Source: Candidatus Stoquefichus sp. SB1 (lineage in GTDB: Bacteria > Bacillota_I > Bacilli_A > Erysipelotrichales > Coprobacillaceae). From it: a stretch of 64,000 nt of DNA. Under the pieces are notes generated by a model. The model was given only the letters and a program-made list of their open reading frames with translations, was not told where the DNA came from and made no database searches. The DNA lies in NCBI RefSeq assembly GCF_001244545.1, contig NZ_LN852696.1, positions 558,001 through 622,000 of the forward strand. The letters are read 5' to 3'. Below are positions 1 to 64,000 of the stretch, one piece after another (within the stretch, counting starts at the first letter, position 1; each line of letters opens with the position of its first letter). A program made the translations under genes and the position numbers.

Positions 1-1
1 G

Positions 2-772
2 AAGATTGGTAAAGAAATCAATCCTGATTTTTTAATTGGAAATATGATAGCAATGGTACCAATCTATCCATTTAGTTGTAGACCTGCTGATATGGTTTTA
101 TCAAATCAAATGATGCATGATCGCTGGTTCTTCTGTGATGTGCAATGTCGTGGACACTATCCAGCATATGCATTAAAGATGTTTGAAAGAAAAGGATTCA
201 ATATTGATATTACTGAAGAAGACAAGAAAGTCTTAGCTGAAGGAACCGTGGACTACATAGGATTCTCTTATTATATGACAAACACAGTTGATTCTACAGC
301 TCATAAGGATGTTTCAAAAGCAACTGATGGATCTAGTGAACATTCTGTTAAAAACCCATTTATTAAAGAATCAGACTGGGGTTGGGCAATTGATCCTGAA
401 GGTTTAAGATATGCTTTAAATATCTTCTATGAAAGATATGAAAAACCATTATTCATCGTAGAAAATGGATTTGGAGCTATTGATCAAAAAGAAGCAGACG
501 GAACATGTCATGATCCATATCGTATTGATTATTTAAGAGCCCACATTCAGGAAATGAAGAAAGCAGTTGAAGAAGATGGGGTAGACTTAATGGGATATAC
601 ACCATGGGGATGTATTGACTGTGTATCATTTACAACAGGAGAAATGAAGAAACGTTATGGCTTCATCTATGTAGATAGAGATAATGAAGGAAATGGAACA
701 TTAGAAAGAAGCAAGAAAGATTCATATGACTGGTATAAAAAAGTCATTGCATCTAATGGTGAAGATTTATAA
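2..772 (+). CDS. 6-phospho-beta-glucosidase (GH1), 5'-truncated by window edge
   Basis: This is the C-terminal 256 residues of a glycoside hydrolase family 1 enzyme. Such enzymes hydrolyse phosphorylated beta-glucosides delivered by a PTS in the cytoplasm. The frame is open from base 2, so the start lies upstream of the window. The nucleophile motif VENGFGAID, the segment [12 protein letters not shown] and the [12 protein letters not shown] tail typical of phospho-glucosidases are all present. The sequence is close to the two complete GH1 genes near 58 and 60 kb, so the genome carries several paralogues. The acid/base NE motif lies outside the window. A terminator follows, so this gene ends its transcription unit. 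Confidence 0.9.
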
Positions 773-778
773 AAAATT

Positions 779-827
779 AAGAATAATTTATTGCAAGAAT
801 ATTGCAGTGAGTTATTCTTTTTTTTAT
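779..827 (+). terminator. Rho-independent terminator after GH1 gene
   Basis: AAGAATAA (779-786) pairs with TTATTCTT (812-819), and a T-run follows. It separates the truncated GH1 gene from the PRD regulator. Confidence 0.7.
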
Positions 828-974
828 TACATTGTTATGGTATATATAAAAGAGAAACTTAAAAACTGATAACAGAACAAAAGATATGCTTATTTTCACT
901 AAAAAAGAATGAAAGAAATGACTTTCATTGTTATAATAAAAAAGAGATGTCAGAAAATAGAGGTGATTATCACA

Positions 975-3047
975 ATGAATAATAGAATCATATCAATTAT
1001 TAAAGACTTATGTGAAATAGAAAAAAATATAACGATTGAAGATTTGGCTCAAAAATATACAGTATCCCAAAGAACAATCCGTAATGATTTATCAACAATT
1101 AATGATATGTTAAAAGAAAACGAATTAGACGAAATAGAATTAATTGCAGGTGGCAGTATTCAAAGAAAACAAAGCTTTACAAATATGAATTATTTTTTAA
1201 CAGAACAGGATCTCTATTCTTATAAGCTTTCTAAAGAAGAAAGAATTGCGGTTGCTTCAGTATTGCTTATTAACAGTTCTAAGTATATTACTTTATCAAC
1301 GATTGCAGATAATTTATTTGTCAGTCGAGCAACAATTATTAATGATCTTGATGAAATTAAAAATTATATTCATTGCTTTGGATTAGAAGTGACATCACAT
1401 CCTAATAAAGGGTTGCGTGTAGAAGGAAAAGAAAGTGATAAAAGACTTTTTTTAATGCGTTTAGCGAATTCTAAAAAAGAGAATACGATGGTTTCACGAC
1501 ATATTAGTATTCAAGCTGGCAATAGAATTACCATTCAAAAAGTATTAAGTGAGCAGGAACATTTACATAAAAGTTATCTGACTGATGAGTCATTTCAAAA
1601 GATTATTCTTTATTTAGGGATTATGGTTAATCGTAATTTAATGGGAGAATATCTAGAAGATTGTGAAATGAAAAATAATGATTATTATCTCATGGCACAA
1701 GATATTTTAAGATATGTTTCACAATATTGTCATATCAATACAACAGAAAATGAAATCCAATTTTTAAGTGAACTTTTAACAGATTCACAATATATGAAAC
1801 AAGTGGCAAAAGAAAATAGAATTATCAAAATACAATTAATTACAAGACAATTTATAGAACGCATTTCTTATGATTTAGGAATCAATTTAAATGATGATTA
1901 TGATTTCTTTGAAAATTTATCTAATCATTTAGAATCTGTTTTAAAACCAACACCTCCTGATTATCCAGAAAGTTCAATTATTGATGAAGTATTAGAAGAA
2001 AATCAGGATGTTTTAGAAGCTGTTAATCAAAATTTATCAATCATTAAACAATATGTGAGTAGAGATATACATAAGATTGAAATCGGATATATTGCAGTTC
2101 ATATTTGTGCAGCACTAGAAAGGAAAAAGAATAAGGAAGTTGCTTTCCATGTGATTGTTGCTTGTCATGCAGGGATAGGAACATCACAATTGCTGATAGA
2201 AAAATTAAAGAAGCATTTTAACTTTCAGATAATTGATGTTATTTCAGCTCATGAAGCTGAAAATGTGGATCCCCAAAATGTTGATGTGATTATCTCAACT
2301 GTTCCACTTTTACATTGTCAAGTGGACTATGTAATTGTTTCACCATTATTGAATGATGAAGATTATATTCGGGTTGGAAATAAAATTGATGCTTTACGAA
2401 ATAGTCGCCATTTACCATCACGAATTGGGGAAACAGAGTTATCAGCGAAAGGATTGCTGGATCAACTCAATCCAATCGTTTATGAACTTGCTCCCAAGAA
2501 TCATCCTGAATTAATGAAAGCCATAAGAAAAGTGGTGAGAGATTATTTTCATCAGCCAGTTGAGGCAGATGCTGAAATTTTTTCTCCCTACTTACATCAT
2601 TTATTGCCTGCGACTCATATTCAACTTGATGTTGAATGTGAAACTTGGCAAGAAGCAGTTCGTCTGTCAGCATTGCCACTATTAGAATATGGTTATATTG
2701 AAGAACGTTATATTGATGCAATGATACATAATATTGAAGAAAATGGTCCTTATGTTGTATTATCAGAAGGTTTTGCTGTTCCTCATGAAGGATTAGAACA
2801 AGGAAGTGTTCAGGTCGGAATGAATTTAATCCGCTTGAAACATCCTGTAAACTTTGGTTCAGAAGATTTTGATCCAGTTGAATTTGTGTGTTGTTTAAGT
2901 GCTATTGATCATAAAATGCATCTTAAAGCTTTTTTCAATTTAGTGAATATGTTGAAGCATCAGGAGTTTAAGGAAGCATTGAGAGTTTCTCAAACACCAC
3001 AAGAAGCGGCAGCTATTATTGAAAAATATGAATATTCATTGATTTAA
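975..3047 (+). CDS. PRD-domain PTS-controlled transcriptional regulator (BglG/LicR/MtlR type)
   Basis: This 690-residue regulator is controlled by PTS phosphorylation. An N-terminal HTH pair covers about residues 1-160. Two PRD modules follow to about 400, the second carrying the IGYIAVHICAALERK helix. Next is an EIIB-like domain with a phospho-cysteine motif (ACHAGIGTS), then a C-terminal EIIA-like domain with its histidine in AVPHEG. The start at 975 was preferred over an in-frame ATG at 909 because a GAGGTG site precedes it and the reading begins with a clean HTH. It stands directly upstream of a galactitol-type PTS operon in the same direction and is the obvious candidate activator. Terminators on both sides suggest it is transcribed alone. 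Confidence 0.88.
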   Translation: MNNRIISIIKDLCEIEKNITIEDLAQKYTVSQRTIRNDLSTINDMLKENELDEIELIAGGSIQRKQSFTNMNYFLTEQDLYSYKLSKEERIAVASVLLINSSKYITLSTIADNLFVSRATIINDLDEIKNYIHCFGLEVTSHPNKGLRVEGKESDKRLFLMRLANSKKENTMVSRHISIQAGNRITIQKVLSEQEHLHKSYLTDESFQKIILYLGIMVNRNLMGEYLEDCEMKNNDYYLMAQDILRYVSQYCHINTTENEIQFLSELLTDSQYMKQVAKENRIIKIQLITRQFIERISYDLGINLNDDYDFFENLSNHLESVLKPTPPDYPESSIIDEVLEENQDVLEAVNQNLSIIKQYVSRDIHKIEIGYIAVHICAALERKKNKEVAFHVIVACHAGIGTSQLLIEKLKKHFNFQIIDVISAHEAENVDPQNVDVIISTVPLLHCQVDYVIVSPLLNDEDYIRVGNKIDALRNSRHLPSRIGETELSAKGLLDQLNPIVYELAPKNHPELMKAIRKVVRDYFHQPVEADAEIFSPYLHHLLPATHIQLDVECETWQEAVRLSALPLLEYGYIEERYIDAMIHNIEENGPYVVLSEGFAVPHEGLEQGSVQVGMNLIRLKHPVNFGSEDFDPVEFVCCLSAIDHKMHLKAFFNLVNMLKHQEFKEALRVSQTPQEAAAIIEKYEYSLI

Positions 3048-3052
3048 AGGAG

Positions 3053-3107
3053 ATGGTTGAATTATTTTCACAACAATGTGAAATGCTTTCAACCATTTTA
3101 TTTTTTT
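3053..3107 (+). terminator. Terminator after the PRD regulator
   Basis: ATGGTTGAA (3053-3061) pairs with TTCAACCAT (3088-3096). An inner stem TTTCACA/TGTGAAA and a long T-run complete it. Confidence 0.85.
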
Positions 3108-3127
3108 GCAAAATATTTGAAATATCT

Positions 3128-3156
3128 TTGACTGTTTTTCTTTATAAAGGAATGAT
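3128..3156 (+). promoter_or_regulatory. Probable promoter of the hexitol PTS operon
   Basis: TTGACT (3128-3133) and AATGAT (3151-3156) are separated by 17 bases. The site lies between the terminator and the EIIA gene. The -10 deviates from consensus, which fits an activator-dependent promoter. Confidence 0.5.
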
Positions 3157-3218
3157 ACGATATGTATGTAAAGAAAAACACTAGTGAAAATCTTTAAGTT
3201 TTGAAAGGAGGAAAAGAT

Positions 3219-3686
3219 ATGATTTGGGAAGAACTTGATAAAGCAATTATCTTTAATGACATTGATGTTAAAGATTGGAAAGATGTCATGAATCAGGTAG
3301 GTGGGACATTGATTCAGGAAAATTATGCAAAAGAGAGTTATGTTGATGCATTAATTGCCAGAGAAACAGAATTTCCGACTGGTTTAGATGTGAATGGAAT
3401 TGGGGTTGCTATTCCACATACAGATGTTAGTCATGTGAAAAAGCCAGGTATTGCGATTGCCGTTTTAAAAAAGCCAGTTGATTTTGTTCAAATGGGATCA
3501 GATGATGACATTGTGAAAGTACAATTGATTTTTATGTTAGCGGTGGTTGATCCGAGTGCTCATTTAGAGAGATTACAAAGAATTTTAGCGATTATTCAAG
3601 ATACTGCCGTGTTAAATGAATTATTAAGTGTTCATGAAAAAGAAGATATTATAGAAATTATTAAAAAGAAGGAGAACGAACTATGA
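3219..3686 (+). CDS. PTS EIIA, galactitol/fructose type
   Basis: This 155-residue cytoplasmic EIIA accepts phosphate from HPr and passes it to the EIIB encoded next door. The phosphorylatable histidine is H67 in AIPHTD, the usual context in PTS_EIIA_2 domains. The ATG at 3219 is chosen because AAGGAGG sits a few bases upstream; an earlier TTG at 3201 overlaps that site. The gene overlaps the EIIB gene by four bases (ATGA), so the two are translationally coupled. Confidence 0.88.
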   Translation: MIWEELDKAIIFNDIDVKDWKDVMNQVGGTLIQENYAKESYVDALIARETEFPTGLDVNGIGVAIPHTDVSHVKKPGIAIAVLKKPVDFVQMGSDDDIVKVQLIFMLAVVDPSAHLERLQRILAIIQDTAVLNELLSVHEKEDIIEIIKKKENEL

Positions 3687-3964
3687 AAAAAAAGATTATT
3701 GTTGCTTGTGGAGGTGCCGTTGCAACTTCAACAATTGCTGCAAATAAAGTTGTTGAATTATGTAAAGAAAATGGTATTGATGTTGAGATTTGTCAAATTA
3801 GAATTTCAGAAATTGCTTCTAATTTACCAGCTGATTTAATTATCACAACATCAAAAGTGAAAAAAGATTATGGAGTGCCATTGATTACAGGGATGCCATT
3901 TATTTCAGGTGTGAATGTAGAAAAAACAGAGCAAGCTATCTTAGATGTTTTAAAATCAGTATAG
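3683..3964 (+). CDS. PTS EIIB, galactitol type
   Basis: A 93-residue EIIB whose phospho-cysteine is C9 in the N-terminal IIVACGGAVATST loop, as in GatB-like proteins. It takes phosphate from the EIIA and phosphorylates the incoming sugar alcohol on the EIIC. Length and fold pattern match the stand-alone EIIB of galactitol systems. It overlaps the EIIA gene by four bases and lies 16 bases before the EIIC gene. Confidence 0.88.
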   Translation: MKKKIIVACGGAVATSTIAANKVVELCKENGIDVEICQIRISEIASNLPADLIITTSKVKKDYGVPLITGMPFISGVNVEKTEQAILDVLKSV

Positions 3965-3980
3965 AGAGAGGGGATTATAC

Positions 3981-5336
3981 ATGTTAGGAATATTTGGTGA
4001 TGCAATTAACTATATCATCGATATGGGAGCATCTGTTATGCTGCCAATTGTGATTGCAGTTATTAGTATATGTTTAGGGATAAAGGTTGGGAAAGCGATT
4101 CGTGCTGGACTGATGATTGGGGTTGGATTTGTTGGATTAAGTTTAATTGTTGACATGATGAATGCACAGTTGGGACCAGCGGCACAAGCCATGTCACAAA
4201 GATTTGGATTAACATTAAGTGTTGTTGATATAGGATGGCCAGGAGCTTCTCCAATGACTTGGGCTTCAAATATTGCAACAGTGGCTATACCTATTGCGAT
4301 TTTAGTAAATGTGATTATGTTGTTATTAAAATGGACAAAGACAGTGAATATTGATATATGGAATATTTGGCATATGACTTTTACAGGAGCCATTGCTTAT
4401 GCAGTTACAGGTCAATTTTGGATTGGAATTGTTGGGGTTATTGTTCATGCGATGATTGCTTATAAGCTTGGTGATTTATGGGCACCTTTAATGCAGGATT
4501 ATTTTGAATTAGATGGTTTAACAGTACCTCATGGAACAGCAGCATATATGGGACCAATTGCTTGTGTTGTTGATGCTATTATTGAAAAAATTCCAGGGTT
4601 AAGAGATATTGATTTAACGGCTGATACTTTGCAGGATAAAGTTGGTGTTTTTGCTGAACCGATTGTCATTGGTGGAATTTTAGGAGCAGGAATTGGTTTC
4701 TTAGCAGGGTATGATGTGCAAACAGCTTTACCTTTAGGCATTAAGATGTCTGCTGTTATGGTTTTAATGCCAAAGATTGTTAAATGTATTATGGATGGTT
4801 TATTGCCTTTAACAGAACGTGCTAAAGTTTTATTAACAAAACATTTTGGAAATTCTGAATTCTTTATTGGAATGGATCCAGCTGTTTTATTAGGAGATCC
4901 ACAAGTTGTCACTGTTGGTTTATTATTTATTCCATTAACATTATTAATTGCTGTATTGGTACCAGGCAATAGAGTCTTGCCATTTGGTGATTTAGCAACA
5001 ATCGGATTCTTTATTGCCATTGCGGTTGCAGTCCATAAGGGGAATTTGTTTAGATCATTAATTTCTGGCACAGCCATTATGACGATGACAATTTGGATTG
5101 CTAACCAGACGATTCCATGGTTAACTGCATTAGCACAATCAACTGGTTCTACAAGTGGTTCTAATTTAGTGGCTGCACTAGATCAAGGTGGAAGTCCAAT
5201 TACTTACATTTTTACTCAAGCATTTACATTAGAAAATATCACTGGTTTAGTGGTCATTGCAGTGATTTATGCTATATGCTGGTTATTTACAATACGTTGT
5301 TCAAAGAAAAGAGCACAAGAATTAGAAAATCAATAG
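3981..5336 (+). CDS. PTS EIIC, galactitol (GatC) family
   Basis: A 451-residue membrane permease with about ten hydrophobic segments and no attached EIIA or EIIB. Length and sequence pattern (for example the GPAAQAMSQRFG and EFFIGMDPAVLLGDPQVV segments) are those of the GatC family rather than glucose or lactose EIICs. It would import a hexitol or related polyol as the phosphate ester. A GAGAGGGG ribosome site precedes the ATG. The actual substrate cannot be read from sequence; galactitol is the default guess because a dehydrogenase, kinase and aldolase follow. Confidence 0.87.
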   Translation: MLGIFGDAINYIIDMGASVMLPIVIAVISICLGIKVGKAIRAGLMIGVGFVGLSLIVDMMNAQLGPAAQAMSQRFGLTLSVVDIGWPGASPMTWASNIATVAIPIAILVNVIMLLLKWTKTVNIDIWNIWHMTFTGAIAYAVTGQFWIGIVGVIVHAMIAYKLGDLWAPLMQDYFELDGLTVPHGTAAYMGPIACVVDAIIEKIPGLRDIDLTADTLQDKVGVFAEPIVIGGILGAGIGFLAGYDVQTALPLGIKMSAVMVLMPKIVKCIMDGLLPLTERAKVLLTKHFGNSEFFIGMDPAVLLGDPQVVTVGLLFIPLTLLIAVLVPGNRVLPFGDLATIGFFIAIAVAVHKGNLFRSLISGTAIMTMTIWIANQTIPWLTALAQSTGSTSGSNLVAALDQGGSPITYIFTQAFTLENITGLVVIAVIYAICWLFTIRCSKKRAQELENQ

Positions 5337-5348
5337 GGGGATAAGAAA

Positions 5349-6398
5349 ATGAAAGCAGGAGTTGTACACGCAAAAGAAGATATACGTTATGAAGATATCG
5401 CTACACCAGAACCTCAAGCAGGGGAAGTCTTAATTCAAGTTAAATATACAGGAATATGTGGTTCTGATATTCCTCGTGTGAATGAAGGGGCATGTCATGA
5501 TTTTCCAATTGTTTTAGGGCATGAATTTTCAGGAGTCATTGCTAAAGTTGGTGAAAATGTAACATCTTTAAAAGTGGGGGATAGAGTTGCAGGTGTTCCA
5601 CTTGTGCCATGCATGGAATGTGAAGACTGCCAAAAAGGAAACTACTCACTTTGTAAACATTATAGCTTTATTGGCTCAAGACAAAATGGAAGTTTTGCCC
5701 AATATGTTGTTGTGCCAGAAAAGAATGCAGTCAAATTTGATAAAGAAGTGACTTTTGAACAGGGGGCTTTCTTTGAACCTGCTACTGTTGCATTGCATGG
5801 GGTACAAAGAGTCAATTATAGGGGCGGTAAAACGGTTGCTATTCTTGGTGGTGGCACAATTGGAATGTTTGTTATGCAATGGGCTAAAATATTTGGGGCA
5901 AAAGATGTTATTGTTTTCGATATTTCTGATGAACGATTAAAGTTAGGGACACGTTTGGGGGCAACTGGTGGTATCAATACATTACAGCAGGATTATATGG
6001 AACAGGCCATGGCATTAACTGATGGTAGAGGGTATGATTATGTTTTTGAAACTGCTGGCAATACAATCACAATGAAAATGGCTTTTGAACTTGCAGCAAA
6101 TAAAGCAGAAGTATGCTTTGTTGGAACACCAACCAAAGAATTATCATTCTCAGTTAAAGAATGGGAAAATATGAATCGAAAAGAGTTTGTTTTGACTGGC
6201 TCATGGATGTCTTATAGTGCTCCATTTCCAGGAGTAGAATGGGAAATGGTTGCTCATTATTTTAAAACAGGGGCATTACAATTTGATGATTCATTTGTTT
6301 TTGAAAAATTACCTTTAAGTCAAATTGCTGAAGCATTTAAGAAATTCAAGACACCTGGATTAGTAAAAGGTAAAATTTTAATTGATAGTGAAAAATAG
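5349..6398 (+). CDS. Zinc-dependent polyol-phosphate dehydrogenase (galactitol-1-phosphate 5-dehydrogenase-like)
   Basis: A 349-residue medium-chain dehydrogenase/reductase. Catalytic zinc ligands are visible as C37 (GICGSD) and H58-E59 (GHEFSG). A structural zinc lobe has C88, C91, C94 and C102. A Rossmann glycine motif (ILGGGTIG) lies near residue 170. It would oxidise the imported polyol phosphate to a ketose phosphate with NAD. Its place between EIIC and a PfkB kinase supports galactitol-1-P or sorbitol-6-P as substrate. A GGGGGGAT site precedes the start. Confidence 0.85.
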   Translation: MKAGVVHAKEDIRYEDIATPEPQAGEVLIQVKYTGICGSDIPRVNEGACHDFPIVLGHEFSGVIAKVGENVTSLKVGDRVAGVPLVPCMECEDCQKGNYSLCKHYSFIGSRQNGSFAQYVVVPEKNAVKFDKEVTFEQGAFFEPATVALHGVQRVNYRGGKTVAILGGGTIGMFVMQWAKIFGAKDVIVFDISDERLKLGTRLGATGGINTLQQDYMEQAMALTDGRGYDYVFETAGNTITMKMAFELAANKAEVCFVGTPTKELSFSVKEWENMNRKEFVLTGSWMSYSAPFPGVEWEMVAHYFKTGALQFDDSFVFEKLPLSQIAEAFKKFKTPGLVKGKILIDSEK

Positions 6399-6407
6399 GA
6401 GAAGCTT

Positions 6408-7361
6408 ATGATTACAACAGTGACACTTAACGCATCGATTGATAAAGCTTATTATATGGAAAAGGCCATTAAAAATGGTGAAGTGATGAGAGTTTCTCGA
6501 TGTCGAAATTCAGCAGGTGGTAAAGGTTTAAATGTTGCTCGTGTCGTTCAATTATGTCATGAAGAAGTCTTGGCGACAGGATTAGTAGGTGGATATAATG
6601 GGCAATATCTAGAATCGTTATTAAAAGCAGAAGGTATATCATTTGAATTTGGACATGTTTTAGGAGAAACGAGAAGCTGCATTAATATTCTTGATCCTCA
6701 ATATGGTTCAACTGAATATCTAGAACCAGGTTGTTGTGTGACAAAAGATGAGGAGAAAGAATATATCAAATTGTTTCAGGAGATTGTTAAAAAAAGTGAT
6801 ATTGTCACTCTTTCAGGCAGTGTACCACAAGGATTATCAGCTGACATTTATCAAAAGATGATTGAAATCGTTAAAAATGAAAATAAAGAAGTAATTTTAG
6901 ATACGAGTGGGGTTTATTTAAAAGAAGGTTTATTAGCCAAACCAACAATGGTTAAACCTAATAAAGAAGAGATGGAAATGTTATTTGACACGGAGATCAA
7001 TACGATTGAAGAAGTCATTCATTATGCACAAAAAATTGCTCAAATGGGTATTCAATATGTTGTTGTTTCATTAGGTGCAGATGGGGCCATCTTAGTTATG
7101 GAAAATCAGGTTTTACATGCCAGACCACCAGTTATTCAGCCCGTTAATACAGTAGGTTGTGGTGATTCGATGGTTGCAGCATTTGCAGTTGCATTACAAA
7201 GAAAATATCCACCTAAAGAGGCATTAACATTTAGTGTCGCTGTTGCGACAGCAAATGCACTCTCACCAGAAACTGGAAGTTTTGAAATGCAACAATGTGA
7301 ATCTATTTTCAATCAAGTGAAAATCAAAGAAATAGAAGAGGGGGAATATATATGTCATTAG
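6408..7361 (+). CDS. PfkB-family hexose-phosphate kinase (tagatose-6-P kinase / 1-phosphofructokinase)
   Basis: A 317-residue ribokinase-fold kinase. The N-terminus MITTVTLNASIDKAY, the GGKGLNVARV motif and the C-terminal catalytic NTVGCGDSMVAAF motif with its aspartate are typical of LacC/FruK. In this operon it would phosphorylate the ketose phosphate from the dehydrogenase to the 1,6-bisphosphate using ATP. Its last ten bases overlap the aldolase gene. LacC versus FruK specificity cannot be separated by eye. Confidence 0.87.
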   Translation: MITTVTLNASIDKAYYMEKAIKNGEVMRVSRCRNSAGGKGLNVARVVQLCHEEVLATGLVGGYNGQYLESLLKAEGISFEFGHVLGETRSCINILDPQYGSTEYLEPGCCVTKDEEKEYIKLFQEIVKKSDIVTLSGSVPQGLSADIYQKMIEIVKNENKEVILDTSGVYLKEGLLAKPTMVKPNKEEMEMLFDTEINTIEEVIHYAQKIAQMGIQYVVVSLGADGAILVMENQVLHARPPVIQPVNTVGCGDSMVAAFAVALQRKYPPKEALTFSVAVATANALSPETGSFEMQQCESIFNQVKIKEIEEGEYICH

Positions 7362-8203
7362 TGACAACAAAACAATTATTATTAGATGCTCAAAAGGGTG
7401 GTTATGCAATAGGAGCATTTAATGTAGAAAATATGGAAATGGTACAGGCGGTTGTAGCGGCTGCTGAAGAATTAAAGTCACCAGTTATTTTACAGACAAC
7501 ACCATCAACTGTTAAGTATGCAGATTTAGATTACTTTTATGCAAATGTGAAAACAGCTGCTCAAAAAGCAAATGTTCCAGTTGTTATGCATTTAGATCAT
7601 GGCAATAGTTTTGAATTAGCTATGCAGGCATTAAGAAGTGGCTATACATCAATTATGATTGATGGATCACATGAAACATTTGAAGAGAATATAAAAGTGA
7701 GTAAAGCAGTTGTAGATGCTTGTCACCCATCAGGCGTTTGTGTTGAAGCCGAACTTGGAAAAGTGGGTGGAAAAGAAGATGATTTAGATGGCGGAGATAA
7801 TAACCCATATACAGATCCTCAAGAAGCAGCTAAATTTGTTAAGGAAACGGGTGTTGATTCATTAGCCGTTGCGATTGGAACAGCTCATGGTGTTTATAAA
7901 GGAGTTCCTAAGGTTGATGTTGAAAGATTAAGTGAAATTAAAAAAGTTGTTTCTATTCCACTTGTTTTGCATGGAACATCAGGAGTGCCTGATGAAGTTG
8001 TGAAAGAATGTATTCAACGTGGTATTTGTAAAGTGAATTATGCCACAGATTTACGTATTGCATTCTCTAAAGGCGTCAATGAAATTTTACATTCAGCACC
8101 AGATACAATTGATCCTAAAAAGTATAATGCTCAAGGACGTGAAGAAGTTAAGAAATATGTTATGAATAAGATTAAGGTTTGTGGTAGTGAAGGAAAGGCC
8201 TAA
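7352..8203 (+). CDS. Class II ketose-1,6-bisphosphate aldolase (GatY/KbaY/FbaA-like)
   Basis: A 283-residue zinc aldolase that would cleave tagatose- or fructose-1,6-bisphosphate into two triose phosphates. Visible motifs are HLDHGNSFE (catalytic Asp and zinc His), VEAELGKVGG (zinc Glu), AIGTAHGVYKG (zinc His) and LVLHGTSGV. Length matches GatY/KbaY. The start overlaps the kinase gene by ten bases, which implies coupled expression and makes it the terminal step of the polyol route. Confidence 0.88.
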   Translation: MSLVTTKQLLLDAQKGGYAIGAFNVENMEMVQAVVAAAEELKSPVILQTTPSTVKYADLDYFYANVKTAAQKANVPVVMHLDHGNSFELAMQALRSGYTSIMIDGSHETFEENIKVSKAVVDACHPSGVCVEAELGKVGGKEDDLDGGDNNPYTDPQEAAKFVKETGVDSLAVAIGTAHGVYKGVPKVDVERLSEIKKVVSIPLVLHGTSGVPDEVVKECIQRGICKVNYATDLRIAFSKGVNEILHSAPDTIDPKKYNAQGREEVKKYVMNKIKVCGSEGKA

Positions 8204-8214
8204 AAGGTGATCTT

Positions 8215-9096
8215 ATGGAATACTATTTAGAAAATGAATTTCTATCACTGACTTTTAATTCAGTAGGTGGCACATTGACATCAATCAAGAACCCTTTAGG
8301 GATTGAATATCTTTGGCAAGGTGATTCTCGTTATTGGAGTGGGCAAGCACCAGTTCTCTTCCCAATATGTGGTAGTTTAAGAAATGATCAGGCAATCACT
8401 AAAGATGGAAAGGTATTAAAAATGCCACGCCATGGCCTGGTTAGAAAATTAGATTTTCAATACGTTGGCCAAGAATGGAATCGCATTGTCTTTTCAATCA
8501 TGACAAATGCTGAATTATTCAAAGCCTTTCCATATCATTTTAAATTGTTAATTGAATATAAATTAACTGGAAAAACAATTCAAGTCAACTATATCATTGA
8601 AAACTTTGGAAATGAAGATATGCCATTCTTTATTGGTGGACATCCTGGATTTAACTGTCCTTTACAAGAAGATGAAACTTATAATGATTACTATATAGAA
8701 TTTGAAAAAGAAGAAAATTGTTCTGTTCCACTACCTATAACAGAAACAGGACTCATTGATACTCAGCAGCGTACTCCCTTATTACATCAACAAAAAATTC
8801 TTCCTTTAACGCATGCTCTCTTTGAAAAAGATGCAATCATCTTTGATGAAATTCAATCTCGTCAAGTCACTTTAGCATCACATAAATCTTCTCATAAAGT
8901 CACAGTTCAATATCATGATTTTCCTTATCTTATTCTATGGTCTTCACCAAATCATGGTCCATTCATTGCGATTGAACCATGGTTAGGATTATCTACTTGT
9001 TTAAATGAAAGTGATATATTTGAAGAAAAAAGAAATGTTCAAATAGTGAAAGCTTTACGAACAAACACGTATTCATATTCAATACAAATTGATTAA
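8215..9096 (+). CDS. Aldose 1-epimerase family protein (LacX-like)
   Basis: A 293-residue galactose-mutarotase-fold protein of the kind annotated LacX in lactose and tagatose operons. Family signatures are the early YLWQGDSRYWSGQAPVLFP segment, the FIGGHPGFNCPL histidine motif and the C-terminal AIEPWLG. It probably interconverts anomers of a sugar or sugar phosphate. It is the last gene of the PTS operon, 11 bases after the aldolase and followed by a terminator. Confidence 0.83.
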   Translation: MEYYLENEFLSLTFNSVGGTLTSIKNPLGIEYLWQGDSRYWSGQAPVLFPICGSLRNDQAITKDGKVLKMPRHGLVRKLDFQYVGQEWNRIVFSIMTNAELFKAFPYHFKLLIEYKLTGKTIQVNYIIENFGNEDMPFFIGGHPGFNCPLQEDETYNDYYIEFEKEENCSVPLPITETGLIDTQQRTPLLHQQKILPLTHALFEKDAIIFDEIQSRQVTLASHKSSHKVTVQYHDFPYLILWSSPNHGPFIAIEPWLGLSTCLNESDIFEEKRNVQIVKALRTNTYSYSIQID

Positions 9097-9103
9097 ATGA
9101 GAG

Positions 9104-9140
9104 AAGAAGATGGAAGTGAAAAACAGAAATCTTCTTTTTT
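9104..9140 (+). terminator. Terminator between the polyol operon and fbp
   Basis: AAGAAGAT (9104-9111) pairs with ATCTTCTT (9129-9136), followed by T residues. Its presence argues against starting the next gene at the in-frame ATG at 9097. Confidence 0.6.
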
Positions 9141-9159
9141 CTTTGAGAGGAGTGCTTGT

Positions 9160-11046
9160 ATGGATTATCAAGAAGAAATCAAACATGTTCAATTTGATGA
9201 AAGAGATATGGAATATTATGAACTTTTATCAAAACAGTTTCCAACTATAAAAGATGTTGGTACAGAAATTATTAATTTAGAGTCGATACTCAATTTACCT
9301 AAAGGAACTGAACACTTTATGTCAGATTTACATGGTGAATATGATGCGTTTTTGCATATTATGAATAATTGCTCTGGGGTTATTAAGGAAAAAATTAAAT
9401 TCTGTTTTGACAAAGAACTTTCAAAGTATGAAATGGAAGAACTCGCAACCTTAGTTTATTATCCATATGAAAAAATCAAAAAGGTCAAGACTGAAGGTTT
9501 GCTTAATAAACAATGGTATCAAACCAATATTTATCATTTAATTTTTTTAATGAAGAAACTATCTTTAAAGTATACACGTTCAAAAGTCAGAAAAGCTATT
9601 CCAGAGGAGTATTTATATATTATTGAGGAACTCATTAATGAAAGAGATCATGATAGTATTTGTCAAAAGAATTATCAGCAACAGATTATTGAGACGATTA
9701 TTTCTGTTCATATGGCAGATGATTTTATTGTTGTTATGACGGATGTGATTAAACGATTGGCGGTTGATACTTTACACATTATTGGAGATATTTATGATCG
9801 TGGATCAAGACCTGATAAAATTATAGAATTATTGATGAAACATCATAATGTAGATATTCAATGGGGAAATCATGATATTCTTTGGATGGGTGCGGTATGT
9901 GGCAATGAAGCATGTATTGCAAGGGTTGTCAGGAATTGTTTAAATTATCATAATGAAGAACTCTTAGAAAATAGTTATGCTATTTCTTTAAGAGCATTAG
10001 AGAGATATGCAGTAGAAAAATATCCACATCTTGATTGTTATGATGCCATGCTTTTATGTATATCAGTGATTTTATTAAAGAGCGAAGGTGCATTGATTTT
10101 AAAGCATCCTGAATATCAGATGGATGAGCAATTAAAACTTCATTTGATAAAGGATAATCAGATATTATTAGGAGATCAAAAATACACTTTAGAAAATATT
10201 TCTCAAGCAGATTGCTGTTACAAATGCAATGAACAAGAAGAGATGATAATGACAAAATTGAAATCAGAATTTATGCATAGTGAGAAACTTCATCAACATG
10301 TTTCGTTTCTTTATCAAAAGGGAAGTATGTATTTATGTACCAATAATACATTGCTTTATCATGGCTGTGTTCCATTGGATCAAGAAGGTCATTTTATTGG
10401 TATTGAGATTAATGGTTATCATTACAAGGGAAAGGAACTTTTTGATTTTTGTGATCAGCAAGCAAGAAAGGCATACTTTCATAAAGAAAGCAATGCAATT
10501 GATTTTATGTTCTATTTATGGTGTGGTATTAATTCACCGCTTTCTGGCAGAATCTTAAAAACATTTGAAAGATTTTTTATCAATGATGAAAAGACATGGG
10601 AAGAACAGCGTAATCCTTATTATTATTTTTATAATCAGGAGAAATATTGCCTAAAGATTTTAAAAGAGTTTCATATGAATGAAAAAACATCTCATATTAT
10701 CAATGGACATACACCAGTCAAATGTAATGAAAAACCATTACGAGCAAATGGAAAAGTGATTATTATTGATGGTGGTTTTTGTAAAACATATCAAAAAGAA
10801 ACAGGAATTGCTGGATATACTTTAATATCTCATTCACAGGGATTGAAATTAAAATCACATACTCCTTTTAAAGGAATTCAAAGAGTGTTAAGGATAAATA
10901 GTGATATTCATTCTCAATCTCAAGATATTGAAGATTATGATCATAGAATGTTAGTTAAAGATACAGATATTGGAAAAGAATTGTTTCAGCAAATGCTTCA
11001 TTTAAGAGTCTTATTATATGCTTATGAAAGAGGCATTATCAGTTAA
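9160..11046 (+). CDS. fbp: Class III fructose-1,6-bisphosphatase
   Basis: A 628-residue gluconeogenic phosphatase (FBPase_2 family, typical of Firmicutes) that converts fructose-1,6-bisphosphate to fructose-6-phosphate. Metallophosphatase motifs are present in order: MSDLHGEYDAF, GDIYDRGSRPD, WGNHDILWMGA and, near the C-terminus, INGHTPVK. The ATG at 9160 is chosen because GAGAGGAG lies upstream and the terminator at 9104-9140 falls before it. Its position directly after a bisphosphate-producing pathway is suggestive, but it has its own transcription unit. Confidence 0.93.
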   Translation: MDYQEEIKHVQFDERDMEYYELLSKQFPTIKDVGTEIINLESILNLPKGTEHFMSDLHGEYDAFLHIMNNCSGVIKEKIKFCFDKELSKYEMEELATLVYYPYEKIKKVKTEGLLNKQWYQTNIYHLIFLMKKLSLKYTRSKVRKAIPEEYLYIIEELINERDHDSICQKNYQQQIIETIISVHMADDFIVVMTDVIKRLAVDTLHIIGDIYDRGSRPDKIIELLMKHHNVDIQWGNHDILWMGAVCGNEACIARVVRNCLNYHNEELLENSYAISLRALERYAVEKYPHLDCYDAMLLCISVILLKSEGALILKHPEYQMDEQLKLHLIKDNQILLGDQKYTLENISQADCCYKCNEQEEMIMTKLKSEFMHSEKLHQHVSFLYQKGSMYLCTNNTLLYHGCVPLDQEGHFIGIEINGYHYKGKELFDFCDQQARKAYFHKESNAIDFMFYLWCGINSPLSGRILKTFERFFINDEKTWEEQRNPYYYFYNQEKYCLKILKEFHMNEKTSHIINGHTPVKCNEKPLRANGKVIIIDGGFCKTYQKETGIAGYTLISHSQGLKLKSHTPFKGIQRVLRINSDIHSQSQDIEDYDHRMLVKDTDIGKELFQQMLHLRVLLYAYERGIIS

Positions 11047-11057
11047 ATTGATTAAAA

Positions 11058-11095
11058 AAAGATCATATTCTTATAACGGAGTATGATCTTTCTTT
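11058..11095. terminator. Bidirectional terminator between convergent genes
   Basis: AAAGATCATA (11058-11067) pairs with TATGATCTTT (11082-11091), extended inward with one wobble. T residues follow on both strands, so it serves fbp and the oxidoreductase gene ending at 11102. Confidence 0.85.
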
Positions 11096-11101
11096 TTGGT
11101 T

Positions 11102-12130
11102 TTATTTTAAATTGGCAATTCCTTTTTCGAGTATCTCAATTTGTAAAAGTGTTTGTTCAGGTTTGACAAGTGGTTCTTTTCCATTGATAATTGTTTCGTA
11201 TAAAGCATCATAGTAACGTCCATAATCACCATTCACTGAAACAACCTTTTCTTCATGATAACCTTTCTCATCATAATATGTCAGTGTTCCATATTCACCT
11301 GGCAAGTCTACACCAAAGTCATCATGAGAAGGCATATAGAATAATTTCAAGTGTTCTTCCTGTTTATCTTTTTTCTCCTTCACAAACATTCCCTTTTTCC
11401 CATAAATTACAAAGCTAGGTCTTTCCTTCACTCTAAAGTAACTTGATTTCACTGAAACTTTTAATGTCCCATAGTACAAATCCAAATCAAAGTAGTCATT
11501 CATGCGTCCTTCACCTAACAATTGTCTGACATCATAATGAATATGATCTGGTTTTCCAAAATAAGAAATCACTTGATCAAGGGTATGACAGCCATGTCCA
11601 TAAAGATAGGAATTGATGGAACTGAATTCATGAACTGATTCAGGAATGTAAGGACGATAGTAATCAAAATGCATTTCCAGTTCTAATAAATCACCGAGTT
11701 TACCTGATTCAATGACTTTTTGAACAGTGAGGAAATCACTGTCAAATCGACGATTTTGATAGCATTGAACAATCAGCCCTTTTTCCTTAGCCAAATCAAA
11801 GATTTCCTGAGCCTGCTGATAAGTATCAGCGAAAGGTTTCTCGACAACACAATGTTTACCAGAGAGAAGAACCTTCTTAGCATAATCATAATGAAAAGCA
11901 GAAGGAGTAGAGATAACAATGACCTGAACATCAGGATCATTCAAAAGATCATCAAGACTCTCAGTATAGATGACACCAGGGATTTCATCCCAAATATCCT
12001 TAGAATGATCTAAAGTAAAGATTTTCTTAATTTTTATTTTATCAGTTCTCTGTATTACAAAAGGCATATGGTAGCGATTGGCGCTCTTTCCATTTCCAAT
12101 ATATCCAATAGTTAAAATTTTATTTGTCAT
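11102..12130 (-). CDS. Gfo/Idh/MocA-family NAD(P)-dependent oxidoreductase
   Basis: A 342-residue dehydrogenase with an N-terminal Rossmann domain (ILTIGYIGNGKSANRYH), the family EKPFA motif containing the catalytic lysine near residue 95, and a C-terminal alpha/beta domain. Relatives oxidise inositols or other sugars. The start at 12130 is preferred to upstream in-frame codons because an AAGGG site precedes it and the Rossmann motif then begins immediately. Its first 11 bases overlap the neighbouring Gfo/Idh/MocA gene, so the two form one operon. Substrate unknown. Confidence 0.85.
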   Translation of the reverse strand: MTNKILTIGYIGNGKSANRYHMPFVIQRTDKIKIKKIFTLDHSKDIWDEIPGVIYTESLDDLLNDPDVQVIVISTPSAFHYDYAKKVLLSGKHCVVEKPFADTYQQAQEIFDLAKEKGLIVQCYQNRRFDSDFLTVQKVIESGKLGDLLELEMHFDYYRPYIPESVHEFSSINSYLYGHGCHTLDQVISYFGKPDHIHYDVRQLLGEGRMNDYFDLDLYYGTLKVSVKSSYFRVKERPSFVIYGKKGMFVKEKKDKQEEHLKLFYMPSHDDFGVDLPGEYGTLTYYDEKGYHEEKVVSVNGDYGRYYDALYETIINGKEPLVKPEQTLLQIEILEKGIANLK

Positions 12131-13100
12131 TATCAAACACGATCCCTTCTTGAAGTCTAGCTTCTTGCATGATTTCACTGACAATAAGACTGATATTGAG
12201 CATGTCATTGACTTTCTTTTGATCATGTTCATCAATCATGCGAATAAATTCTTTGAATTCATAATATAAACGATGTTTTTGTTCATCCTTATTGATCTTT
12301 ATTTCTTCTTTTTGATTGTTAATGAATGTCAATTCTTTCAATTGATTAATTGGCGTATTGATTTGAATAACACCCTGATCACCTTGCAATGTTAACATCA
12401 CAGGGGCCTGACAATCTTTAGCACCAATACTGATAGCTTTAAAATGACCATAGTCCAGTGTTAGAATACCACTCGTATCAATACCTTTTTCCATATTTGC
12501 TAAATAATGGATAGAGAGAGGTTTCCCAAACAAACCGACAATTCCGTGAATGTTATAGACATTTAAATCCATCAATGCTCCACCTGCTTTATGATAATCA
12601 AAGGCGGGTAAGATATTTCCTTCTTGAAAAGCATGATAACGTGAAGAGTATTGACTATAGTTGAAGCTGATAATTTTTGGATTTCCAATTTTGGTGATAT
12701 TTTCCTTGAGTGCCTGATAAGCCGGCAAATAGTGGATATTCATTGCTTCCATTATAAACAGTTGTTTTTCTTTTGCGATTGTGATCAGTTCTTTTAATTC
12801 ATTGAGATTCGCTGTTATAGGCTTTTCAATAATCACATGTTTGCCATTTTCCAAAGCTTTTTTTGCAAAATGATAATGCAAAAAATTTGGCAAAGCCACA
12901 TAGATTGTATCAATATCATCTTGCAGCATGTTTTCATAATCCAATTCATAACCATCTAAATGATACTGTTCACATAAATGAATTGTTTCTTGTAATGTTT
13001 CTTTTGTTCCTAAAAGTTTAATTCGTTCAATCTTCAATTGATCTATCATTGGCAGCAAATCTTTAACAATCATGCCAGTACCTAAAATACCGAGTTTCAT
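12120..13100 (-). CDS. Gfo/Idh/MocA-family oxidoreductase
   Basis: A 326-residue second member of the same family: GxGxI motif at the N-terminus (LGILGTGMIVKDL), EKPIT lysine motif, and YNIHGIVGLFGKP in the substrate domain. An AAAGGAGGG site stands directly before the ATG. It overlaps the downstream paralogue by 11 bases. The two proteins are clearly divergent in sequence, so this is not a recent duplication. Substrate not identifiable. Confidence 0.86.
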   Translation of the reverse strand: MKLGILGTGMIVKDLLPMIDQLKIERIKLLGTKETLQETIHLCEQYHLDGYELDYENMLQDDIDTIYVALPNFLHYHFAKKALENGKHVIIEKPITANLNELKELITIAKEKQLFIMEAMNIHYLPAYQALKENITKIGNPKIISFNYSQYSSRYHAFQEGNILPAFDYHKAGGALMDLNVYNIHGIVGLFGKPLSIHYLANMEKGIDTSGILTLDYGHFKAISIGAKDCQAPVMLTLQGDQGVIQINTPINQLKELTFINNQKEEIKINKDEQKHRLYYEFKEFIRMIDEHDQKKVNDMLNISLIVSEIMQEARLQEGIVFDNDK

Positions 13101-13153
13101 TTCATTCCCTCCTTTGTTTCTTTATCAATATCTATTTTACATCCTTTTCTCAA

Positions 13154-13178
13154 GAAAAAAAGAGTTATGAATAACTCT
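13154..13178 (-). terminator. Terminator after the RpiR gene (minus strand)
   Basis: AGAGTTAT/ATAACTCT forms an 8-bp stem at 13161-13178. On the minus strand it is followed by a T-run (13154-13160). It separates the RpiR gene from the oxidoreductase pair. Confidence 0.75.
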
Positions 13179-13185
13179 GTAAAAA

Positions 13186-13237
13186 TGGTACAAATATTTT
13201 ATAAAGAAAGTCTCAATTCTTGTACTTTTGGTACAAA
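13186..13237. repeat. Repeated TGGTACAAA sites near the oxidoreductase operon
   Basis: TGGTACAAA occurs at 13186-13194 and again at 13229-13237. The second copy sits in an inverted repeat TTGTAC-N5-GTACAA (13220-13236). They could be operator half-sites upstream of the oxidoreductase pair; this is inference only. Confidence 0.25.
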
Positions 13238-13241
13238 ATGA

Positions 13242-14081
13242 TTATCGTGAAGAGGCATCAATCATCTTTTTATGATGGTGATGCTGGGTATAATCTTCTT
13301 TATAGATAAGAGAATAAAGAATTGTTAAAATAAACTGAAAGGAAATCTGTGAATAAAAAGTGCCAATTTTATGATCGTTTTCCATATTTGGAATCGTAAT
13401 AGAAATAAAACTTTGCTTTAATAATGGACTGCTTTCATTGGCAGTTAAAGTGATGATAGGAATCTTTTTTTGATTAAGAATTTTTTGAATAGAGAGAAAA
13501 CGTTCATTCATACCTGTATAGGAAATAAAAAGGGCACAATCTTGAGTAGTCATATTATAAGCCATTGCAATTTCTTCATAATTATCAGTTGCTAAAATAG
13601 GGTAAATGTTGATTTTCATTAATTTGTTGATAAAATTCATGGCAGTAATACGTGAGTCACCAAAAGCAAAGATAAAAATTCTTTGACTGTTGATCATAGT
13701 ATGGCTGATTTTTTCAATATCTGATATATTCAAATGACTTTGAATCAGTTGGATGGTTTCACGATAGAGGGAAGAAAGATCATTGATAATATCTTGTGTT
13801 GTTTCAGACTGATAAAAAGGAGTGCTAAAATTAATGGAACGATTGATAAATTTAGAAGATTCTAATTCTCTGACTAACGCAAGTTTAAAATCTTTATAGC
13901 CACGATAACCTAACTTTTTACAAATTCGAATGATGGCAGCATTTGAAGAATGTGTGACAAGTGCCAGCTGTTGAATTGTCATATCAGAAATCAAATGAAC
14001 ATTTTCCAAAAGATATTGGATAATGCTATGTTCTGTTGGCGTAAAGTTTTCATTTTTATAAAGTTTTTCTAAGATTGTCAT
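13242..14081 (-). CDS. MurR/RpiR-family transcriptional regulator
   Basis: A 279-residue regulator. An N-terminal RpiR helix-turn-helix (residues ~5-80, with ALVTHSSNAAIIRICKKLGY) is followed by a SIS sugar-phosphate-binding domain (~105-250, with FAFGDSRITAMNF and LFISYTGMNE). The ATG at 14081 is chosen over a GTG nine bases earlier because the AAAGGA site is correctly spaced only for the ATG. It probably senses a sugar phosphate and may control the adjacent oxidoreductase pair, but a terminator separates them. Confidence 0.87.
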   Translation of the reverse strand: MTILEKLYKNENFTPTEHSIIQYLLENVHLISDMTIQQLALVTHSSNAAIIRICKKLGYRGYKDFKLALVRELESSKFINRSINFSTPFYQSETTQDIINDLSSLYRETIQLIQSHLNISDIEKISHTMINSQRIFIFAFGDSRITAMNFINKLMKINIYPILATDNYEEIAMAYNMTTQDCALFISYTGMNERFLSIQKILNQKKIPIITLTANESSPLLKQSFISITIPNMENDHKIGTFYSQISFQFILTILYSLIYKEDYTQHHHHKKMIDASSR

Positions 14082-14105
14082 GTTTGTCACATCCTTTGTT
14101 TATTT

Positions 14106-14134
14106 ATTATATCAAAAATAAGCGTGATAATAAA
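14106..14134 (-). promoter_or_regulatory. Probable promoter of the RpiR gene
   Basis: On the minus strand TTTATT and TATAAT are separated by 17 bases. The TATAAT is exact and lies about 25 bases before the start codon. Confidence 0.45.
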
Positions 14135-14135
14135 G

Positions 14136-14160
14136 ATAAGACCAGATGAGCTGGTCTTAT
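14136..14160 (-). terminator. Terminator overlapping the M32 carboxypeptidase stop codon
   Basis: ATAAGACCAG (14136-14145) pairs perfectly with CTGGTCTTAT (14151-14160) around a five-base loop. The stop codon is part of the stem. The following minus-strand sequence is only moderately T-rich. Confidence 0.65.
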
Positions 14161-15644
14161 AAGTGATAGAGTTGTGTATATTTATTTTTAAGATAATCAA
14201 TGTAATATTGAGGGTTAAATGTTTCTTGAGTCAATTGTAATAAGAGTTCATTGGTGTTGTAAATAGCACCATACTGATGAAGATGATCACGCAAGTAGTT
14301 TTTGAGTGCTTCAAAGTTTCCTGTTTCAATCCATTCATCAATAGCAGTATGTTTTTGCATGTAAGCATAGATTTGGGCAGCAACAGCACTTCCAATTGCG
14401 TAACTTGGGAAATATCCAAAATCTCCACCAGCCCAATGAATATCCTGTAAAATACCTTCACTATCATTTGGTGGAGTCACACCTAAATATTCTTGATAGA
14501 GTTGATTCCAAAGTTCAGGTAATTTTTGAAAATCAATATCTTCTTCAAACATTTTCTTTTCAAGTTCATAACGGACCATAATATGGAGAGCATAAGTTAA
14601 TTCATCTGCTTCAGTACGAATCAAACTGGTTTCAACCCGATTAATCCCTTCGATAAATTTTTCAAAGGAAATTTCATTAAGTTGTTGTGGGAATGTTTCT
14701 TGTAATTTTGGATAAATCGATTTCCAAAACTGTGGACTACGCCCAATCACATTTTCATAAAAACGCGATTGTGATTCATGCATTCCCATAGATGCACCTG
14801 TACCAATCGGAGTCATTGTAATCTCATCAGCAATATTCATTTCATAAATGGCATGACCACTTTCATGAATTGTTGAAAAAATAGCACTCTCTAAATTGTT
14901 TTCATAATAATGGGTTGTAATGCGGACATCCTTGTTATGAAAATTGGTTGTAAATGGATGTTCGCTTTCCTTAATGACACCTTTATGAAAATCAAAACCA
15001 ACATATTGGGCCAGCCAACGGTTAAATTGTTTTTGTTTTGCGATATCAAAAGATTGTGTATTGAATGAATTGTCAACTGTATATTGAGCATTTTGAATAC
15101 GTTGCAATAATGGCACAATCTCTTGCTTTAATTGTTGAAAAAATTCATCTAGATGAGAACTTAAGAAACCAGGCTCAAAATCATTTAGTAAAATATCATA
15201 TAGTTTTTCATTGTCTTTTTGACGATAAGTTGCAAATTCTTTTTCGTTTTCAACAATCTGTTGTAAATAGGGCATAAATAATTCATAATTGTTTTCTTTT
15301 TTGGCCTTTTGCCAAATATTCTGAGCACGCATAAGGAGCTCCTGATGCGCTTGATATTTCTCGGCTGGAATTTTTTCAAGACGTTGAATATCTTTGAGCC
15401 ATTCTCTGACAACTGCTTTTTGATGGACTGGTAATTCCTGCTGGCTTAAATCAGTTAAGAGTGTGCGGACTTGAGGATTGGTAATCAGTTGAAAGAGTTC
15501 ATTTGATAATATACCAACATAGGTTGTTGTTTGTTCCATTGAATCTTCAGGTGCCTCTGTTTCCTGATCCCATGAAAATAATGTTAATGCTTGACTAAGT
15601 GCTTGACGTTTTAAAATGAATGTTTCTAAATCTTGATAGTTCAT
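14157..15644 (-). CDS. M32-family metallocarboxypeptidase
   Basis: A 495-residue zinc carboxypeptidase of the Taq type, which removes C-terminal amino acids from peptides in the cytoplasm. The HExxH zinc motif is H260-E261-SG-H264, and the downstream glutamate ligand lies in MHESQSRFYE about 30 residues later. Length equals that of the family. An AAGGAGA site precedes the ATG. The start codon overlaps the stop of the MATE gene (ATGA), so both are co-transcribed from the promoter near 17.05 kb. Confidence 0.92.
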   Translation of the reverse strand: MNYQDLETFILKRQALSQALTLFSWDQETEAPEDSMEQTTTYVGILSNELFQLITNPQVRTLLTDLSQQELPVHQKAVVREWLKDIQRLEKIPAEKYQAHQELLMRAQNIWQKAKKENNYELFMPYLQQIVENEKEFATYRQKDNEKLYDILLNDFEPGFLSSHLDEFFQQLKQEIVPLLQRIQNAQYTVDNSFNTQSFDIAKQKQFNRWLAQYVGFDFHKGVIKESEHPFTTNFHNKDVRITTHYYENNLESAIFSTIHESGHAIYEMNIADEITMTPIGTGASMGMHESQSRFYENVIGRSPQFWKSIYPKLQETFPQQLNEISFEKFIEGINRVETSLIRTEADELTYALHIMVRYELEKKMFEEDIDFQKLPELWNQLYQEYLGVTPPNDSEGILQDIHWAGGDFGYFPSYAIGSAVAAQIYAYMQKHTAIDEWIETGNFEALKNYLRDHLHQYGAIYNTNELLLQLTQETFNPQYYIDYLKNKYTQLYHL

Positions 15645-17011
15645 ATGTTTTCTCCTTCCATTATTTTATTCTTCTCAATTTGTTGTGTTTGAAACCATTT
15701 TTCTTTTTTGATGCCATAAAGAATACCTGTGATATCTGCTAGAAACCAGCCAATAGGAATAGCCCACCAAATCACAAGAGTTCCAAGTGTTGGTGCAAAA
15801 AGATAGGCGAGTAAAACCCTTGTTCCTAAAGAAATCACTGTTAAAATAACAGAAATACCAGGTTTTCCAACTCCACGATAATAACCATATAATAAAAATA
15901 AACAACCAATCCCTAAATAACATATGCCTTCAATTTGTAAATACTGGATACCCTGTTGAATAATTTGGACTTCTTGTGGATGAATAAAAATCATCATCAG
16001 TTCTTTTGCAAAAACAAACACGCCACATGAAATCATGAGACAAAAAATTGTGGAAATGACAATAGCTGATTTGAGTCCTTTTTGAATTCTATCTTCTAGA
16101 TGGGCACCTTTATTTTGGGCAATAAATGTTGAAAAGGCATTACCAAAATCTTGAACAGGCATATAAGCAAAAGAATCTATTTTCACAGCAGCTGCGAATG
16201 CTGACATTGTAATCACGCCAAAACTATTGACTAAACCTTGAATCATTAAAATTCCAAAGTTCATAACTGATTGCTGAATACATGTTAAAAGTGAATAATC
16301 TCTTATTTTCATAAAAATATCACGATCAAAATAACAATGATGTTTTTGGGGAAGAAGTTCTTTTTGGGTTAAGCAGACATATAACATTATTCCAGTCCCA
16401 CTCATTGCCTGGGCAATAATTGTCGCAATGGCTGCACCACTGACACCTAGGTGCATCTGAACAATGAAGAAAATATCTAAAACAATATTAATAAGTGTTG
16501 CAATCGCAAGAAATAACAAGGGAATTCTTGAATTACCTAAAGCTCGCAGTACAGATGAAAAGTAATTATAAAGAAAACTAAAGAAGAAGCCCCAAAAGAT
16601 AATGAATAAATAATCATAGGTTTGTTGATAAATATCTGAAGGGATATTGAGAAATGATAAGATAGGATGAATAAACAGTAAGCATAATAATTGGAGAATA
16701 ATAGCCATGATTGCAATACCAATAAAAGAAACAAAAAAGGCTGTTTTCATTTTATCATGTTGTTTTGCTCCAAAAAGCATAGAAAATAAAATTCCACTTC
16801 CCATACATAATCCTAAAATAATAGAAGTTAAGAAAGTCATGATTGTAAACGAGGAACCCACGGCAGCTAAAGCATTTGAACCAAGGTATTGTCCAACAAT
16901 AAATGTATCAGCTATATTATAAAATTGTTGTAACAAATTTCCTAATATCATTGGTAAAGAAAACAATAATAGTGATTTTGTAATAGATCCTTTTGTTAAC
17001 TGATTATTCAT
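15641..17011 (-). CDS. MATE-family multidrug exporter
   Basis: A 456-residue integral membrane antiporter with about twelve transmembrane segments in two homologous halves. The N-terminal LLLFSLPMILGNLLQQFYNIADTFIVG-type segment and the QNKGA motif in the second half are typical of DinF/NorM-type MATE proteins. It would export drugs or metabolites using a cation gradient. It is divergent from a TetR gene, and the intergenic region holds strong operators, so TetR control of this exporter is likely. Confidence 0.92.
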   Translation of the reverse strand: MNNQLTKGSITKSLLLFSLPMILGNLLQQFYNIADTFIVGQYLGSNALAAVGSSFTIMTFLTSIILGLCMGSGILFSMLFGAKQHDKMKTAFFVSFIGIAIMAIILQLLCLLFIHPILSFLNIPSDIYQQTYDYLFIIFWGFFFSFLYNYFSSVLRALGNSRIPLLFLAIATLINIVLDIFFIVQMHLGVSGAAIATIIAQAMSGTGIMLYVCLTQKELLPQKHHCYFDRDIFMKIRDYSLLTCIQQSVMNFGILMIQGLVNSFGVITMSAFAAAVKIDSFAYMPVQDFGNAFSTFIAQNKGAHLEDRIQKGLKSAIVISTIFCLMISCGVFVFAKELMMIFIHPQEVQIIQQGIQYLQIEGICYLGIGCLFLLYGYYRGVGKPGISVILTVISLGTRVLLAYLFAPTLGTLVIWWAIPIGWFLADITGILYGIKKEKWFQTQQIEKNKIMEGENI

Positions 17012-17030
17012 GATTTCACCCCATATAGTT

Positions 17031-17058
17031 ATGATAAATGAAAAGTAAAAATTGTCAA
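17031..17058 (-). promoter_or_regulatory. Promoter of the MATE-carboxypeptidase operon
   Basis: On the minus strand a perfect TTGACA (17053-17058) and TATCAT (17031-17036) are separated by 16 bases. Confidence 0.55.
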
Positions 17059-17070
17059 TTCATTTATCAT
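17031..17070. repeat. 12-bp inverted repeat bracketing the MATE promoter
   Basis: ATGATAAATGAA (17031-17042) is exactly repeated in inverse at 17059-17070. The arms cover the -10 and flank the -35 of the MATE promoter, so this may be an operator rather than a terminator. Confidence 0.5.
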
Positions 17071-17103
17071 TTGTTTTTATGTTTGAAGTGTAATCATATG
17101 CAA

Positions 17104-17132
17104 TTGACAATTGAGAGAAGAAGTCATATAAT
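17104..17132 (+). promoter_or_regulatory. Perfect consensus promoter of the TetR-SDR operon
   Basis: TTGACA (17104-17109) and TATAAT (17127-17132) are separated by 17 bases, matching consensus fully. The -35 overlaps an 11-bp repeat (AATTGACAATT) that is inverted at 17050-17060 in the MATE promoter. Confidence 0.8.
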
Positions 17133-17157
17133 TTGAATGAATATTTATTCATTCAAA
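17132..17157. promoter_or_regulatory. 26-bp palindromic operator, probably for the adjacent TetR
   Basis: TTTGAATGAATA and its exact inverse flank a central TT. The palindrome abuts the -10 and covers the likely transcription start and leader, so a bound TetR dimer would block transcription. Confidence 0.7.
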
Positions 17158-17173
17158 AAAAGGAGGAGTGTCT

Positions 17174-17773
17174 ATGCCTAAGTCTCCTGAAAAATGTCAG
17201 GAAATTCGTGAGGAAATGCGTTCTAGAATTTTACATGATTCAATGTTGTATTTTGCTAAGAATGGTTTTTCTGGTACAAAAATAAGTGATTTATCAAAAT
17301 ATATTGGAATAGCTCAAGGAACAATTTATGTTTATTTTCAATCAAAAGAAGAATTGTTTCATGAGATTTTTTCATTGATTCATAATAAGCAGGATATTCA
17401 GGAATTAAAAGTTCTGACTTTATTGCCAATATCAGCAAAACAGAAAATACATCAGTTATCAAAATCGATATGGAAAAAATTAGAAGAAGATGAAAGTTAT
17501 GCAGCAAAAGTTGCATTGAATACACAAGCGATGTTTGAGGAAAATAATTATATTTCACAAAAGACAACTTATCAGTCTGATTTGTATAAGTATGTTGCTA
17601 AAATGATACAGCAAGGACAAAAGGAAAAGACTGTCGTTGAAGGGTCACCAATGAAATTGGCAGATTATTATTGGGGAGTTGTTTATCTTTATGCATTAAA
17701 AAAGTTATTTACAACGAAATATGAAATGATTACGGTTAAGGATCTTGAACGTATATTGTTAAAAGATGAGTAA
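17174..17773 (+). CDS. TetR/AcrR-family repressor
   Basis: A 199-residue repressor with an N-terminal TetR helix-turn-helix (residues ~20-65, including GFSGTKISDLSKYIGIAQGTIYVYFQSKEELF) and a helical ligand-binding domain of no recognisable specificity. The ATG at 17174 is chosen because AGGAGG is seven bases upstream; a GTG at 17168 is too close. A 26-bp palindrome lies just before it, and a MATE exporter is divergent, so autorepression and exporter control are likely. The SDR gene follows in the same operon. Confidence 0.88.
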   Translation: MPKSPEKCQEIREEMRSRILHDSMLYFAKNGFSGTKISDLSKYIGIAQGTIYVYFQSKEELFHEIFSLIHNKQDIQELKVLTLLPISAKQKIHQLSKSIWKKLEEDESYAAKVALNTQAMFEENNYISQKTTYQSDLYKYVAKMIQQGQKEKTVVEGSPMKLADYYWGVVYLYALKKLFTTKYEMITVKDLERILLKDE

Positions 17774-17788
17774 AAGAAGGAGAAAAAG

Positions 17789-18571
17789 ATGAATGAAGAT
17801 GTTGGTAAAAAAATTGCTATAGTGACAGGGGCAAGCGGTGGAATTGGGAGAACTTTTGTTGATGAACTTATGAAAGAAGAACTTGATGAGATTTGGGTGA
17901 TTGGCAGAAATAAAGAACGTTTAGCTGCTATTTTACAACAATATGGTCAAAAGATAGTGTGTATTTGTATGGATTTAACGAATTCACAGGATTTGTTGTC
18001 TTTAAAAGATCAACTGAATCAACGTAAGGTTTGGGTTGCATATCTCATTAATAATGCAGGAATTGCACAAATGAAGCCATCTCTTCATTTTAGTGATGAG
18101 GAAATAGAACAAACAATTCAATTGAATTGCCAAGTTCCTGTTATATTAAGTCATTATTGTATTCCGTTTATGAAAAAAGGCAGTAAAATATTGAATATTT
18201 CTTCTGCTTCAGCGTTTCAACCTGTTCCATATATCAATCTCTATGCTTCTACTAAAGCTTTTGAAAAAAGTTATTCCTTAGCACTGAGTGAAGAATTAAA
18301 GTCAACAGGAATCACTGTCACTGCTGTTTGTCCAAGTTGGGTTGATACAAAAATGCTAATGCGAGAAATTAATGGCAAACCAGTGAAATTTCCTGGTCTT
18401 GTGAGTCCTCTTCAAGTTGTTCAAAAGGCGATGAAAGATGCTAAGAAGGGAAAAGATTTATCAATTTGTTCCTTATATGTCCACTGTCTTTATTATATTG
18501 TTAAGTTTTTGCCAAGACATTGGATTATCAAGCAGTGGATGTATTCACTGCGTAAGTTTAAAGAGGATTAA
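17789..18571 (+). CDS. SDR-family oxidoreductase
   Basis: A 260-residue short-chain dehydrogenase. The cofactor motif TGASGGIG is at residues 14-21. NNAG lies near residue 90. The catalytic SSAS serine, Y and K appear in ISSASAF followed by YASTK. The C-terminus is hydrophobic and basic, as in SDRs related to DltE/YqjQ-type proteins. AAGGAGA precedes the ATG, 15 bases after the TetR stop. The substrate is unknown; co-expression with the TetR suggests a role in detoxifying the inducer. Confidence 0.85.
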   Translation: MNEDVGKKIAIVTGASGGIGRTFVDELMKEELDEIWVIGRNKERLAAILQQYGQKIVCICMDLTNSQDLLSLKDQLNQRKVWVAYLINNAGIAQMKPSLHFSDEEIEQTIQLNCQVPVILSHYCIPFMKKGSKILNISSASAFQPVPYINLYASTKAFEKSYSLALSEELKSTGITVTAVCPSWVDTKMLMREINGKPVKFPGLVSPLQVVQKAMKDAKKGKDLSICSLYVHCLYYIVKFLPRHWIIKQWMYSLRKFKED

Positions 18572-18597
18572 AAGTAGAGTGTCGATAAGTGAGATGA

Positions 18598-18625
18598 TTG
18601 ATTTTTCTCTATTATATTGTATAAT
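18598..18625 (+). promoter_or_regulatory. Promoter of the GNAT-MazG gene
   Basis: TTGATT (18598-18603) and an exact TATAAT (18620-18625) are separated by 16 bases, about 25 bases before the start codon. Confidence 0.6.
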
Positions 18626-18650
18626 GAACTCTTGAAAAGAGGGTTTAAGA

Positions 18651-19487
18651 ATGAGAAAAGAATTAGAATTCATACAGGCAGAAAATGATGATCTTTATGA
18701 AGTTGGGATGATTTATTCAAGAATTCATGAAGATTTGAGTCAAACAATAAACTATCCTCGCTGGCCTCGAGGAATTTATCCAACTGAAGAATCTGCTCAA
18801 GAAGCAATGGATAAAAAAGAACTCTATGTTTTAAAGGAAAATCAAACAATCATTGGTTCAGTTATTTTAAATCATGATCAAGATTTAGGATATGAAAATG
18901 TAGATTGGCAAGTTGCTGCAAAAGAAGATGAAGTTATGGTTGTTCATACGCTTGCGATTGATCCTAGATTGAAAGGAAAAGGATATGCAGGAATTATGAT
19001 TCAAAAAATCAAGTATCTTGCAAGACAACAAAACTGTTTAGCTTTACGTTTAGATTTAACGCAGGGGAATTTACCAGCAAGAAATTTATATCAGAAACAT
19101 GGTTTTTATTTTACAGGTATTGCTGATTTACATCGTCAAAGTGCTGGTATAGATTATAGTGAAATGTTTGAATATAATTTGAAAAAGCCACATGATCAAT
19201 TAGAAATGATTGAAAAAGTGGTAGATGATTTTGTGACAGAACGTGATTGGCATAAATATCATACAGCAGATAATCTAGCTAAATCAATTATTATTGAAGC
19301 AGCAGAATTATTGGAATGTTTTCAATGGGATGATGAATATGATCAGGAACATGTTTATGAGGAATTGGCGGATGTCATGATTTATAGTTTTCAATTGGCT
19401 CAGTTTTTTGATGTTGATGTGAAAAAGATGATTTGTTCAAAGATGCTTAAAAATAAAATGAAGTATCCTGTTGAAGAGAATTTATAA
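18651..19487 (+). CDS. GNAT acetyltransferase fused to a MazG-like nucleotide pyrophosphohydrolase
   Basis: A 278-residue two-domain protein. Residues ~1-178 form a GNAT N-acetyltransferase with the acetyl-CoA loop in VHTLAIDPRLKGKGYAGIMI and the LYQKHGFYFTGI strand. Residues ~185-278 form an all-alpha NTP-PPase/MazG-like domain with IIIEAAELLECFQW and EELADVMIYSFQLAQ, which supply the expected acidic metal ligands. The second half would hydrolyse non-canonical nucleoside triphosphates. The two activities in one chain are unusual. The start was taken at the only ATG after a GAGGG site. Confidence 0.8.
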   Translation: MRKELEFIQAENDDLYEVGMIYSRIHEDLSQTINYPRWPRGIYPTEESAQEAMDKKELYVLKENQTIIGSVILNHDQDLGYENVDWQVAAKEDEVMVVHTLAIDPRLKGKGYAGIMIQKIKYLARQQNCLALRLDLTQGNLPARNLYQKHGFYFTGIADLHRQSAGIDYSEMFEYNLKKPHDQLEMIEKVVDDFVTERDWHKYHTADNLAKSIIIEAAELLECFQWDDEYDQEHVYEELADVMIYSFQLAQFFDVDVKKMICSKMLKNKMKYPVEENL

Positions 19488-19523
19488 TGATTATATGAAA
19501 TATTTTAAAGTCTATGGATGTCC

Positions 19524-19552
19524 TTGACACAAGATACTGTTAATGATAAGAT
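19524..19552 (+). promoter_or_regulatory. Promoter of the second TetR gene
   Basis: TTGACA (19524-19529) and TAAGAT (19547-19552) are separated by 17 bases. The -10 overlaps the operator palindrome. Confidence 0.6.
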
Positions 19553-19563
19553 AACAGTGTTAT
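19551..19563. promoter_or_regulatory. TetR operator ATAACA-N-TGTTAT (autoregulatory site)
   Basis: A perfect 13-bp palindrome overlaps the -10 of the TetR promoter. The same core recurs, extended, in front of the ABC transporter genes. Confidence 0.65.
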
Positions 19564-19577
19564 GTGAGGTGGGAACT

Positions 19578-20198
19578 ATGGTTCATAAAGATGATACAAG
19601 AGAAAAGTTACTAGCATGTGCAAAAACTGAATTTTTAGAATGTGGTTATCAAAAAGCATCACTTCGTCACATATGTAAAGAAGCAGGTGTGACAACAGGT
19701 GCACTTTATTTTTTCTTTAAAGATAAAGCCGATCTTTATGAGACATTAGTTCATGATTTTGCATCTGAAATGATGGAAATGTTAAAGAATCATACAACTC
19801 AAGAAGATCAAATGTATCAACAGACTTTTCAATATGAAAAGGATTTTGATATTGCATTTGGACAACAGTTAATTTCTGCTTATTATGCTCATCAGGATAT
19901 TGGACAACTATTGATTCATTGTTCACAAGGAACACCGTATGAGCATTACTTTGACCAGATTATTGATTTTTTAGAAGAACATAACCGTAAAGTGATAAGT
20001 CATTTGACAGGAATAAGCCAGTCAGTTTTTAATGAATGTACTATGCATTGGTTGTCTCATTTACAAGTCGAAGCATTCTTGCATGTTTTATCTCATGATT
20101 TTAGTGAAGAAAAAGCACTTGCACAAATAGAAATTGTTGTGACTTTTTTAAGAGGTGGATTTAATGCACTGATGCAAGAAGCATTACAAAGGAAGTAA
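19578..20198 (+). CDS. TetR/AcrR-family repressor of the adjacent ABC exporter
   Basis: A 206-residue regulator with a TetR helix-turn-helix at residues ~10-55 (ASLRHICKEAGVTTGALYFFFKDKADLYE) and a C-terminal helical domain. The ATG at 19578 follows a GAGGTGGG site; an earlier in-frame TTG at 19518 lies upstream of the promoter and is rejected. Matching palindromes before this gene and before the next one indicate that it represses both itself and the ABC transporter. Confidence 0.88.
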   Translation: MVHKDDTREKLLACAKTEFLECGYQKASLRHICKEAGVTTGALYFFFKDKADLYETLVHDFASEMMEMLKNHTTQEDQMYQQTFQYEKDFDIAFGQQLISAYYAHQDIGQLLIHCSQGTPYEHYFDQIIDFLEEHNRKVISHLTGISQSVFNECTMHWLSHLQVEAFLHVLSHDFSEEKALAQIEIVVTFLRGGFNALMQEALQRK

Positions 20199-20216
20199 TT
20201 CCTTTTCTTTTTCAAC

Positions 20217-20239
20217 ATAACATAACACTGTTATGTTAT
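20217..20239. promoter_or_regulatory. 23-bp operator upstream of the ABC transporter
   Basis: ATAACATAACA, a central C and the exact inverse form a perfect palindrome. Its core is the same ATAACA-N-TGTTAT found at 19551-19563. Confidence 0.7.
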
Positions 20240-20264
20240 TCAAAATATGATAGGAGGGGTTTGA

Positions 20265-20963
20265 ATGTATTTAGATATGAAAGATATTAAAAAGTTTTAT
20301 GGTCAAGGTGAAAGTCGCATGATGGTTTTAAAAGGGATTCAATGTTCAATTGAAAAAGGTGAGATATGTGTTTTGTTAGGACCTTCTGGTTCAGGAAAGT
20401 CAACATTATTAAATTTAATTGGTGGAATTGAAGAGATTGATGAAGGAAATCTTTTCGTTGGTCAACAGGATTTAACTGTGATGTCTTCAAAAGAGTTGGG
20501 ACACTATCGTCGAAAAACATTGGGATTTATTTTTCAATCCTATCATCTTGTTCCTAATTTAACTGTTAAAGAAAATATTGAATCTGGAGCTTATTTAAGT
20601 TCTTCTCCGATTGATGTTCAAGAACTTTTGCAAAAATTAGGATTAGAGGAACATAAAAATAAATATCCTAATCAGCTATCAGGTGGGCAACAACAAAGGA
20701 CTGCAATTGGACGTGCACTCGCAAAAAATCCAAGTCTCTTATTGTGTGATGAACCTACCGGAGCTTTAGATTATTATACATCAAAAGATATTTTGCAACT
20801 TTTGGAAAGAATGCATCAAGATTATGGGACAACAATTCTTATTGTGACACATAATGATGCAATTGCTAAGATGGCTCATCGGGTTATATATTTAAAAGAT
20901 GGTCAAATCATTGATATTCAGGTAAATCCTCATCCTATGGCAGCGAAAGATATTGAATGGTAG
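20265..20963 (+). CDS. ABC transporter ATP-binding protein (MacB/LolD-type)
   Basis: A 232-residue ATPase. Walker A is GPSGSGKST (residues ~39-47), the signature is LSGGQQQR (~138-145), and Walker B is LLLCDEPTGALD (~158-169), followed by the H-loop in VTHND. The sequence is of the class that pairs with FtsX-type permeases in antimicrobial-peptide or drug export. AGGAGGGG precedes the ATG. The permease gene starts seven bases after its stop. Confidence 0.93.
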   Translation: MYLDMKDIKKFYGQGESRMMVLKGIQCSIEKGEICVLLGPSGSGKSTLLNLIGGIEEIDEGNLFVGQQDLTVMSSKELGHYRRKTLGFIFQSYHLVPNLTVKENIESGAYLSSSPIDVQELLQKLGLEEHKNKYPNQLSGGQQQRTAIGRALAKNPSLLLCDEPTGALDYYTSKDILQLLERMHQDYGTTILIVTHNDAIAKMAHRVIYLKDGQIIDIQVNPHPMAAKDIEW

Positions 20964-20969
20964 GTGAGA

Positions 20970-23219
20970 ATGATGAGAAATCCACTTAATAAGGCTCTTA
21001 AAAAAGAGTTTAAACAAAATATAGCAAGATATTTATCAATTATGATTATTTTGATTGTAATGATTAGTGCTGTTTCAGGCTTTTTAACAGTTGCTTACGG
21101 ATATCAAGATGTTTTAAAAGATAATCAGATATCTAGTCATGTTGAAGATGGACAATTGACTGTTACAAATAAAATCAATCAAAAAACAATTCATGAAATT
21201 GAAGAAAAATCTTTACAACTCTATGAAAATTTCTACAGTCAACAAGAAATAAATGATGAGACAACACTTCGCTTATTTAAAAATCGTGACTATGTCAATC
21301 AAGCAACAGTGCATAGTGGTCGTTTACCAAAAAATAATCATGAAATAGCACTAGATAGACTTTTTGCAGTCAAGAATAACTATGAAATTGGAACAACAAT
21401 TCGCATTAATCATTATAGTGTGACCATTGTAGGATTGATATCTGTTCCTGATTATAGTTCCTTAATTGAGAAAAGCAGTGATTTAATGATGGATCCTATT
21501 CATTTTGGAATTGGAATTGTAGATGATAAAAGTTTTGATAAATATAGTGAGTTCAATATCAATTATCAATATAGTTATATCAATACATCACCACTTAGTG
21601 AAAAACAAAATTATGATCAGTTAACCAAACTGAAAGATATTTGTCAGCAAAATGGTTATCAGATTACACAGATGTTAACATCTGAGATGAACCAATGTAT
21701 TTCGTTTCTTCCTAATGATATGGGAAGTGATATTCCCATGATTCAAACATTACTTTATATTATGGTTGTTATTCTGGCATTTATTTTTGTGGTGATTAGT
21801 CAGACAATTATTGAAGAACAAGCTCCAGTTATAGGAACATTATTATCTAATGGATATACCAAAAGAGAAATCGTTCATCACTATATGTTATTACCTATGA
21901 TCATAACAATAATTGCATCTATTATTGGGAATATTATAGGATATACACTATTTCCACCATTGTTTATGGATATGTATAAGAATAGTTATTGCTTACCACC
22001 ATTAGATATTCATTTTATGAAGGAAGCATTTATCTCAACAACTTTCATTCCTTTTATTTTTATGATGGTTGTTTTGTATCTGATATTAAATTATAAAATG
22101 CGTATTTCACCTTTACGCTTTTTAAGACGTGATTTACGTAAATATAAAAAACGAAAATATATTCATTTAAAAGAGAAATCGTTTATAAAACGTTTTCAAA
22201 AACGTATTATTATCCAAAATAAAGGAACATATGTTATGTTGTTTTTAGGTATCTTTTTTGCCAGTTTCATCTTTCTGTTTGGTTTTATGATGACACCGTC
22301 AATCAATCGATATCTTGATCATATGGAAAAAAGTATTCATGCTCATTATCAATATATTTTAAAGGCTCCATTGGAAATTAAAAATGCGGAAAAGGCAACA
22401 ATGACCACTTTAAAAACCTATTATCAACAAGGCGATTTGAATTTGGATGTAACACTTTATGGATTAAGTGAGGATAGTCAATATTATCAAATGGATTTGC
22501 CAACTCAAGAGAATCATATAATTTTGAGCTATGATTTAGCACATAAAATGAATGTTCAAAAGGGTGATATGATTCGTTTCACGAATCCTTATACAGAAAA
22601 AAATTATGATTTGATTGTTGATGGTATGAATGAAGATAGAGGAATGCTTGCAGCCTTCACATCACAAGAATTGTGTAATAAACTTTTAGCAGAAGATCAT
22701 GATTATTTTAATGCTTATCTTTCAGACCAAAAATTGGATATTGATGATATGTATATTTTATCAACAATAACAAAAGACGATATGATAAAAATTGGTGAAC
22801 AGATGACAACAACCTTTGCACAATTGATTCCTATTATGACAAGCGTTTCTTTAGTTGTTTATTTTGTGGTTATCTATATATTGACAAAATTGGTATTAGA
22901 TCGTAATACACTTTATATGTCATTTTTAAAAGTGATGGGATATGAAAATAAAGAAATTAAAAAACTCTATTTACAGGCGACAACCTTTATTGTCGTCATT
23001 TCTTTAATAGTTTCGATACCATTATGTAGCATTGGTTTAAATCAATTGTTATTATTTGCATTTATGCAATTTTCAGGTTATATAGAAGCTTATATTCCTT
23101 ATGAATTGTATGGACTGGTATTTATTGTAGGATTATTGACTTATTTTATTGTCAATTATATTTTAACAAAACAAATTGAAAGAGTGAATTTAGGTGAGTC
23201 ATTAAAAGATATGGAATAA
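20970..23219 (+). CDS. FtsX/MacB-family ABC permease
   Basis: A 749-residue permease. One transmembrane helix near residue 20-40 is followed by an extracytoplasmic domain, then four helices between ~260 and 445. A second large extracytoplasmic region and three more helices from ~625 to the end complete it. This is the two-FtsX-module layout of peptide-efflux or lantibiotic-resistance permeases. The start is taken at the ATG at 20970, after TAGGTGA; a GTG at 20964 adjoins the previous stop. A terminator follows directly. Confidence 0.87.
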   Translation: MMRNPLNKALKKEFKQNIARYLSIMIILIVMISAVSGFLTVAYGYQDVLKDNQISSHVEDGQLTVTNKINQKTIHEIEEKSLQLYENFYSQQEINDETTLRLFKNRDYVNQATVHSGRLPKNNHEIALDRLFAVKNNYEIGTTIRINHYSVTIVGLISVPDYSSLIEKSSDLMMDPIHFGIGIVDDKSFDKYSEFNINYQYSYINTSPLSEKQNYDQLTKLKDICQQNGYQITQMLTSEMNQCISFLPNDMGSDIPMIQTLLYIMVVILAFIFVVISQTIIEEQAPVIGTLLSNGYTKREIVHHYMLLPMIITIIASIIGNIIGYTLFPPLFMDMYKNSYCLPPLDIHFMKEAFISTTFIPFIFMMVVLYLILNYKMRISPLRFLRRDLRKYKKRKYIHLKEKSFIKRFQKRIIIQNKGTYVMLFLGIFFASFIFLFGFMMTPSINRYLDHMEKSIHAHYQYILKAPLEIKNAEKATMTTLKTYYQQGDLNLDVTLYGLSEDSQYYQMDLPTQENHIILSYDLAHKMNVQKGDMIRFTNPYTEKNYDLIVDGMNEDRGMLAAFTSQELCNKLLAEDHDYFNAYLSDQKLDIDDMYILSTITKDDMIKIGEQMTTTFAQLIPIMTSVSLVVYFVVIYILTKLVLDRNTLYMSFLKVMGYENKEIKKLYLQATTFIVVISLIVSIPLCSIGLNQLLLFAFMQFSGYIEAYIPYELYGLVFIVGLLTYFIVNYILTKQIERVNLGESLKDME

Positions 23220-23239
23220 CACGATGTGTTATTCTTTTT
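23214..23239 (+). terminator. Terminator after the ABC permease
   Basis: GAATAACAC (23214-23222) pairs with GTGTTATTC (23226-23234), followed by a T-run. The stem includes the stop codon. Confidence 0.8.
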
Positions 23240-23266
23240 GCAATATTTTTCTTTTTGAAATTAGTT

Positions 23267-23295
23267 TTGGAATGTATTCACAAATAAGGTATAAT
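23267..23295 (+). promoter_or_regulatory. Promoter of the plus-strand RpiR gene
   Basis: TTGGAA (23267-23272) and an exact TATAAT (23290-23295) are separated by 17 bases. Confidence 0.6.
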
Positions 23296-23318
23296 AAAGA
23301 AGTAAAGAGGAGGATATT

Positions 23319-24089
23319 ATGGACTTTTTATCAAATATTAATTTAAAGAAAAATACTTTAACAAAGAATGAATTAAAAGCATGTGAATTGATTTTGAATG
23401 ATTTAAATAAGGTACAGATGTATTCATTAACAGAAATGTCAGAAAAGATTCATATCACCAAAACAACAATACTGCGCTTTTGTCAAAAGATGGGATATAG
23501 TGGATATACTGAATTTAGATATGACTGTGTTAAATATGTGAATAGTTTAAGCAATGCTGAACGAGTTATTGAAGATGAAAATGAGAAGATTATTAATGTT
23601 GAAAAGATATATATGGATACAATTAAATTGTTGCATTATACATTAAAAGATGAAGATTTGAAACTTTTAGCAAATATGATTATAACAGCAAGAAAAGTCA
23701 GATGTGTAGGAGAGATTAATTCTGAAGTTACATGTTTGCAGTTAAAATATGCTCTTGCAATGTATGGTATCGATGCTGATGTTTTACCAGGAACAGCCAA
23801 TGTCAAAGCAATTGATCTTATCACGAATCATCAGGATTTATTAATTGTCATGTCAGCGAGTGCGAATAGCCATATTGTTAAGGAAGCTTATAATTTAAAA
23901 GAAAATAATGGCTGTAAGATTGCTATTGTGACAATGAATCCTTCAACATCATTAGAAAGTGAATCAGATCTCTTCTTATTACTTCCAAGTGTTGCGCCAT
24001 TAAAGAATAAGTCATTGTTGGATAGTGTCCCAATTTATTCGATCTTTGTGGAAATATTATTGCATTATTTAAATGAAAATGATCAATAA
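23319..24089 (+). CDS. MurR/RpiR-family transcriptional regulator
   Basis: A 256-residue regulator with an RpiR helix-turn-helix (residues ~20-75, EMSEKIHITKTTILRFCQKMGYSGYTEFR) and a SIS-like domain (~105-235). The SIS motif is weaker than in the minus-strand paralogue near 13.7 kb. GAGGAGG precedes the ATG. Its last 17 bases overlap the start of the HEAT-repeat gene, so the two are co-transcribed. The sugar phosphate it senses is not evident, because no sugar gene adjoins it. Confidence 0.83.
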   Translation: MDFLSNINLKKNTLTKNELKACELILNDLNKVQMYSLTEMSEKIHITKTTILRFCQKMGYSGYTEFRYDCVKYVNSLSNAERVIEDENEKIINVEKIYMDTIKLLHYTLKDEDLKLLANMIITARKVRCVGEINSEVTCLQLKYALAMYGIDADVLPGTANVKAIDLITNHQDLLIVMSASANSHIVKEAYNLKENNGCKIAIVTMNPSTSLESESDLFLLLPSVAPLKNKSLLDSVPIYSIFVEILLHYLNENDQ

Positions 24090-25623
24090 AATGTTTTCTC
24101 ATCAACGTAAGATTCCTGATTATATCATAGAATCTCTTGAAATATTAGAAACCCATCCCAAAGATTGGTTATCTCTTTATGCAAGAGCATATCAGGCTTT
24201 AAGTTATGATCATCCAGAGGCAATCATTCGACTTGGTAAAATTGGATATCATTATCTTTCAGGTTTAACAATTCCACAAATCTTAAAAGTTGAAGAACAA
24301 TGGCGTAGTTATACGTCTATGCTTTGGTCAATCAATTGGCAAGATATTGATATACAGGCAATGTCTATATATTTTGACAATGACATAGGCTATGAGAGTT
24401 TACTGATTATGGGAAGTTTTCATCCAAGTGGTTATTTTAGAGAAAAATGTTTAAAGTTATTATCTGCTTATCCTCATACATTATCTTTTATATTCATGAG
24501 AATGAATGATTGGGTACCAGAAGTTCAAAATGCTGCTTATCGAATCACAAAATCTCAATTATCTGAGTGTACAATAGAAGAATTCATTGAATTATCTTAT
24601 GTTTTTATGAAAGTAAAAAAATCTTTGCGACGTCAACAAGATCAATTTGATGATATGGAAAAGCTTTATATAACTTATTTAAAAGAATGTCTTACTCTTT
24701 TGGATATCCATTATTTGTGTCATTTAGATGTTTTTATTCGTAAGACTTTTTATCAAATTTCAATTGAACATTCTCTTTTATCCATTGATATTGTTGAAGA
24801 ATTATTAACGAGAGAAAAAGATTCTTTCTGTTTGTTGATGTTAACAAGATATTTGTTACAAAGTGAACAGTTAGATATGAGTCAGCTGCAATTGTATTTA
24901 CATCATCCTACTTTTTATGTAAGAAAAGAAGCAATTTTTCGTTATTATGCTATTGTTCAAAATGTTTGGGATGGGATTGAAGACTTCTTGTTAGATAAAA
25001 GTTATGCAATAAGAGACTACATTCGTTTTCTTTTGAAAAAACATACGGAGTTTGATTGTTTATCTTTTTATCTTCAACATCTCAATTATCGAGTAGGAAT
25101 ATTAGGTGTTGGTGAATGTGGAACGCAGCAGGACATCCCAGTTTTAATACCATTTTTAGAGCATCATGATGAAAAAATAGTCAAAGTGACGATTCAGGCA
25201 TTAAGTCATTTGATGAAAGACAATGGATTTCAAATTTATTGGCGTTTCTTATTAGATGAGAGGGTATCATTATCAAAAGCTGCTTATCAATCAATTATCA
25301 AATATAAAGTTCATTATGGAGCAAAGTGTGTTTATGAAGAATATTTAAAAGTTTCTTGTGAACATCAAAAACGTTATTTGTTACGGATTTTGTTAGCAGA
25401 AGATTCTTGGGAAAGATTGCCATATTTATTAGCAATGTATAACTATCCAGATGAAAAATTTTGTCATCATATTCAAATCAAAGTGAGCCAGCGCAATCCT
25501 TATAAACATGTTTCTCAAACATTAAAAGCAGATATTATTGATAGTTTGACTCATCAAGATAATCATATTCCCCAAGCGGTTATTGATTCAATCATGTTTG
25601 ATTTAAAGTTTGTATGTAAATAA
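24073..25623 (+). CDS. HEAT-repeat-like helical protein of unknown function
   Basis: A 516-residue protein made almost wholly of amphipathic helix pairs of 30-40 residues, for example around IPVLIPFLEHHDEKIVKVTIQ, which reads as a classic HEAT repeat. No catalytic motif, signal peptide or membrane segment was seen. It overlaps the RpiR gene by 17 bases; a weak ribosome site suggests translational coupling. Such solenoids usually mediate protein contacts. Two other poorly characterised genes (DUF4261 and a TIR-like protein) follow after a 396-base gap. Confidence 0.7.
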   Translation: MKMINKMFSHQRKIPDYIIESLEILETHPKDWLSLYARAYQALSYDHPEAIIRLGKIGYHYLSGLTIPQILKVEEQWRSYTSMLWSINWQDIDIQAMSIYFDNDIGYESLLIMGSFHPSGYFREKCLKLLSAYPHTLSFIFMRMNDWVPEVQNAAYRITKSQLSECTIEEFIELSYVFMKVKKSLRRQQDQFDDMEKLYITYLKECLTLLDIHYLCHLDVFIRKTFYQISIEHSLLSIDIVEELLTREKDSFCLLMLTRYLLQSEQLDMSQLQLYLHHPTFYVRKEAIFRYYAIVQNVWDGIEDFLLDKSYAIRDYIRFLLKKHTEFDCLSFYLQHLNYRVGILGVGECGTQQDIPVLIPFLEHHDEKIVKVTIQALSHLMKDNGFQIYWRFLLDERVSLSKAAYQSIIKYKVHYGAKCVYEEYLKVSCEHQKRYLLRILLAEDSWERLPYLLAMYNYPDEKFCHHIQIKVSQRNPYKHVSQTLKADIIDSLTHQDNHIPQAVIDSIMFDLKFVCK

Positions 25624-26019
25624 TTATATACTAGAGATATAAAAGTTAAAATTTCGTTTAAAAATATCATAATTCATCGAAATAAATATATAAAATAAAA
25701 AGTTATTTTGTTGTATCGAAATAACTTTACTATTTGTAGGAAAAAGAAAGTGCTTGAATGTAAATTTGGAAGATTTATTTAATTATCTGAAGCGTGTTTA
25801 ATCTATGGATAAGATTAATCATTCTTGCAGTGGAATTATTCATATAAGTATTATTGATTTTTTTGGTGATGAAATATAGAAAGTATAAAGATTCTTGATA
25901 TTGATTTTACAAGTATTTTGGTGACTTTTGTTTCATAGATGAGTAAGTTGATTTATGAAGATAATAGGAAGAAATAAAGATCCAATATAGAGTTGGGTTC
26001 ATTAGGGAGGACATAACAT
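25624..26019. other. 396-base gap: weak hairpin and possible decayed coding sequence
   Basis: AAAGTTATTT (25699-25708) pairs with AAATAACTTT (25719-25728) but lacks a good T-run. Between ~25,760 and 25,890 one plus-strand frame reads as short open stretches broken by stops, which may be a decayed gene. No intact gene is seen. Confidence 0.35.
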
Positions 26020-26898
26020 ATGAAAGAGAAAAGACAATCAGTTCGTATGGATGAATTTGCAGAAAAATTCGCCAATGTTTATTATATAAAATTGTTATTT
26101 AAAGAAACTATCAAAATACCACATGAGATATTATATACAAAGTTAAAAGAACATTTTGGTGAAGTTGATAAAGTTTCAACTGGAGAATTATCGACTTATG
26201 CATTACGCAAGCATGTTGTCACTTATCAAGGTGGAGAGCAGGTACCAATGCAAGTTATGATTACCAATGTTATTCCTTTTGATCAGACAACTATTCCTGA
26301 AATGGCACTTTATCAATGTTGGACATGTGATGATGCAAAGGAACTTTTACAGGAGTGTCAATATGAACTTATGGTTGGTGATTTCATGGCTGGAGGACTT
26401 GATCACATAGAAAGAAGTCAGATTCTTTCTCAATATATTGATATTTTATTAGAACTTCTACCAGAATGTGTTGCATTATATTGGCCTCATTCTCAAAAGT
26501 TGATGCCAGTTACAGCTTATTTACAAAGTCAATGGAATAATCCAGATTTGCATTTCTTAGATGGTGGATTAAATGTCCGTTTTTTCAATATTCAAGATAG
26601 TGAAGATATGCTGGTAGATACAACAGGATTGATTTCATTAGGAATCCCAGATTTACAAATACATTTTCATGGTTTAGATCATCATTTTGTGATTCAATAT
26701 ATTCATAATTTTGCATCTTATTTGTTTATGAATGGTGATGTTATTAAAGATGGAGAAACCATGGATGGACGTGATGAAAATGAACGTTGGGTATGTCAAC
26801 ATGAAGAGAGTCTCATTGCCCCTAAACGAGTTGTCTTGGATATTAATGCGAATCAGTTTGCAGCTGGAAATAGAAATCAAAATGATTCTATTCATTAA
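26020..26898 (+). CDS. DUF4261 domain-containing protein
   Basis: A 292-residue cytoplasmic protein. The central part (ECVALYWPHSQKLMPVTAYLQSQ and the conserved LISLGIPDLQIHFHGLDH segment) matches my recollection of DUF4261 proteins, which occur in Firmicutes with no established function. No signal peptide or membrane segment. A strong AGGGAGG site precedes the ATG. The next gene starts 18 bases after its stop, so the two probably form an operon ending at the terminator near 27,690. Confidence 0.65.
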   Translation: MKEKRQSVRMDEFAEKFANVYYIKLLFKETIKIPHEILYTKLKEHFGEVDKVSTGELSTYALRKHVVTYQGGEQVPMQVMITNVIPFDQTTIPEMALYQCWTCDDAKELLQECQYELMVGDFMAGGLDHIERSQILSQYIDILLELLPECVALYWPHSQKLMPVTAYLQSQWNNPDLHFLDGGLNVRFFNIQDSEDMLVDTTGLISLGIPDLQIHFHGLDHHFVIQYIHNFASYLFMNGDVIKDGETMDGRDENERWVCQHEESLIAPKRVVLDINANQFAAGNRNQNDSIH

Positions 26899-26916
26899 CG
26901 ATAAAGTAGGTGAAAA

Positions 26917-27663
26917 ATGAAAAAACAATTTGGTTTTGTTAAAATAAAAAGTGGCACACATAAAGGGAGAATAGCTCGTTATATTGGTCATGATGAAAAA
27001 GGAAAAGCTCAAATAACTTTTAGTTATGATCAAGATTTTTTAACATGGCCCATCTCTTCACAAGTTTCGCAAAATGTTCTTGATGATGATATATCTTTAA
27101 TTGATATTATAGATCGTTATTATGATGTTGTGGGTGATTTAAATAAAATATCATTAAAAGGTCATCCTAAGATAAAAAAGTATTCTGCAAAACATAATGA
27201 ACTTATTTGTGAAAGTCATTTGTTACGTTGTTTGTTAAAGGAATATACAGCGATTCATCAACTTCAATTTAAAGAGAAGGAAACAAATATATATATGATG
27301 AGTTCTTTTCAAGATTTACTCCTCGTGAATGATTTGATAGCTGAACTATCTTTTAATCATTGGCATGTTTGTCATAATGATCATGAAATACATCATGGTT
27401 ATCAGCTGGAACAAGCTTTGTATATGTGTAGTCAGTTTGTATTTGTTTTATCACAACATTATGATAAAAAAGATATGTATCAAGAATATCAGGAAATTTT
27501 AGCCAAGAAGAATGATTTGCAACAGGTGATTATTATCACTCTTGATCAGGAAATTCATTTAAATGAAGATGATTTGTATATTGATAGAAAGAGTGATAGC
27601 GATACACTTCGTAGAAAAGTTATCGAGTTAGAAAAAAGATTTATAAATTGTGATAGTCATTAA
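26917..27663 (+). CDS. Protein with KOW-like N-terminus and TIR-like C-terminal domain
   Basis: A 248-residue protein I do not recognise as a named family. Residues ~1-45 resemble a small KOW/SH3-type beta barrel (KIKSGTHKGRIARYIGHDEKGKAQI). Residues ~125-225 show the order of elements of a TIR domain: strand TNIYMMSS, helix, GYQLEQALYMCSQFVFVLSQ (helix and strand as in TIR 'S..vivvlS'), then YQEYQEI containing a candidate catalytic glutamate, and the strand QVIIITLD. The TIR call is by pattern only and may be wrong. It is co-operonic with the DUF4261 gene. Confidence 0.5.
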   Translation: MKKQFGFVKIKSGTHKGRIARYIGHDEKGKAQITFSYDQDFLTWPISSQVSQNVLDDDISLIDIIDRYYDVVGDLNKISLKGHPKIKKYSAKHNELICESHLLRCLLKEYTAIHQLQFKEKETNIYMMSSFQDLLLVNDLIAELSFNHWHVCHNDHEIHHGYQLEQALYMCSQFVFVLSQHYDKKDMYQEYQEILAKKNDLQQVIIITLDQEIHLNEDDLYIDRKSDSDTLRRKVIELEKRFINCDSH

Positions 27664-27665
27664 TG

Positions 27666-27694
27666 AAAGTATAATTGAAAAGTTATACTTTTTT
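27666..27694 (+). terminator. Terminator after the TIR-like gene
   Basis: AAAGTATAA (27666-27674) pairs with TTATACTTT (27683-27691), with a T-run to 27694. Confidence 0.75.
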
Positions 27695-27716
27695 CTATTC
27701 CATTTTGGAATAGAAA
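27692..27716. promoter_or_regulatory. 10-bp palindrome upstream of the UbiD gene, candidate LysR site
   Basis: TTTCTATTCC and its exact inverse are separated by ATTTT. The core contains T-N11-A, the LysR-box pattern, and a LysR regulator is encoded in the same cluster. No T-run follows, so a terminator is unlikely. Confidence 0.4.
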
Positions 27717-27824
27717 GCATCTAAAGAAGAATTGTTTGAGAAGCTTTGTAAGTGTTAAGATAGATAAGGCTAAGAGGGGAAAACAGAGTTGTACCTTCAA
27801 AATCATATAGAGAAGGAGAAATAT

Positions 27825-29306
27825 ATGTCAAAGAAAAAAGTGAATGATTTACGTTCAGCCTTAGAATTGTTACAGTCTATTGATGGGCAATTGGTTGAAA
27901 CAGATATAGAAGTTGATCCATTAGGAGAGTTATCAGGTGTTTATCGTCATGTGGGAGCAGGAGGGACAGTTATGCGTCCAACTCAAGAAGGTCCTGCCAT
28001 GATCTTTAACAATGTGAAAGGTCATCCAGGAGCAAAAGTGGCGATTGGGTTACTAGCAAGTCGTACCAGAGTAGGATATCTATTAGATTGTCCATCAGAC
28101 AAATTAGGCTTCTTATTAAAAGATTCAGTAAACAATCCAATAAAACCGATTGTGGTTCCTCAAGAACAGGCAAAATGTCAGGAAGTGAAATATTTTGCTG
28201 ATGATCCTGATTTTGATATTCGTCAATTGGTACCTGCACCAACGAACACTTTAGAAGATGCAGGACCTTATATTACACTTGGAATGTGTTATGCATCTTC
28301 ACCTGAAACAGGTGAATCTGATGTTACAATTCATCGTATGTGTTTCCAATCTAAAGATGAAATATCTATTTTCTTACAACCAGGAGCACGTCATATTGGA
28401 TATTTTAGAGAATTAGCAGAAGCGAAAGGTGAAGCTTTACCTATTTCAATTAGTATTGGTGTTGATCCAGCAATTGAAATTGCATCATGTTTTGAAGCAC
28501 CAACGACACCTCTAGGATATGATGAATTACAAGTTGCTGGCGCAATAAGAAATGAACCAGTTGAACTTGTTCAATGTTTAACAATTGATGAAAGAGCAAT
28601 TGCGAATGCTGAGTATGTCATTGAAGGAGAAATATTACCAGGAAGACGTATTCGAGAAGACATCAATTCTCACACAGGAAAAGCTATGCCAGAATTCCCA
28701 GGATATTGTGGACCTGCAAATCCAGAGTTACCAATTATTAAAGTTAAAGCTGTCACAACGAGAAAAAATCCAATTATGCAAACATGTATTGGACCAAGCG
28801 AGGAACATGTTTCAATGGCAGGAATTCCGACAGAAGCCAGTATTTTAACAATGGTAGATAAAGCAATGCCAGGGAAGTTACAAAATGTTTATTGTGCTTC
28901 TAGTGGTGGTGGAAAATATATTGCAGTCATGCAATTTAAAAAATCTGTTCCATCGGATGAAGGTCGACAAAGACAAGCCGCTTTATTAGCATTTAGTGCT
29001 TTTGCTGAATTGAAACATGTTTTCCTTGTTGATGAAGATGTTGATCCATTCGATATGAAAGATGTGATATGGGCAATGACAACACGTTTCCAGGCTGATT
29101 TAGATTTGATTACGATTCCTGGTGTACAATGTCATCCTTTGGATCCATCAAATGATCCCCAGTATTCTTCACATATCAGAGCACGTGGTATTGCTTGTAA
29201 GGCAATTTTTGATTGTACAGTTCCATTTGATCAAAAAGATCGTTTTGAAAGAGCAAAGTTCATGGATGTTGATGTCAAGCATTGGCTACCAGATATGTTT
29301 AAGTAA
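27825..29306 (+). CDS. UbiD-family prenyl-FMN-dependent decarboxylase
   Basis: A 493-residue (de)carboxylase needing prenylated FMN. Known relatives in anaerobes and lactobacilli (LpdC, VdcC) decarboxylate hydroxybenzoates such as gallate, protocatechuate or vanillate. Typical segments are ETGESDVTIHRM, the following QPGARHIG, and DEDVDPFDMKDVIWAM near the C-terminus. The ATG at 27825 follows AGAAGGAG; an upstream TTG is rejected. The operon continues with DUF554 and the UbiX that makes its cofactor, and an LpdD-like chaperone lies 1 kb further on. Substrate is inferred only from these neighbours. Confidence 0.9.
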   Translation: MSKKKVNDLRSALELLQSIDGQLVETDIEVDPLGELSGVYRHVGAGGTVMRPTQEGPAMIFNNVKGHPGAKVAIGLLASRTRVGYLLDCPSDKLGFLLKDSVNNPIKPIVVPQEQAKCQEVKYFADDPDFDIRQLVPAPTNTLEDAGPYITLGMCYASSPETGESDVTIHRMCFQSKDEISIFLQPGARHIGYFRELAEAKGEALPISISIGVDPAIEIASCFEAPTTPLGYDELQVAGAIRNEPVELVQCLTIDERAIANAEYVIEGEILPGRRIREDINSHTGKAMPEFPGYCGPANPELPIIKVKAVTTRKNPIMQTCIGPSEEHVSMAGIPTEASILTMVDKAMPGKLQNVYCASSGGGKYIAVMQFKKSVPSDEGRQRQAALLAFSAFAELKHVFLVDEDVDPFDMKDVIWAMTTRFQADLDLITIPGVQCHPLDPSNDPQYSSHIRARGIACKAIFDCTVPFDQKDRFERAKFMDVDVKHWLPDMFK

Positions 29307-29318
29307 GGAGGAAGAAAA

Positions 29319-30044
29319 ATGCCTACAGGAGTGATTATTAATGCTTGTTCCGTTTTATTTGGTGGAATAGCTGGAGCATTAGTTGGACATAAACTAAGTC
29401 CAAAATTTAAAACAGAGATTAATCTTATTTTTGGTGTTTGTTCGATGGGGATGGGAATCAGTTCAATTGGACTGATGAAAAATATGCCTGCTGTTATCTT
29501 TGCGATTATTATTGGAACAGCAATCGGATTATTGTTACATTTAGGGGATTGGATTCAAAAAGCAGCAACTTTGATGCAAAAACCAATCGCTAAAGTTTTT
29601 AAAAACAGTTCTGAATTAAGTGAAGAGGAGTTTTTAACACAATTAGTGACAATTATTGTTTTATTTTGTGCTAGTGGAACAGGTATATATGGCTCTTTAA
29701 CTGCTGGAATGACGGGTGATAATTCTATCCTCATTTCAAAATCAATTCTTGATTTCTTCACAGCAGCCATCTTTGCCTGCAACTTGGGATATGTTGTTTC
29801 TGTTATTTCCATTCCTCAATTCTTTATTTTCTTTGTATTATTTTTATGTGCTGGTTTCATCTTCCCAATGACTTCACCAGATATGATTGCTGATTTTAAG
29901 GCGTGTGGTGGCTTTCTCATGTTAGCAACTGGTTTTAGAATGGTTAAACTCAAGAATTTTCCAATTGCTGATATGATCCCTGCAATGGTCATTGTCATGC
30001 CATTAAGTTATATTTGGATGGCTTATATTATGGCGTTGGTGTAA
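29319..30044 (+). CDS. DUF554-family membrane protein
   Basis: A 241-residue integral membrane protein with about seven hydrophobic segments and the glycine-rich N-terminus (PTGVIINACSVLFGGIAGAL) typical of DUF554/YdfK proteins. Lying between UbiD and UbiX genes, it may transport the aromatic acid or its decarboxylated product, but the family has no firmly known function. AAGGAGGAAG precedes the ATG. Confidence 0.83.
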   Translation: MPTGVIINACSVLFGGIAGALVGHKLSPKFKTEINLIFGVCSMGMGISSIGLMKNMPAVIFAIIIGTAIGLLLHLGDWIQKAATLMQKPIAKVFKNSSELSEEEFLTQLVTIIVLFCASGTGIYGSLTAGMTGDNSILISKSILDFFTAAIFACNLGYVVSVISIPQFFIFFVLFLCAGFIFPMTSPDMIADFKACGGFLMLATGFRMVKLKNFPIADMIPAMVIVMPLSYIWMAYIMALV

Positions 30045-30045
30045 T

Positions 30046-30606
30046 ATGAAAAAAATTGTTGTGGGAATAAGTGGAGCGAGCGGAATGCCACTTGCTATTC
30101 ATTTATTAAAAGTGTTACGAACAAATCCAGACGTTGAAACCCATTTGGTTATCAGCACTGGTGCACAAATGACAATCTTGCAAGAAACGAATATGGCAAT
30201 TGCTGATGTACTGGCTTTAGCTGACTATGTTTATGATAACCATAATGTTGCAGCAAGTATTGCCAGTGGAACGTTTGAAACAGCAGGGATGATTGTTGTG
30301 CCATGTTCAATGAAGACAGTTGCAGGAATTGCGCATGGGTATTCTGATAATTTACTATTGCGAAGTTGTGATGTGACAATTAAAGAACAAAGACAATTAA
30401 TATTAGTGACCAGAGAATCACCTCTGTCACCAATCCATTTAGAGAATCTGACACATTTATCTAGATTACATCATGTCATGATTATGCCGCCTATGCTAAC
30501 ATACTATAACTTACCTCAAACAATTGAAGATATGGAAATACATATGATTGGTAAAATCCTTTCTCAATTTGGTATTGAAGTTGATCAGTTTAAACGCTGG
30601 CAATAA
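30046..30606 (+). CDS. ubiX: Flavin prenyltransferase UbiX
   Basis: A 186-residue flavoprotein that prenylates FMN to produce the cofactor of UbiD decarboxylases. The N-terminal GISGASGMPLAIHLL loop, the central VVPCSMKTVAGIAHGYSDNLL and LVTRESPLSPIHLENL are the diagnostic motifs. It starts two bases after the DUF554 stop, so translation is coupled. It supplies the UbiD encoded two genes upstream. Confidence 0.93.
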   Translation: MKKIVVGISGASGMPLAIHLLKVLRTNPDVETHLVISTGAQMTILQETNMAIADVLALADYVYDNHNVAASIASGTFETAGMIVVPCSMKTVAGIAHGYSDNLLLRSCDVTIKEQRQLILVTRESPLSPIHLENLTHLSRLHHVMIMPPMLTYYNLPQTIEDMEIHMIGKILSQFGIEVDQFKRWQ

Positions 30607-30633
30607 GAAAAGCAGCCTTCATGACTGCTTTTC
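30607..30633. terminator. Hairpin between UbiX and the convergent LysR gene
   Basis: GAAAAGCAG (30607-30615) pairs with CTGCTTTTC (30625-30633). The 3' arm is T-rich in both directions, so it likely terminates both genes. Confidence 0.65.
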
Positions 30634-31511
30634 TAAAATTTTATGGGTTGTAAAGTTTGAACAAATTTTTCAATAGCATCTCTATGTTGAGAATTTAATG
30701 AATAATAAAGTTGAATATCACCATGAATATTTTCAGTGAATGGAAGAATTTTGACTTGATTGAGATGAAAGATATGTAATGATTTTTTCATTAATAATGC
30801 AATCCCATTGTTTTCACTAGCCCCGCTTAAAATGGTTTCCATTCGTCCATGTCTATTAATAATAGGATCAAAGCCAGCTTGATGACATGCTTCTATTGCA
30901 AGATTAGAAATGCTCGTATAAAGAGGTGGCAATAACAATTTTTCATCTTTTAACTGGGCTATTGATAATTGTTGAAGATGTGATAAAGGATGTTGTTTAG
31001 AAACAGCAGCGACTAAACTATCTTCATAAAGTAATATATGCCCAAAAGAATCAAGTTCTTCATAATGTCCTCTTAAAATATAAATATCATAATCATGATA
31101 ATCTAATTTATGATGTAAGTCACGCTCTTCAATTTCATCTATTATCAAATGAATATGGGGATATTTTTGGGTAAATTCATTTAATTTATGTGCCAAGTCA
31201 TAATGTGAGAAGATTGGAAGCATGGCTATTTTGATTGTATTATGTTGTTTATCTTTTATGGAGTGTAAATGGTCTAACATTTTTTCATGGTCTTTCAAAA
31301 TGACTTTTACATCTTTTAAAAGGAGTTGACCTTCATGTGTAAGAGTAATCTGACGATGACTGCGATCAAAAAGCAAAAGACCTAGTTCTTCTTCTAATTT
31401 GGCAATTTGTTTAGATAAGGCAGATTGTGTGATGTTCATTTCTATTGCAGCTAGTGAAAATGTTTTATGAACACTCACTGCATAGAAATATTGTAATTGT
31501 TCAATAGTCAT
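30633..31511 (-). CDS. LysR-family transcriptional regulator
   Basis: A 292-residue LysR regulator. The winged helix-turn-helix is at residues ~1-60 (TFSLAAIEMNITQSALSKQIAKLEEELG), followed by a periplasmic-binding-like effector domain. The ATG at 31511 is chosen because AGGTGA is well spaced; a GTG nine bases earlier overlaps that site. It is convergent with the UbiD operon and divergent from the LpdD-like gene, so it probably senses an aromatic acid and controls the decarboxylase genes. Confidence 0.88.
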   Translation of the reverse strand: MTIEQLQYFYAVSVHKTFSLAAIEMNITQSALSKQIAKLEEELGLLLFDRSHRQITLTHEGQLLLKDVKVILKDHEKMLDHLHSIKDKQHNTIKIAMLPIFSHYDLAHKLNEFTQKYPHIHLIIDEIEERDLHHKLDYHDYDIYILRGHYEELDSFGHILLYEDSLVAAVSKQHPLSHLQQLSIAQLKDEKLLLPPLYTSISNLAIEACHQAGFDPIINRHGRMETILSGASENNGIALLMKKSLHIFHLNQVKILPFTENIHGDIQLYYSLNSQHRDAIEKFVQTLQPIKF

Positions 31512-31573
31512 AATATTCACCTATTCCTTAGAAAAATATTTTATCATAATTTGTAAAGAAAGGAAAAGAAAAG

Positions 31574-31897
31574 ATGAGAGAGAATCGTATGGAAAGGACA
31601 TTCAAATGGCTGGGGAATGACCTGGTTATTTGTGTCTATAATCAAAATGCACATATTGGTAGTATCGTCACTGGACAACCTTATATTAAGGAAAATGAAG
31701 TTCATGTCACTTTGAATACATGGAATCAATTAGGACATAAGGATGATATCATTGCAACAATGTATGTGAAGGCAGCAGTCAAGAAGTATCGTTGTGTTGT
31801 GAGTTGTATTTGTGGAATTCATTTAGATAATATAACTGATGCACAAATGCAGGCGATATTTGATTGGGTACAAGAAGATATAAAAACATTGTCATAA
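31574..31897 (+). CDS. LpdD-like prenylated-flavin chaperone / hydroxyarylate decarboxylase accessory subunit
   Basis: A 107-residue protein. The pattern LVICVYNQNAHIGSIV, then GHKDDIIA, then CGIHLDNIT corresponds closely to subunit D of gallate and vanillate decarboxylases (VdcD/LpdD), where HIGAV, GHKDD and GIHID are hallmarks. The family is thought to help load or mature the prenyl-FMN cofactor of UbiD. A second in-frame ATG at 31589 is possible. It is divergent from the LysR gene and completes a B, C, D decarboxylase set. Confidence 0.72.
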   Translation: MRENRMERTFKWLGNDLVICVYNQNAHIGSIVTGQPYIKENEVHVTLNTWNQLGHKDDIIATMYVKAAVKKYRCVVSCICGIHLDNITDAQMQAIFDWVQEDIKTLS

Positions 31898-31932
31898 TCA
31901 CTTTCTATAATAAGAGAAGTGATTATTTTTTT
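31894..31932 (+). terminator. Terminator after the LpdD-like gene
   Basis: ATAATCACTT (31894-31903) pairs with AAGTGATTAT (31917-31926), followed by seven T residues. It marks the end of the decarboxylase cluster. Confidence 0.85.
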
Positions 31933-31966
31933 CAGTTAGAAAAATAGTCTTTTCATTATATAGGTA

Positions 31967-31975
31967 TGCTATAAT
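31967..31975 (+). promoter_or_regulatory. Extended -10 promoter of the TIGR04076 gene
   Basis: TGC-TATAAT is an extended -10 (31967-31975). No good -35 is visible 17 bases upstream, as is usual for extended -10 promoters. Confidence 0.5.
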
Positions 31976-32017
31976 ATATGTATATTTTGCAGTTGCAAAA
32001 GAGAGGGGAGAATTATC

Positions 32018-32365
32018 ATGAAAAAATGGTATGATGAGGAATATGAATGGGAAATTGAAGTTATTGGATTTCTTCGCAGTGATCATACAGAACGATATTG
32101 TCGTAATGGAGAAGAAATAGGGGATAAGTATACATGTACATATGGTTGCCCCGTAAATCAGGATGGGCAGGGTATCTGTTCAAAAGTCATGACAGTGATG
32201 TTTCCTATTATGGAAGCTGTCAGAAGTGGTGGGGATTTAAGAAATATCGGTGGCGATACTCCATATAGTAAAGATATCGTTTGTCCAGATGGCTGTGTTT
32301 TGTTTAGAATGACAGCAAAGAAACTTGATAATGAGAATTTTTATAAAGGTAAATTTTTTGATTAA
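32018..32365 (+). CDS. TIGR04076-family protein
   Basis: A 115-residue cytoplasmic protein. The arrangement of cysteines and the ending GGDTPYSKDIVCPDGCVLFRM fit my recollection of the TIGR04076 family: a GD.y motif, a middle cysteine and a CPD motif near the end. Several conserved cysteines (CTYGCPVNQDGQGIC) suggest metal binding. Function unknown. GAGGGGAG precedes the ATG. It opens a long run of small same-strand genes. Confidence 0.65.
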   Translation: MKKWYDEEYEWEIEVIGFLRSDHTERYCRNGEEIGDKYTCTYGCPVNQDGQGICSKVMTVMFPIMEAVRSGGDLRNIGGDTPYSKDIVCPDGCVLFRMTAKKLDNENFYKGKFFD

Positions 32366-32397
32366 GACAATTATCAAAAAGAATGGAGATGAAGGAT

Positions 32398-32856
32398 ATG
32401 CAGGATTTCTTTCAAGCATTAATAAGTGATAAAAAAAGTGAGGCAATTCCTCAAGAATATAATTATTTTGAAAAGTTAATTGGACAATGGCAAATAGATT
32501 ATTTTGATAGTCAGATTTCACATGTTATAAAAGGTGAGTGGCATTTTGCATGGGTGCTTGAAGGAATGGCTATCCAGGATATAATTATCTTGCCTGAATA
32601 TGAATATGGAACATCATTACGTATTTATAATCCTAATACACATGCATGGGATGTTGCTTACGGATATACAGGAAAAATAATCCGACTTGAAGCGAAAAAG
32701 CAAGATGATCAAATTGTTCTTACATTTATAGATGACGAGACAAGAAAATGGGTTTTTGTTAAGATTGAGGATAATTATTTTCATTGGCAAAATATTACAG
32801 TAAAAGATGATGGTGAATGGCAGATAAATGCAGAAATATATGGTAAGCGTATGTAA
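32398..32856 (+). CDS. Lipocalin-like (DUF1579-related) protein
   Basis: A 152-residue protein whose pattern (LIGQWQIDYF, GEWHFAWVLEGMAIQDI, YGTSLRIYNP, AWDVAYGYTG, WHWQNITV-type strands) is that of a small lipocalin-like beta barrel. Residues 20 onward alternate as beta strands with conserved tryptophans. There is no signal peptide. The ATG at 32398 was chosen because GGAG lies about nine bases before it; ATGs at 32383 and 32389 lack a site. Function unknown. Confidence 0.6.
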   Translation: MQDFFQALISDKKSEAIPQEYNYFEKLIGQWQIDYFDSQISHVIKGEWHFAWVLEGMAIQDIIILPEYEYGTSLRIYNPNTHAWDVAYGYTGKIIRLEAKKQDDQIVLTFIDDETRKWVFVKIEDNYFHWQNITVKDDGEWQINAEIYGKRM

Positions 32857-33033
32857 TGAATGACCATATCAAAGAATGAAGAGAATATTTATAGGTATCA
32901 TATTATGTTAAATTAAAAAAGTGTGTAACATATGAAATATTGACTAAGTTTTTATTGAAATGTGATGAAACTTAAATAGTTTAGAGAAAAGATGTCTGTA
33001 GATATGAAGATGAAGGGGAGGAAAAACAAGCAT

Positions 33034-33750
33034 ATGAATATAGAAAATGAACAAGAGTTTATTCAAGGCGCCTTTTTTGAGTTATTAAATAAAGGATGGA
33101 TAAAAGGGGATTTGAAGCCATCACTTATAACAAAACAAGATATTGAAAAATTAGAAGAAAAATATCAAATAGAGATACCATCACTTTATAAAGAATTTTT
33201 AATGGCCTATCAACTTCCAAAATCAATTGTTAATGATCATTTATTTAAAATAAGTGGTATAGTTAATAGGGATAAAGTTGAGGGATTGGAGCCATTATGG
33301 TTAATATTAAATCGTATTAAAGATGTAAAATCTTTAGAAAAAATAATTGATGAGTTCAGGTCAATAGCTATTGATTATTGTGAAGCACCAGAAGGTTCCT
33401 ATCTTCATTTTTTACCTATTGGTGATTGGGGCGCAGGATGGGGACCATTGTGTATTGATTTGAAACTTGCAAAAAAGAAAGCAAATAAAGATGATGAATC
33501 AACATGGTCACTTGTTTGGTTTGATCATGAGGAGTTTGATTGGAAAGAAGAATATTTAAAAGAAGATGGATTACTGTATGGAAGACCTGCAGTTCCAGAT
33601 TTTCAAACATTATTAGAATGGTATTTCATAGGTACACTTGAACAGGAGTTTGAAAATCAATATCAGTTAAAGTTGGATGTTCAAAAACTATCAAGCTTTG
33701 AATTTTGTGGATCCTATTGGGAAGATAAATGGAAAGATAATGATATGTAA
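33034..33750 (+). CDS. SMI1/KNR4 (SUKH) domain protein, possible immunity protein
   Basis: A 238-residue protein. The N-terminal part IEKLEEKYQIEIPSLYKEFL matches the SUKH/SMI1-KNR4 motif (E..yg..LP..Yk.FL), and FLPIGDWGAGWGPLCID supplies the later conserved strand. SUKH proteins commonly act as immunity proteins against polymorphic nuclease toxins, but no toxin gene is visible here. The ATG at 33034 leaves GGGGAGG about 12 bases upstream; earlier in-frame starts are possible. Confidence 0.75.
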   Translation: MNIENEQEFIQGAFFELLNKGWIKGDLKPSLITKQDIEKLEEKYQIEIPSLYKEFLMAYQLPKSIVNDHLFKISGIVNRDKVEGLEPLWLILNRIKDVKSLEKIIDEFRSIAIDYCEAPEGSYLHFLPIGDWGAGWGPLCIDLKLAKKKANKDDESTWSLVWFDHEEFDWKEEYLKEDGLLYGRPAVPDFQTLLEWYFIGTLEQEFENQYQLKLDVQKLSSFEFCGSYWEDKWKDNDM

Positions 33751-33790
33751 TGAGATATTATAAATGAGAATTTTATGGAGGAAAAGAAAT

Positions 33791-34165
33791 ATGGATTTCA
33801 TGAATGAACTTTTGAATTGTCTTAACCGCATTGACTACGATGCATTTGATGAAGACTATCTAGATGAATGTCTTGACAGTAGAGATTGTGACCCATTTGA
33901 TACTGAATGGTGTCGAGTTGATGAAGAAATAAAAGCATTGAAAAATGCTCAGAGCTATACTCATAAAAATAAAGAAGAACAAGATAAAATAAGAGAAAAA
34001 GCATTCATGATAATTGAGGAAAATATCGAGGGTGAACTGTCGGATTATGTTTCCGATGATTTTGGATTAATTTATGACAGTATTGTATTAAACTATAAAG
34101 ATGAATGGCTTAATAAACTTATTGCAGCATATAAAAATAAAAAAATTCCTACTGGAGAACTTTAA
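33791..34165 (+). CDS. Small acidic hypothetical protein
   Basis: A 124-residue protein, strongly acidic at its N-terminus (DAFDEDYLDECLDSRDCD), with predicted helices throughout and no membrane segment. I do not recognise the family. GGAGG stands six to ten bases before the ATG at 33791. It lies 40 bases after the SUKH gene, and small acidic proteins next to SUKH genes are often further immunity proteins; that role is speculation. Confidence 0.6.
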   Translation: MDFMNELLNCLNRIDYDAFDEDYLDECLDSRDCDPFDTEWCRVDEEIKALKNAQSYTHKNKEEQDKIREKAFMIIEENIEGELSDYVSDDFGLIYDSIVLNYKDEWLNKLIAAYKNKKIPTGEL

Positions 34166-34230
34166 TGCAATTCTAGTTTATAGAAGTTATAAAGATGAGA
34201 AAGAATGAAAATTTGCAAAGGAGATATTTT

Positions 34231-34491
34231 ATGGGAAGTTTAGATAGTATGTTAAACATTGGAAAAGAAATGAAAACAAAACTTTTTTCAATTGGTGTTG
34301 CTTCATCAGAAGATTTAATGAGGCTAGGGAGTAAAGAGGCGTTTTATCGATTAAAAAAACAATATCCAAATGTATGCTTAGTTCATCTATATGCATTACA
34401 AGGTGCTATTGATAATGTTGATTATGATAAACTTTCAGATGAAGTTAAAGTTGATTTAAAGCGATTTAGTGACAGTATTAAAGAAAAATAG
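34231..34491 (+). CDS. TfoX/Sxy C-terminal-domain protein
   Basis: An 86-residue stand-alone TfoX_C domain. It shows LDSMLNIGKEMKTKLFSIGVASSEDLMRLGSKEAFYRLKKQYPNVCLVHLYALQGAI, the helix-hairpin-helix-like pattern of that family. In proteobacteria the domain occurs in competence regulator TfoX; short Firmicute versions have no assigned role. AAAGGAGA precedes the ATG at 34231. Confidence 0.75.
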   Translation: MGSLDSMLNIGKEMKTKLFSIGVASSEDLMRLGSKEAFYRLKKQYPNVCLVHLYALQGAIDNVDYDKLSDEVKVDLKRFSDSIKEK

Positions 34492-34566
34492 AAGTGTACA
34501 AATTCGAGTTTCCTGATGAAGAGTGATGAAAATTAGAATTTGTAAAAGAAAGACAGGTATTGAGTC

Positions 34567-35490
34567 ATGGGAGCATGGATAAACTTTTCTAATGTTATTA
34601 ATATAGGAAACAAAACAACATCTAACGGTGTTATTAATACATTATCTTATAAAGATATAGATAAAAATAAAATTCAAGAAATTGTAAATAACAATAAAAT
34701 TGAAGTGCTTCAAATTGAAAGTAATTTACCTAAAAAAGCATTTAATGTTATTGATAAAATATTAGAATTAAGACCAGATATCTCATTTAGAGTATTTAAT
34801 ATTATGGGAGATAATACTTTTGATTTAGATGATCTTTCTAATATGAAATATTTAACAAAATTAAAGTTAGATGGACATCTAGCAAATAATCCTAAAGCAA
34901 TTGAGATTGAAAAGGTTTGTAACCTTAGTAACATTAAAGAATTATCAGTTAATTTATTTGATTTAAAAGATTATAGTTTTATTAAAAATTTAAATCCCAA
35001 TCTTGAAAGTATTACAATAATTGCTGATACAATGAGAGGCACACCATTATTTGATTGTAAGTGGCTATTGCCATATAGAAATCTTAAAAATGTTTTTCTG
35101 GGAAAAAAAGCAAGGAAAAATTTAAAAAAAATTAATGAATTACCGAATTTAAATAGATTGATTCTTCGAGGAATAAAAATTGATGACTTTTATTTTTTAG
35201 AAAATACTAATATAGAATTATTATCGATACTATGGTGTAGTGTAAATGATTTTAATTCAATAGAAGTTTTAAAAAAATTAAAGTATTTGGAATTATGGAG
35301 AATTCCAAAGTTAGAAGATATTTCTATCATTGAAAAAATAGAAAGTTTAAAAAGTTTGAAATTACAAGATTTAAAACATCTACAAGTATTACCAGATTTT
35401 TCTAGTATGGATAATTTAAAAGATATATCTATAATAAATACGCCAATTGATAAATCTAAAATACCATCTAAAATAAAAATTTTAAAATAA
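34567..35490 (+). CDS. Leucine-rich-repeat-like hypothetical protein
   Basis: A 307-residue cytoplasmic protein. Repeated units of about 22-24 residues with the form L..L.L....l....i (for example MKYLTKLKLDGHLANN, LKYLELWRIPKLEDISII, LKSLKLQDLKHLQVLP) indicate an LRR solenoid, roughly from residue 85 to the end. Codon use is more A-rich than in neighbours and Shine-Dalgarno pairing is weak. No signal peptide, so it is not a surface adhesin. Function unknown. Confidence 0.65.
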   Translation: MGAWINFSNVINIGNKTTSNGVINTLSYKDIDKNKIQEIVNNNKIEVLQIESNLPKKAFNVIDKILELRPDISFRVFNIMGDNTFDLDDLSNMKYLTKLKLDGHLANNPKAIEIEKVCNLSNIKELSVNLFDLKDYSFIKNLNPNLESITIIADTMRGTPLFDCKWLLPYRNLKNVFLGKKARKNLKKINELPNLNRLILRGIKIDDFYFLENTNIELLSILWCSVNDFNSIEVLKKLKYLELWRIPKLEDISIIEKIESLKSLKLQDLKHLQVLPDFSSMDNLKDISIINTPIDKSKIPSKIKILK

Positions 35491-35614
35491 TTACTCGTTC
35501 AATTAAAATTTATAATATATAATTCATAGAATGATTACAAGTATTATATGAGCAGTAATGAAAGAGGATTTTGGTTGTTATTTTCAGTAGTTATTTAAAA
35601 GGAGGAACATATTA

Positions 35615-36622
35615 ATGAAAAATAAATTCCAGTTTTTAATTTATAAAATTCCTAATGATGAAATGTCAGTAAATGCGCTAATAAAAGATGAGACAATTTG
35701 GTTGACTCAAAAAGGAATGGCAGAATTATTTGGAGTTGGTATTCCTGCAATAAGTAAACACCTAAAGAATATATTTGATGAGCAAGAATTAGATGAAAAA
35801 GTGGTTATTTCCAAAATGGAAATAACCACTCAACATGGAGCAATGAGTGGCAGGCAACAAAAAAAACTAACACGATTTTATAATTTAGATGCCATTATAT
35901 CAGTTGGGTACCGAATTAATTCAAAACGAGCTACAAATTTTAGAATATGGGCAACAAGTATTTTAAAGGAATATATGATAAAAGGATTTGTGTTAGATGA
36001 CGAAAGATTGAAACAGGGTGAAACAGCGTTTGGAAAAGACTATTTTAGAGAACTTCTTGAAAGAGTACGTTCAATTCGCGCGAGTGAAAGAAGAATATGG
36101 CAACAGATCACCGATATATATGCTGAATGTAGCATAGATTATGATAGTGAGTCCCCAACTACTCGTGATTTTTACGCAATGGTTCAAAATAAGTTTCATT
36201 ATGCTATTACTGGTCAGACTGTTGCAGAGATTATTTTTTCAAAAGCAGATCATAATGAGGATAATATGGGATTAACAACATGGAAAAATTCTCCTGATGG
36301 ACGTATTTTAAAAAGTGATGTTACTATTGCTAAGAACTATCTAAGTGAAAAACAAATAAGACAATTAGAACGTACTGTCACTGGATATTTTGATTATATT
36401 GAAGATTTAATTGAAAGAGAAACCACTTTTACTATGAATGATTTTGCGATAAGTATTAATGAATTCTTATCTTTTAGAAAATATGATATATTACAAGGTA
36501 AAGGTTCTATTTCAAAGAGTCAAGCAGACAAGAAAGCTATATTAGAATATGATGATTTTAATAAACATCAACATATAATATCGGACTTTGATAAAGAACT
36601 TAAAAAGTTAATAAAAAAATAG
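35615..36622 (+). CDS. RhuM-family protein
   Basis: A 335-residue protein of the virulence RhuM family. The N-terminal winged-helix-like region IWLTQKGMAELFGVGIPAISKHLKNIF and the highly conserved RFYNLDAIISVGYRINSKRATNFRIWAT identify it. RhuM genes are frequent in genomic islands and beside restriction-modification loci. The biochemical role is not established; DNA binding is plausible. AAAAGGAGG precedes the ATG. A 12-bp perfect hairpin lies inside the coding region. Confidence 0.88.
   Translation: MKNKFQFLIYKIPNDEMSVNALIKDETIWLTQKGMAELFGVGIPAISKHLKNIFDEQELDEKVVISKMEITTQHGAMSGRQQKKLTRFYNLDAIISVGYRINSKRATNFRIWATSILKEYMIKGFVLDDERLKQGETAFGKDYFRELLERVRSIRASERRIWQQITDIYAECSIDYDSESPTTRDFYAMVQNKFHYAITGQTVAEIIFSKADHNEDNMGLTTWKNSPDGRILKSDVTIAKNYLSEKQIRQLERTVTGYFDYIEDLIERETTFTMNDFAISINEFLSFRKYDILQGKGSISKSQADKKAILEYDDFNKHQHIISDFDKELKKLIKK
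35801..35829. repeat. Perfect 12-bp inverted repeat inside the RhuM gene
   Basis: GTGGTTATTTCC (35801-35812) and its exact inverse (35818-35829) flank AAAAT. It encodes VVISKMEITT, part of a conserved RhuM segment, so coding constraint may explain part of it. Confidence 0.6.
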
Positions 36623-36671
36623 GTGCTTTGATTTATTAGATAAATTAGAATTTGTAAAGGAGATAAACGCT

Positions 36672-37211
36672 ATGAATTTAGAGGAGTTAAGAATAGATTG
36701 TGCAATAAAGCAAAAGAAAGGTATTCATTTTATTTCAGCTTCTATTATTATCTGGATTTTAGTAACAGTGATACAAATATTAGATTTACCAATTCTTACT
36801 AAGAACTTGTTTACATTTTGTTGTACTGCGCCATTATTACCTTTAGCATTTTTGATGTCTAAATTTTTCAAAATTCAATTTCAAGACAAAACGAATCCAC
36901 TAAATAATTTAGGTATATTATTTTCAATTAATCAAATGTTATATTTGTTAATTGCAATGTGGGTTTATCCAACAGTACCAGAGAAAATGCTCATGGTTAT
37001 TGCCATGATTTTTGGGGCGCATTTGTTGCCTTATGGCTGGCTATATAAATCAAAATCTTATGTATTTATGTCTGTTATTATTCCTATTGCATCATTAATT
37101 GTGGGCTGCTATTCTACAAGATATGTGTTAGCGTTGATGATGATAGTTTTTGAAATTATATTTACAGTATTGCTCATAATAGAAAATAGGAAAATAAGAA
37201 GTTTAACATAA
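36672..37211 (+). CDS. DUF7010-family membrane protein
   Basis: A 179-residue integral membrane protein with five to six hydrophobic helices between residues ~18 and 172. The pattern KKGIHFISASIIIW, KTNPLNNLGILFSINQMLYLLIAMWVYP and GAHLLPYGWLYKSKSY fits my recollection of DUF7010. Function unknown. AAAGGAGA precedes the ATG, and the spacer before it contains the motif TTAGAATTTGTAAA also found before the LRR gene. Confidence 0.65.
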   Translation: MNLEELRIDCAIKQKKGIHFISASIIIWILVTVIQILDLPILTKNLFTFCCTAPLLPLAFLMSKFFKIQFQDKTNPLNNLGILFSINQMLYLLIAMWVYPTVPEKMLMVIAMIFGAHLLPYGWLYKSKSYVFMSVIIPIASLIVGCYSTRYVLALMMIVFEIIFTVLLIIENRKIRSLT

Positions 37212-37272
37212 CATTGCTACAAATTACAGATTATGGAAATTATAAAAATTTATACGTATAGAGGATAAATAT

Positions 37273-37833
37273 ATGGACGAAAAATATAAGTTAATAAAAA
37301 ATGAATGTCTAAATTCAGATATAAGAAATCCAATTGAATTGATTTTAAGTATAATGAAGAAAGATTATATTCATATGCATGGACCAGAACATCATGTATT
37401 AGATGGTTCTTGCTTTTTAACAGCTATGCATAATGCAGGTGTTGAATTTGATTTAGATAAAGCATTAGATGAAATGATAGTGAGAGGTCAGAAAATGCCA
37501 GGGGCTACCTGTGGTCAATGGGGAATGTGTGGTTCTTCTGCTTCTGTTGGAGCAGCGTTAGCAATTATTCATGAAACTGGACCTTTAAGTCATAATCAAT
37601 ATTACAAAGATAACTTAAATTATGTGTCAAAAGCATTGGGAAAAATTGCAGATATAGGTGGTCCAAGATGTTGTAAAAGAAATGCATTTTTATCTATATT
37701 AACTGCTATTGATTTTGTTAAAGAGCAATATGGAATTGAATTAGTTAATCAAGAAGTCAAATGTACATTTTCAAATAAAAACAAGCAATGCATAGGTATA
37801 AGATGTCCGTTTTATAAGGATGGAACAGAATGA
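37273..37833 (+). CDS. DUF5714-domain protein
   Basis: A 186-residue protein. The segment IHMHGPEHHVLDGSCFLTAMHNAG and the cysteine-rich remainder (GATCGQWGMCGSSASVGAALAI, GGPRCCKRNAFLSI, CIGIRCPFY) fit DUF5714, a family of presumed metal- or cluster-binding proteins in anaerobes, some linked to radical-SAM enzymes. No such enzyme is adjacent here. Eight or more cysteines make metal binding plausible. AGAGGAT precedes the ATG. Confidence 0.65.
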   Translation: MDEKYKLIKNECLNSDIRNPIELILSIMKKDYIHMHGPEHHVLDGSCFLTAMHNAGVEFDLDKALDEMIVRGQKMPGATCGQWGMCGSSASVGAALAIIHETGPLSHNQYYKDNLNYVSKALGKIADIGGPRCCKRNAFLSILTAIDFVKEQYGIELVNQEVKCTFSNKNKQCIGIRCPFYKDGTE

Positions 37834-38004
37834 TTAAGTGCTATTTTTGAAATAGATATAGTAGTCATCAGGGGATATCATGTTGATTGTTTATATCTTC
37901 CTTGTTTGCATAGAGAAGATCTAACTGGTGATAAAATTTGTAAATGTGGAGAGAAAAGATATGAAAAACAAAGAGGAGATGCAAAAGATTATTACATTTG
38001 GTGA
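37834..38004 (+). other. Possible coding remnant or read-through extension after DUF5714
   Basis: Directly after the DUF5714 stop the same frame stays open for about 56 codons. It has a coding-like Cys-rich stretch (VDCLYLPCLHREDLTGDK, then ICKCGEKRYE) and overlaps the start of the next gene. It may be the 3' remnant of another gene, or an extension lost through a nonsense mutation. Confidence 0.3.
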
Positions 38005-38278
38005 TTATACAATTTTAATTGAACTTCCTAATAGGAATAAAGATTTAAGTTATTCAAAAGACAATAATATTATTTGTTTTAAATCAGGAAAAGTCGTTTG
38101 GCAAATACAGCAATTGCTTGAAGAATTTTCAATAAATAATCATTTAAATTACTTTAGTGATATATATTTCGATATTACAAAAGAAGATAATGGCGAATTA
38201 AAATGCATTGGTTTTACAAATCATTGTATTATTGATGTATATCAACAAAAGATTATTTCCATTATCAATAATCGTTAA
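37961..38278 (+). CDS. Hypothetical protein
   Basis: A 105-residue cytoplasmic protein of mixed strands and helices that I do not recognise. The ATG at 37961 is preferred to an in-frame ATG at 37928 because GGAGAG lies just upstream. The middle (IICFKSGKVVWQIQQLL) and end (GFTNHCIIDVYQQKI) read as beta-rich and resemble small domains common in immunity-gene arrays, without proof. Confidence 0.5.
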   Translation: MKNKEEMQKIITFGDYTILIELPNRNKDLSYSKDNNIICFKSGKVVWQIQQLLEEFSINNHLNYFSDIYFDITKEDNGELKCIGFTNHCIIDVYQQKIISIINNR

Positions 38279-38341
38279 ATTATCATTTGTGGAATTGGAT
38301 AAGCAGATGTAAAATATTGTGTTGAAAAGGACGTTACAGAT

Positions 38342-39685
38342 ATGACAAGAGAACAACAAAGACAATTAAGAGAACTAAAGAAAACATTACCTAAGATATT
38401 GAAAGAAAAAATCAAGAAATATAAATTTAAGAAAAAAGATTATATGATCTGGTTTCAAAAAGAGGATATGTTTTTAACATGTTTGATAAATGTTGGCTTT
38501 ACAATGGATGGAAGATTTATCTGTGATACAAAAGAAAATATTAAACCTCTTTGGATTGATGATTTGTTGTGGAATTTCTTAAATATGTCAAATAATAAAA
38601 AAGAGCCATTGAGCTTACGTGCCGTTGGTGCTTTTACTGTACATGGTGTAGAGATATATCAAAGGTATGATGAATTACCAAATGGAAGCTTACAAGAATT
38701 AGAAGAATATGTTGAGGAGTATTTGGAGCATTTTTATCAAACTATTCAGACAATTCAATTAGATTCATTTTATGAGGGTATTTCCAATTCACCTTATCAC
38801 GAAGAATTAAGAATTGCTTTAACTTATGTATATCATCAACAATATGATAAAGCTATCTCGTATCTTGAAGATAAAGGAGATGGCATTTTCTGTAATTGTA
38901 ATTTATGGATTCATGACGGCATCAGAGAATTTTGTGAGAGTCAATTATCTAATCATCAAATTGGAATTTATAAGGAAGAACAAATGGAACAGTTTTTAAA
39001 AGAAACACCTATGCTCAATTTTTCTGCACATAATATTCAGCAATTGATAACGAAGAGAGAATGGAATAGGGTTGATGAATATCAGAGAGTAAAACAAATC
39101 TATAATTTTGTCCGTGATGAAATTCTATTTGGTTATAATGTAGATGATAGTATTCCTGCATCAAAAGTACTTGATGATGGATATGGACAATGCAACACAA
39201 AGGGAACTTTATTTATGGCTCTGCTTCGAGGAGTTCATATTCCTTGTCGAATACATGGTTTTACTATTGATAAGAAATTACAAAAAGGAGCAATGACAGG
39301 TCTTATATACAAACTTGCTCCTCAAGATATTTTTCATAGTTGGATTGAAGTCTATCTAGATGGGATATGGTATGAATTAGAAGCATTTATATTGGATAAA
39401 AAGTACCTTTCACAATTACAGCGTATAAACTCACAATGTACAGGTGCTTTTTGTGGCTATGGTGTCGCTGTGAAGAATTTTCATAATCCTGTTATAGATT
39501 TTGAAAAAAACAATACTTATATTCAAAGCGAAGGCATTAACCAAGATTTTGGAAATTATGATTGTCCAGATGATTTGCTTAAAGAACATCATCAAGAAAT
39601 GTCGGTACTGAAATCTTTTTTATATAGAAATATGGGAAGACATTTCATGAATAAAAATATCAGAAAAATCAGAAATGCAAAATGA
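38342..39685 (+). CDS. Transglutaminase-like domain protein
   Basis: A 447-residue cytoplasmic protein. A transglutaminase/cysteine-protease-like core is at residues ~260-350. It has a candidate nucleophile C284 in DGYGQCNTKGTLFMALLRG and H332 in FHSWIEVYLDGIWYELE; a glutamate stands where aspartate is usual. The N-terminal ~110 residues (KPLWIDDLLWNFLNMS, SLRAVGAFTVHG) form a separate, unrecognised domain. There is no signal peptide, so it acts inside the cell. AAAGGA precedes the ATG. Confidence 0.75.
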   Translation: MTREQQRQLRELKKTLPKILKEKIKKYKFKKKDYMIWFQKEDMFLTCLINVGFTMDGRFICDTKENIKPLWIDDLLWNFLNMSNNKKEPLSLRAVGAFTVHGVEIYQRYDELPNGSLQELEEYVEEYLEHFYQTIQTIQLDSFYEGISNSPYHEELRIALTYVYHQQYDKAISYLEDKGDGIFCNCNLWIHDGIREFCESQLSNHQIGIYKEEQMEQFLKETPMLNFSAHNIQQLITKREWNRVDEYQRVKQIYNFVRDEILFGYNVDDSIPASKVLDDGYGQCNTKGTLFMALLRGVHIPCRIHGFTIDKKLQKGAMTGLIYKLAPQDIFHSWIEVYLDGIWYELEAFILDKKYLSQLQRINSQCTGAFCGYGVAVKNFHNPVIDFEKNNTYIQSEGINQDFGNYDCPDDLLKEHHQEMSVLKSFLYRNMGRHFMNKNIRKIRNAK

Positions 39686-39742
39686 TAATTCTTATAGATT
39701 TGATTTAAAACTAATAAATGAGGATTAAGGAGTACTATAGAA

Positions 39743-40102
39743 ATGGATTTGATACAATTAAAAATAAAAAATGATCATTCAATTATTAAATACATTAAAA
39801 TTATGAGAAAGTTTGATAGTTCTCTATCTGTTGGGACTATAAAAAAGAGGATAGAAGACAATGATTTTGTGATAGCATTTGATTTAGAGTATTATGATGT
39901 TGTAGAAGATATTAATGGAATTGATAAAAAAGAACTTTTTGACAATATGATAAATGAGCTCAGTCAGGCAGGAGCAGAAATTGATATATATCAAAATGAA
40001 GAGTTAATAACCTTAGAAGTTTTTCATAATTGGCTAGAATCATTAAAGCAAACAAGTCAACAAATAGAATGTGATATAGATAGAGAGTTAAATTCTCATT
40101 GA
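39743..40102 (+). CDS. Hypothetical protein of the accessory array
   Basis: A 119-residue acidic protein, unrecognised. The pattern IKYIKIMRKFDSSLSVGTIKKRIEDND resembles ribosomal L7/L12-like or immunity-type small alpha/beta domains. The second half is helical and acidic. TAAGGAG precedes the ATG. No membrane segment or signal peptide. Confidence 0.5.
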   Translation: MDLIQLKIKNDHSIIKYIKIMRKFDSSLSVGTIKKRIEDNDFVIAFDLEYYDVVEDINGIDKKELFDNMINELSQAGAEIDIYQNEELITLEVFHNWLESLKQTSQQIECDIDRELNSH

Positions 40103-40149
40103 GTGAAAGAATAATGATAATAAGTAGAGAAGAGTATGGGTGATAAAGA

Positions 40150-40557
40150 ATGCCAAAATGTTTAAAGGAAAAAGTTCAACGCATTATCAGTGAACGTCAT
40201 TTATGTAGTTATATGAATAATACGAAATGGAATGAGTTAGTTACAGCAATCAAACAAGAAATGCCATTTCCTCCACCATTTGATATAAAATATCTCACCG
40301 AAGAGAATACGTTTTGTCATTATCTTGATGACGGTGATGTTGATTATTGTGGTGATTGGAGTAGTGCATTTCCACCTCAAGAGTATTATTTTCAGATTGA
40401 ATGGATTCATGTTCGTCCTCGTTATTTAAAATATCGTGGGAGATTGGTTGAACCAGAAGTTATTGATGGGAGTGAGATATTTGAATCTATCTTAAAAAGA
40501 TATCATATTTTCTATGAAGAAAAAGATGGATTATATTGTATCTATGGTTATCGTTAA
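40150..40557 (+). CDS. DUF6678-like protein
   Basis: A 135-residue protein. The order NNTKWNELVTAIKQEMPFPPPFDIKYL, then YCGDWSSAF, then QIEWIHVRPRYLK, then IFYEEKDGLYCIYGY fits my recollection of DUF6678. These proteins occur as singletons in accessory arrays and are suspected immunity or stress genes, with no proven function. GGGTGAT precedes the ATG. Its last bases overlap an upstream reading frame of the GNAT gene, but the GNAT start is downstream. Confidence 0.55.
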   Translation: MPKCLKEKVQRIISERHLCSYMNNTKWNELVTAIKQEMPFPPPFDIKYLTEENTFCHYLDDGDVDYCGDWSSAFPPQEYYFQIEWIHVRPRYLKYRGRLVEPEVIDGSEIFESILKRYHIFYEEKDGLYCIYGYR

Positions 40558-40604
40558 ATTTGAATTATTTATCAATAATGATTAAAGATGAAAAGGAGAC
40601 TTAT

Positions 40605-41357
40605 ATGAATCATGATTTTATTAATTTAACAACAGAGAATCTTGCTGATGAACATCTATGTTGTATTATTCGTAGTAAAAAAATTCATCCAGGAATAGAA
40701 GCAAAAAAACAATGGTTATCTGAACGATTAAAAGAAGGACATGTTTTTAGAAAACTCAATGAAAAAGCAACAGTTTTTATTGAGTATGCACCACTTGAAA
40801 CAGCGTGGGTTCCTATTGTTGGAGATAATTATTATTATGTATATTGCTTATGGGTTTCTGGAAATTATAAGGGACAAGGCTATGGCAAAGAGTTAATGGA
40901 GTATTGTTTGACAGATGCCAAAGCAAAAGGGAAATCTGGAATTTGTATGTTGGCATCAAATAAACAAAAACATTGGCTTACAGATCAAGCTTTTGCTAAA
41001 AAATTTGGATTTAAAGTTGTAGATACAACTGATTATGGATATGAATTACTTGCTCTTTCATTGGATGGAACATTGCCACAATTTACCCAGAATGCGAAGA
41101 ATGGTGTGATTGATCGTCAAGAATTAACAATTTATTATGATATGCAATGTCCTTTTATCTATAAAAACATAGAAATTATTAAAGAATATTGTGAAACAAA
41201 CAGTGTTTCAGTATCTTTGATTCAAGTTGATACATTACAAAAAGCAAAAGAATTGCCATGTGTTTTTAATAATTGGGGTGTATTCTATAAAGGAAAATTT
41301 GAAACAGTGAATCTCTTGTTGGATACTGCTGCATTGAAGAGAATTCTAAAAAAATAA
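40605..41357 (+). CDS. GNAT N-acetyltransferase with YoaP-like C-terminal domain
   Basis: A 250-residue protein. An N-terminal GNAT domain (residues ~1-150) has the acetyl-CoA loop in YCLWVSGNYKGQGYGKELMEYC. A C-terminal thioredoxin-like YoaP domain (~170-250) has LTIYYDMQCPFIYKNIEIIKEYC and the NNWGVFYKGKF segment. Length and layout equal those of Bacillus YoaP, whose acetyl acceptor is unknown. The ATG at 40605 follows AAAAGGAGA. Confidence 0.85.
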   Translation: MNHDFINLTTENLADEHLCCIIRSKKIHPGIEAKKQWLSERLKEGHVFRKLNEKATVFIEYAPLETAWVPIVGDNYYYVYCLWVSGNYKGQGYGKELMEYCLTDAKAKGKSGICMLASNKQKHWLTDQAFAKKFGFKVVDTTDYGYELLALSLDGTLPQFTQNAKNGVIDRQELTIYYDMQCPFIYKNIEIIKEYCETNSVSVSLIQVDTLQKAKELPCVFNNWGVFYKGKFETVNLLLDTAALKRILKK

Positions 41358-41470
41358 GCATTTCAATTGATTATGTTAAAGAAATGAGCATTTTTGACAA
41401 TTGCCATTGGTAGAGTTTATCCTTATGAAACGATATAATATAGAATATAAAAAATAAGGAGGAAATAACA

Positions 41471-41935
41471 ATGAATCTAGGAAATAGTTTATTTCATGCG
41501 AGAAAAAGATGTGGACTTTCTCAAGAAACAGTCGCAGAAAAACTAGGAGTGAGTAGACAGACAATATCCAAATGGGAAACGAATGAAACACTTCCAGATA
41601 TCCGTCAGTCGAAGAAAATGGCAGTTCTTTATAACATGTCATTAGATGAACTCATTGATTTTGATGTTGATATCAAAGACATTCAAGAGATTATTGAAAA
41701 AACCAGTGAGGAAACAGAAGCAAAAATTGATTGGACAAAAGCGTGGGGAAAGAAATATCCTATTTTGCTTCATTATCAAAATCAAGTCAATATTCCCTAT
41801 TATGCTCATGGTATAAGTCAGATGTTAGATGAATTACGACGAGAATATCAATTGAATGAATTAGATGCAATGCTAGTTCTTAAAGACATTTTGGCAAATG
41901 TTTGGAAAAGTCGTCAGAATCAATCCAAACAATAA
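41471..41935 (+). CDS. XRE-family transcriptional regulator
   Basis: A 154-residue protein with an N-terminal Cro/CI helix-turn-helix (residues ~5-60, LFHARKRCGLSQETVAEKLGVSRQTISKWETNETLPDI) and an unrecognised C-terminal domain. AAGGAGG precedes the ATG. It is the last gene before a strong terminator. It could regulate the accessory array or the YoaP gene; no operator was found. Confidence 0.87.
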   Translation: MNLGNSLFHARKRCGLSQETVAEKLGVSRQTISKWETNETLPDIRQSKKMAVLYNMSLDELIDFDVDIKDIQEIIEKTSEETEAKIDWTKAWGKKYPILLHYQNQVNIPYYAHGISQMLDELRREYQLNELDAMLVLKDILANVWKSRQNQSKQ

Positions 41936-41962
41936 ATGGTACTCATTTCAAGAAAAGTAAAG

Positions 41963-42004
41963 AATACCGTTATGATGAATTCATAACGGTATTATCAATT
42001 TTTT
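41963..42004 (+). terminator. Strong terminator after the XRE gene
   Basis: AATACCGTTATGA (41963-41975) pairs perfectly with its inverse at 41981-41993, followed by T residues. It is the first clear terminator after 31.9 kb. Confidence 0.88.
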
Positions 42005-42536
42005 AAAACAATTATAATGAAATAGAAAATTGCCAGGTTCTTTAAAAAACATTAATATCCAAACTTAGAATAATATCTCATATATTTATCAAGTAGTTTC
42101 TCTTGTTTGCAATTCTGATAAGAAATATAATAATAAAAAAGATGTACAATCTTTAAAAAAGAATAAATAAAGATTTGATGATTGTCGATGAGTGTTTTAT
42201 GAAGCTCTATCCAAAACTTATGGTAAATGAAAATTCTTAATCTGATTGCTGGGACACTCTTGGGGTGGAATACTTTCGTATATACATTATATTTTTTGTT
42301 TTATGATTGTAGGTTTATTAAGTAGTGTTTTTTTAATTGCTTAGACATTTAGGGAACTTTACTTATAATTGGTGTTTGATAAAATACTAGTAAAATGAAA
42401 ATTAGAGTTTTTAAGATGTGTAAAAAATGAATAAAAGGAATGATGGGGCTGATGTGTACTAATTCCTTTATACATATTAAATTTATAAAATTTAAAAATA
42501 AATATTTTTCGAAATATTTTAATATTACAAAAAATA
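42005..42536. other. Intergenic region with decayed coding traces
   Basis: No intact gene. Around 42,180-42,340 three plus-strand frames show short coding-like stretches broken by stops. One is a 32-codon hydrophobic frame starting with MKILNLIAGTLLG at 42,228. They could be remnants of a membrane-protein gene. A weak hairpin AAAGGAAT/ATTCCTTT lies near 42,436-42,470. Confidence 0.35.
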
Positions 42537-42565
42537 TTGACATAATATGATTGGACGACTATAAT
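42537..42565 (+). promoter_or_regulatory. Perfect consensus promoter of the type I RM operon
   Basis: TTGACA (42537-42542) and TATAAT (42560-42565) are separated by exactly 17 bases. It is the only promoter I see before the HsdS-HsdR-HsdS-Fic-HsdM run. Confidence 0.8.
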
Positions 42566-42629
42566 GATGAAGAAAGGAAATATACAAATATTTCATTAAA
42601 TTATATTTTAAGATTGGGAGGAGATAATT

Positions 42630-43196
42630 TTGTTGGAAAGAAAATTGAGCGAATTTGTAACATTTATTCCTGGAGTTAATTCTACACGTGTTGAAAAACA
42701 GTTTGATTTACAGGATATAGAATATTATGATCAGACTTCTTTTGAAAGAGATCTGAATTATGATGAAACTGATGAGAATAATATTTTATTTTATGCCGAT
42801 CACGCTTTAAAGCAAGGAGATGTTGTTATAAGTAATTCTATGCAGCTAGCTACGATGATAGGTAAAAATAATGCTGGAAAAGTTCCTACACTTAATTTTA
42901 CGAAAGTAGAATTTAAGAATAATAATTTAGATAAACAATATTTTATTTATTTGTTCAATTGTTATGATGAAGTTAAGCGACAAAAAGAACGAGAACTTCA
43001 AGGAAGTACTATAGCTAGAATTCCAATTAAAGCTTTAAATGAATTGGTTATTCCTGTTGTCTCAATAAGCGAGCAAAAGAAAATTGGTACAATCTATAGT
43101 GAGATAATAAAATTACAGAATAAATTAGGAAAATATGCAACTTTAATAGAACAATTCACAAAAACGATACTTGATGATAATTTAAAAGGGAAGTGA
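42630..43196 (+). CDS. Half-size type I restriction specificity subunit (HsdS-like)
   Basis: A 188-residue protein with one target-recognition domain (residues ~1-150, including the HALKQGDVVISNSMQLATMIG and QGSTIARIPIKALNELVIPV segments) and one C-terminal coiled helix. A normal HsdS has two such units, so this is half-sized. It may dimerise or compete with the full HsdS encoded 3 kb downstream. The start is a TTG at 42630 or 42633 after GGGAGGAG. It lies four bases before the hsdR start. Confidence 0.78.
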   Translation: MLERKLSEFVTFIPGVNSTRVEKQFDLQDIEYYDQTSFERDLNYDETDENNILFYADHALKQGDVVISNSMQLATMIGKNNAGKVPTLNFTKVEFKNNNLDKQYFIYLFNCYDEVKRQKERELQGSTIARIPIKALNELVIPVVSISEQKKIGTIYSEIIKLQNKLGKYATLIEQFTKTILDDNLKGK

Positions 43197-43200
43197 GAAT

Positions 43201-46200
43201 ATGAGTAATTATAAAAGCAAATCAGAATTAGAGTTTGAAAGTGAAGTTATAGATTATCTTACAAAAATTGGTGGAGTAAAACAATGGGAGTATAAAAAGA
43301 ATATTAAGACAACAGAACAACTTTGGAATAATTTTAAATTGATTTTAGAACAAAACAATCAAATGAGATTAGATTATCCTTTATCAGTAACTGAATTTGC
43401 TCAAGTTAAAAAAATTATTTCAAGTATTGATACACCATATCATGCTGGACAGTTTTTATACGGAGTTAATGGTGTATCTGAAATAGAAATTGATCTTGAC
43501 AATGGAAAACATGTTTTTTTGACCGTTTTTGACCAAGCTCAAGTGGGTGGAGGAAACACTGTTTATCAAATAGTTAATCAAATTTTCCGCCCTAAAATTC
43601 TAGATGGTAAAAAGGATTGTCGTTTTGATATAACATTACTTATTAATGGGTTACCAATTATTCAAATTGAGTTAAAAAAAGCACTTCATAGTACTACAGA
43701 ATCTTTTAATCAAATGGAACAATATATTGCTGAAAAGCAGTATAGTGGAATTTTTTCAACTTTACAAATTCTTGTTGCAATGACACCATATGATATTCGT
43801 TATATGGCAAATACAAAATTAGAAGATTTTAATCGAGCTTTTGCATTTAATTGGCAAAATGAAGAAGATGCTCATCCAGTACGTTCATGGAAAACATTTG
43901 CAGATAATGTTCTTTCGATTCCTATGGCACATGATTTAGCAACGCGTTACATGGTTTTAGATGGAACTAAGAATAAAGAAAGTATCAAAGTTATGAGACC
44001 TTATCAAGTTTATGCGACAAAACGAGTCCTTGATAAAGTGCGTCAATTTGACTTTCAATATGATGATGGAAGATTAGGATATGTTTGGCATACGACTGGA
44101 TCTGGTAAGACGATTACGAGTTTTAAAACTGCGTGGCTTGCAAGTCGTTTGTCTAATGTAGATAAAGTTGTATTTTTAGTGGATCGTATTGCTTTAACTC
44201 GTCAGACTGCTTATGCGTATCAAGCATATGATCCTGTGGCAGGTTTTGAAGGAAATTCAGGGGTGGTAAGTGATACTGCAAATATATCAGACCTTCATCG
44301 TAAACTGATAAGGAAAAGTGATAAAAATATTATTGTAACAAGTATACAGAAAATGTCTCGCTATGTGGGAAAGAATAGTTTTAAACCATTAAGTGAAAGA
44401 ATTTTATTTATAGTTGATGAAGCGCATCGATCAACTGGTGATGGAACAGATAATGAGGGTATGCTTGAAAGTATCCGTAATGCTATTCCTAATTCTGCTT
44501 GGGTTGGGTATACAGGAACACCAAAGTTCCCTGCAACCCGTGAGATATTTGGTGATATATTGCATGCATACACAATCAAGGAGGCTATAGCAGATAAGAA
44601 TGTTCTAGGGTTTAATGTAGAGTTTAAGGAAACAATTGAAGCACCAGAAACATCTACAGAAGATGATATAGATGATACTATTCGAGGAAGTGTATATGAT
44701 TTCAGTCCTGAACATGTTAAATTAGTAGCTAAAGATATATTTGATAATTGGAAAGAACGTTCTAATAATAAAAAGTATAATGCTCTTTTTACAGTCCATG
44801 TGGGTGGAAATAAAGCTTCTACTCCAAGAGCGATGGAGTACTTTGATGAGTTTGCGGTTTTAAATGCCAAAAGACCAATAGAAGAACAGTTAAAAGTAGC
44901 AGTTAGTTTTTCAACTGATACATCTAATAGTGATCATCAATTAAAAACAAATCAAAACTTACATAGAGCAATTATAGCATATAATGAATTGTTTGGCACA
45001 AAATTTGATATGAAAACAGTTAAGCAATATACTGATGACTTGATCCGACGTCTTAATAAGACGGTAGATGATGGTAACTATTTGGATTTGGTTATTGTTG
45101 TTGATCAACTTTTAACAGGATTTGATGCACCAGAATTAAATACGCTTTATATTGATCGTACTTTAAAGGGAGGCAACTTAATTCAGGCATATTCACGTAC
45201 AAATCGTATACATCATTCTGATGATAAACCATTTGGTAATATTGTTAATTATCGTTGGCCTCAGCAAAATGAATATGAAATGAACAAAGCTTTTGCAGTA
45301 TATTCAAATCGTGCTTCTGCAGATGAACAATTAACACTTGAAGAGTTAAAAGTAGACAATGAAAAATTTGGAATCATATCAAAATCATTTAGTAAAGTTC
45401 AATCAGAAATTCAGGAAGTCATACAGAAACTTTCAACATTAACAGATGAATTTGTGCAATTGCCTCCAAGTGAAAAAGCACAAGATGAAGTTTATGAAAA
45501 CCTGAAAGAATACAATCGATTGCTAAGTCAATTAAAACAGTATACTCAAGATGATGATGGAAATCCGGTTTCAGCGTATGATAATCCAGAGGAGTTTTAC
45601 AATCTTTTGGGGATTACAGAAGAACAGGAAGTAATGTTGACAACTGTTATTGCTGGAGAACTTAAAGAACGACGAGCAAAAAGAGAAGATATTGATATTT
45701 CACAGATTAATCTTTCGATGATACATATTCATGAGGTCACAATTAATTATGATTATTTAGTTGATTTAATTGCAAAAATGGCTGATGAAGTTCATGATAA
45801 TAATATGAAGCAAGCAAAAAATACACGTGAAGAAATTCATATTGAAATTGCAAAATCAGATAATGAAAAAGAAAAATCTAAGATACGTAATTTTGTGTCT
45901 CAAATTTATTCAAAGGAATTTGTATTTGATGACTATCCTGCACCACGTAATGTTGAGAAAATGAATCAGGCAATGGATCGTGCACGAAATGATACTGTTA
46001 GACAATTGATTACGAGTTTCATTCGTACTTGGGGATTGGATAATAGTATAAAACCTAAAGAATTAGAAAAATTGATTGGAAAGCATAGATTTGGACAAGA
46101 GGATTTAGATAAACAGGGGGAATTAACTGCAATTATGAATGATGCTAGAAATGATTATGAAGAAATTGCAGCTAAAAATATCGCAAAATTATCATGGGTA

Positions 46201-46266
46201 AAATATCGTATTGAGTTACGCAAAGCATTTTATGCCATGGCTGATCAAATCAAGAGTGGAGAGTAG
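43201..46266 (+). CDS. hsdR: Type I restriction endonuclease subunit R
   Basis: A 1021-residue motor and nuclease subunit. An N-terminal PD-(D/E)xK nuclease lies at ~100-165, with the catalytic QIELKKA near residue 157. The SF2 translocase has Walker A HTTGSGKT near 300, a DEAH box VDEAHRS near 405 and the late AYSRTNRI arginine motif. A C-terminal helical region binds the methylase core. It cleaves unmethylated foreign DNA after ATP-driven translocation. Length and motif order are complete. Confidence 0.95.
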   Translation: MSNYKSKSELEFESEVIDYLTKIGGVKQWEYKKNIKTTEQLWNNFKLILEQNNQMRLDYPLSVTEFAQVKKIISSIDTPYHAGQFLYGVNGVSEIEIDLDNGKHVFLTVFDQAQVGGGNTVYQIVNQIFRPKILDGKKDCRFDITLLINGLPIIQIELKKALHSTTESFNQMEQYIAEKQYSGIFSTLQILVAMTPYDIRYMANTKLEDFNRAFAFNWQNEEDAHPVRSWKTFADNVLSIPMAHDLATRYMVLDGTKNKESIKVMRPYQVYATKRVLDKVRQFDFQYDDGRLGYVWHTTGSGKTITSFKTAWLASRLSNVDKVVFLVDRIALTRQTAYAYQAYDPVAGFEGNSGVVSDTANISDLHRKLIRKSDKNIIVTSIQKMSRYVGKNSFKPLSERILFIVDEAHRSTGDGTDNEGMLESIRNAIPNSAWVGYTGTPKFPATREIFGDILHAYTIKEAIADKNVLGFNVEFKETIEAPETSTEDDIDDTIRGSVYDFSPEHVKLVAKDIFDNWKERSNNKKYNALFTVHVGGNKASTPRAMEYFDEFAVLNAKRPIEEQLKVAVSFSTDTSNSDHQLKTNQNLHRAIIAYNELFGTKFDMKTVKQYTDDLIRRLNKTVDDGNYLDLVIVVDQLLTGFDAPELNTLYIDRTLKGGNLIQAYSRTNRIHHSDDKPFGNIVNYRWPQQNEYEMNKAFAVYSNRASADEQLTLEELKVDNEKFGIISKSFSKVQSEIQEVIQKLSTLTDEFVQLPPSEKAQDEVYENLKEYNRLLSQLKQYTQDDDGNPVSAYDNPEEFYNLLGITEEQEVMLTTVIAGELKERRAKREDIDISQINLSMIHIHEVTINYDYLVDLIAKMADEVHDNNMKQAKNTREEIHIEIAKSDNEKEKSKIRNFVSQIYSKEFVFDDYPAPRNVEKMNQAMDRARNDTVRQLITSFIRTWGLDNSIKPKELEKLIGKHRFGQEDLDKQGELTAIMNDARNDYEEIAAKNIAKLSWVKYRIELRKAFYAMADQIKSGE

Positions 46267-46304
46267 TATCATGATAAGATGTATACTCCAAAAGGAGGAT
46301 TGGA

Positions 46305-47549
46305 ATGAGTAACAGTGAAAAAAAAGAGCCTCAAATTAGATTTAGAAAATATACTATCACATGGGAACAGCGTAAGCTCCTTGATTGCATAGAAAAGATT
46401 ACAGATTTTAGAGGTCGTACTCCTAAAAAACTTGGTATGGATTGGAGTGAAAGTGGTTATTTGGCTCTTTCGGCATTGAATGTAAAAGATGGATATATTG
46501 ACTTTATGCAGGATGTCCATTATGGAAATCAAGAATTATATGATAAATGGATGACAGGAAATGAATTGCATAAAGGACAGGTGCTATTTACAACTGAAGC
46601 CCCGATGGGAAATGTGGCTCAAGTGCCTGATAATAGGCAATATATTCTAAGTCAAAGAACTATTGCTTTTAGTGTAAAAGAAGATTTAATTACGGAAAAT
46701 TTTCTTGCAACTATCCTACGTTCTCCTAATGTTATTGTTGCTTTGACAGCCCTATCAAGTGGTGGAACTGCAAAAGGAGTGAGTCAAAAATCATTATCAG
46801 CAGTAGAGATAATAATTCCAAGTGATTTAGGAGAACAAGAACTACTAGCAAATACGTTTTTAGAATTAGATTACCTTATCACTCTTCATCAGCGTAAAAT
46901 AAAACTTTTGAAAAAAGCGAAGAAGATGTTATTAAATAAAATGTTTCCAAAAGATGGAGAAAATATTCCTAAACTGCGATTTTATGATTTTACTGATGCT
47001 TGGAAACAAGAACGTTTAGGAAAATTGGTCAATGTTTATGATGGAACACACCAAACTCCAGACTATAAAACTAATGGAGTTATGTTCCTGTCAGTAGAAA
47101 ATATTGAAACATTAAAATCTGAAAAATATATTTCTAAAGAGGCATTTGAAAGAGATTTTAAGATTAGGCCAGTAAAAGGTGATGTATTAATGACTCGTAT
47201 AGGTAATGTAGGCACTGCTAAAGTTGTTGCTTCAAATGAGTCTGTTGCTTATTATGTAAGTCTTGCGTTGTTGAAAAAGAAAGATTTGAACCCATATTTT
47301 TTAGAATTTTCTATTCATTCATCCACTGTACAAAATGAAATTTGGAAACGTACTTTGCATATTGCCTTCCCTAAAAAAATAAATAAAAATGAGATTGAAA
47401 ACATCTTAATTAATTTTCCTGAGGATCGTGAACAAGAAATAATTGGTTTATTTTTCAGAAGTTTAGATAGACTTATCGCCCTTCATCAACAAAAGTTAAA
47501 AAAATTGCAGGATATGAAAAAATCTATGCTCAAAAAAATGTTTATATAA
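46305..47549 (+). CDS. hsdS: Type I restriction specificity subunit HsdS (two TRDs)
   Basis: A 414-residue DNA-recognition subunit with two target-recognition domains (~20-175 and ~230-385), each followed by a conserved helix ([23 protein letters not shown] and [23 protein letters not shown]). It gives sequence specificity to both methylation and cleavage. AAAGGAGGA precedes the ATG. Unlike the half-size homologue upstream, it is full-length. Confidence 0.93.
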
Positions 47550-47569
47550 AAGAAAGGAATATATATAAA

Positions 47570-48178
47570 ATGTTAGAAAATAAACTTGGTATCAATAATT
47601 CAGCTGAACTTGCACGCAAAGAAGAACATATTAGTAAGACAAAAGCGGTAGAACTATTTGAAAATGGGTTGCTTGATACTTTTGAAGTAGGTACTTTTAA
47701 GGGATTAGCAGAAATACATCATTATCTTTTTAGTGATATTTATGATTTTGCTGGAAAAATGAGAGACGTGAATATTGCTAAAGGTGGATTTCGTTTTGCG
47801 CCAGTAATGTATTTAGATGCAGCATTAAAAAATATTGATAAAATGCCACAATCTGATTTTGATGAGATTATTGAAAAATATGTAGAGATGAATGTGGCTC
47901 ATCCTTTTCGTGAAGGTAACGGTCGAAGTACAAGAATATGGTTAGATTGTATTTTGAAAGAAGAACTAAAATGTGTTATTGATTGGAATGAAGTTAATAA
48001 AGAAGATTACTTATTGGCAATGGAGAGAAGTCCGATTAAAGATGTGGAAATTAAAGTTTTATTAAAGAAAGCATTAACTGATAAAATTAATGACCGTGAA
48101 GTATATATGAAAGGTATTGATGCAAGTTATTATTATGAGGGATATAATATTTATAAGACTGAAAATGTGAAAAAATAG
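47570..48178 (+). CDS. Fic/Doc-family AMP-transferase, probable class III (self-inhibited)
   Basis: A 202-residue Fic protein. The active-site motif [12 protein letters not shown] has catalytic H111, and the [25 protein letters not shown] helices precede it. A C-terminal SYYYEG (S186-G191) fits the (S/T)xxxE(G/N) inhibitory motif of class III Fic proteins. It lies between hsdS and hsdM in the same operon, a known position for Fic and Doc genes in type I loci. It would AMPylate a host target when de-inhibited. AAAGGAAT is the ribosome site. Confidence 0.9.
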
Positions 48179-48237
48179 TATATTCATTAACGTTGTTAGA
48201 ATATATAATGAACTATATGAAAAAGGAGACAGCATAT

Positions 48238-49860
48238 ATGAGTAAAGCACAAGATATAACAAAAAAACTTTGGGAGATGGCAAACAAACTGCGTGGAACT
48301 ATGGATGCAAGTGAATATAAAAACTATATTTTACCATTTATGTTTTATCGTTATTTATCAGAAAATCAACATAAACATCTGCTAGATAATCATTTGGAAG
48401 ATTTTTATAATGTAATAGATAGAGAAGAAAAAGAACAGTATCTTGAAGAATGCTCTAGAGGAATTGGATATGCAATTGCTCCAGAGTATACATGGGACAA
48501 AATTGTATCAAAAATTGAAACACATAAAATAAAAGCTAGTGATTTCCAAGACATGTTTGATTCATTTAATACGAATGCTAGACGTAATCCTATTGCTGCA
48601 TCTGATTTTGCTGATGTTTTTTCAGATGTTAATCTTGGTGATACGCGTCTTGGTTTAAATACTAATGAACGTGCAAAAGCACTTAATGATATTGTACTCA
48701 TGATTAATGAATTTAATTTTAAAGATGAATCAGGGCATGATATTTTGGGTGATGTTTATGAATATTTAATAGGTCAATTTGCTGCAAGTGCTGGGAAAAA
48801 GGGTGGGGAGTTTTATACACCACATGAAGTGAGTCAAATCTTAGCAAGGCTTGTTACTATCAATGTGAAAAAAAATGATGATCAATTTAGAGTATATGAT
48901 CCTACAATGGGATCAGGTTCTTTGCTTTTAACAGTTCAAAAAGAATTACCATATGGGAATGAAGAGGGGAGTGTTGATTTTTTTGGTCAAGAATTAAATA
49001 CAACCACATATAATTTGGCACGAATGAATTTAATGATGCATGGTGTTAACTATAAAAATATGGAATTAAGACGTGCAAATACATTAGATGCTGATTGGCC
49101 ATTTGCTGAAAAAAAAGGAATTCAAATTCCTCGCAAGTTTGATGCAGTGGTTGCTAATCCACCATATTCACAAAAATGGGACATAAAGAATGTTGATCGT
49201 GAAAAAGATACGCGTTTTAAAGGATTTGGTGTTGCACCTGCATCAAAAGCAGATTATGCATTTGTTTTACATGGACTTTATCATTTAGAAAAAACTGGAA
49301 CAATGGCTATTGTATTGCCACATGGTGTTTTATTTAGAGGAGCATCAGAAGGTAAAATACGAAAAAATATCATAAACGAAAATCTATTAGATGCTGTTAT
49401 TGGATTGCCTGCGAATCTTTTCTATGGAACTAGTATTCCAACATGTATATTGGTTTTTAAAGGGCGTGAAGCTCGAGGAAAAAGAAAAGATATTCTTTTT
49501 ATAGATGCTTCTAAAGATTTTAAAAAAGGAAAAAATCAAAACAAACTTACTGGAGATAATATTGACAAAATTGTTAACACATATAAAAAACGTATTGATG
49601 AAGATAAATATGCTCATGTAGCTACTTTAGAAGAGATTAGAGAAAATGATTATAATTTGAATATTCCACGTTATGTTGATACATTTGAAGAAGAAAAGAT
49701 TATACCGCTGCCAAAAATAGCTAAGGAATTGAAAGAATTAGATGCAGATATTAAAAGATCAACAGATGAATTGTTTCAATTATTAAATGAGTTAACAGGT
49801 ACAACAGAAGAAGCCAAAAATGAATTGAAAGAGTTTGTTAATATACTAAATAAAAAATAA
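48238..49860 (+). CDS. hsdM: Type I DNA methyltransferase subunit M
   Basis: A 540-residue N6-adenine methyltransferase. The N-terminal helical HsdM domain (~1-140) is followed by the catalytic domain, with SAM motif DPTMGSGSLL near residue 221 and NPPYS at 307-311. It modifies the host recognition sites with HsdS. The ATG at 48238 follows AAAAGGAGA; an in-frame ATG at 48193 has no site. It is the last intact gene of the operon and has a decayed homologue directly downstream. Confidence 0.95.
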   Translation: MSKAQDITKKLWEMANKLRGTMDASEYKNYILPFMFYRYLSENQHKHLLDNHLEDFYNVIDREEKEQYLEECSRGIGYAIAPEYTWDKIVSKIETHKIKASDFQDMFDSFNTNARRNPIAASDFADVFSDVNLGDTRLGLNTNERAKALNDIVLMINEFNFKDESGHDILGDVYEYLIGQFAASAGKKGGEFYTPHEVSQILARLVTINVKKNDDQFRVYDPTMGSGSLLLTVQKELPYGNEEGSVDFFGQELNTTTYNLARMNLMMHGVNYKNMELRRANTLDADWPFAEKKGIQIPRKFDAVVANPPYSQKWDIKNVDREKDTRFKGFGVAPASKADYAFVLHGLYHLEKTGTMAIVLPHGVLFRGASEGKIRKNIINENLLDAVIGLPANLFYGTSIPTCILVFKGREARGKRKDILFIDASKDFKKGKNQNKLTGDNIDKIVNTYKKRIDEDKYAHVATLEEIRENDYNLNIPRYVDTFEEEKIIPLPKIAKELKELDADIKRSTDELFQLLNELTGTTEEAKNELKEFVNILNKK

Positions 49861-49961
49861 AAGAGTGTAATTAAGGTGATCTATGGTTTAATTAAGCTAA
49901 ATAATATAGAGATTTATTTCAATATACTTAAAAAATCTGATAGTAAGTAAGGAGTAATAAA

Positions 49962-50351
49962 ATGGTTGAAGCACACGGAAACAAAGGATACAATATATTT
50001 AGATTATTATGGGAAAAAACAGAAGTATTGCTTACTGAGATGGATAGAAATGAAATTCGTGATTTTTTAATGGGACTACTATTTTATAAATATTTATCTG
50101 ATACTGTGATTTGCTATGTTGGCAATTATTTTGAAATGCCAATAAATAATTTGGAAGAAATACAGAAAACTTATGAAGAAAATTTCAAAAATAACGATGT
50201 AGCTAAAGTGCTTATTGCTGATATGAAAAAAGAATTGTCATTCTATATAGAACCCGATTTAACATTTATTTATTTTGTAAAAAATTTAAATTCTTCAAAT
50301 TTTGCACTGATTAAACTACTATGTGGATTAAAAAAAATAAAAATCGAATGA
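49962..50351 (+). pseudogene. N-terminal fragment of a second HsdM-like gene
   Basis: These 129 codons encode the helical N-terminus of an HsdM homologue (IFRLLWEKTEVLLTEMDRNEIRDFLMGLLFYKYLSD). The frame ends in an A-rich tract; reading on after removal of one A between 50,339 and 50,343 continues without a break into the next fragment. AAGGAG precedes the ATG. It is thus the 5' piece of one ancestral gene covering 49,962-52,457. Confidence 0.75.
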
Positions 50352-51411
50352 ATTTTTTGAAATTGTTATTAAGAGTATTGAATTATATAACTCTAAAGTT
50401 GAAAGTATTTCAAAAAGAGTTCATGAAGCAATTTGTGATATCATAAGAGAACTTTCAACGATGATTGTTTTAGAACGAGATTCCAACTTTTTGGGTGATG
50501 CATTTGAATATTTAATACATATGTTTCTATATAATTCTCAAACAATACAACGTCAATTTTATACTCCATCTGAAGTATCAGATATGATGGTACGAATATC
50601 GATGATTGGGAAAGAAAATGAAAAAAACGTTTTTGTTTATGATGGTTCGTTGGGTTCAGGAATATTATTGTTTAGTATCTTCAAACATATAGGTAATACT
50701 CATAATCTTTGCTATTATGGACAAGAATATAATGATTCAACTGTTTATGATATTGCACGAATTAATATGATACTTCATGGTATACCTATGAATAAGGTCA
50801 ATCTACACATGACAACATCATTAAATGAAAACTGGCCTAGTAGCGTTGAGAACTCATTGAAGTTTGATGTCGTATTAATGAATCCACCATTTTCAATGAA
50901 ATGGACACCAGAAAAACAATTTTTACAAGATCCAAGATTTTCAACATATGAATGTCTTGCTCCTAAATCAAACGCAGATTTTGCTTTTATTTTGCATGGC
51001 TTGTATTATCTTAAAGAGACAGGCACAATGGCAATAATTGTACCTTATGGTGTCTTAACAAGAGGTGGTGTAGAACATAAAATTAGAAAAAAACTATTGG
51101 ATAAGGGGGCAATATATGCAGTAATATCTATGCCAGACAGAATTTTTTATAATACTGCAACAGCCACAACAATATTGGTTTTAAAAAAGAATACAAAACT
51201 TAAAGATGTATTATTTATAGATGCTTCTAGAGAGTTCAAAAAGGTTAAAAATAGAAATGTTTTAACAGAGAATTGTATTCAAAAAATTGTAGATACTTAT
51301 ACTAAAAGAAGATGTTTTGACAAATATGCTTATTTAGCTAGTTATGAAGAAATAAAGGAAATGACTATAATCTTAATATATATAATTATATTAATTTGTT
51401 TTCAGATATGA
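50344..51411 (+). pseudogene. Catalytic fragment of the second HsdM-like gene
   Basis: This frame carries the methylase core: FLGDAFEYLIHMF, FYTPSEVSDMMVR, the SAM motif as DGSLGSGILL, and NPPFS in place of NPPYS. It is clearly homologous to the intact HsdM but diverged, so it is not a recent duplicate. An ATG at 50,461 could start a shorter product. The end is garbled after EEIKE; restoring one A near 51,359-51,361 gives NDYNLNIYNYINLFSD, parallel to NDYNLNIPRYVDTF of HsdM, and joins the next frame. Confidence 0.75.
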
Positions 51412-52457
51412 TTGGGGAAGAAAGAAATTTGCTTAAGGATATTGCTGATATATATACTAGTTGTGATTGTGAAAAATCGGAAGGACTTTTTTTGAAATAT
51501 AGTGATTTAAAATATCCAATTAAAAACAATTTCTCAAGGCAATACGATTATGGTATAGTTTTAAAATATGGGGATATAATTATATGTCCAGGTGGAAGAA
51601 AGTTTTTATTTTATGAAAAAAATAATGAAAACTTTGTGTTATCAAAGACAGCAAGGAGTATTCTAGTTATAAGACCAAAAAATATTTGCTCAGAGGTCCT
51701 GTTTCTTTATTTAGAAACGAAAGAAATATCTGATTACTTATCTAATTTAAGTGGGAGGACAGTGATACAAAGAATCAGTAAAAAAAATTTAGAAAACTTG
51801 CCTTTATCTAAAGAATTACCTCCTTTATCAGCTCATATATTAAATAAGCCATATATTGATTTGTTTATAGAAAAATATATTAGTAAAATAAATACTGTTT
51901 ATTTATCAGATTTGTTAAAAACAGTAAACAAAAGATTGGTAGAAAGAACTAGTGATATATCAAAAGAATGTATAGAGTTAATAGAAAAACAGTCAGAGGG
52001 AATTTATTGGGATTTCAAGTTGAAACATTATGAAAATACTGCGTATTTATTGCACGATATTTTATGTATGGCCAATAATATTGCAGATAGAGATTCATAT
52101 ATTATTATGGGCGTCGAAGATAAAACGTGTAGAGTGATTGGTGTAGAGCATGACAATGGAAGAAAAGATTCTACTTATTTCAATTCGGTTCTTAAAACAG
52201 CTAATTTTTTTGAAAATAATATACCATTATTTAATTTGCATACCTTTATATATAAAAATCATGAGATTGATGTTCTAATAATTAAACATACTACTAAAAG
52301 GCCTTATTTTCTAATTGAAAATTATAGAAAGGGTAAGGTTGATGTTAGAGCTAATTTTATTTATGCACGAGAATCAGATTCTAATACAGATATAGATAAA
52401 ACGGCATCAGCTAACGCTATAAAACATCTATGGGAGGAAAGAATTAATAATTCGTAG
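51396..52457 (+). CDS. HsdS-like segment plus AlbA_2 domain (3' part of the broken HsdM fusion)
   Basis: 353 codons. Residues ~1-165 resemble an HsdS target-recognition half (LKYGDIIICPGGRKFLFYE, SGRTVIQRISKKNLENLPL). Residues ~190-345 match the Schlafen AlbA_2 DNA-binding domain (IYWDFKLKHYENTAYLLHDILCMAN, then SYIIMGVED). It may be translated from the ATG at 51,396, but the frame continues upstream into the HsdM end once one lost base is restored. The ancestral product would have been an 831-residue methylase-specificity-AlbA_2 fusion. No terminator follows. Confidence 0.65.
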   Translation: MFSDMIGEERNLLKDIADIYTSCDCEKSEGLFLKYSDLKYPIKNNFSRQYDYGIVLKYGDIIICPGGRKFLFYEKNNENFVLSKTARSILVIRPKNICSEVLFLYLETKEISDYLSNLSGRTVIQRISKKNLENLPLSKELPPLSAHILNKPYIDLFIEKYISKINTVYLSDLLKTVNKRLVERTSDISKECIELIEKQSEGIYWDFKLKHYENTAYLLHDILCMANNIADRDSYIIMGVEDKTCRVIGVEHDNGRKDSTYFNSVLKTANFFENNIPLFNLHTFIYKNHEIDVLIIKHTTKRPYFLIENYRKGKVDVRANFIYARESDSNTDIDKTASANAIKHLWEERINNS

Positions 52458-52868
52458 TTTTTAACTGAAAATGAAGTGCTATGTAAATACTTATAATTAA
52501 TGGTTTTTAGTAAAAATAATTTTAGTTCTGTATTGAAGGTAGTGGATAAATAATTTGCTTTCTAGTTTCTTCTATAATTTGATATCCAAATCCAAAATGA
52601 ATAAATATTTTCCTTAGATTCTTGCTGTTATAATATAATGTTAATAATCTATATGAAATATATTATCAATTTGGTTTTCTTCAGATAATTTTATTCCCAG
52701 TATGTATTTTATAAAACTTATTTGTAGGAAAAAATATATTTTTGAAATATTATGTTATAGAGAAGGTAAAAAATAAACTTTAAGAGATTTTGACAATTTT
52801 CATTGTATTGGGATATTCATACATGCAAGGATAAAATTGCAAATAGCATTCTTTTTGTGTAAAAAGAG
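52458..52868. other. AT-rich gap with a possible minus-strand gene remnant
   Basis: No intact gene. On the minus strand a 46-codon open stretch without a start codon ends at 52,522. It reads like a protein C-terminus (LYYNSKNLRKIFIHFGFGYQ) and could be the tail of a decayed acetyltransferase. Nothing else is supported. Confidence 0.3.
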
Positions 52869-52896
52869 TTGTTTTTTCTGATTTATTGGTTATAAT
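52869..52896 (+). promoter_or_regulatory. Promoter of the antisense (antitoxin) RNA
   Basis: TTGTTT (52869-52874) and an exact TATAAT (52891-52896) are separated by 16 bases. No open reading frame follows before the terminator. Confidence 0.6.
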
Positions 52897-52902
52897 ATAA
52901 GT

Positions 52903-52992
52903 GAAAGGAATAATCGATAGACGGTTATGCCTTGGATTTTGCCTTTTAAATAACTACCAAAGTTTTCCGAGGACAGTGGTAGTTATTTTTTG
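52903..52992 (+). ncRNA. Putative type I antitoxin RNA
   Basis: The transcript would begin near 52,903 and end at the terminator near 52,990, about 90 nucleotides. Its 3' end is complementary to the last codons and 3' untranslated part of the toxin mRNA made from the opposite strand, the arrangement known from TxpA/RatA-type systems. Promoter, terminator and lack of a coding frame are seen; antitoxin function is inferred. Confidence 0.6.
52948..52991. terminator. Bidirectional terminator shared by toxin mRNA and antisense RNA
   Basis: AAATAACTACCA (52948-52959) pairs perfectly with TGGTAGTTATTT (52977-52988). T-runs follow on both strands, and the toxin stop codon lies in the stem. Confidence 0.85.
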
Positions 52993-53075
52993 TTTTCCTT
53001 TATAATTTCAAGGAGTAGTTTCACAATGATTGCGATGATAGCTATCATTAAAGATAAAATCTCATAATCGCTCAT
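52983..53075 (-). CDS. Small hydrophobic type I toxin (holin-like, TxpA/BsrG/Fst-type)
   Basis: A 30-residue peptide with the sequence plan of putative holin-like toxins: short polar start (MSDYEILSL), a single transmembrane helix rich in Ile and Ala (residues ~7-24), and a charged tail ending KENKK. A near-perfect GGAGGTGG ribosome site stands eight bases before the ATG. The mRNA has a leader of about 110 bases from an extended -10 promoter. An antisense RNA overlaps its 3' end. Overproduction of such peptides depolarises the membrane. Because of its size it is easily missed by gene finders. Confidence 0.78.
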   Translation of the reverse strand: MSDYEILSLMIAIIAIIVKLLLEIIKENKK

Positions 53076-53153
53076 GTTTCACCACCTCCGTTGTTTCAAA
53101 TTTCTCAAAAGAGATATCTATATCAACAGAGTTTCCGATCTCTGATCTTTCGA

Positions 53154-53187
53154 CCAAAGCATAACCACCTACCGTTATGATTATTCC
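53154..53187. repeat. Toxin mRNA leader repeat, inverted copy of the antitoxin 5' end
   Basis: Read on the minus strand, the leader has GGAATAATC followed by GGTTATGCTTTGG. The antisense RNA has GGAATAATC at 52,907-52,915 and GGTTATGCCTTGG at 52,923-52,935. Both RNAs thus start with nearly the same sequence. Confidence 0.55.
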
Positions 53188-53195
53188 ATGACAAT

Positions 53196-53204
53196 ATTAT
53201 AGCA
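53196..53204 (-). promoter_or_regulatory. Extended -10 promoter of the toxin mRNA
   Basis: TGC-TATAAT on the minus strand is an extended -10. The -35 position shows no consensus. Confidence 0.55.
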
Positions 53205-53292
53205 CAAAGCAAATTTAAACACTGATTTTTATTTGCAATTTGCATATATTATTTTTGCTTTTTTTGTTTGAATTTCTTTTTTTAAAATAAAA

Positions 53293-53306
53293 TGGAATAA
53301 ATTCCA
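53293..53306. promoter_or_regulatory. Operator palindrome TGGAAT-AA-ATTCCA
   Basis: A perfect 14-bp palindrome lies just upstream of the -35 of the hydrolase promoter. The same motif recurs before the EIIC gene at 54,259-54,274. Confidence 0.6.
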
Positions 53307-53314
53307 AAAATAAC

Positions 53315-53343
53315 TTGATTTATGGAATTTGGTGTATTATACT
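53315..53343 (+). promoter_or_regulatory. Promoter of the hydrolase/EIIC/deacetylase cluster
   Basis: TTGATT (53315-53320) and TATACT (53338-53343) are separated by 17 bases, shortly before the hydrolase start. Confidence 0.6.
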
Positions 53344-53362
53344 GTAGGTGTGAGGTGAGAAG

Positions 53363-54223
53363 ATGAAAGAAAGAAAAAAGATTGATGTTAAGAACTATAG
53401 TGGTTATTTTGATGTTCAATACAGTCCAGCATCCCAAACTTGCTTAATGGATATTTTTTTACCAGCAGGAGAAGGTCCGTTTCCAGTGATTGTTTCTATT
53501 CATGGTGGAGCATTTAAGAAATGTGATAAACGTGATGAAGAAATGATTCTGGATATGTTGCATGGACTTGATAAAGGGTATGCAGTTGTTGGTGTGAATT
53601 ATCGATTGAGTCAAGAGGCACAATTTCCAGAGCCAGTTAAAGATATCAAACAAGCCATTCGCTTTATCAAAGATCATGCAAATGACTATCACTTTGATAA
53701 AGAAAAAATTGTTGTTTGGGGAGGAAGTGCGGGTGGTTATTTTACACTTATGTCTGGACTCATTGATTGTTTTGATCAATTTGATGATGAGTATTCTTCA
53801 AAAACAAATACCAAGATTCAAGGGTTAGTTGCTTGGTTTCCACCAGTTAACTTTAAGAATATGGACCATCAATTGAAAGAATCTGGGTTATTAAAACACT
53901 ATCCTGATCATGATGCTGATGATTCTCCAGAATCATCATTTATAGGAGTACCAATTGTGAGATCAGATGATTTGGTTCAAAAAGCCAATCCAGAAACTTA
54001 TTTACATGCTGATGTTTGTCCAATGTTGATTCAACATGGAAGAGTAGATGAAGTGGTTCCTTATCAACAATCATTAGAATTTGTTAAAAAGGCAAAAGAA
54101 ATTTGTGGTGAAGAAAAGATTATTTATGAAATTATCGAAGGTGCTAATCATGGTGATCCATTATTTAGTACACCGGAGAATTTACAAAAAGTTTATGCAT
54201 TTATTGAAAAGTGCTTTGAGTAA
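53363..54223 (+). CDS. Alpha/beta hydrolase, carbohydrate-esterase-like
   Basis: A 286-residue cytoplasmic serine hydrolase of the BD-FAE/acetyl-esterase type. The oxyanion motif SIHGGAFKKCD is near residue 50, the nucleophile elbow GGSAGGYFTL near 125, and the acid and histidine are in HGRVDEVVPY and ANHGDPLF near the C-terminus. It likely removes acyl groups from sugars. Its location before a sugar EIIC and a ChbG-type deacetylase supports that. A GAGGTGAG site precedes the ATG. Confidence 0.87.
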   Translation: MKERKKIDVKNYSGYFDVQYSPASQTCLMDIFLPAGEGPFPVIVSIHGGAFKKCDKRDEEMILDMLHGLDKGYAVVGVNYRLSQEAQFPEPVKDIKQAIRFIKDHANDYHFDKEKIVVWGGSAGGYFTLMSGLIDCFDQFDDEYSSKTNTKIQGLVAWFPPVNFKNMDHQLKESGLLKHYPDHDADDSPESSFIGVPIVRSDDLVQKANPETYLHADVCPMLIQHGRVDEVVPYQQSLEFVKKAKEICGEEKIIYEIIEGANHGDPLFSTPENLQKVYAFIEKCFE

Positions 54224-54258
54224 TACCAACTGTTGTTGGTAAAAAAATTTGGTTTAAA

Positions 54259-54274
54259 TTGGAATGAATTCCAA
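54259..54274. promoter_or_regulatory. Operator palindrome TTGGAAT-GA-ATTCCAA before the EIIC gene
   Basis: A perfect 16-bp palindrome contains the same TGGAAT-N2-ATTCCA core as 53,293-53,306. It suggests one repressor controls both sites; the regulator is not identifiable in the window. Confidence 0.6.
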
Positions 54275-54316
54275 ATTTAAATATAAAAAGGAAAATATAA
54301 AGAGAGAGGGAAAGAA

Positions 54317-55603
54317 ATGGAAACTTTAACAAATGTATTAGAGAAGTTTTTGATGCCTATTTCATCATGGGTATCACGTAACAAATCATTACAGGGAATA
54401 TCAAAAGGATTTATGAGAATATTGCCAGTAACGATTTTAAGTTCATTGTTTTATTTAATTGCCAATTTTCCAGTTACAGCCTGGACAGATTGGTTAGCAA
54501 GTTCAGGTATAGGAAATTATATTTTAATTCCTTATAATGTTACGATGGGGTTGTTTGCTTTGTATGCTGCTTTTGCAGTCGCATATAGTTATGCACAAAA
54601 TGAAAAATGTGATGCTCTGTCTTCTGGAATTATTTCACTTATCTGTTTCTTGGTTTTAACACCTTATGCAACAGATGTTGCTGGGGCGTTGTTTGCTGAA
54701 GGTGATTTGGCTTATAGTTTTGGTTGGTTAGGATGTAAAGGCTTATTTGTTGCGATGATCGTTGCCATTGTCGTTGCTAAGGTTTATTGCTTATTTGAGA
54801 AAAAGGGTTGGACATTTCATATGCCTGAAGGTGTGCCACCTTATGTTGAACAATCATTTGCTTCATTAATTCCTGGCTTTATTTGTGCTGGGGTATGTGG
54901 CATTATTGCTTATGCATTTAGTATGACATCATTTGGTAATATTCATGAATTGATTTATCATTATTTACAAATCCCTTTAACAGCATTAGGTGGATCTATT
55001 TGGGGATATTTGATTGCAACTGTTTTGATTCAACTTTTATGGTGGTTTGGAATTCATGGTTTCAATGTTGTTATGGGAGTTATGATGCCTATTTTCCTAG
55101 GAATAGATATGGCAAGATTGGCTGGCGAAACAACCAATCCAATTGGTATGAGTTTGATGACCGTTGTTGGTCAATCAACAATTTGCTGTTGTATTATTAT
55201 GTTGTTTTTCTGTAAGTCTAAACAGTTAAAACAGATTGGAAAGATTGCAACACCTGCTGCTATTTTCAATATTGGTGAACCAATTGTCTTCGGTGTACCA
55301 AATGTTTTAAATCCATATATGTTTATTCCAACAGTTCTATTAGTTCCAATTGTGACAAATTTGTTTTTCTATTTTGGTTTTGTCAGTGGCATTGTGACAC
55401 CATTATCTGGGGCACAAGTTTCTATGCAGGTTCCAGTTGTTCTTTATGGATTGGTTCAAGGAAATTGGATGGTTGCTTTATGGCAAGCATTAGCAATTCC
55501 ACTAGGGGTTATCTTGTTCTTACCATTTTATAAAATGTATGACAAAACACTGGTTGAAAAAGAACAGATGACTGAAAATCAAAAGGCTGATATCAATGTC
55601 TAA
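54317..55603 (+). CDS. PTS EIIC, lactose/cellobiose family (CelB-like)
   Basis: A 428-residue membrane permease with about ten transmembrane segments. The family is shown by LLWWFGIHGFNVVMGVMMP, IGEPIVFGVPNVLNPYMFIP and the N-terminal FLMPISSWVSRNKSLQGISKGF. It imports cello- or chito-type disaccharides as 6-phosphates. No EIIA or EIIB of this type lies in the window, so it must borrow them from another locus. GAGAGAGGG precedes the ATG. The last eight bases overlap the deacetylase gene. Confidence 0.92.
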   Translation: METLTNVLEKFLMPISSWVSRNKSLQGISKGFMRILPVTILSSLFYLIANFPVTAWTDWLASSGIGNYILIPYNVTMGLFALYAAFAVAYSYAQNEKCDALSSGIISLICFLVLTPYATDVAGALFAEGDLAYSFGWLGCKGLFVAMIVAIVVAKVYCLFEKKGWTFHMPEGVPPYVEQSFASLIPGFICAGVCGIIAYAFSMTSFGNIHELIYHYLQIPLTALGGSIWGYLIATVLIQLLWWFGIHGFNVVMGVMMPIFLGIDMARLAGETTNPIGMSLMTVVGQSTICCCIIMLFFCKSKQLKQIGKIATPAAIFNIGEPIVFGVPNVLNPYMFIPTVLLVPIVTNLFFYFGFVSGIVTPLSGAQVSMQVPVVLYGLVQGNWMVALWQALAIPLGVILFLPFYKMYDKTLVEKEQMTENQKADINV

Positions 55604-56324
55604 AAGACTAATTCTTAATGCTGATGATTTTGGTTTGACATCAGGAATTAATTATGGCATTTTACATGCCTATCTTCATCACTCTATTTCATCTATCAGT
55701 TTAATGGTGAATGCACCTCAAACATTAGAAGCGGTTGAAATCATAAAAAGATATCAAATAAATTGTGTTGGTATTCATGTCAATATAACACTTGGAAAAC
55801 CAGTATCTGCTCCATGTGATGTTCCTTCCTTAATTAATGAACATGGATATTTTCATCAATCAGATTGGTGGTTTCAAAATCGTGCTCAAGAAGATGAATT
55901 GATACGTGAATTTGATAATCAAATCCAACTTTTTGAAAAATTGACTGGTCAAAAACCTAATCATATCAATTATCATCATCGTTATGATTTTTATCAATAT
56001 TATCCGGCTTTAGTAAAACATCTTTTTGAAAAATATCAATTACCCATGCGTTTAGAAAGAGATTATGCTGATTATCCATATGAATATGCTTTAAATCAGA
56101 GCTTCTTTATAGATACACAAGGAAAACTCATTGATTATTTGACTGCTGATTTCATTGAGATGCCTTGCCACATTGGTTTTGTTGATCAAGATATCATGGA
56201 GTTAAGCAGTCTTAATCTTCAGCGTATGAAAGATAGTTATCTGGTTAATTCTCAGGCATTTCAATTAGAATATCAACAAATGGGATATCAACTCGTTGGA
56301 TGGGATATGATTAAAAATAAATAA
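55596..56324 (+). CDS. ChbG/YdjC-family carbohydrate deacetylase
   Basis: A 242-residue metal-dependent deacetylase. The metal-binding ADDFGLTSGINYGI motif is at the N-terminus, followed by VGIHVNITLGKPV and HINYHHRYDFY, as in chitooligosaccharide deacetylase ChbG. It would deacetylate an N-acetylated disaccharide phosphate after PTS import. It overlaps the EIIC gene by eight bases, which suggests that the EIIC substrate is an acetylated sugar. Confidence 0.9.
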   Translation: MSKRLILNADDFGLTSGINYGILHAYLHHSISSISLMVNAPQTLEAVEIIKRYQINCVGIHVNITLGKPVSAPCDVPSLINEHGYFHQSDWWFQNRAQEDELIREFDNQIQLFEKLTGQKPNHINYHHRYDFYQYYPALVKHLFEKYQLPMRLERDYADYPYEYALNQSFFIDTQGKLIDYLTADFIEMPCHIGFVDQDIMELSSLNLQRMKDSYLVNSQAFQLEYQQMGYQLVGWDMIKNK

Positions 56325-56367
56325 CTATAATAAGAGGATTTGTTATCCTTTTGTTATAGTTCTTTTT
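56323..56367 (+). terminator. Terminator after the ChbG-like gene
   Basis: AACTATAA (56323-56330) pairs with TTATAGTT (56354-56361), extended by AGGAT/ATCCT inside, followed by T residues. Confidence 0.8.
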
Positions 56368-56405
56368 GTATAATAAAAGAATAATTTAAGAAGGAGCGAC
56401 TCATT

Positions 56406-57533
56406 ATGTCATATATTTGTAATCTGATAGACTATCATTTCAAAGAAAAGGCTATGTTAAAAGACAATGCACAAGAAATAGAAAAATTGAATCAAAGAAT
56501 GTTATATAGAACTTTGTTGGTTGCTGTTATGTGTTTTATTGTTTTGTTTACCCTCTCTTTGTTTGTTGAAAGTTATAAAGATTATCATGAAATTTATATC
56601 GTGCTGATTTTAACAATGAGTTGCTTTGACCTTTTTGTTCATAAAGTGAATTTCCAGATTCCTTCTATTTACTTTCTGTATTTTGCGTATACTATTGCTG
56701 TAAGTTATGCAACATATTCCAGTGCAATTATGGCACCAGATTATATATCTGTTTTTATTTTGGCTTGTCTTTTTGCCATGCCAATTATTGGAATTGATGC
56801 AAGCTGGCGTGCCTGCTTTGTTGAAATCTTTTTGGGTATATTTTATCTGCTCATTGTTTTCTATTATAAGGTTGGAGGTTTATTTGCTGATGAATTGATT
56901 AATGTTTGCATGTTTACTTTTTTAGGTTTGTCTTTTGGAAGTTCATTACGAAAAATCCGAATTGAAAATCTTGAAATGCGTAGACTTGATATGATACGTG
57001 AAAATATCGATTCTTTAACCCAGACACTAAGTCGTCGTAAGTTATTCACAGATTTAAGTGAATATAAAGACTTAGATAAGTTAAATCAGTTGATTGGTAT
57101 TATTATGATTGATATTGATAACTTTAAAATATTTAATGATACTTATGGTCATGTTGCCGGTGATAAATGCTTACGCGAAATTGGAAAATGCTTTAATCAA
57201 ATTGGACTGATTAATGATATGAAGTTTTATCGTTATGGCGGTGAGGAATTTGTTGGATTGATGTATCATGGAACAAAAAATGAAATGATAACATTATGTG
57301 AACAGATTAATCATGCTATATTTGATTTAAAGATTCCCAATGAACAGATAGATTATCATTATGTGACAATAAGTGCTGGATTGATTTTGGTTGATGAGAG
57401 GTACGCTTCACTTCCCTATGATAAATGGATTACGCAGGCAGATATTGCTTTATATAAAGCAAAAAGTGAAGGAAGAAATAGAGTCGTTGTTTATCAGGAT
57501 GGAATGATGATGGGAGATAAGATAAAAGTTTAA
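56406..57533 (+). CDS. Membrane-bound GGDEF diguanylate cyclase
   Basis: A 375-residue protein. About six transmembrane helices (residues ~35-178) precede a cytoplasmic GGDEF domain (~195-365). The active motif is RYGGEEFVG, and the metal and substrate residues are in IDIDNFKIFNDTYGHVAGD. The RxxD product-inhibition site expected just before GGEEF is absent (NDMKFYRYGG). It would make cyclic di-GMP from two GTP in response to a membrane-sensed signal. AAGGAGCG precedes the ATG. It is flanked by terminators and so stands alone. Confidence 0.9.
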   Translation: MSYICNLIDYHFKEKAMLKDNAQEIEKLNQRMLYRTLLVAVMCFIVLFTLSLFVESYKDYHEIYIVLILTMSCFDLFVHKVNFQIPSIYFLYFAYTIAVSYATYSSAIMAPDYISVFILACLFAMPIIGIDASWRACFVEIFLGIFYLLIVFYYKVGGLFADELINVCMFTFLGLSFGSSLRKIRIENLEMRRLDMIRENIDSLTQTLSRRKLFTDLSEYKDLDKLNQLIGIIMIDIDNFKIFNDTYGHVAGDKCLREIGKCFNQIGLINDMKFYRYGGEEFVGLMYHGTKNEMITLCEQINHAIFDLKIPNEQIDYHYVTISAGLILVDERYASLPYDKWITQADIALYKAKSEGRNRVVVYQDGMMMGDKIKV

Positions 57534-57601
57534 AGATATTCAGATAAAAGAATCTTAAAATGTGAATAGATAAGAATGATGAGTCATTCAAGAAACAGAC
57601 G

Positions 57602-57631
57602 AAAGATAATGGATAAGAAATTATCTTTTTT
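57602..57631 (+). terminator. Terminator after the GGDEF gene
   Basis: AAAGATAAT (57602-57610) pairs with ATTATCTTT (57620-57628), followed by T residues. Confidence 0.75.
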
Positions 57632-57745
57632 GTTGTTTATAGATGAATGTTTTTTTAATGCTGGATATGTGATAAAGATAAAATTTGATTGTATGAAATG
57701 GTTAAAAATACAAAAAAAGATAAGGCAAGATTATATTTTTCGTAG

Positions 57746-59210
<1,465 letters not shown>

Positions 59211-59212
<2 letters not shown>

Positions 59213-59236
59213 TGCCTAGTGGGCACTTTTCTTTTT
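59211..59236 (+). terminator. Terminator after the first complete GH1 gene
   Basis: AGTGCC (59211-59216) pairs with GGCACT (59222-59227), followed by a T-rich tract. The short stem begins inside the stop codon. Confidence 0.7.
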
Positions 59237-59250
59237 ATTTCTCATTTTGA

Positions 59251-60746
<1,496 letters not shown>

Positions 60747-60760
<14 letters not shown>

Positions 60761-61292
60761 CTTGATGAATAAGTCTTGATAATGTTTTGACATAATCTTC
60801 CATTGATTCAAAATTAGGATTTTCTAGCCATTCCCTCAATAACATAATAAATCCTCCAATATAAATATTTAAGCTTCTTTCAATTTCTGCAGAAACAGCG
60901 TATTCTTGAGTTAATTCCCTTAAAATAACTCTTTTGACTTCATGATAAAAATCAAAAGAAAAATCTTGATTTGCTAATACACAATATGTTTCATAATCAT
61001 TTTTAAGAATATCAATGGTTTTATTTAATAATAAATCAATCTTATCAACTAATAATGTTTCCTTATGTTTTTCAGTAAAGTGAATTAACTGGTCTAGAAA
61101 ATCTCTTTGAAAACTTTCCCATAAATCAAGAGTATCTTTATAATGAGCATAAAAAGTTCCACGACTAATATTTGCAATCTGAATAATATCAGTCACAGTA
61201 ATTTTGCTCGCTGGTTTCACTTTAAGCAATTGAATAAATGCATTTTTAATAGAGACTTTAGATTTGATTGCATTACGATATTCTGTACGCAT
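60747..61292 (-). CDS. TetR/AcrR-family regulator
   Basis: A 181-residue regulator. The helix-turn-helix covers residues ~10-60 (KITVTDIIQIANISRGTFYAHYKDTLDLWESF), and the C-terminal domain resembles the DhaS-like TetR_C group. The ATG at 61292 is chosen because a G-rich site (seven G) lies six bases upstream; an earlier in-frame ATG at 61307 precedes that site. It is convergent with the GH1 gene and could control nearby sugar genes, but no matching operator was found. Confidence 0.85.
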
Positions 61293-61298
61293 AATTTT

Positions 61299-61305
61299 CC
61301 CCCCC
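61299..61305 (-). other. Seven-G homopolymer at the TetR ribosome binding site
   Basis: The minus strand has GGGGGGG immediately before the start region, serving as the Shine-Dalgarno. Such tracts can change length by slippage and alter spacing. Confidence 0.5.
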
Positions 61306-61451
61306 AATACTATACAATTTTTATGATTTTATCTAAAATTAAATAAATCTTAACAGATTGCATATTGTTGTTTTATTTTCTTAACATTATAATATAAATA
61401 GAATAGAAAAGGTATAGTTTTTATAAAAAATACCTGAAAGGAGGGAGTTTT

Positions 61452-61718
61452 ATGACAAATTGGAGTCTCATGAATCATCGTTTACAAGGTATCACATTAA
61501 AGGTTTTTAAACGAATCTGTCGTAGTCATGATATAGTGATAGGAGATGGTGATTTAAAAATTATTCTTCGTATCATTAAAAATAATCCTTATCCAGTATT
61601 GAATGATGAATATACTCCAATTCTATTATTTGAAATTTCAAAAGAGACGAATGAGAAGACATGTCATGATTTCAAACCAATAATTGAACAAAAATATTTA
61701 ATTCATGAAATAGAATAA
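61452..61718 (+). CDS. Small hypothetical protein, possibly DUF2624-like
   Basis: An 88-residue, wholly helical-looking cytoplasmic protein. The order (RLQGITLKVFKRICRSHDIVI, then LKIILRIIKNNPYPVLND, then LLFEISKETNEKT) resembles the small DUF2624 proteins of Bacilli, but the match is only by general pattern. A strong AAAGGAGGG precedes the ATG. It has a terminator directly after it and so is monocistronic. Confidence 0.55.
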   Translation: MTNWSLMNHRLQGITLKVFKRICRSHDIVIGDGDLKIILRIIKNNPYPVLNDEYTPILLFEISKETNEKTCHDFKPIIEQKYLIHEIE

Positions 61719-61752
61719 TGGAGGCTTTATGAGCAAGGATGATTGGTAGAAG

Positions 61753-61786
61753 GGCACTTTTTTAAAAATGAGAAAAGTGTCCTTTT
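61753..61786 (+). terminator. Terminator before the asparaginase gene
   Basis: GGGCACTTTT (61753-61762) pairs with AAAAGTGTCC (61773-61782) with one wobble, followed by T4. Confidence 0.7.
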
Positions 61787-61844
61787 ATGTTGTGTATAAA
61801 AATACAAAATGATAGAATAACAAGAGTATGAAAGGATGAGAAAC

Positions 61845-62825
61845 ATGAAAACAATTGCAATTGTAGCGACTGGCGGAACTATTGCTGGAACAGGAAAACA
61901 GGGAAAGACTGTTGCTTATCGTGCTGGTGAAATGAATGTTGATGAGATTATTCAGTCAATTCCAATGATTCAGGATATAGCCAATATTAAAGAATATCAA
62001 TTAATGAATATTGATAGTAATGAAATGAATCCACAAAGATGGATAGAATTATCTCGTATTATTAATGAAATTGTTCAAGATGAACATATTGATGGGGTTG
62101 TTGTTACACATGGAACTGATACATTAGATGAAACAGCATATTTTTTAACATTAACAATTCATAGTGCAAAACCAGTTGTCATGACTGGAGCTATGCGTCC
62201 AGCTACAGCAACCAGTGCGGATGGACCATATAATTTATATCAGGCTGTTTGCTTAGCGACACATGAAGAAGCACACCACCAAGGTGTTATGGGGCTTTTT
62301 TCAAATACAATTTATTCAGGAAGAGATATTCAGAAAGTGAATAATTATAAAATAGATGCTTTTGATCAGAAGGCTTTTGGCTGTTTAGGTTATATGCAGG
62401 ACCATGAAGTTTATTTCTTTTCCAAAACATTCAAAACACATACATTGAATTCTCTATTTTCAAAATCTTCATATCATGATTTACCATCAGTTGGTATCGT
62501 TTATTTTTATGCTGGTGCATCATGTCAGTTATTATATGATATGGCTAAAAATCATCATGGTATTATTTTAACGGGGTCAGGTAGTGGTAATTATAGTGAG
62601 GAATGGTTATCAGCAATTAATGATTTATCATCTCAAGGAATTATTTTTGTACGTTGCTCACGTGTTGCTCAAGGGATTGTTTTTGATGATGATATTTTTG
62701 ATCCACATCATTATTGTATTTCAGGGAACACTCTTACTCCCCAAAAAGCAAGAGTCCTCTTGATGTTAGCATTGACACAAACAACCAAACGTGAAGAGAT
62801 AAGGAAGATTTTTAATGAATACTAA
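61845..62825 (+). CDS. Asparaginase
   Basis: A 326-residue asparaginase converting L-asparagine to aspartate and ammonia. Both catalytic triad motifs are clear: ATGGTIAGTG near the N-terminus and VVTHGTDTLDETAYFL near residue 90. The sequence resembles type II enzymes but lacks a signal peptide, so it acts in the cytoplasm. The ATG at 61845 is chosen because AAAGG lies nine bases upstream; an ATG at 61836 is too close. It overlaps the transporter gene by 11 bases. Confidence 0.93.
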   Translation: MKTIAIVATGGTIAGTGKQGKTVAYRAGEMNVDEIIQSIPMIQDIANIKEYQLMNIDSNEMNPQRWIELSRIINEIVQDEHIDGVVVTHGTDTLDETAYFLTLTIHSAKPVVMTGAMRPATATSADGPYNLYQAVCLATHEEAHHQGVMGLFSNTIYSGRDIQKVNNYKIDAFDQKAFGCLGYMQDHEVYFFSKTFKTHTLNSLFSKSSYHDLPSVGIVYFYAGASCQLLYDMAKNHHGIILTGSGSGNYSEEWLSAINDLSSQGIIFVRCSRVAQGIVFDDDIFDPHHYCISGNTLTPQKARVLLMLALTQTTKREEIRKIFNEY

Positions 62826-63690
62826 ACAAAAAGGGATTGTCTTTACAGTCATTTCTACTATTATATTTGGTATTACGCCAGCGATTGGAAAAATGACATA
62901 TGCAATGGGAAATAATGGTATTCAACTTGCTTTTTTAAGACATTTATTTGTTGTACCTCTATTTTTATTAATTGTTTTCTATCAGCAGGTCTCTTTAAAA
63001 TTAACCAAACAACAATTAAAAGATGTGATAAAAGTAGGTTTTTTTGGAAATACGTTGACTGTTGTTTTACTTTATTCATCTTATAGTTATATTGGAGTGG
63101 GAAGTGCAACTGTTCTTCATTTTCTTTATCCACTATTTGTATGTGTTATCAATTTCTTGTTTTATCAGCAATCCTTAAATAAGAAACAGATTGTCTGTTT
63201 AATAATAGCAATTATTGGGATTTTATGTTTTATAGATTCGTCCTCATCATCTTTGATAGGTTTTCTTTGTGCTATTTTTTCAGGTGTTTTCTTTGCTTAT
63301 TATATGATTGGGATGGATCATTCCACAATTCGTTATATCAATCCATATGTTTTTAACTTTTATTTAGTTGCTATGAATGCCATAATTATCTTTATATTTG
63401 CATTGATAACCCATAATCTTTCAATGATGCCTATTGAAGGATATTTGCTAGCTATGATTGTAGCCGTTTTTACATCACTGATAGGTGTTGTTCTCTTTCA
63501 AAAAGGAATCTGTTGTTTAGGAGCATCTTTAACAGCCATTCTTTCGACTTTAGAACCGATTACAAGTATTATTGTAGGAATGATTTTTTTAGGTGAAAGT
63601 TTGACAATTATGAAAATGATTGGATGTGGCTTAGTTCTTATTTCAACCTTTATTCTTGTAAAAGCACAAGGAGGCAGTTATGAAAATTGA
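62815..63690 (+). CDS. EamA/DMT-family transporter
   Basis: A 291-residue membrane protein with ten predicted transmembrane helices in two EamA repeats (~1-140 and ~148-285). Each repeat ends with a family-typical segment such as GASLTAILSTLEPITSIIVGMIFLGE. It probably exports or imports a small metabolite such as an amino acid. It starts inside the end of the asparaginase gene, so the two are coupled; a role in asparagine or aspartate movement is a guess. Confidence 0.9.
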   Translation: MNTKQKGIVFTVISTIIFGITPAIGKMTYAMGNNGIQLAFLRHLFVVPLFLLIVFYQQVSLKLTKQQLKDVIKVGFFGNTLTVVLLYSSYSYIGVGSATVLHFLYPLFVCVINFLFYQQSLNKKQIVCLIIAIIGILCFIDSSSSSLIGFLCAIFSGVFFAYYMIGMDHSTIRYINPYVFNFYLVAMNAIIIFIFALITHNLSMMPIEGYLLAMIVAVFTSLIGVVLFQKGICCLGASLTAILSTLEPITSIIVGMIFLGESLTIMKMIGCGLVLISTFILVKAQGGSYEN

Positions 63691-64000
63691 TGAACTTGTT
63701 TTTCAATTACAACAAGCAGAAAGTTTTATATTGGCGATTGATGGTATGTCAACTTCTGGAAAGACAACATTAGCAACTCAATTGCAAGAACAATTAGGTG
63801 GACATGTATTTCATATGGATGATTTCTTTTTACCGGCTGAAAAAAGAACACCGCAAAGACTTGCCGAGCCTGGGGGAAACGTTGATTATGAAAGATTTTT
63901 AGAAACTGTTTTAAAACCATTAAGTCAAAAACAGACAGTAAGCTATCAGCCATTTGATTGTTCAGTTATGGCATTAGATAAAACAGTGCATAAAATTTCA
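63680..64000 (+). CDS. Uridine-kinase-like P-loop kinase, 3'-truncated by window edge
   Basis: The first 107 codons of a nucleoside-kinase-fold protein. The P-loop is DGMSTSGKTTLA (residues ~21-32), and HMDDFFLP near residue 50 corresponds to the substrate-binding Asp motif of uridine kinases. The frame is open to the window end. AGGAGG lies just before the ATG at 63680, which overlaps the end of the EamA gene by 11 bases. Confidence 0.82.
   Translation, partial: MKIDELVFQLQQAESFILAIDGMSTSGKTTLATQLQEQLGGHVFHMDDFFLPAEKRTPQRLAEPGGNVDYERFLETVLKPLSQKQTVSYQPFDCSVMALDKTVHKIS

What the first reader, a model, noticed from the sequence alone, without database searches (positions are those of the whole stretch)
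49962..52457. A broken HsdM-HsdS-AlbA_2 fusion gene with two compensating one-base frameshifts
Three adjacent frames join into one 831-codon reading if one A is removed near 50,339-50,343 and one A is restored near 51,359-51,361. The joined protein would carry a helical HsdM N-terminus, a methylase core (DGSLGSG, NPPFS), an HsdS-like half and an AlbA_2 domain. A single chain combining modification, recognition and a Schlafen-type AlbA_2 domain directly behind a complete type I operon is unusual and could be a little-described defence effector. The net shift is zero, so phase variation, assembly error or true decay are all possible.
Basis: partly seen in the sequence, partly recalled or inferred. 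Interest (0 to 1): 0.75.

Follow-up and report, generated by a model that had tools for sequence, protein, structure and literature searches.

The report
Broken methylase–AlbA_2 fusion beside restriction operon
Behind a complete type I restriction operon sits a gene, broken at two places in this genome, that once joined a diverged DNA methylase, half of a DNA-recognition subunit and a Schlafen-type (RNA-cutting) domain in one chain; no intact copy was found, but separate Schlafen-type genes recur inside restriction operons, which hints at a fail-safe for when restriction is blocked.

Summary
Three abutting frames (open 49947-50351, 50341-51411, 51348-52457) carry, in order, HsdM_N, an N6 methylase, a weak HsdS-like half and an AlbA_2 domain. 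Homology runs across both joints, and the NDYNLNI motif resumes in the third frame exactly where the second leaves off. None of 72 comparable genes in this assembly is frame-broken, both breaks lie at short A-runs, and a change in the nearby A8 run would not join the frames. Recent decay fits better than assembly error or phase variation. The methylase part is not a copy of the neighbouring HsdM: it violates 18 of 72 near-invariant HsdM positions (others 0-4), while its reading frame stayed open. The AlbA_2 part keeps the Schlafen acidic residues and its model matches SAMD9 and SLFN ribonuclease domains. No intact single-chain homologue was found (about 650 genomes, plasmids, phages, viral contigs). 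Separate AlbA_2 genes do lie inside or directly beside type I, type III and BcgI-like operons at six independent loci, a PrrC-like arrangement. Best reading: a recently inactivated variant of restriction-linked AlbA_2 effector, fused to a methylase/half-S module. The fused architecture rests on this one broken copy; the mechanism is inferred.

The parts
42537..42565 (+). consensus sigma-70-type promoter (TTGACA-17-TATAAT) before the hsd cluster
   Evidence: pattern match only
42630..43196 (+). half-size HsdS (188 aa)
   Evidence: Pfam Methylase_S 3.6e-8
43201..46266 (+). HsdR, 1021 aa
   Evidence: HSDR_N, SWI2_SNF2, T1R_D3-like, EcoR124_C; TIGR00348
46305..47549 (+). HsdS, 414 aa
   Evidence: Methylase_S 4.6e-22, two stretches
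47570..48178 (+). Fic protein inside the hsd operon
   Evidence: NCBIfam ProtAdlyltaseNmFic 2.5e-96; PADLOC PDC-S04
48193..49860 (+). HsdM, 555 aa (intact partner methylase)
   Evidence: N6_Mtase 1.1e-113, HsdM_N 1.2e-21
49962..50351 (+). piece A of the broken gene: HsdM N-terminal domain; RBS AAGGAG just upstream
   Evidence: HsdM_N 7.3e-6; RBS
50338..50351 (+). first frame break (A to B); frame B stop at 50338-50340, frame A stop at 50349-50351
50341..51411 (+). piece B: N6 methylase core (DGSLGSG, NPPF), diverged
   Evidence: N6_Mtase 1.3e-82; 18 of 72 near-invariant HsdM columns changed; branch 1.36 against a median of 0.14
51348..51411 (+). second frame break (B to C), pinned by homology near 51360
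   Evidence: HSPs abut
51361..51947 (+). piece C, first part: end of the M homology (NDYNLNI), then a half-HsdS-like recognition region and helix
   Evidence: Methylase_S 0.0022 and Specificity_I 1.6e-4, weak; hhalign not significant; helices 151-197 in the low-confidence part of the model
51948..52457 (+). piece C, second part: AlbA_2 (Schlafen-type) domain, PDC-S50 family, without that family's ~210-residue C-terminal half
   Evidence: PDC-S50 1.9e-60; model pLDDT about 94; SAMD9 tRNase Z 9.0, SLFN5/11/13/14 Z about 7
51996..52058 (+). conserved acidic site: E201, D206, K208, D221 of piece C (E-x4-D-x-K ... D)
   Evidence: invariant in 14 relatives

Best explanation
The locus is a recently inactivated restriction-linked accessory gene. 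Shown: before the two breaks, the frames encoded in order an HsdM-like methylase module, a half-HsdS-like recognition region (weakly supported) and a Schlafen-type AlbA_2 domain, placed directly behind a type I operon. Inferred: the intact chain dimerised through its half-S helix, as M~S methylases are thought to do, docked on or imitated the type I modification complex, and kept a nucleic-acid-cutting (probably RNA or tRNA cutting) AlbA_2 domain silent. Loss or blocking of the restriction complex, for example by a phage anti-restriction protein, would release it and stop translation. This is the logic of PrrC with EcoprrI. In this genome the gene is off.
For: Collinear domains across both breaks. 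Clean assembly: 0 of 72 comparable genes frame-broken. Frames otherwise free of stops although the methylase has diverged far, so it evolved as a read gene until recently. Acidic residues invariant, similar to the E-x4-E pair needed in SLFN13 (PMC5862951); SAMD9L needs its SLFN-like E198/D243 site for translation shut-off (PMC11221667). Fold match to the SAMD9 tRNase domain and SLFNs. Separate AlbA_2 genes in or beside restriction operons: R-M-AlbA_2-S in L071; R-M-S-AlbA_2 in L166 and RM-S-AlbA_2 in L164; mod-AlbA_2-res in L076 and res-AlbA_2 in L072; AlbA_2-mod-res in L094. Precedent: PrrC in EcoprrI (PMC3874165; PMC2610378).
Against: No intact single-chain homologue anywhere searched. The half-HsdS assignment is weak by sequence (E 0.0022, below cut-off; hhalign not significant) and modelled poorly. 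Many PDC-S50 genes are not next to restriction genes. The RNase role rests on residues and fold only; AlbA_2 domains can also bind DNA. The window copy lacks the C-terminal half of stand-alone PDC-S50 proteins.
Confidence: 0.45

Rival explanations
1. The join of half-S to AlbA_2 is itself a product of decay: a deletion fused the remnant of an M~S gene to a neighbouring AlbA_2 gene, and the whole never worked as one chain.
For: No intact fusion found. The AlbA_2 part lacks the C-terminal half of stand-alone relatives. M-S-AlbA_2 exists as separate neighbouring genes in L166 and L164. PDC-S50 genes in this order are often broken.
Against: Piece C is open through the joint for 369 codons. The AlbA_2 domain keeps all conserved residues and ends at a domain edge, as the short, separate AlbA_2 gene of L071 does.
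Confidence: 0.3
2. Assembly or consensus error: the gene is intact in the living strain.
For: Both breaks are single-base and compensating, next to A-runs.
Against: 0 of 72 orthologous-looking genes of this assembly are split by frameshift; two errors in one 2.5-kb gene would be unlikely. The runs that join the frames are short; A/T run-length spectra of this genome and its relatives are alike.
Confidence: 0.12
3. Phase-variable gene: slippage at A-runs switches the chain on and off.
For: A run of eight A, rare in this genome (0.65 per 10 kb), lies at 50330-50337 beside the first break.
Against: A one-base change in that run meets the frame B stop at 50338-50340, so it does not join the frames; the second break is in a run of three. 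Two independent switches would be needed.
Confidence: 0.05
4. Three separately translated proteins, each useful: the gene is split, not broken.
For: Each piece is a clean domain unit.
Against: Only the first start has a ribosome-binding site; starts near 51396 and 51408 lack one. Piece A is only part of HsdM_N.
Confidence: 0.05

Closest known systems
PrrC anticodon nuclease in the EcoprrI type Ic operon (and RloC)
   Same: an RNA-cutting effector tied to a type I system, silent until restriction is blocked (PMC3874165; PMC2610378)
   Different: PrrC has ABC-ATPase motifs and an Arg-Glu-His site, is a separate gene inside the operon and is intact; here an AlbA_2 domain is fused to M and half-S and the gene is broken; activity untested
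PADLOC PDC-S50 (stand-alone AlbA_2 proteins, candidate phage defence)
   Same: same AlbA_2 subfamily (1.9e-60) and same conserved residues
   Different: PDC-S50 relatives are about 365-420 aa with a second half that is missing here, and are not fused to a methylase
Homodimeric gamma-methyltransferases of the M.DrdI/M.XmnI kind and M.AhdI ('Type 1 1/2')
   Same: methylase joined to, or paired with, a half-S recognition unit with a dimerisation helix (PMC3874165 sections 34, 35)
   Different: none is described there with an AlbA_2 domain; the M part here is strongly diverged
SAMD9/SAMD9L and SLFN11/13 AlbA_2 ribonuclease domains
   Same: fold (Z 7-9) and acidic residues
   Different: animal proteins with other partner domains
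rlo/mlo genes of Campylobacter jejuni hsd loci
   Same: extra genes placed inside type I operons (PMC5183652)
   Different: separate genes; kinship to AlbA_2 not tested

Membership tests
Type I HsdM methylase | HsdM_N plus N6_Mtase domains in order | tested here: met
   both above cut-off, in pieces A and B
Type I HsdM methylase | SAM-binding motif and NPP(Y/F/W) catalytic motif | tested here: met
   DGSLGSG and NPPF in piece B; activity unknown
Type I HsdM methylase | near-invariant HsdM positions kept | tested here: not met
   18 of 72 changed, against 0-4 in 30 other HsdMs
Type I HsdM methylase | uninterrupted reading frame | tested here: not met
   two frame breaks
HsdS / M~S composite methylase | Methylase_S recognition domain | tested here: inconclusive
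   Pfam E 0.0022 below cut-off, PADLOC Specificity_I 1.6e-4; hhalign not significant
SLFN_AlbA_2 (PF04326) | Pfam score above cut-off | tested here: not met
   no hit at E up to 10 for the window copy; relatives pass
SLFN_AlbA_2 (PF04326) | Schlafen/AlbA_2 fold | tested here: met
   pLDDT about 94; 3lmm Z 10.2 (rmsd 3.8, 138 aligned), 9o0d Z 9.0 (4.2, 158), SLFN13 Z 6.9 (3.4, 114)
SLFN_AlbA_2 (PF04326) | acidic site E-x4-(E/D)-x-K and a later D | tested here: met
   E201, D206, K208, D221 invariant
PDC-S50 | AlbA_2 half of the profile | tested here: met
   positions 5-167 of 387, 1.9e-60
PDC-S50 | C-terminal half of the profile | tested here: not met
   absent; protein ends after the AlbA_2 domain
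PrrC / RloC | ABC-ATPase and anticodon-nuclease domain | tested here: not met
   no such match in Pfam, PADLOC or NCBIfam scans of the three pieces
Type IIG / single-chain restriction enzyme | nuclease domain fused to M and S | tested here: not met
   no known restriction nuclease domain in Pfam scans; AlbA_2 nuclease activity untested

The most novel reading that the evidence does not exclude
A single-chain, DNA-guided Schlafen effector: a diverged methylase with half-S reads the modification state, or acts as bait for anti-restriction proteins, and its fused AlbA_2 domain cuts RNA when the type I system is blocked. AlbA_2 would then be a third kind of restriction-linked RNA-cutting guard beside PrrC and RloC, found in type I, type III and BcgI-like operons.
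Probability: 0.2. Interest if true: 0.8.

Novelty: new variant of a known kind. Interest (0 to 1): 0.45.

Why it matters
If the link holds, Schlafen-type RNases known from animal antiviral defence would have bacterial counterparts wired directly to restriction-modification enzymes, and the six linked loci give genes on which this can be tested. The fused version would show the coupling in one chain. As it stands the window copy is a broken gene, so its value is as a pointer.

Tried and rejected
Tandem duplication of the neighbouring HsdM: rejected, the tree puts the broken methylase with another HsdM clade (L022-L027), not with M1 (a long branch, so its exact place is unsure). Long HsdM proteins of 817-900 aa as intact relatives: rejected, their C-terminal extensions have no AlbA_2 match. 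Intact fusion in E. coli genomes (DNA search), phages, plasmids, viral contigs, Mollicutes: none. A8 slippage as a switch: rejected. First structure job with 3 sequences was useless. Sequence search of the AlbA_2 profile against PDB sequences gave nothing significant; only the fold comparison did. PDC-S50, and HsdM together with AlbA_2, gave no paper in the library. The inactive M~half-S proteins of G099 and others are analogues, only weakly similar to this gene.

Full report
Observation. The three frames are real and lie as described. Frame A, starting at ATG 49962 behind a good ribosome-binding site, stops at 50349-50351. Frame B is open from 50341 to a stop at 51409-51411. Frame C is open from 51348 to 52455-52457. 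A translated search with the neighbouring HsdM aligns to all three frames in order; the second and third alignments abut at 51360, where NDYNLNI continues in frame C. A PADLOC methylase profile is covered collinearly by pieces A and B. The 369-codon open run was not approached in 1000 Markov shuffles (maximum 138).

Surroundings. Upstream lie half-HsdS, HsdR, HsdS, Fic and HsdM, all on the + strand, with a 101-bp gap before the broken gene. The terminator scan shows none in that gap, so co-transcription is possible but not shown.

What the pieces are. Piece A is HsdM_N; piece B is an N6 methylase whose nearest solved relative is a type I methyltransferase subunit, 3lkd (2e-96). The start of piece C looks like half an HsdS, but only weakly, and the structure model has low confidence there. 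The end of piece C is an AlbA_2 domain of PADLOC family PDC-S50 (1.9e-60). The window copy gives no Pfam AlbA_2 match, though its relatives do. The model of this part is confident (pLDDT about 94) and matches DIP2311 (Z 10.2), the SAMD9 tRNase domain (Z 9.0) and SLFN5, 11, 13 and 14 (Z about 7). The motif E-x4-D-x-K and a later D are invariant in 14 relatives, in a spacing like SLFN13's E205/E210 pair.

State of the gene. I compared 72 orthologous-looking proteins of a same-genus genome with this assembly; none was split by a frameshift (the three flagged cases are tandem paralogues), while three of 76 were split in the other genome. So the assembly is clean and two errors in one gene are unlikely. 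The frames can be joined only within 50338-50351 and 51348-51411, at short A-runs; changing the length of the A8 at 50330-50337 by one runs into the frame B stop. Phase variation is therefore unlikely. I do not propose any repair of the sequence. Decay is common in this family: of about ten PDC-S50 genes or remnants in the order, at most three are intact or nearly so.

Divergence. The methylase part is not a copy of HsdM next door: the tree places it with a different HsdM clade on the longest branch (1.36 against a median of 0.14). It changes 18 of 72 near-invariant HsdM positions, against 0-4 in each of 30 other HsdMs, including M1 with 3. About 6% of random substitutions would create a stop, so such divergence under pure decay should have left many stops; there are none inside the pieces. 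It therefore evolved mostly as a read gene, under altered constraint, and broke recently (inference).

Homologues. About 650 distinct genomes were searched (relatives, the order, evenly drawn members of the phylum and of the Mollicutes), plus plasmids, phages and viral contigs. No other HsdM-HsdS-AlbA_2 chain appeared; every intact AlbA_2 relative is a separate gene. However, AlbA_2 genes lie within or directly beside restriction operons at six independent loci: L071 R-M-AlbA_2-S; L166 R-M-S-AlbA_2 and L164 BcgI-like RM-S-AlbA_2, the latter cut by the contig end; L076 mod-AlbA_2-res and L072 res-AlbA_2; L094 AlbA_2-mod-res. The AlbA_2 proteins of L071, L072 and L094 are close to PDC-S50; those of L164, L166 and L076 are more distant. 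Many other AlbA_2 genes have no restriction neighbours, so linkage is recurrent, not universal, and I have no genome-wide control rate.

Mechanism. The most likely reading is a restriction-linked effector that works like PrrC: PrrC is sequestered in the EcoprrI complex and released by a phage anti-restriction factor to cut tRNA. A methylase joined to a half-S would be expected to dimerise, as M.DrdI-type methylases are thought to do, presenting two AlbA_2 domains. Shown: domains, order, conserved residues, fold, linkage elsewhere, broken state. Inferred: dimerisation, silencing by the type I complex, RNA target, trigger.

Verdict. A real, recently broken gene with an architecture not seen elsewhere in this search; most likely a new variant of restriction-linked AlbA_2 effectors. 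The fusion rests on one broken copy and could be a chance product of decay (0.3).

Noticed in passing
L170:5756-7396, L181:6164-7915, L182:1232-3094, L183:6302-8017, L185:7062-8819(-), L186:4485-6149(-), L188:4429-6006(-), L189:3683-4480(-): A family of about 520-620 aa proteins joining a methylase-like part without NPP(Y/F) or a motif I to a half-HsdS sits next to type I operon genes in 8 of 10 genomes where found; it looks like an inactive decoy or sensor subunit. In L166/L170 and L188 an AlbA_2 or AlbA_2/HATPase-type gene is nearby.
   Followed up: partly
L072, L076, L094: AlbA_2 genes directly beside or between mod and res genes of type III systems.
   Followed up: partly
L071:4486-13510: Mollicute type I locus with R, M, AlbA_2, S, an integrase and further HsdS genes in the opposite direction, as in HsdS-inverting systems.
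   Followed up: no
window 47570-48178: NmFic-type Fic gene inside the hsd operon between HsdS and HsdM.
   Followed up: no
window 42630-43196: Half-size HsdS ahead of HsdR, with a consensus promoter at 42537-42565.
   Followed up: no
window 41953-42003 and 53170-53200: A palindromic hairpin before the hsd cluster and a similar 31-nt stretch (81%) after the broken gene, 11.2 kb apart; possible island borders or terminators.
   Followed up: no
L057-L066: HsdM proteins of 817-900 aa with a C-terminal extension of about 350-440 residues and no Pfam family there, in otherwise ordinary type I operons.
   Followed up: partly
G000, G001 and relatives: A/T runs of 8 or more are sharply rarer than runs of 7 (7.88 to 0.65 per 10 kb in G000), alike in all genomes sampled.
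   Followed up: partly
L087:7811-9028: Intact PDC-S50 AlbA_2 gene next to phage-structural-looking genes in a viral contig, as cargo.
   Followed up: no
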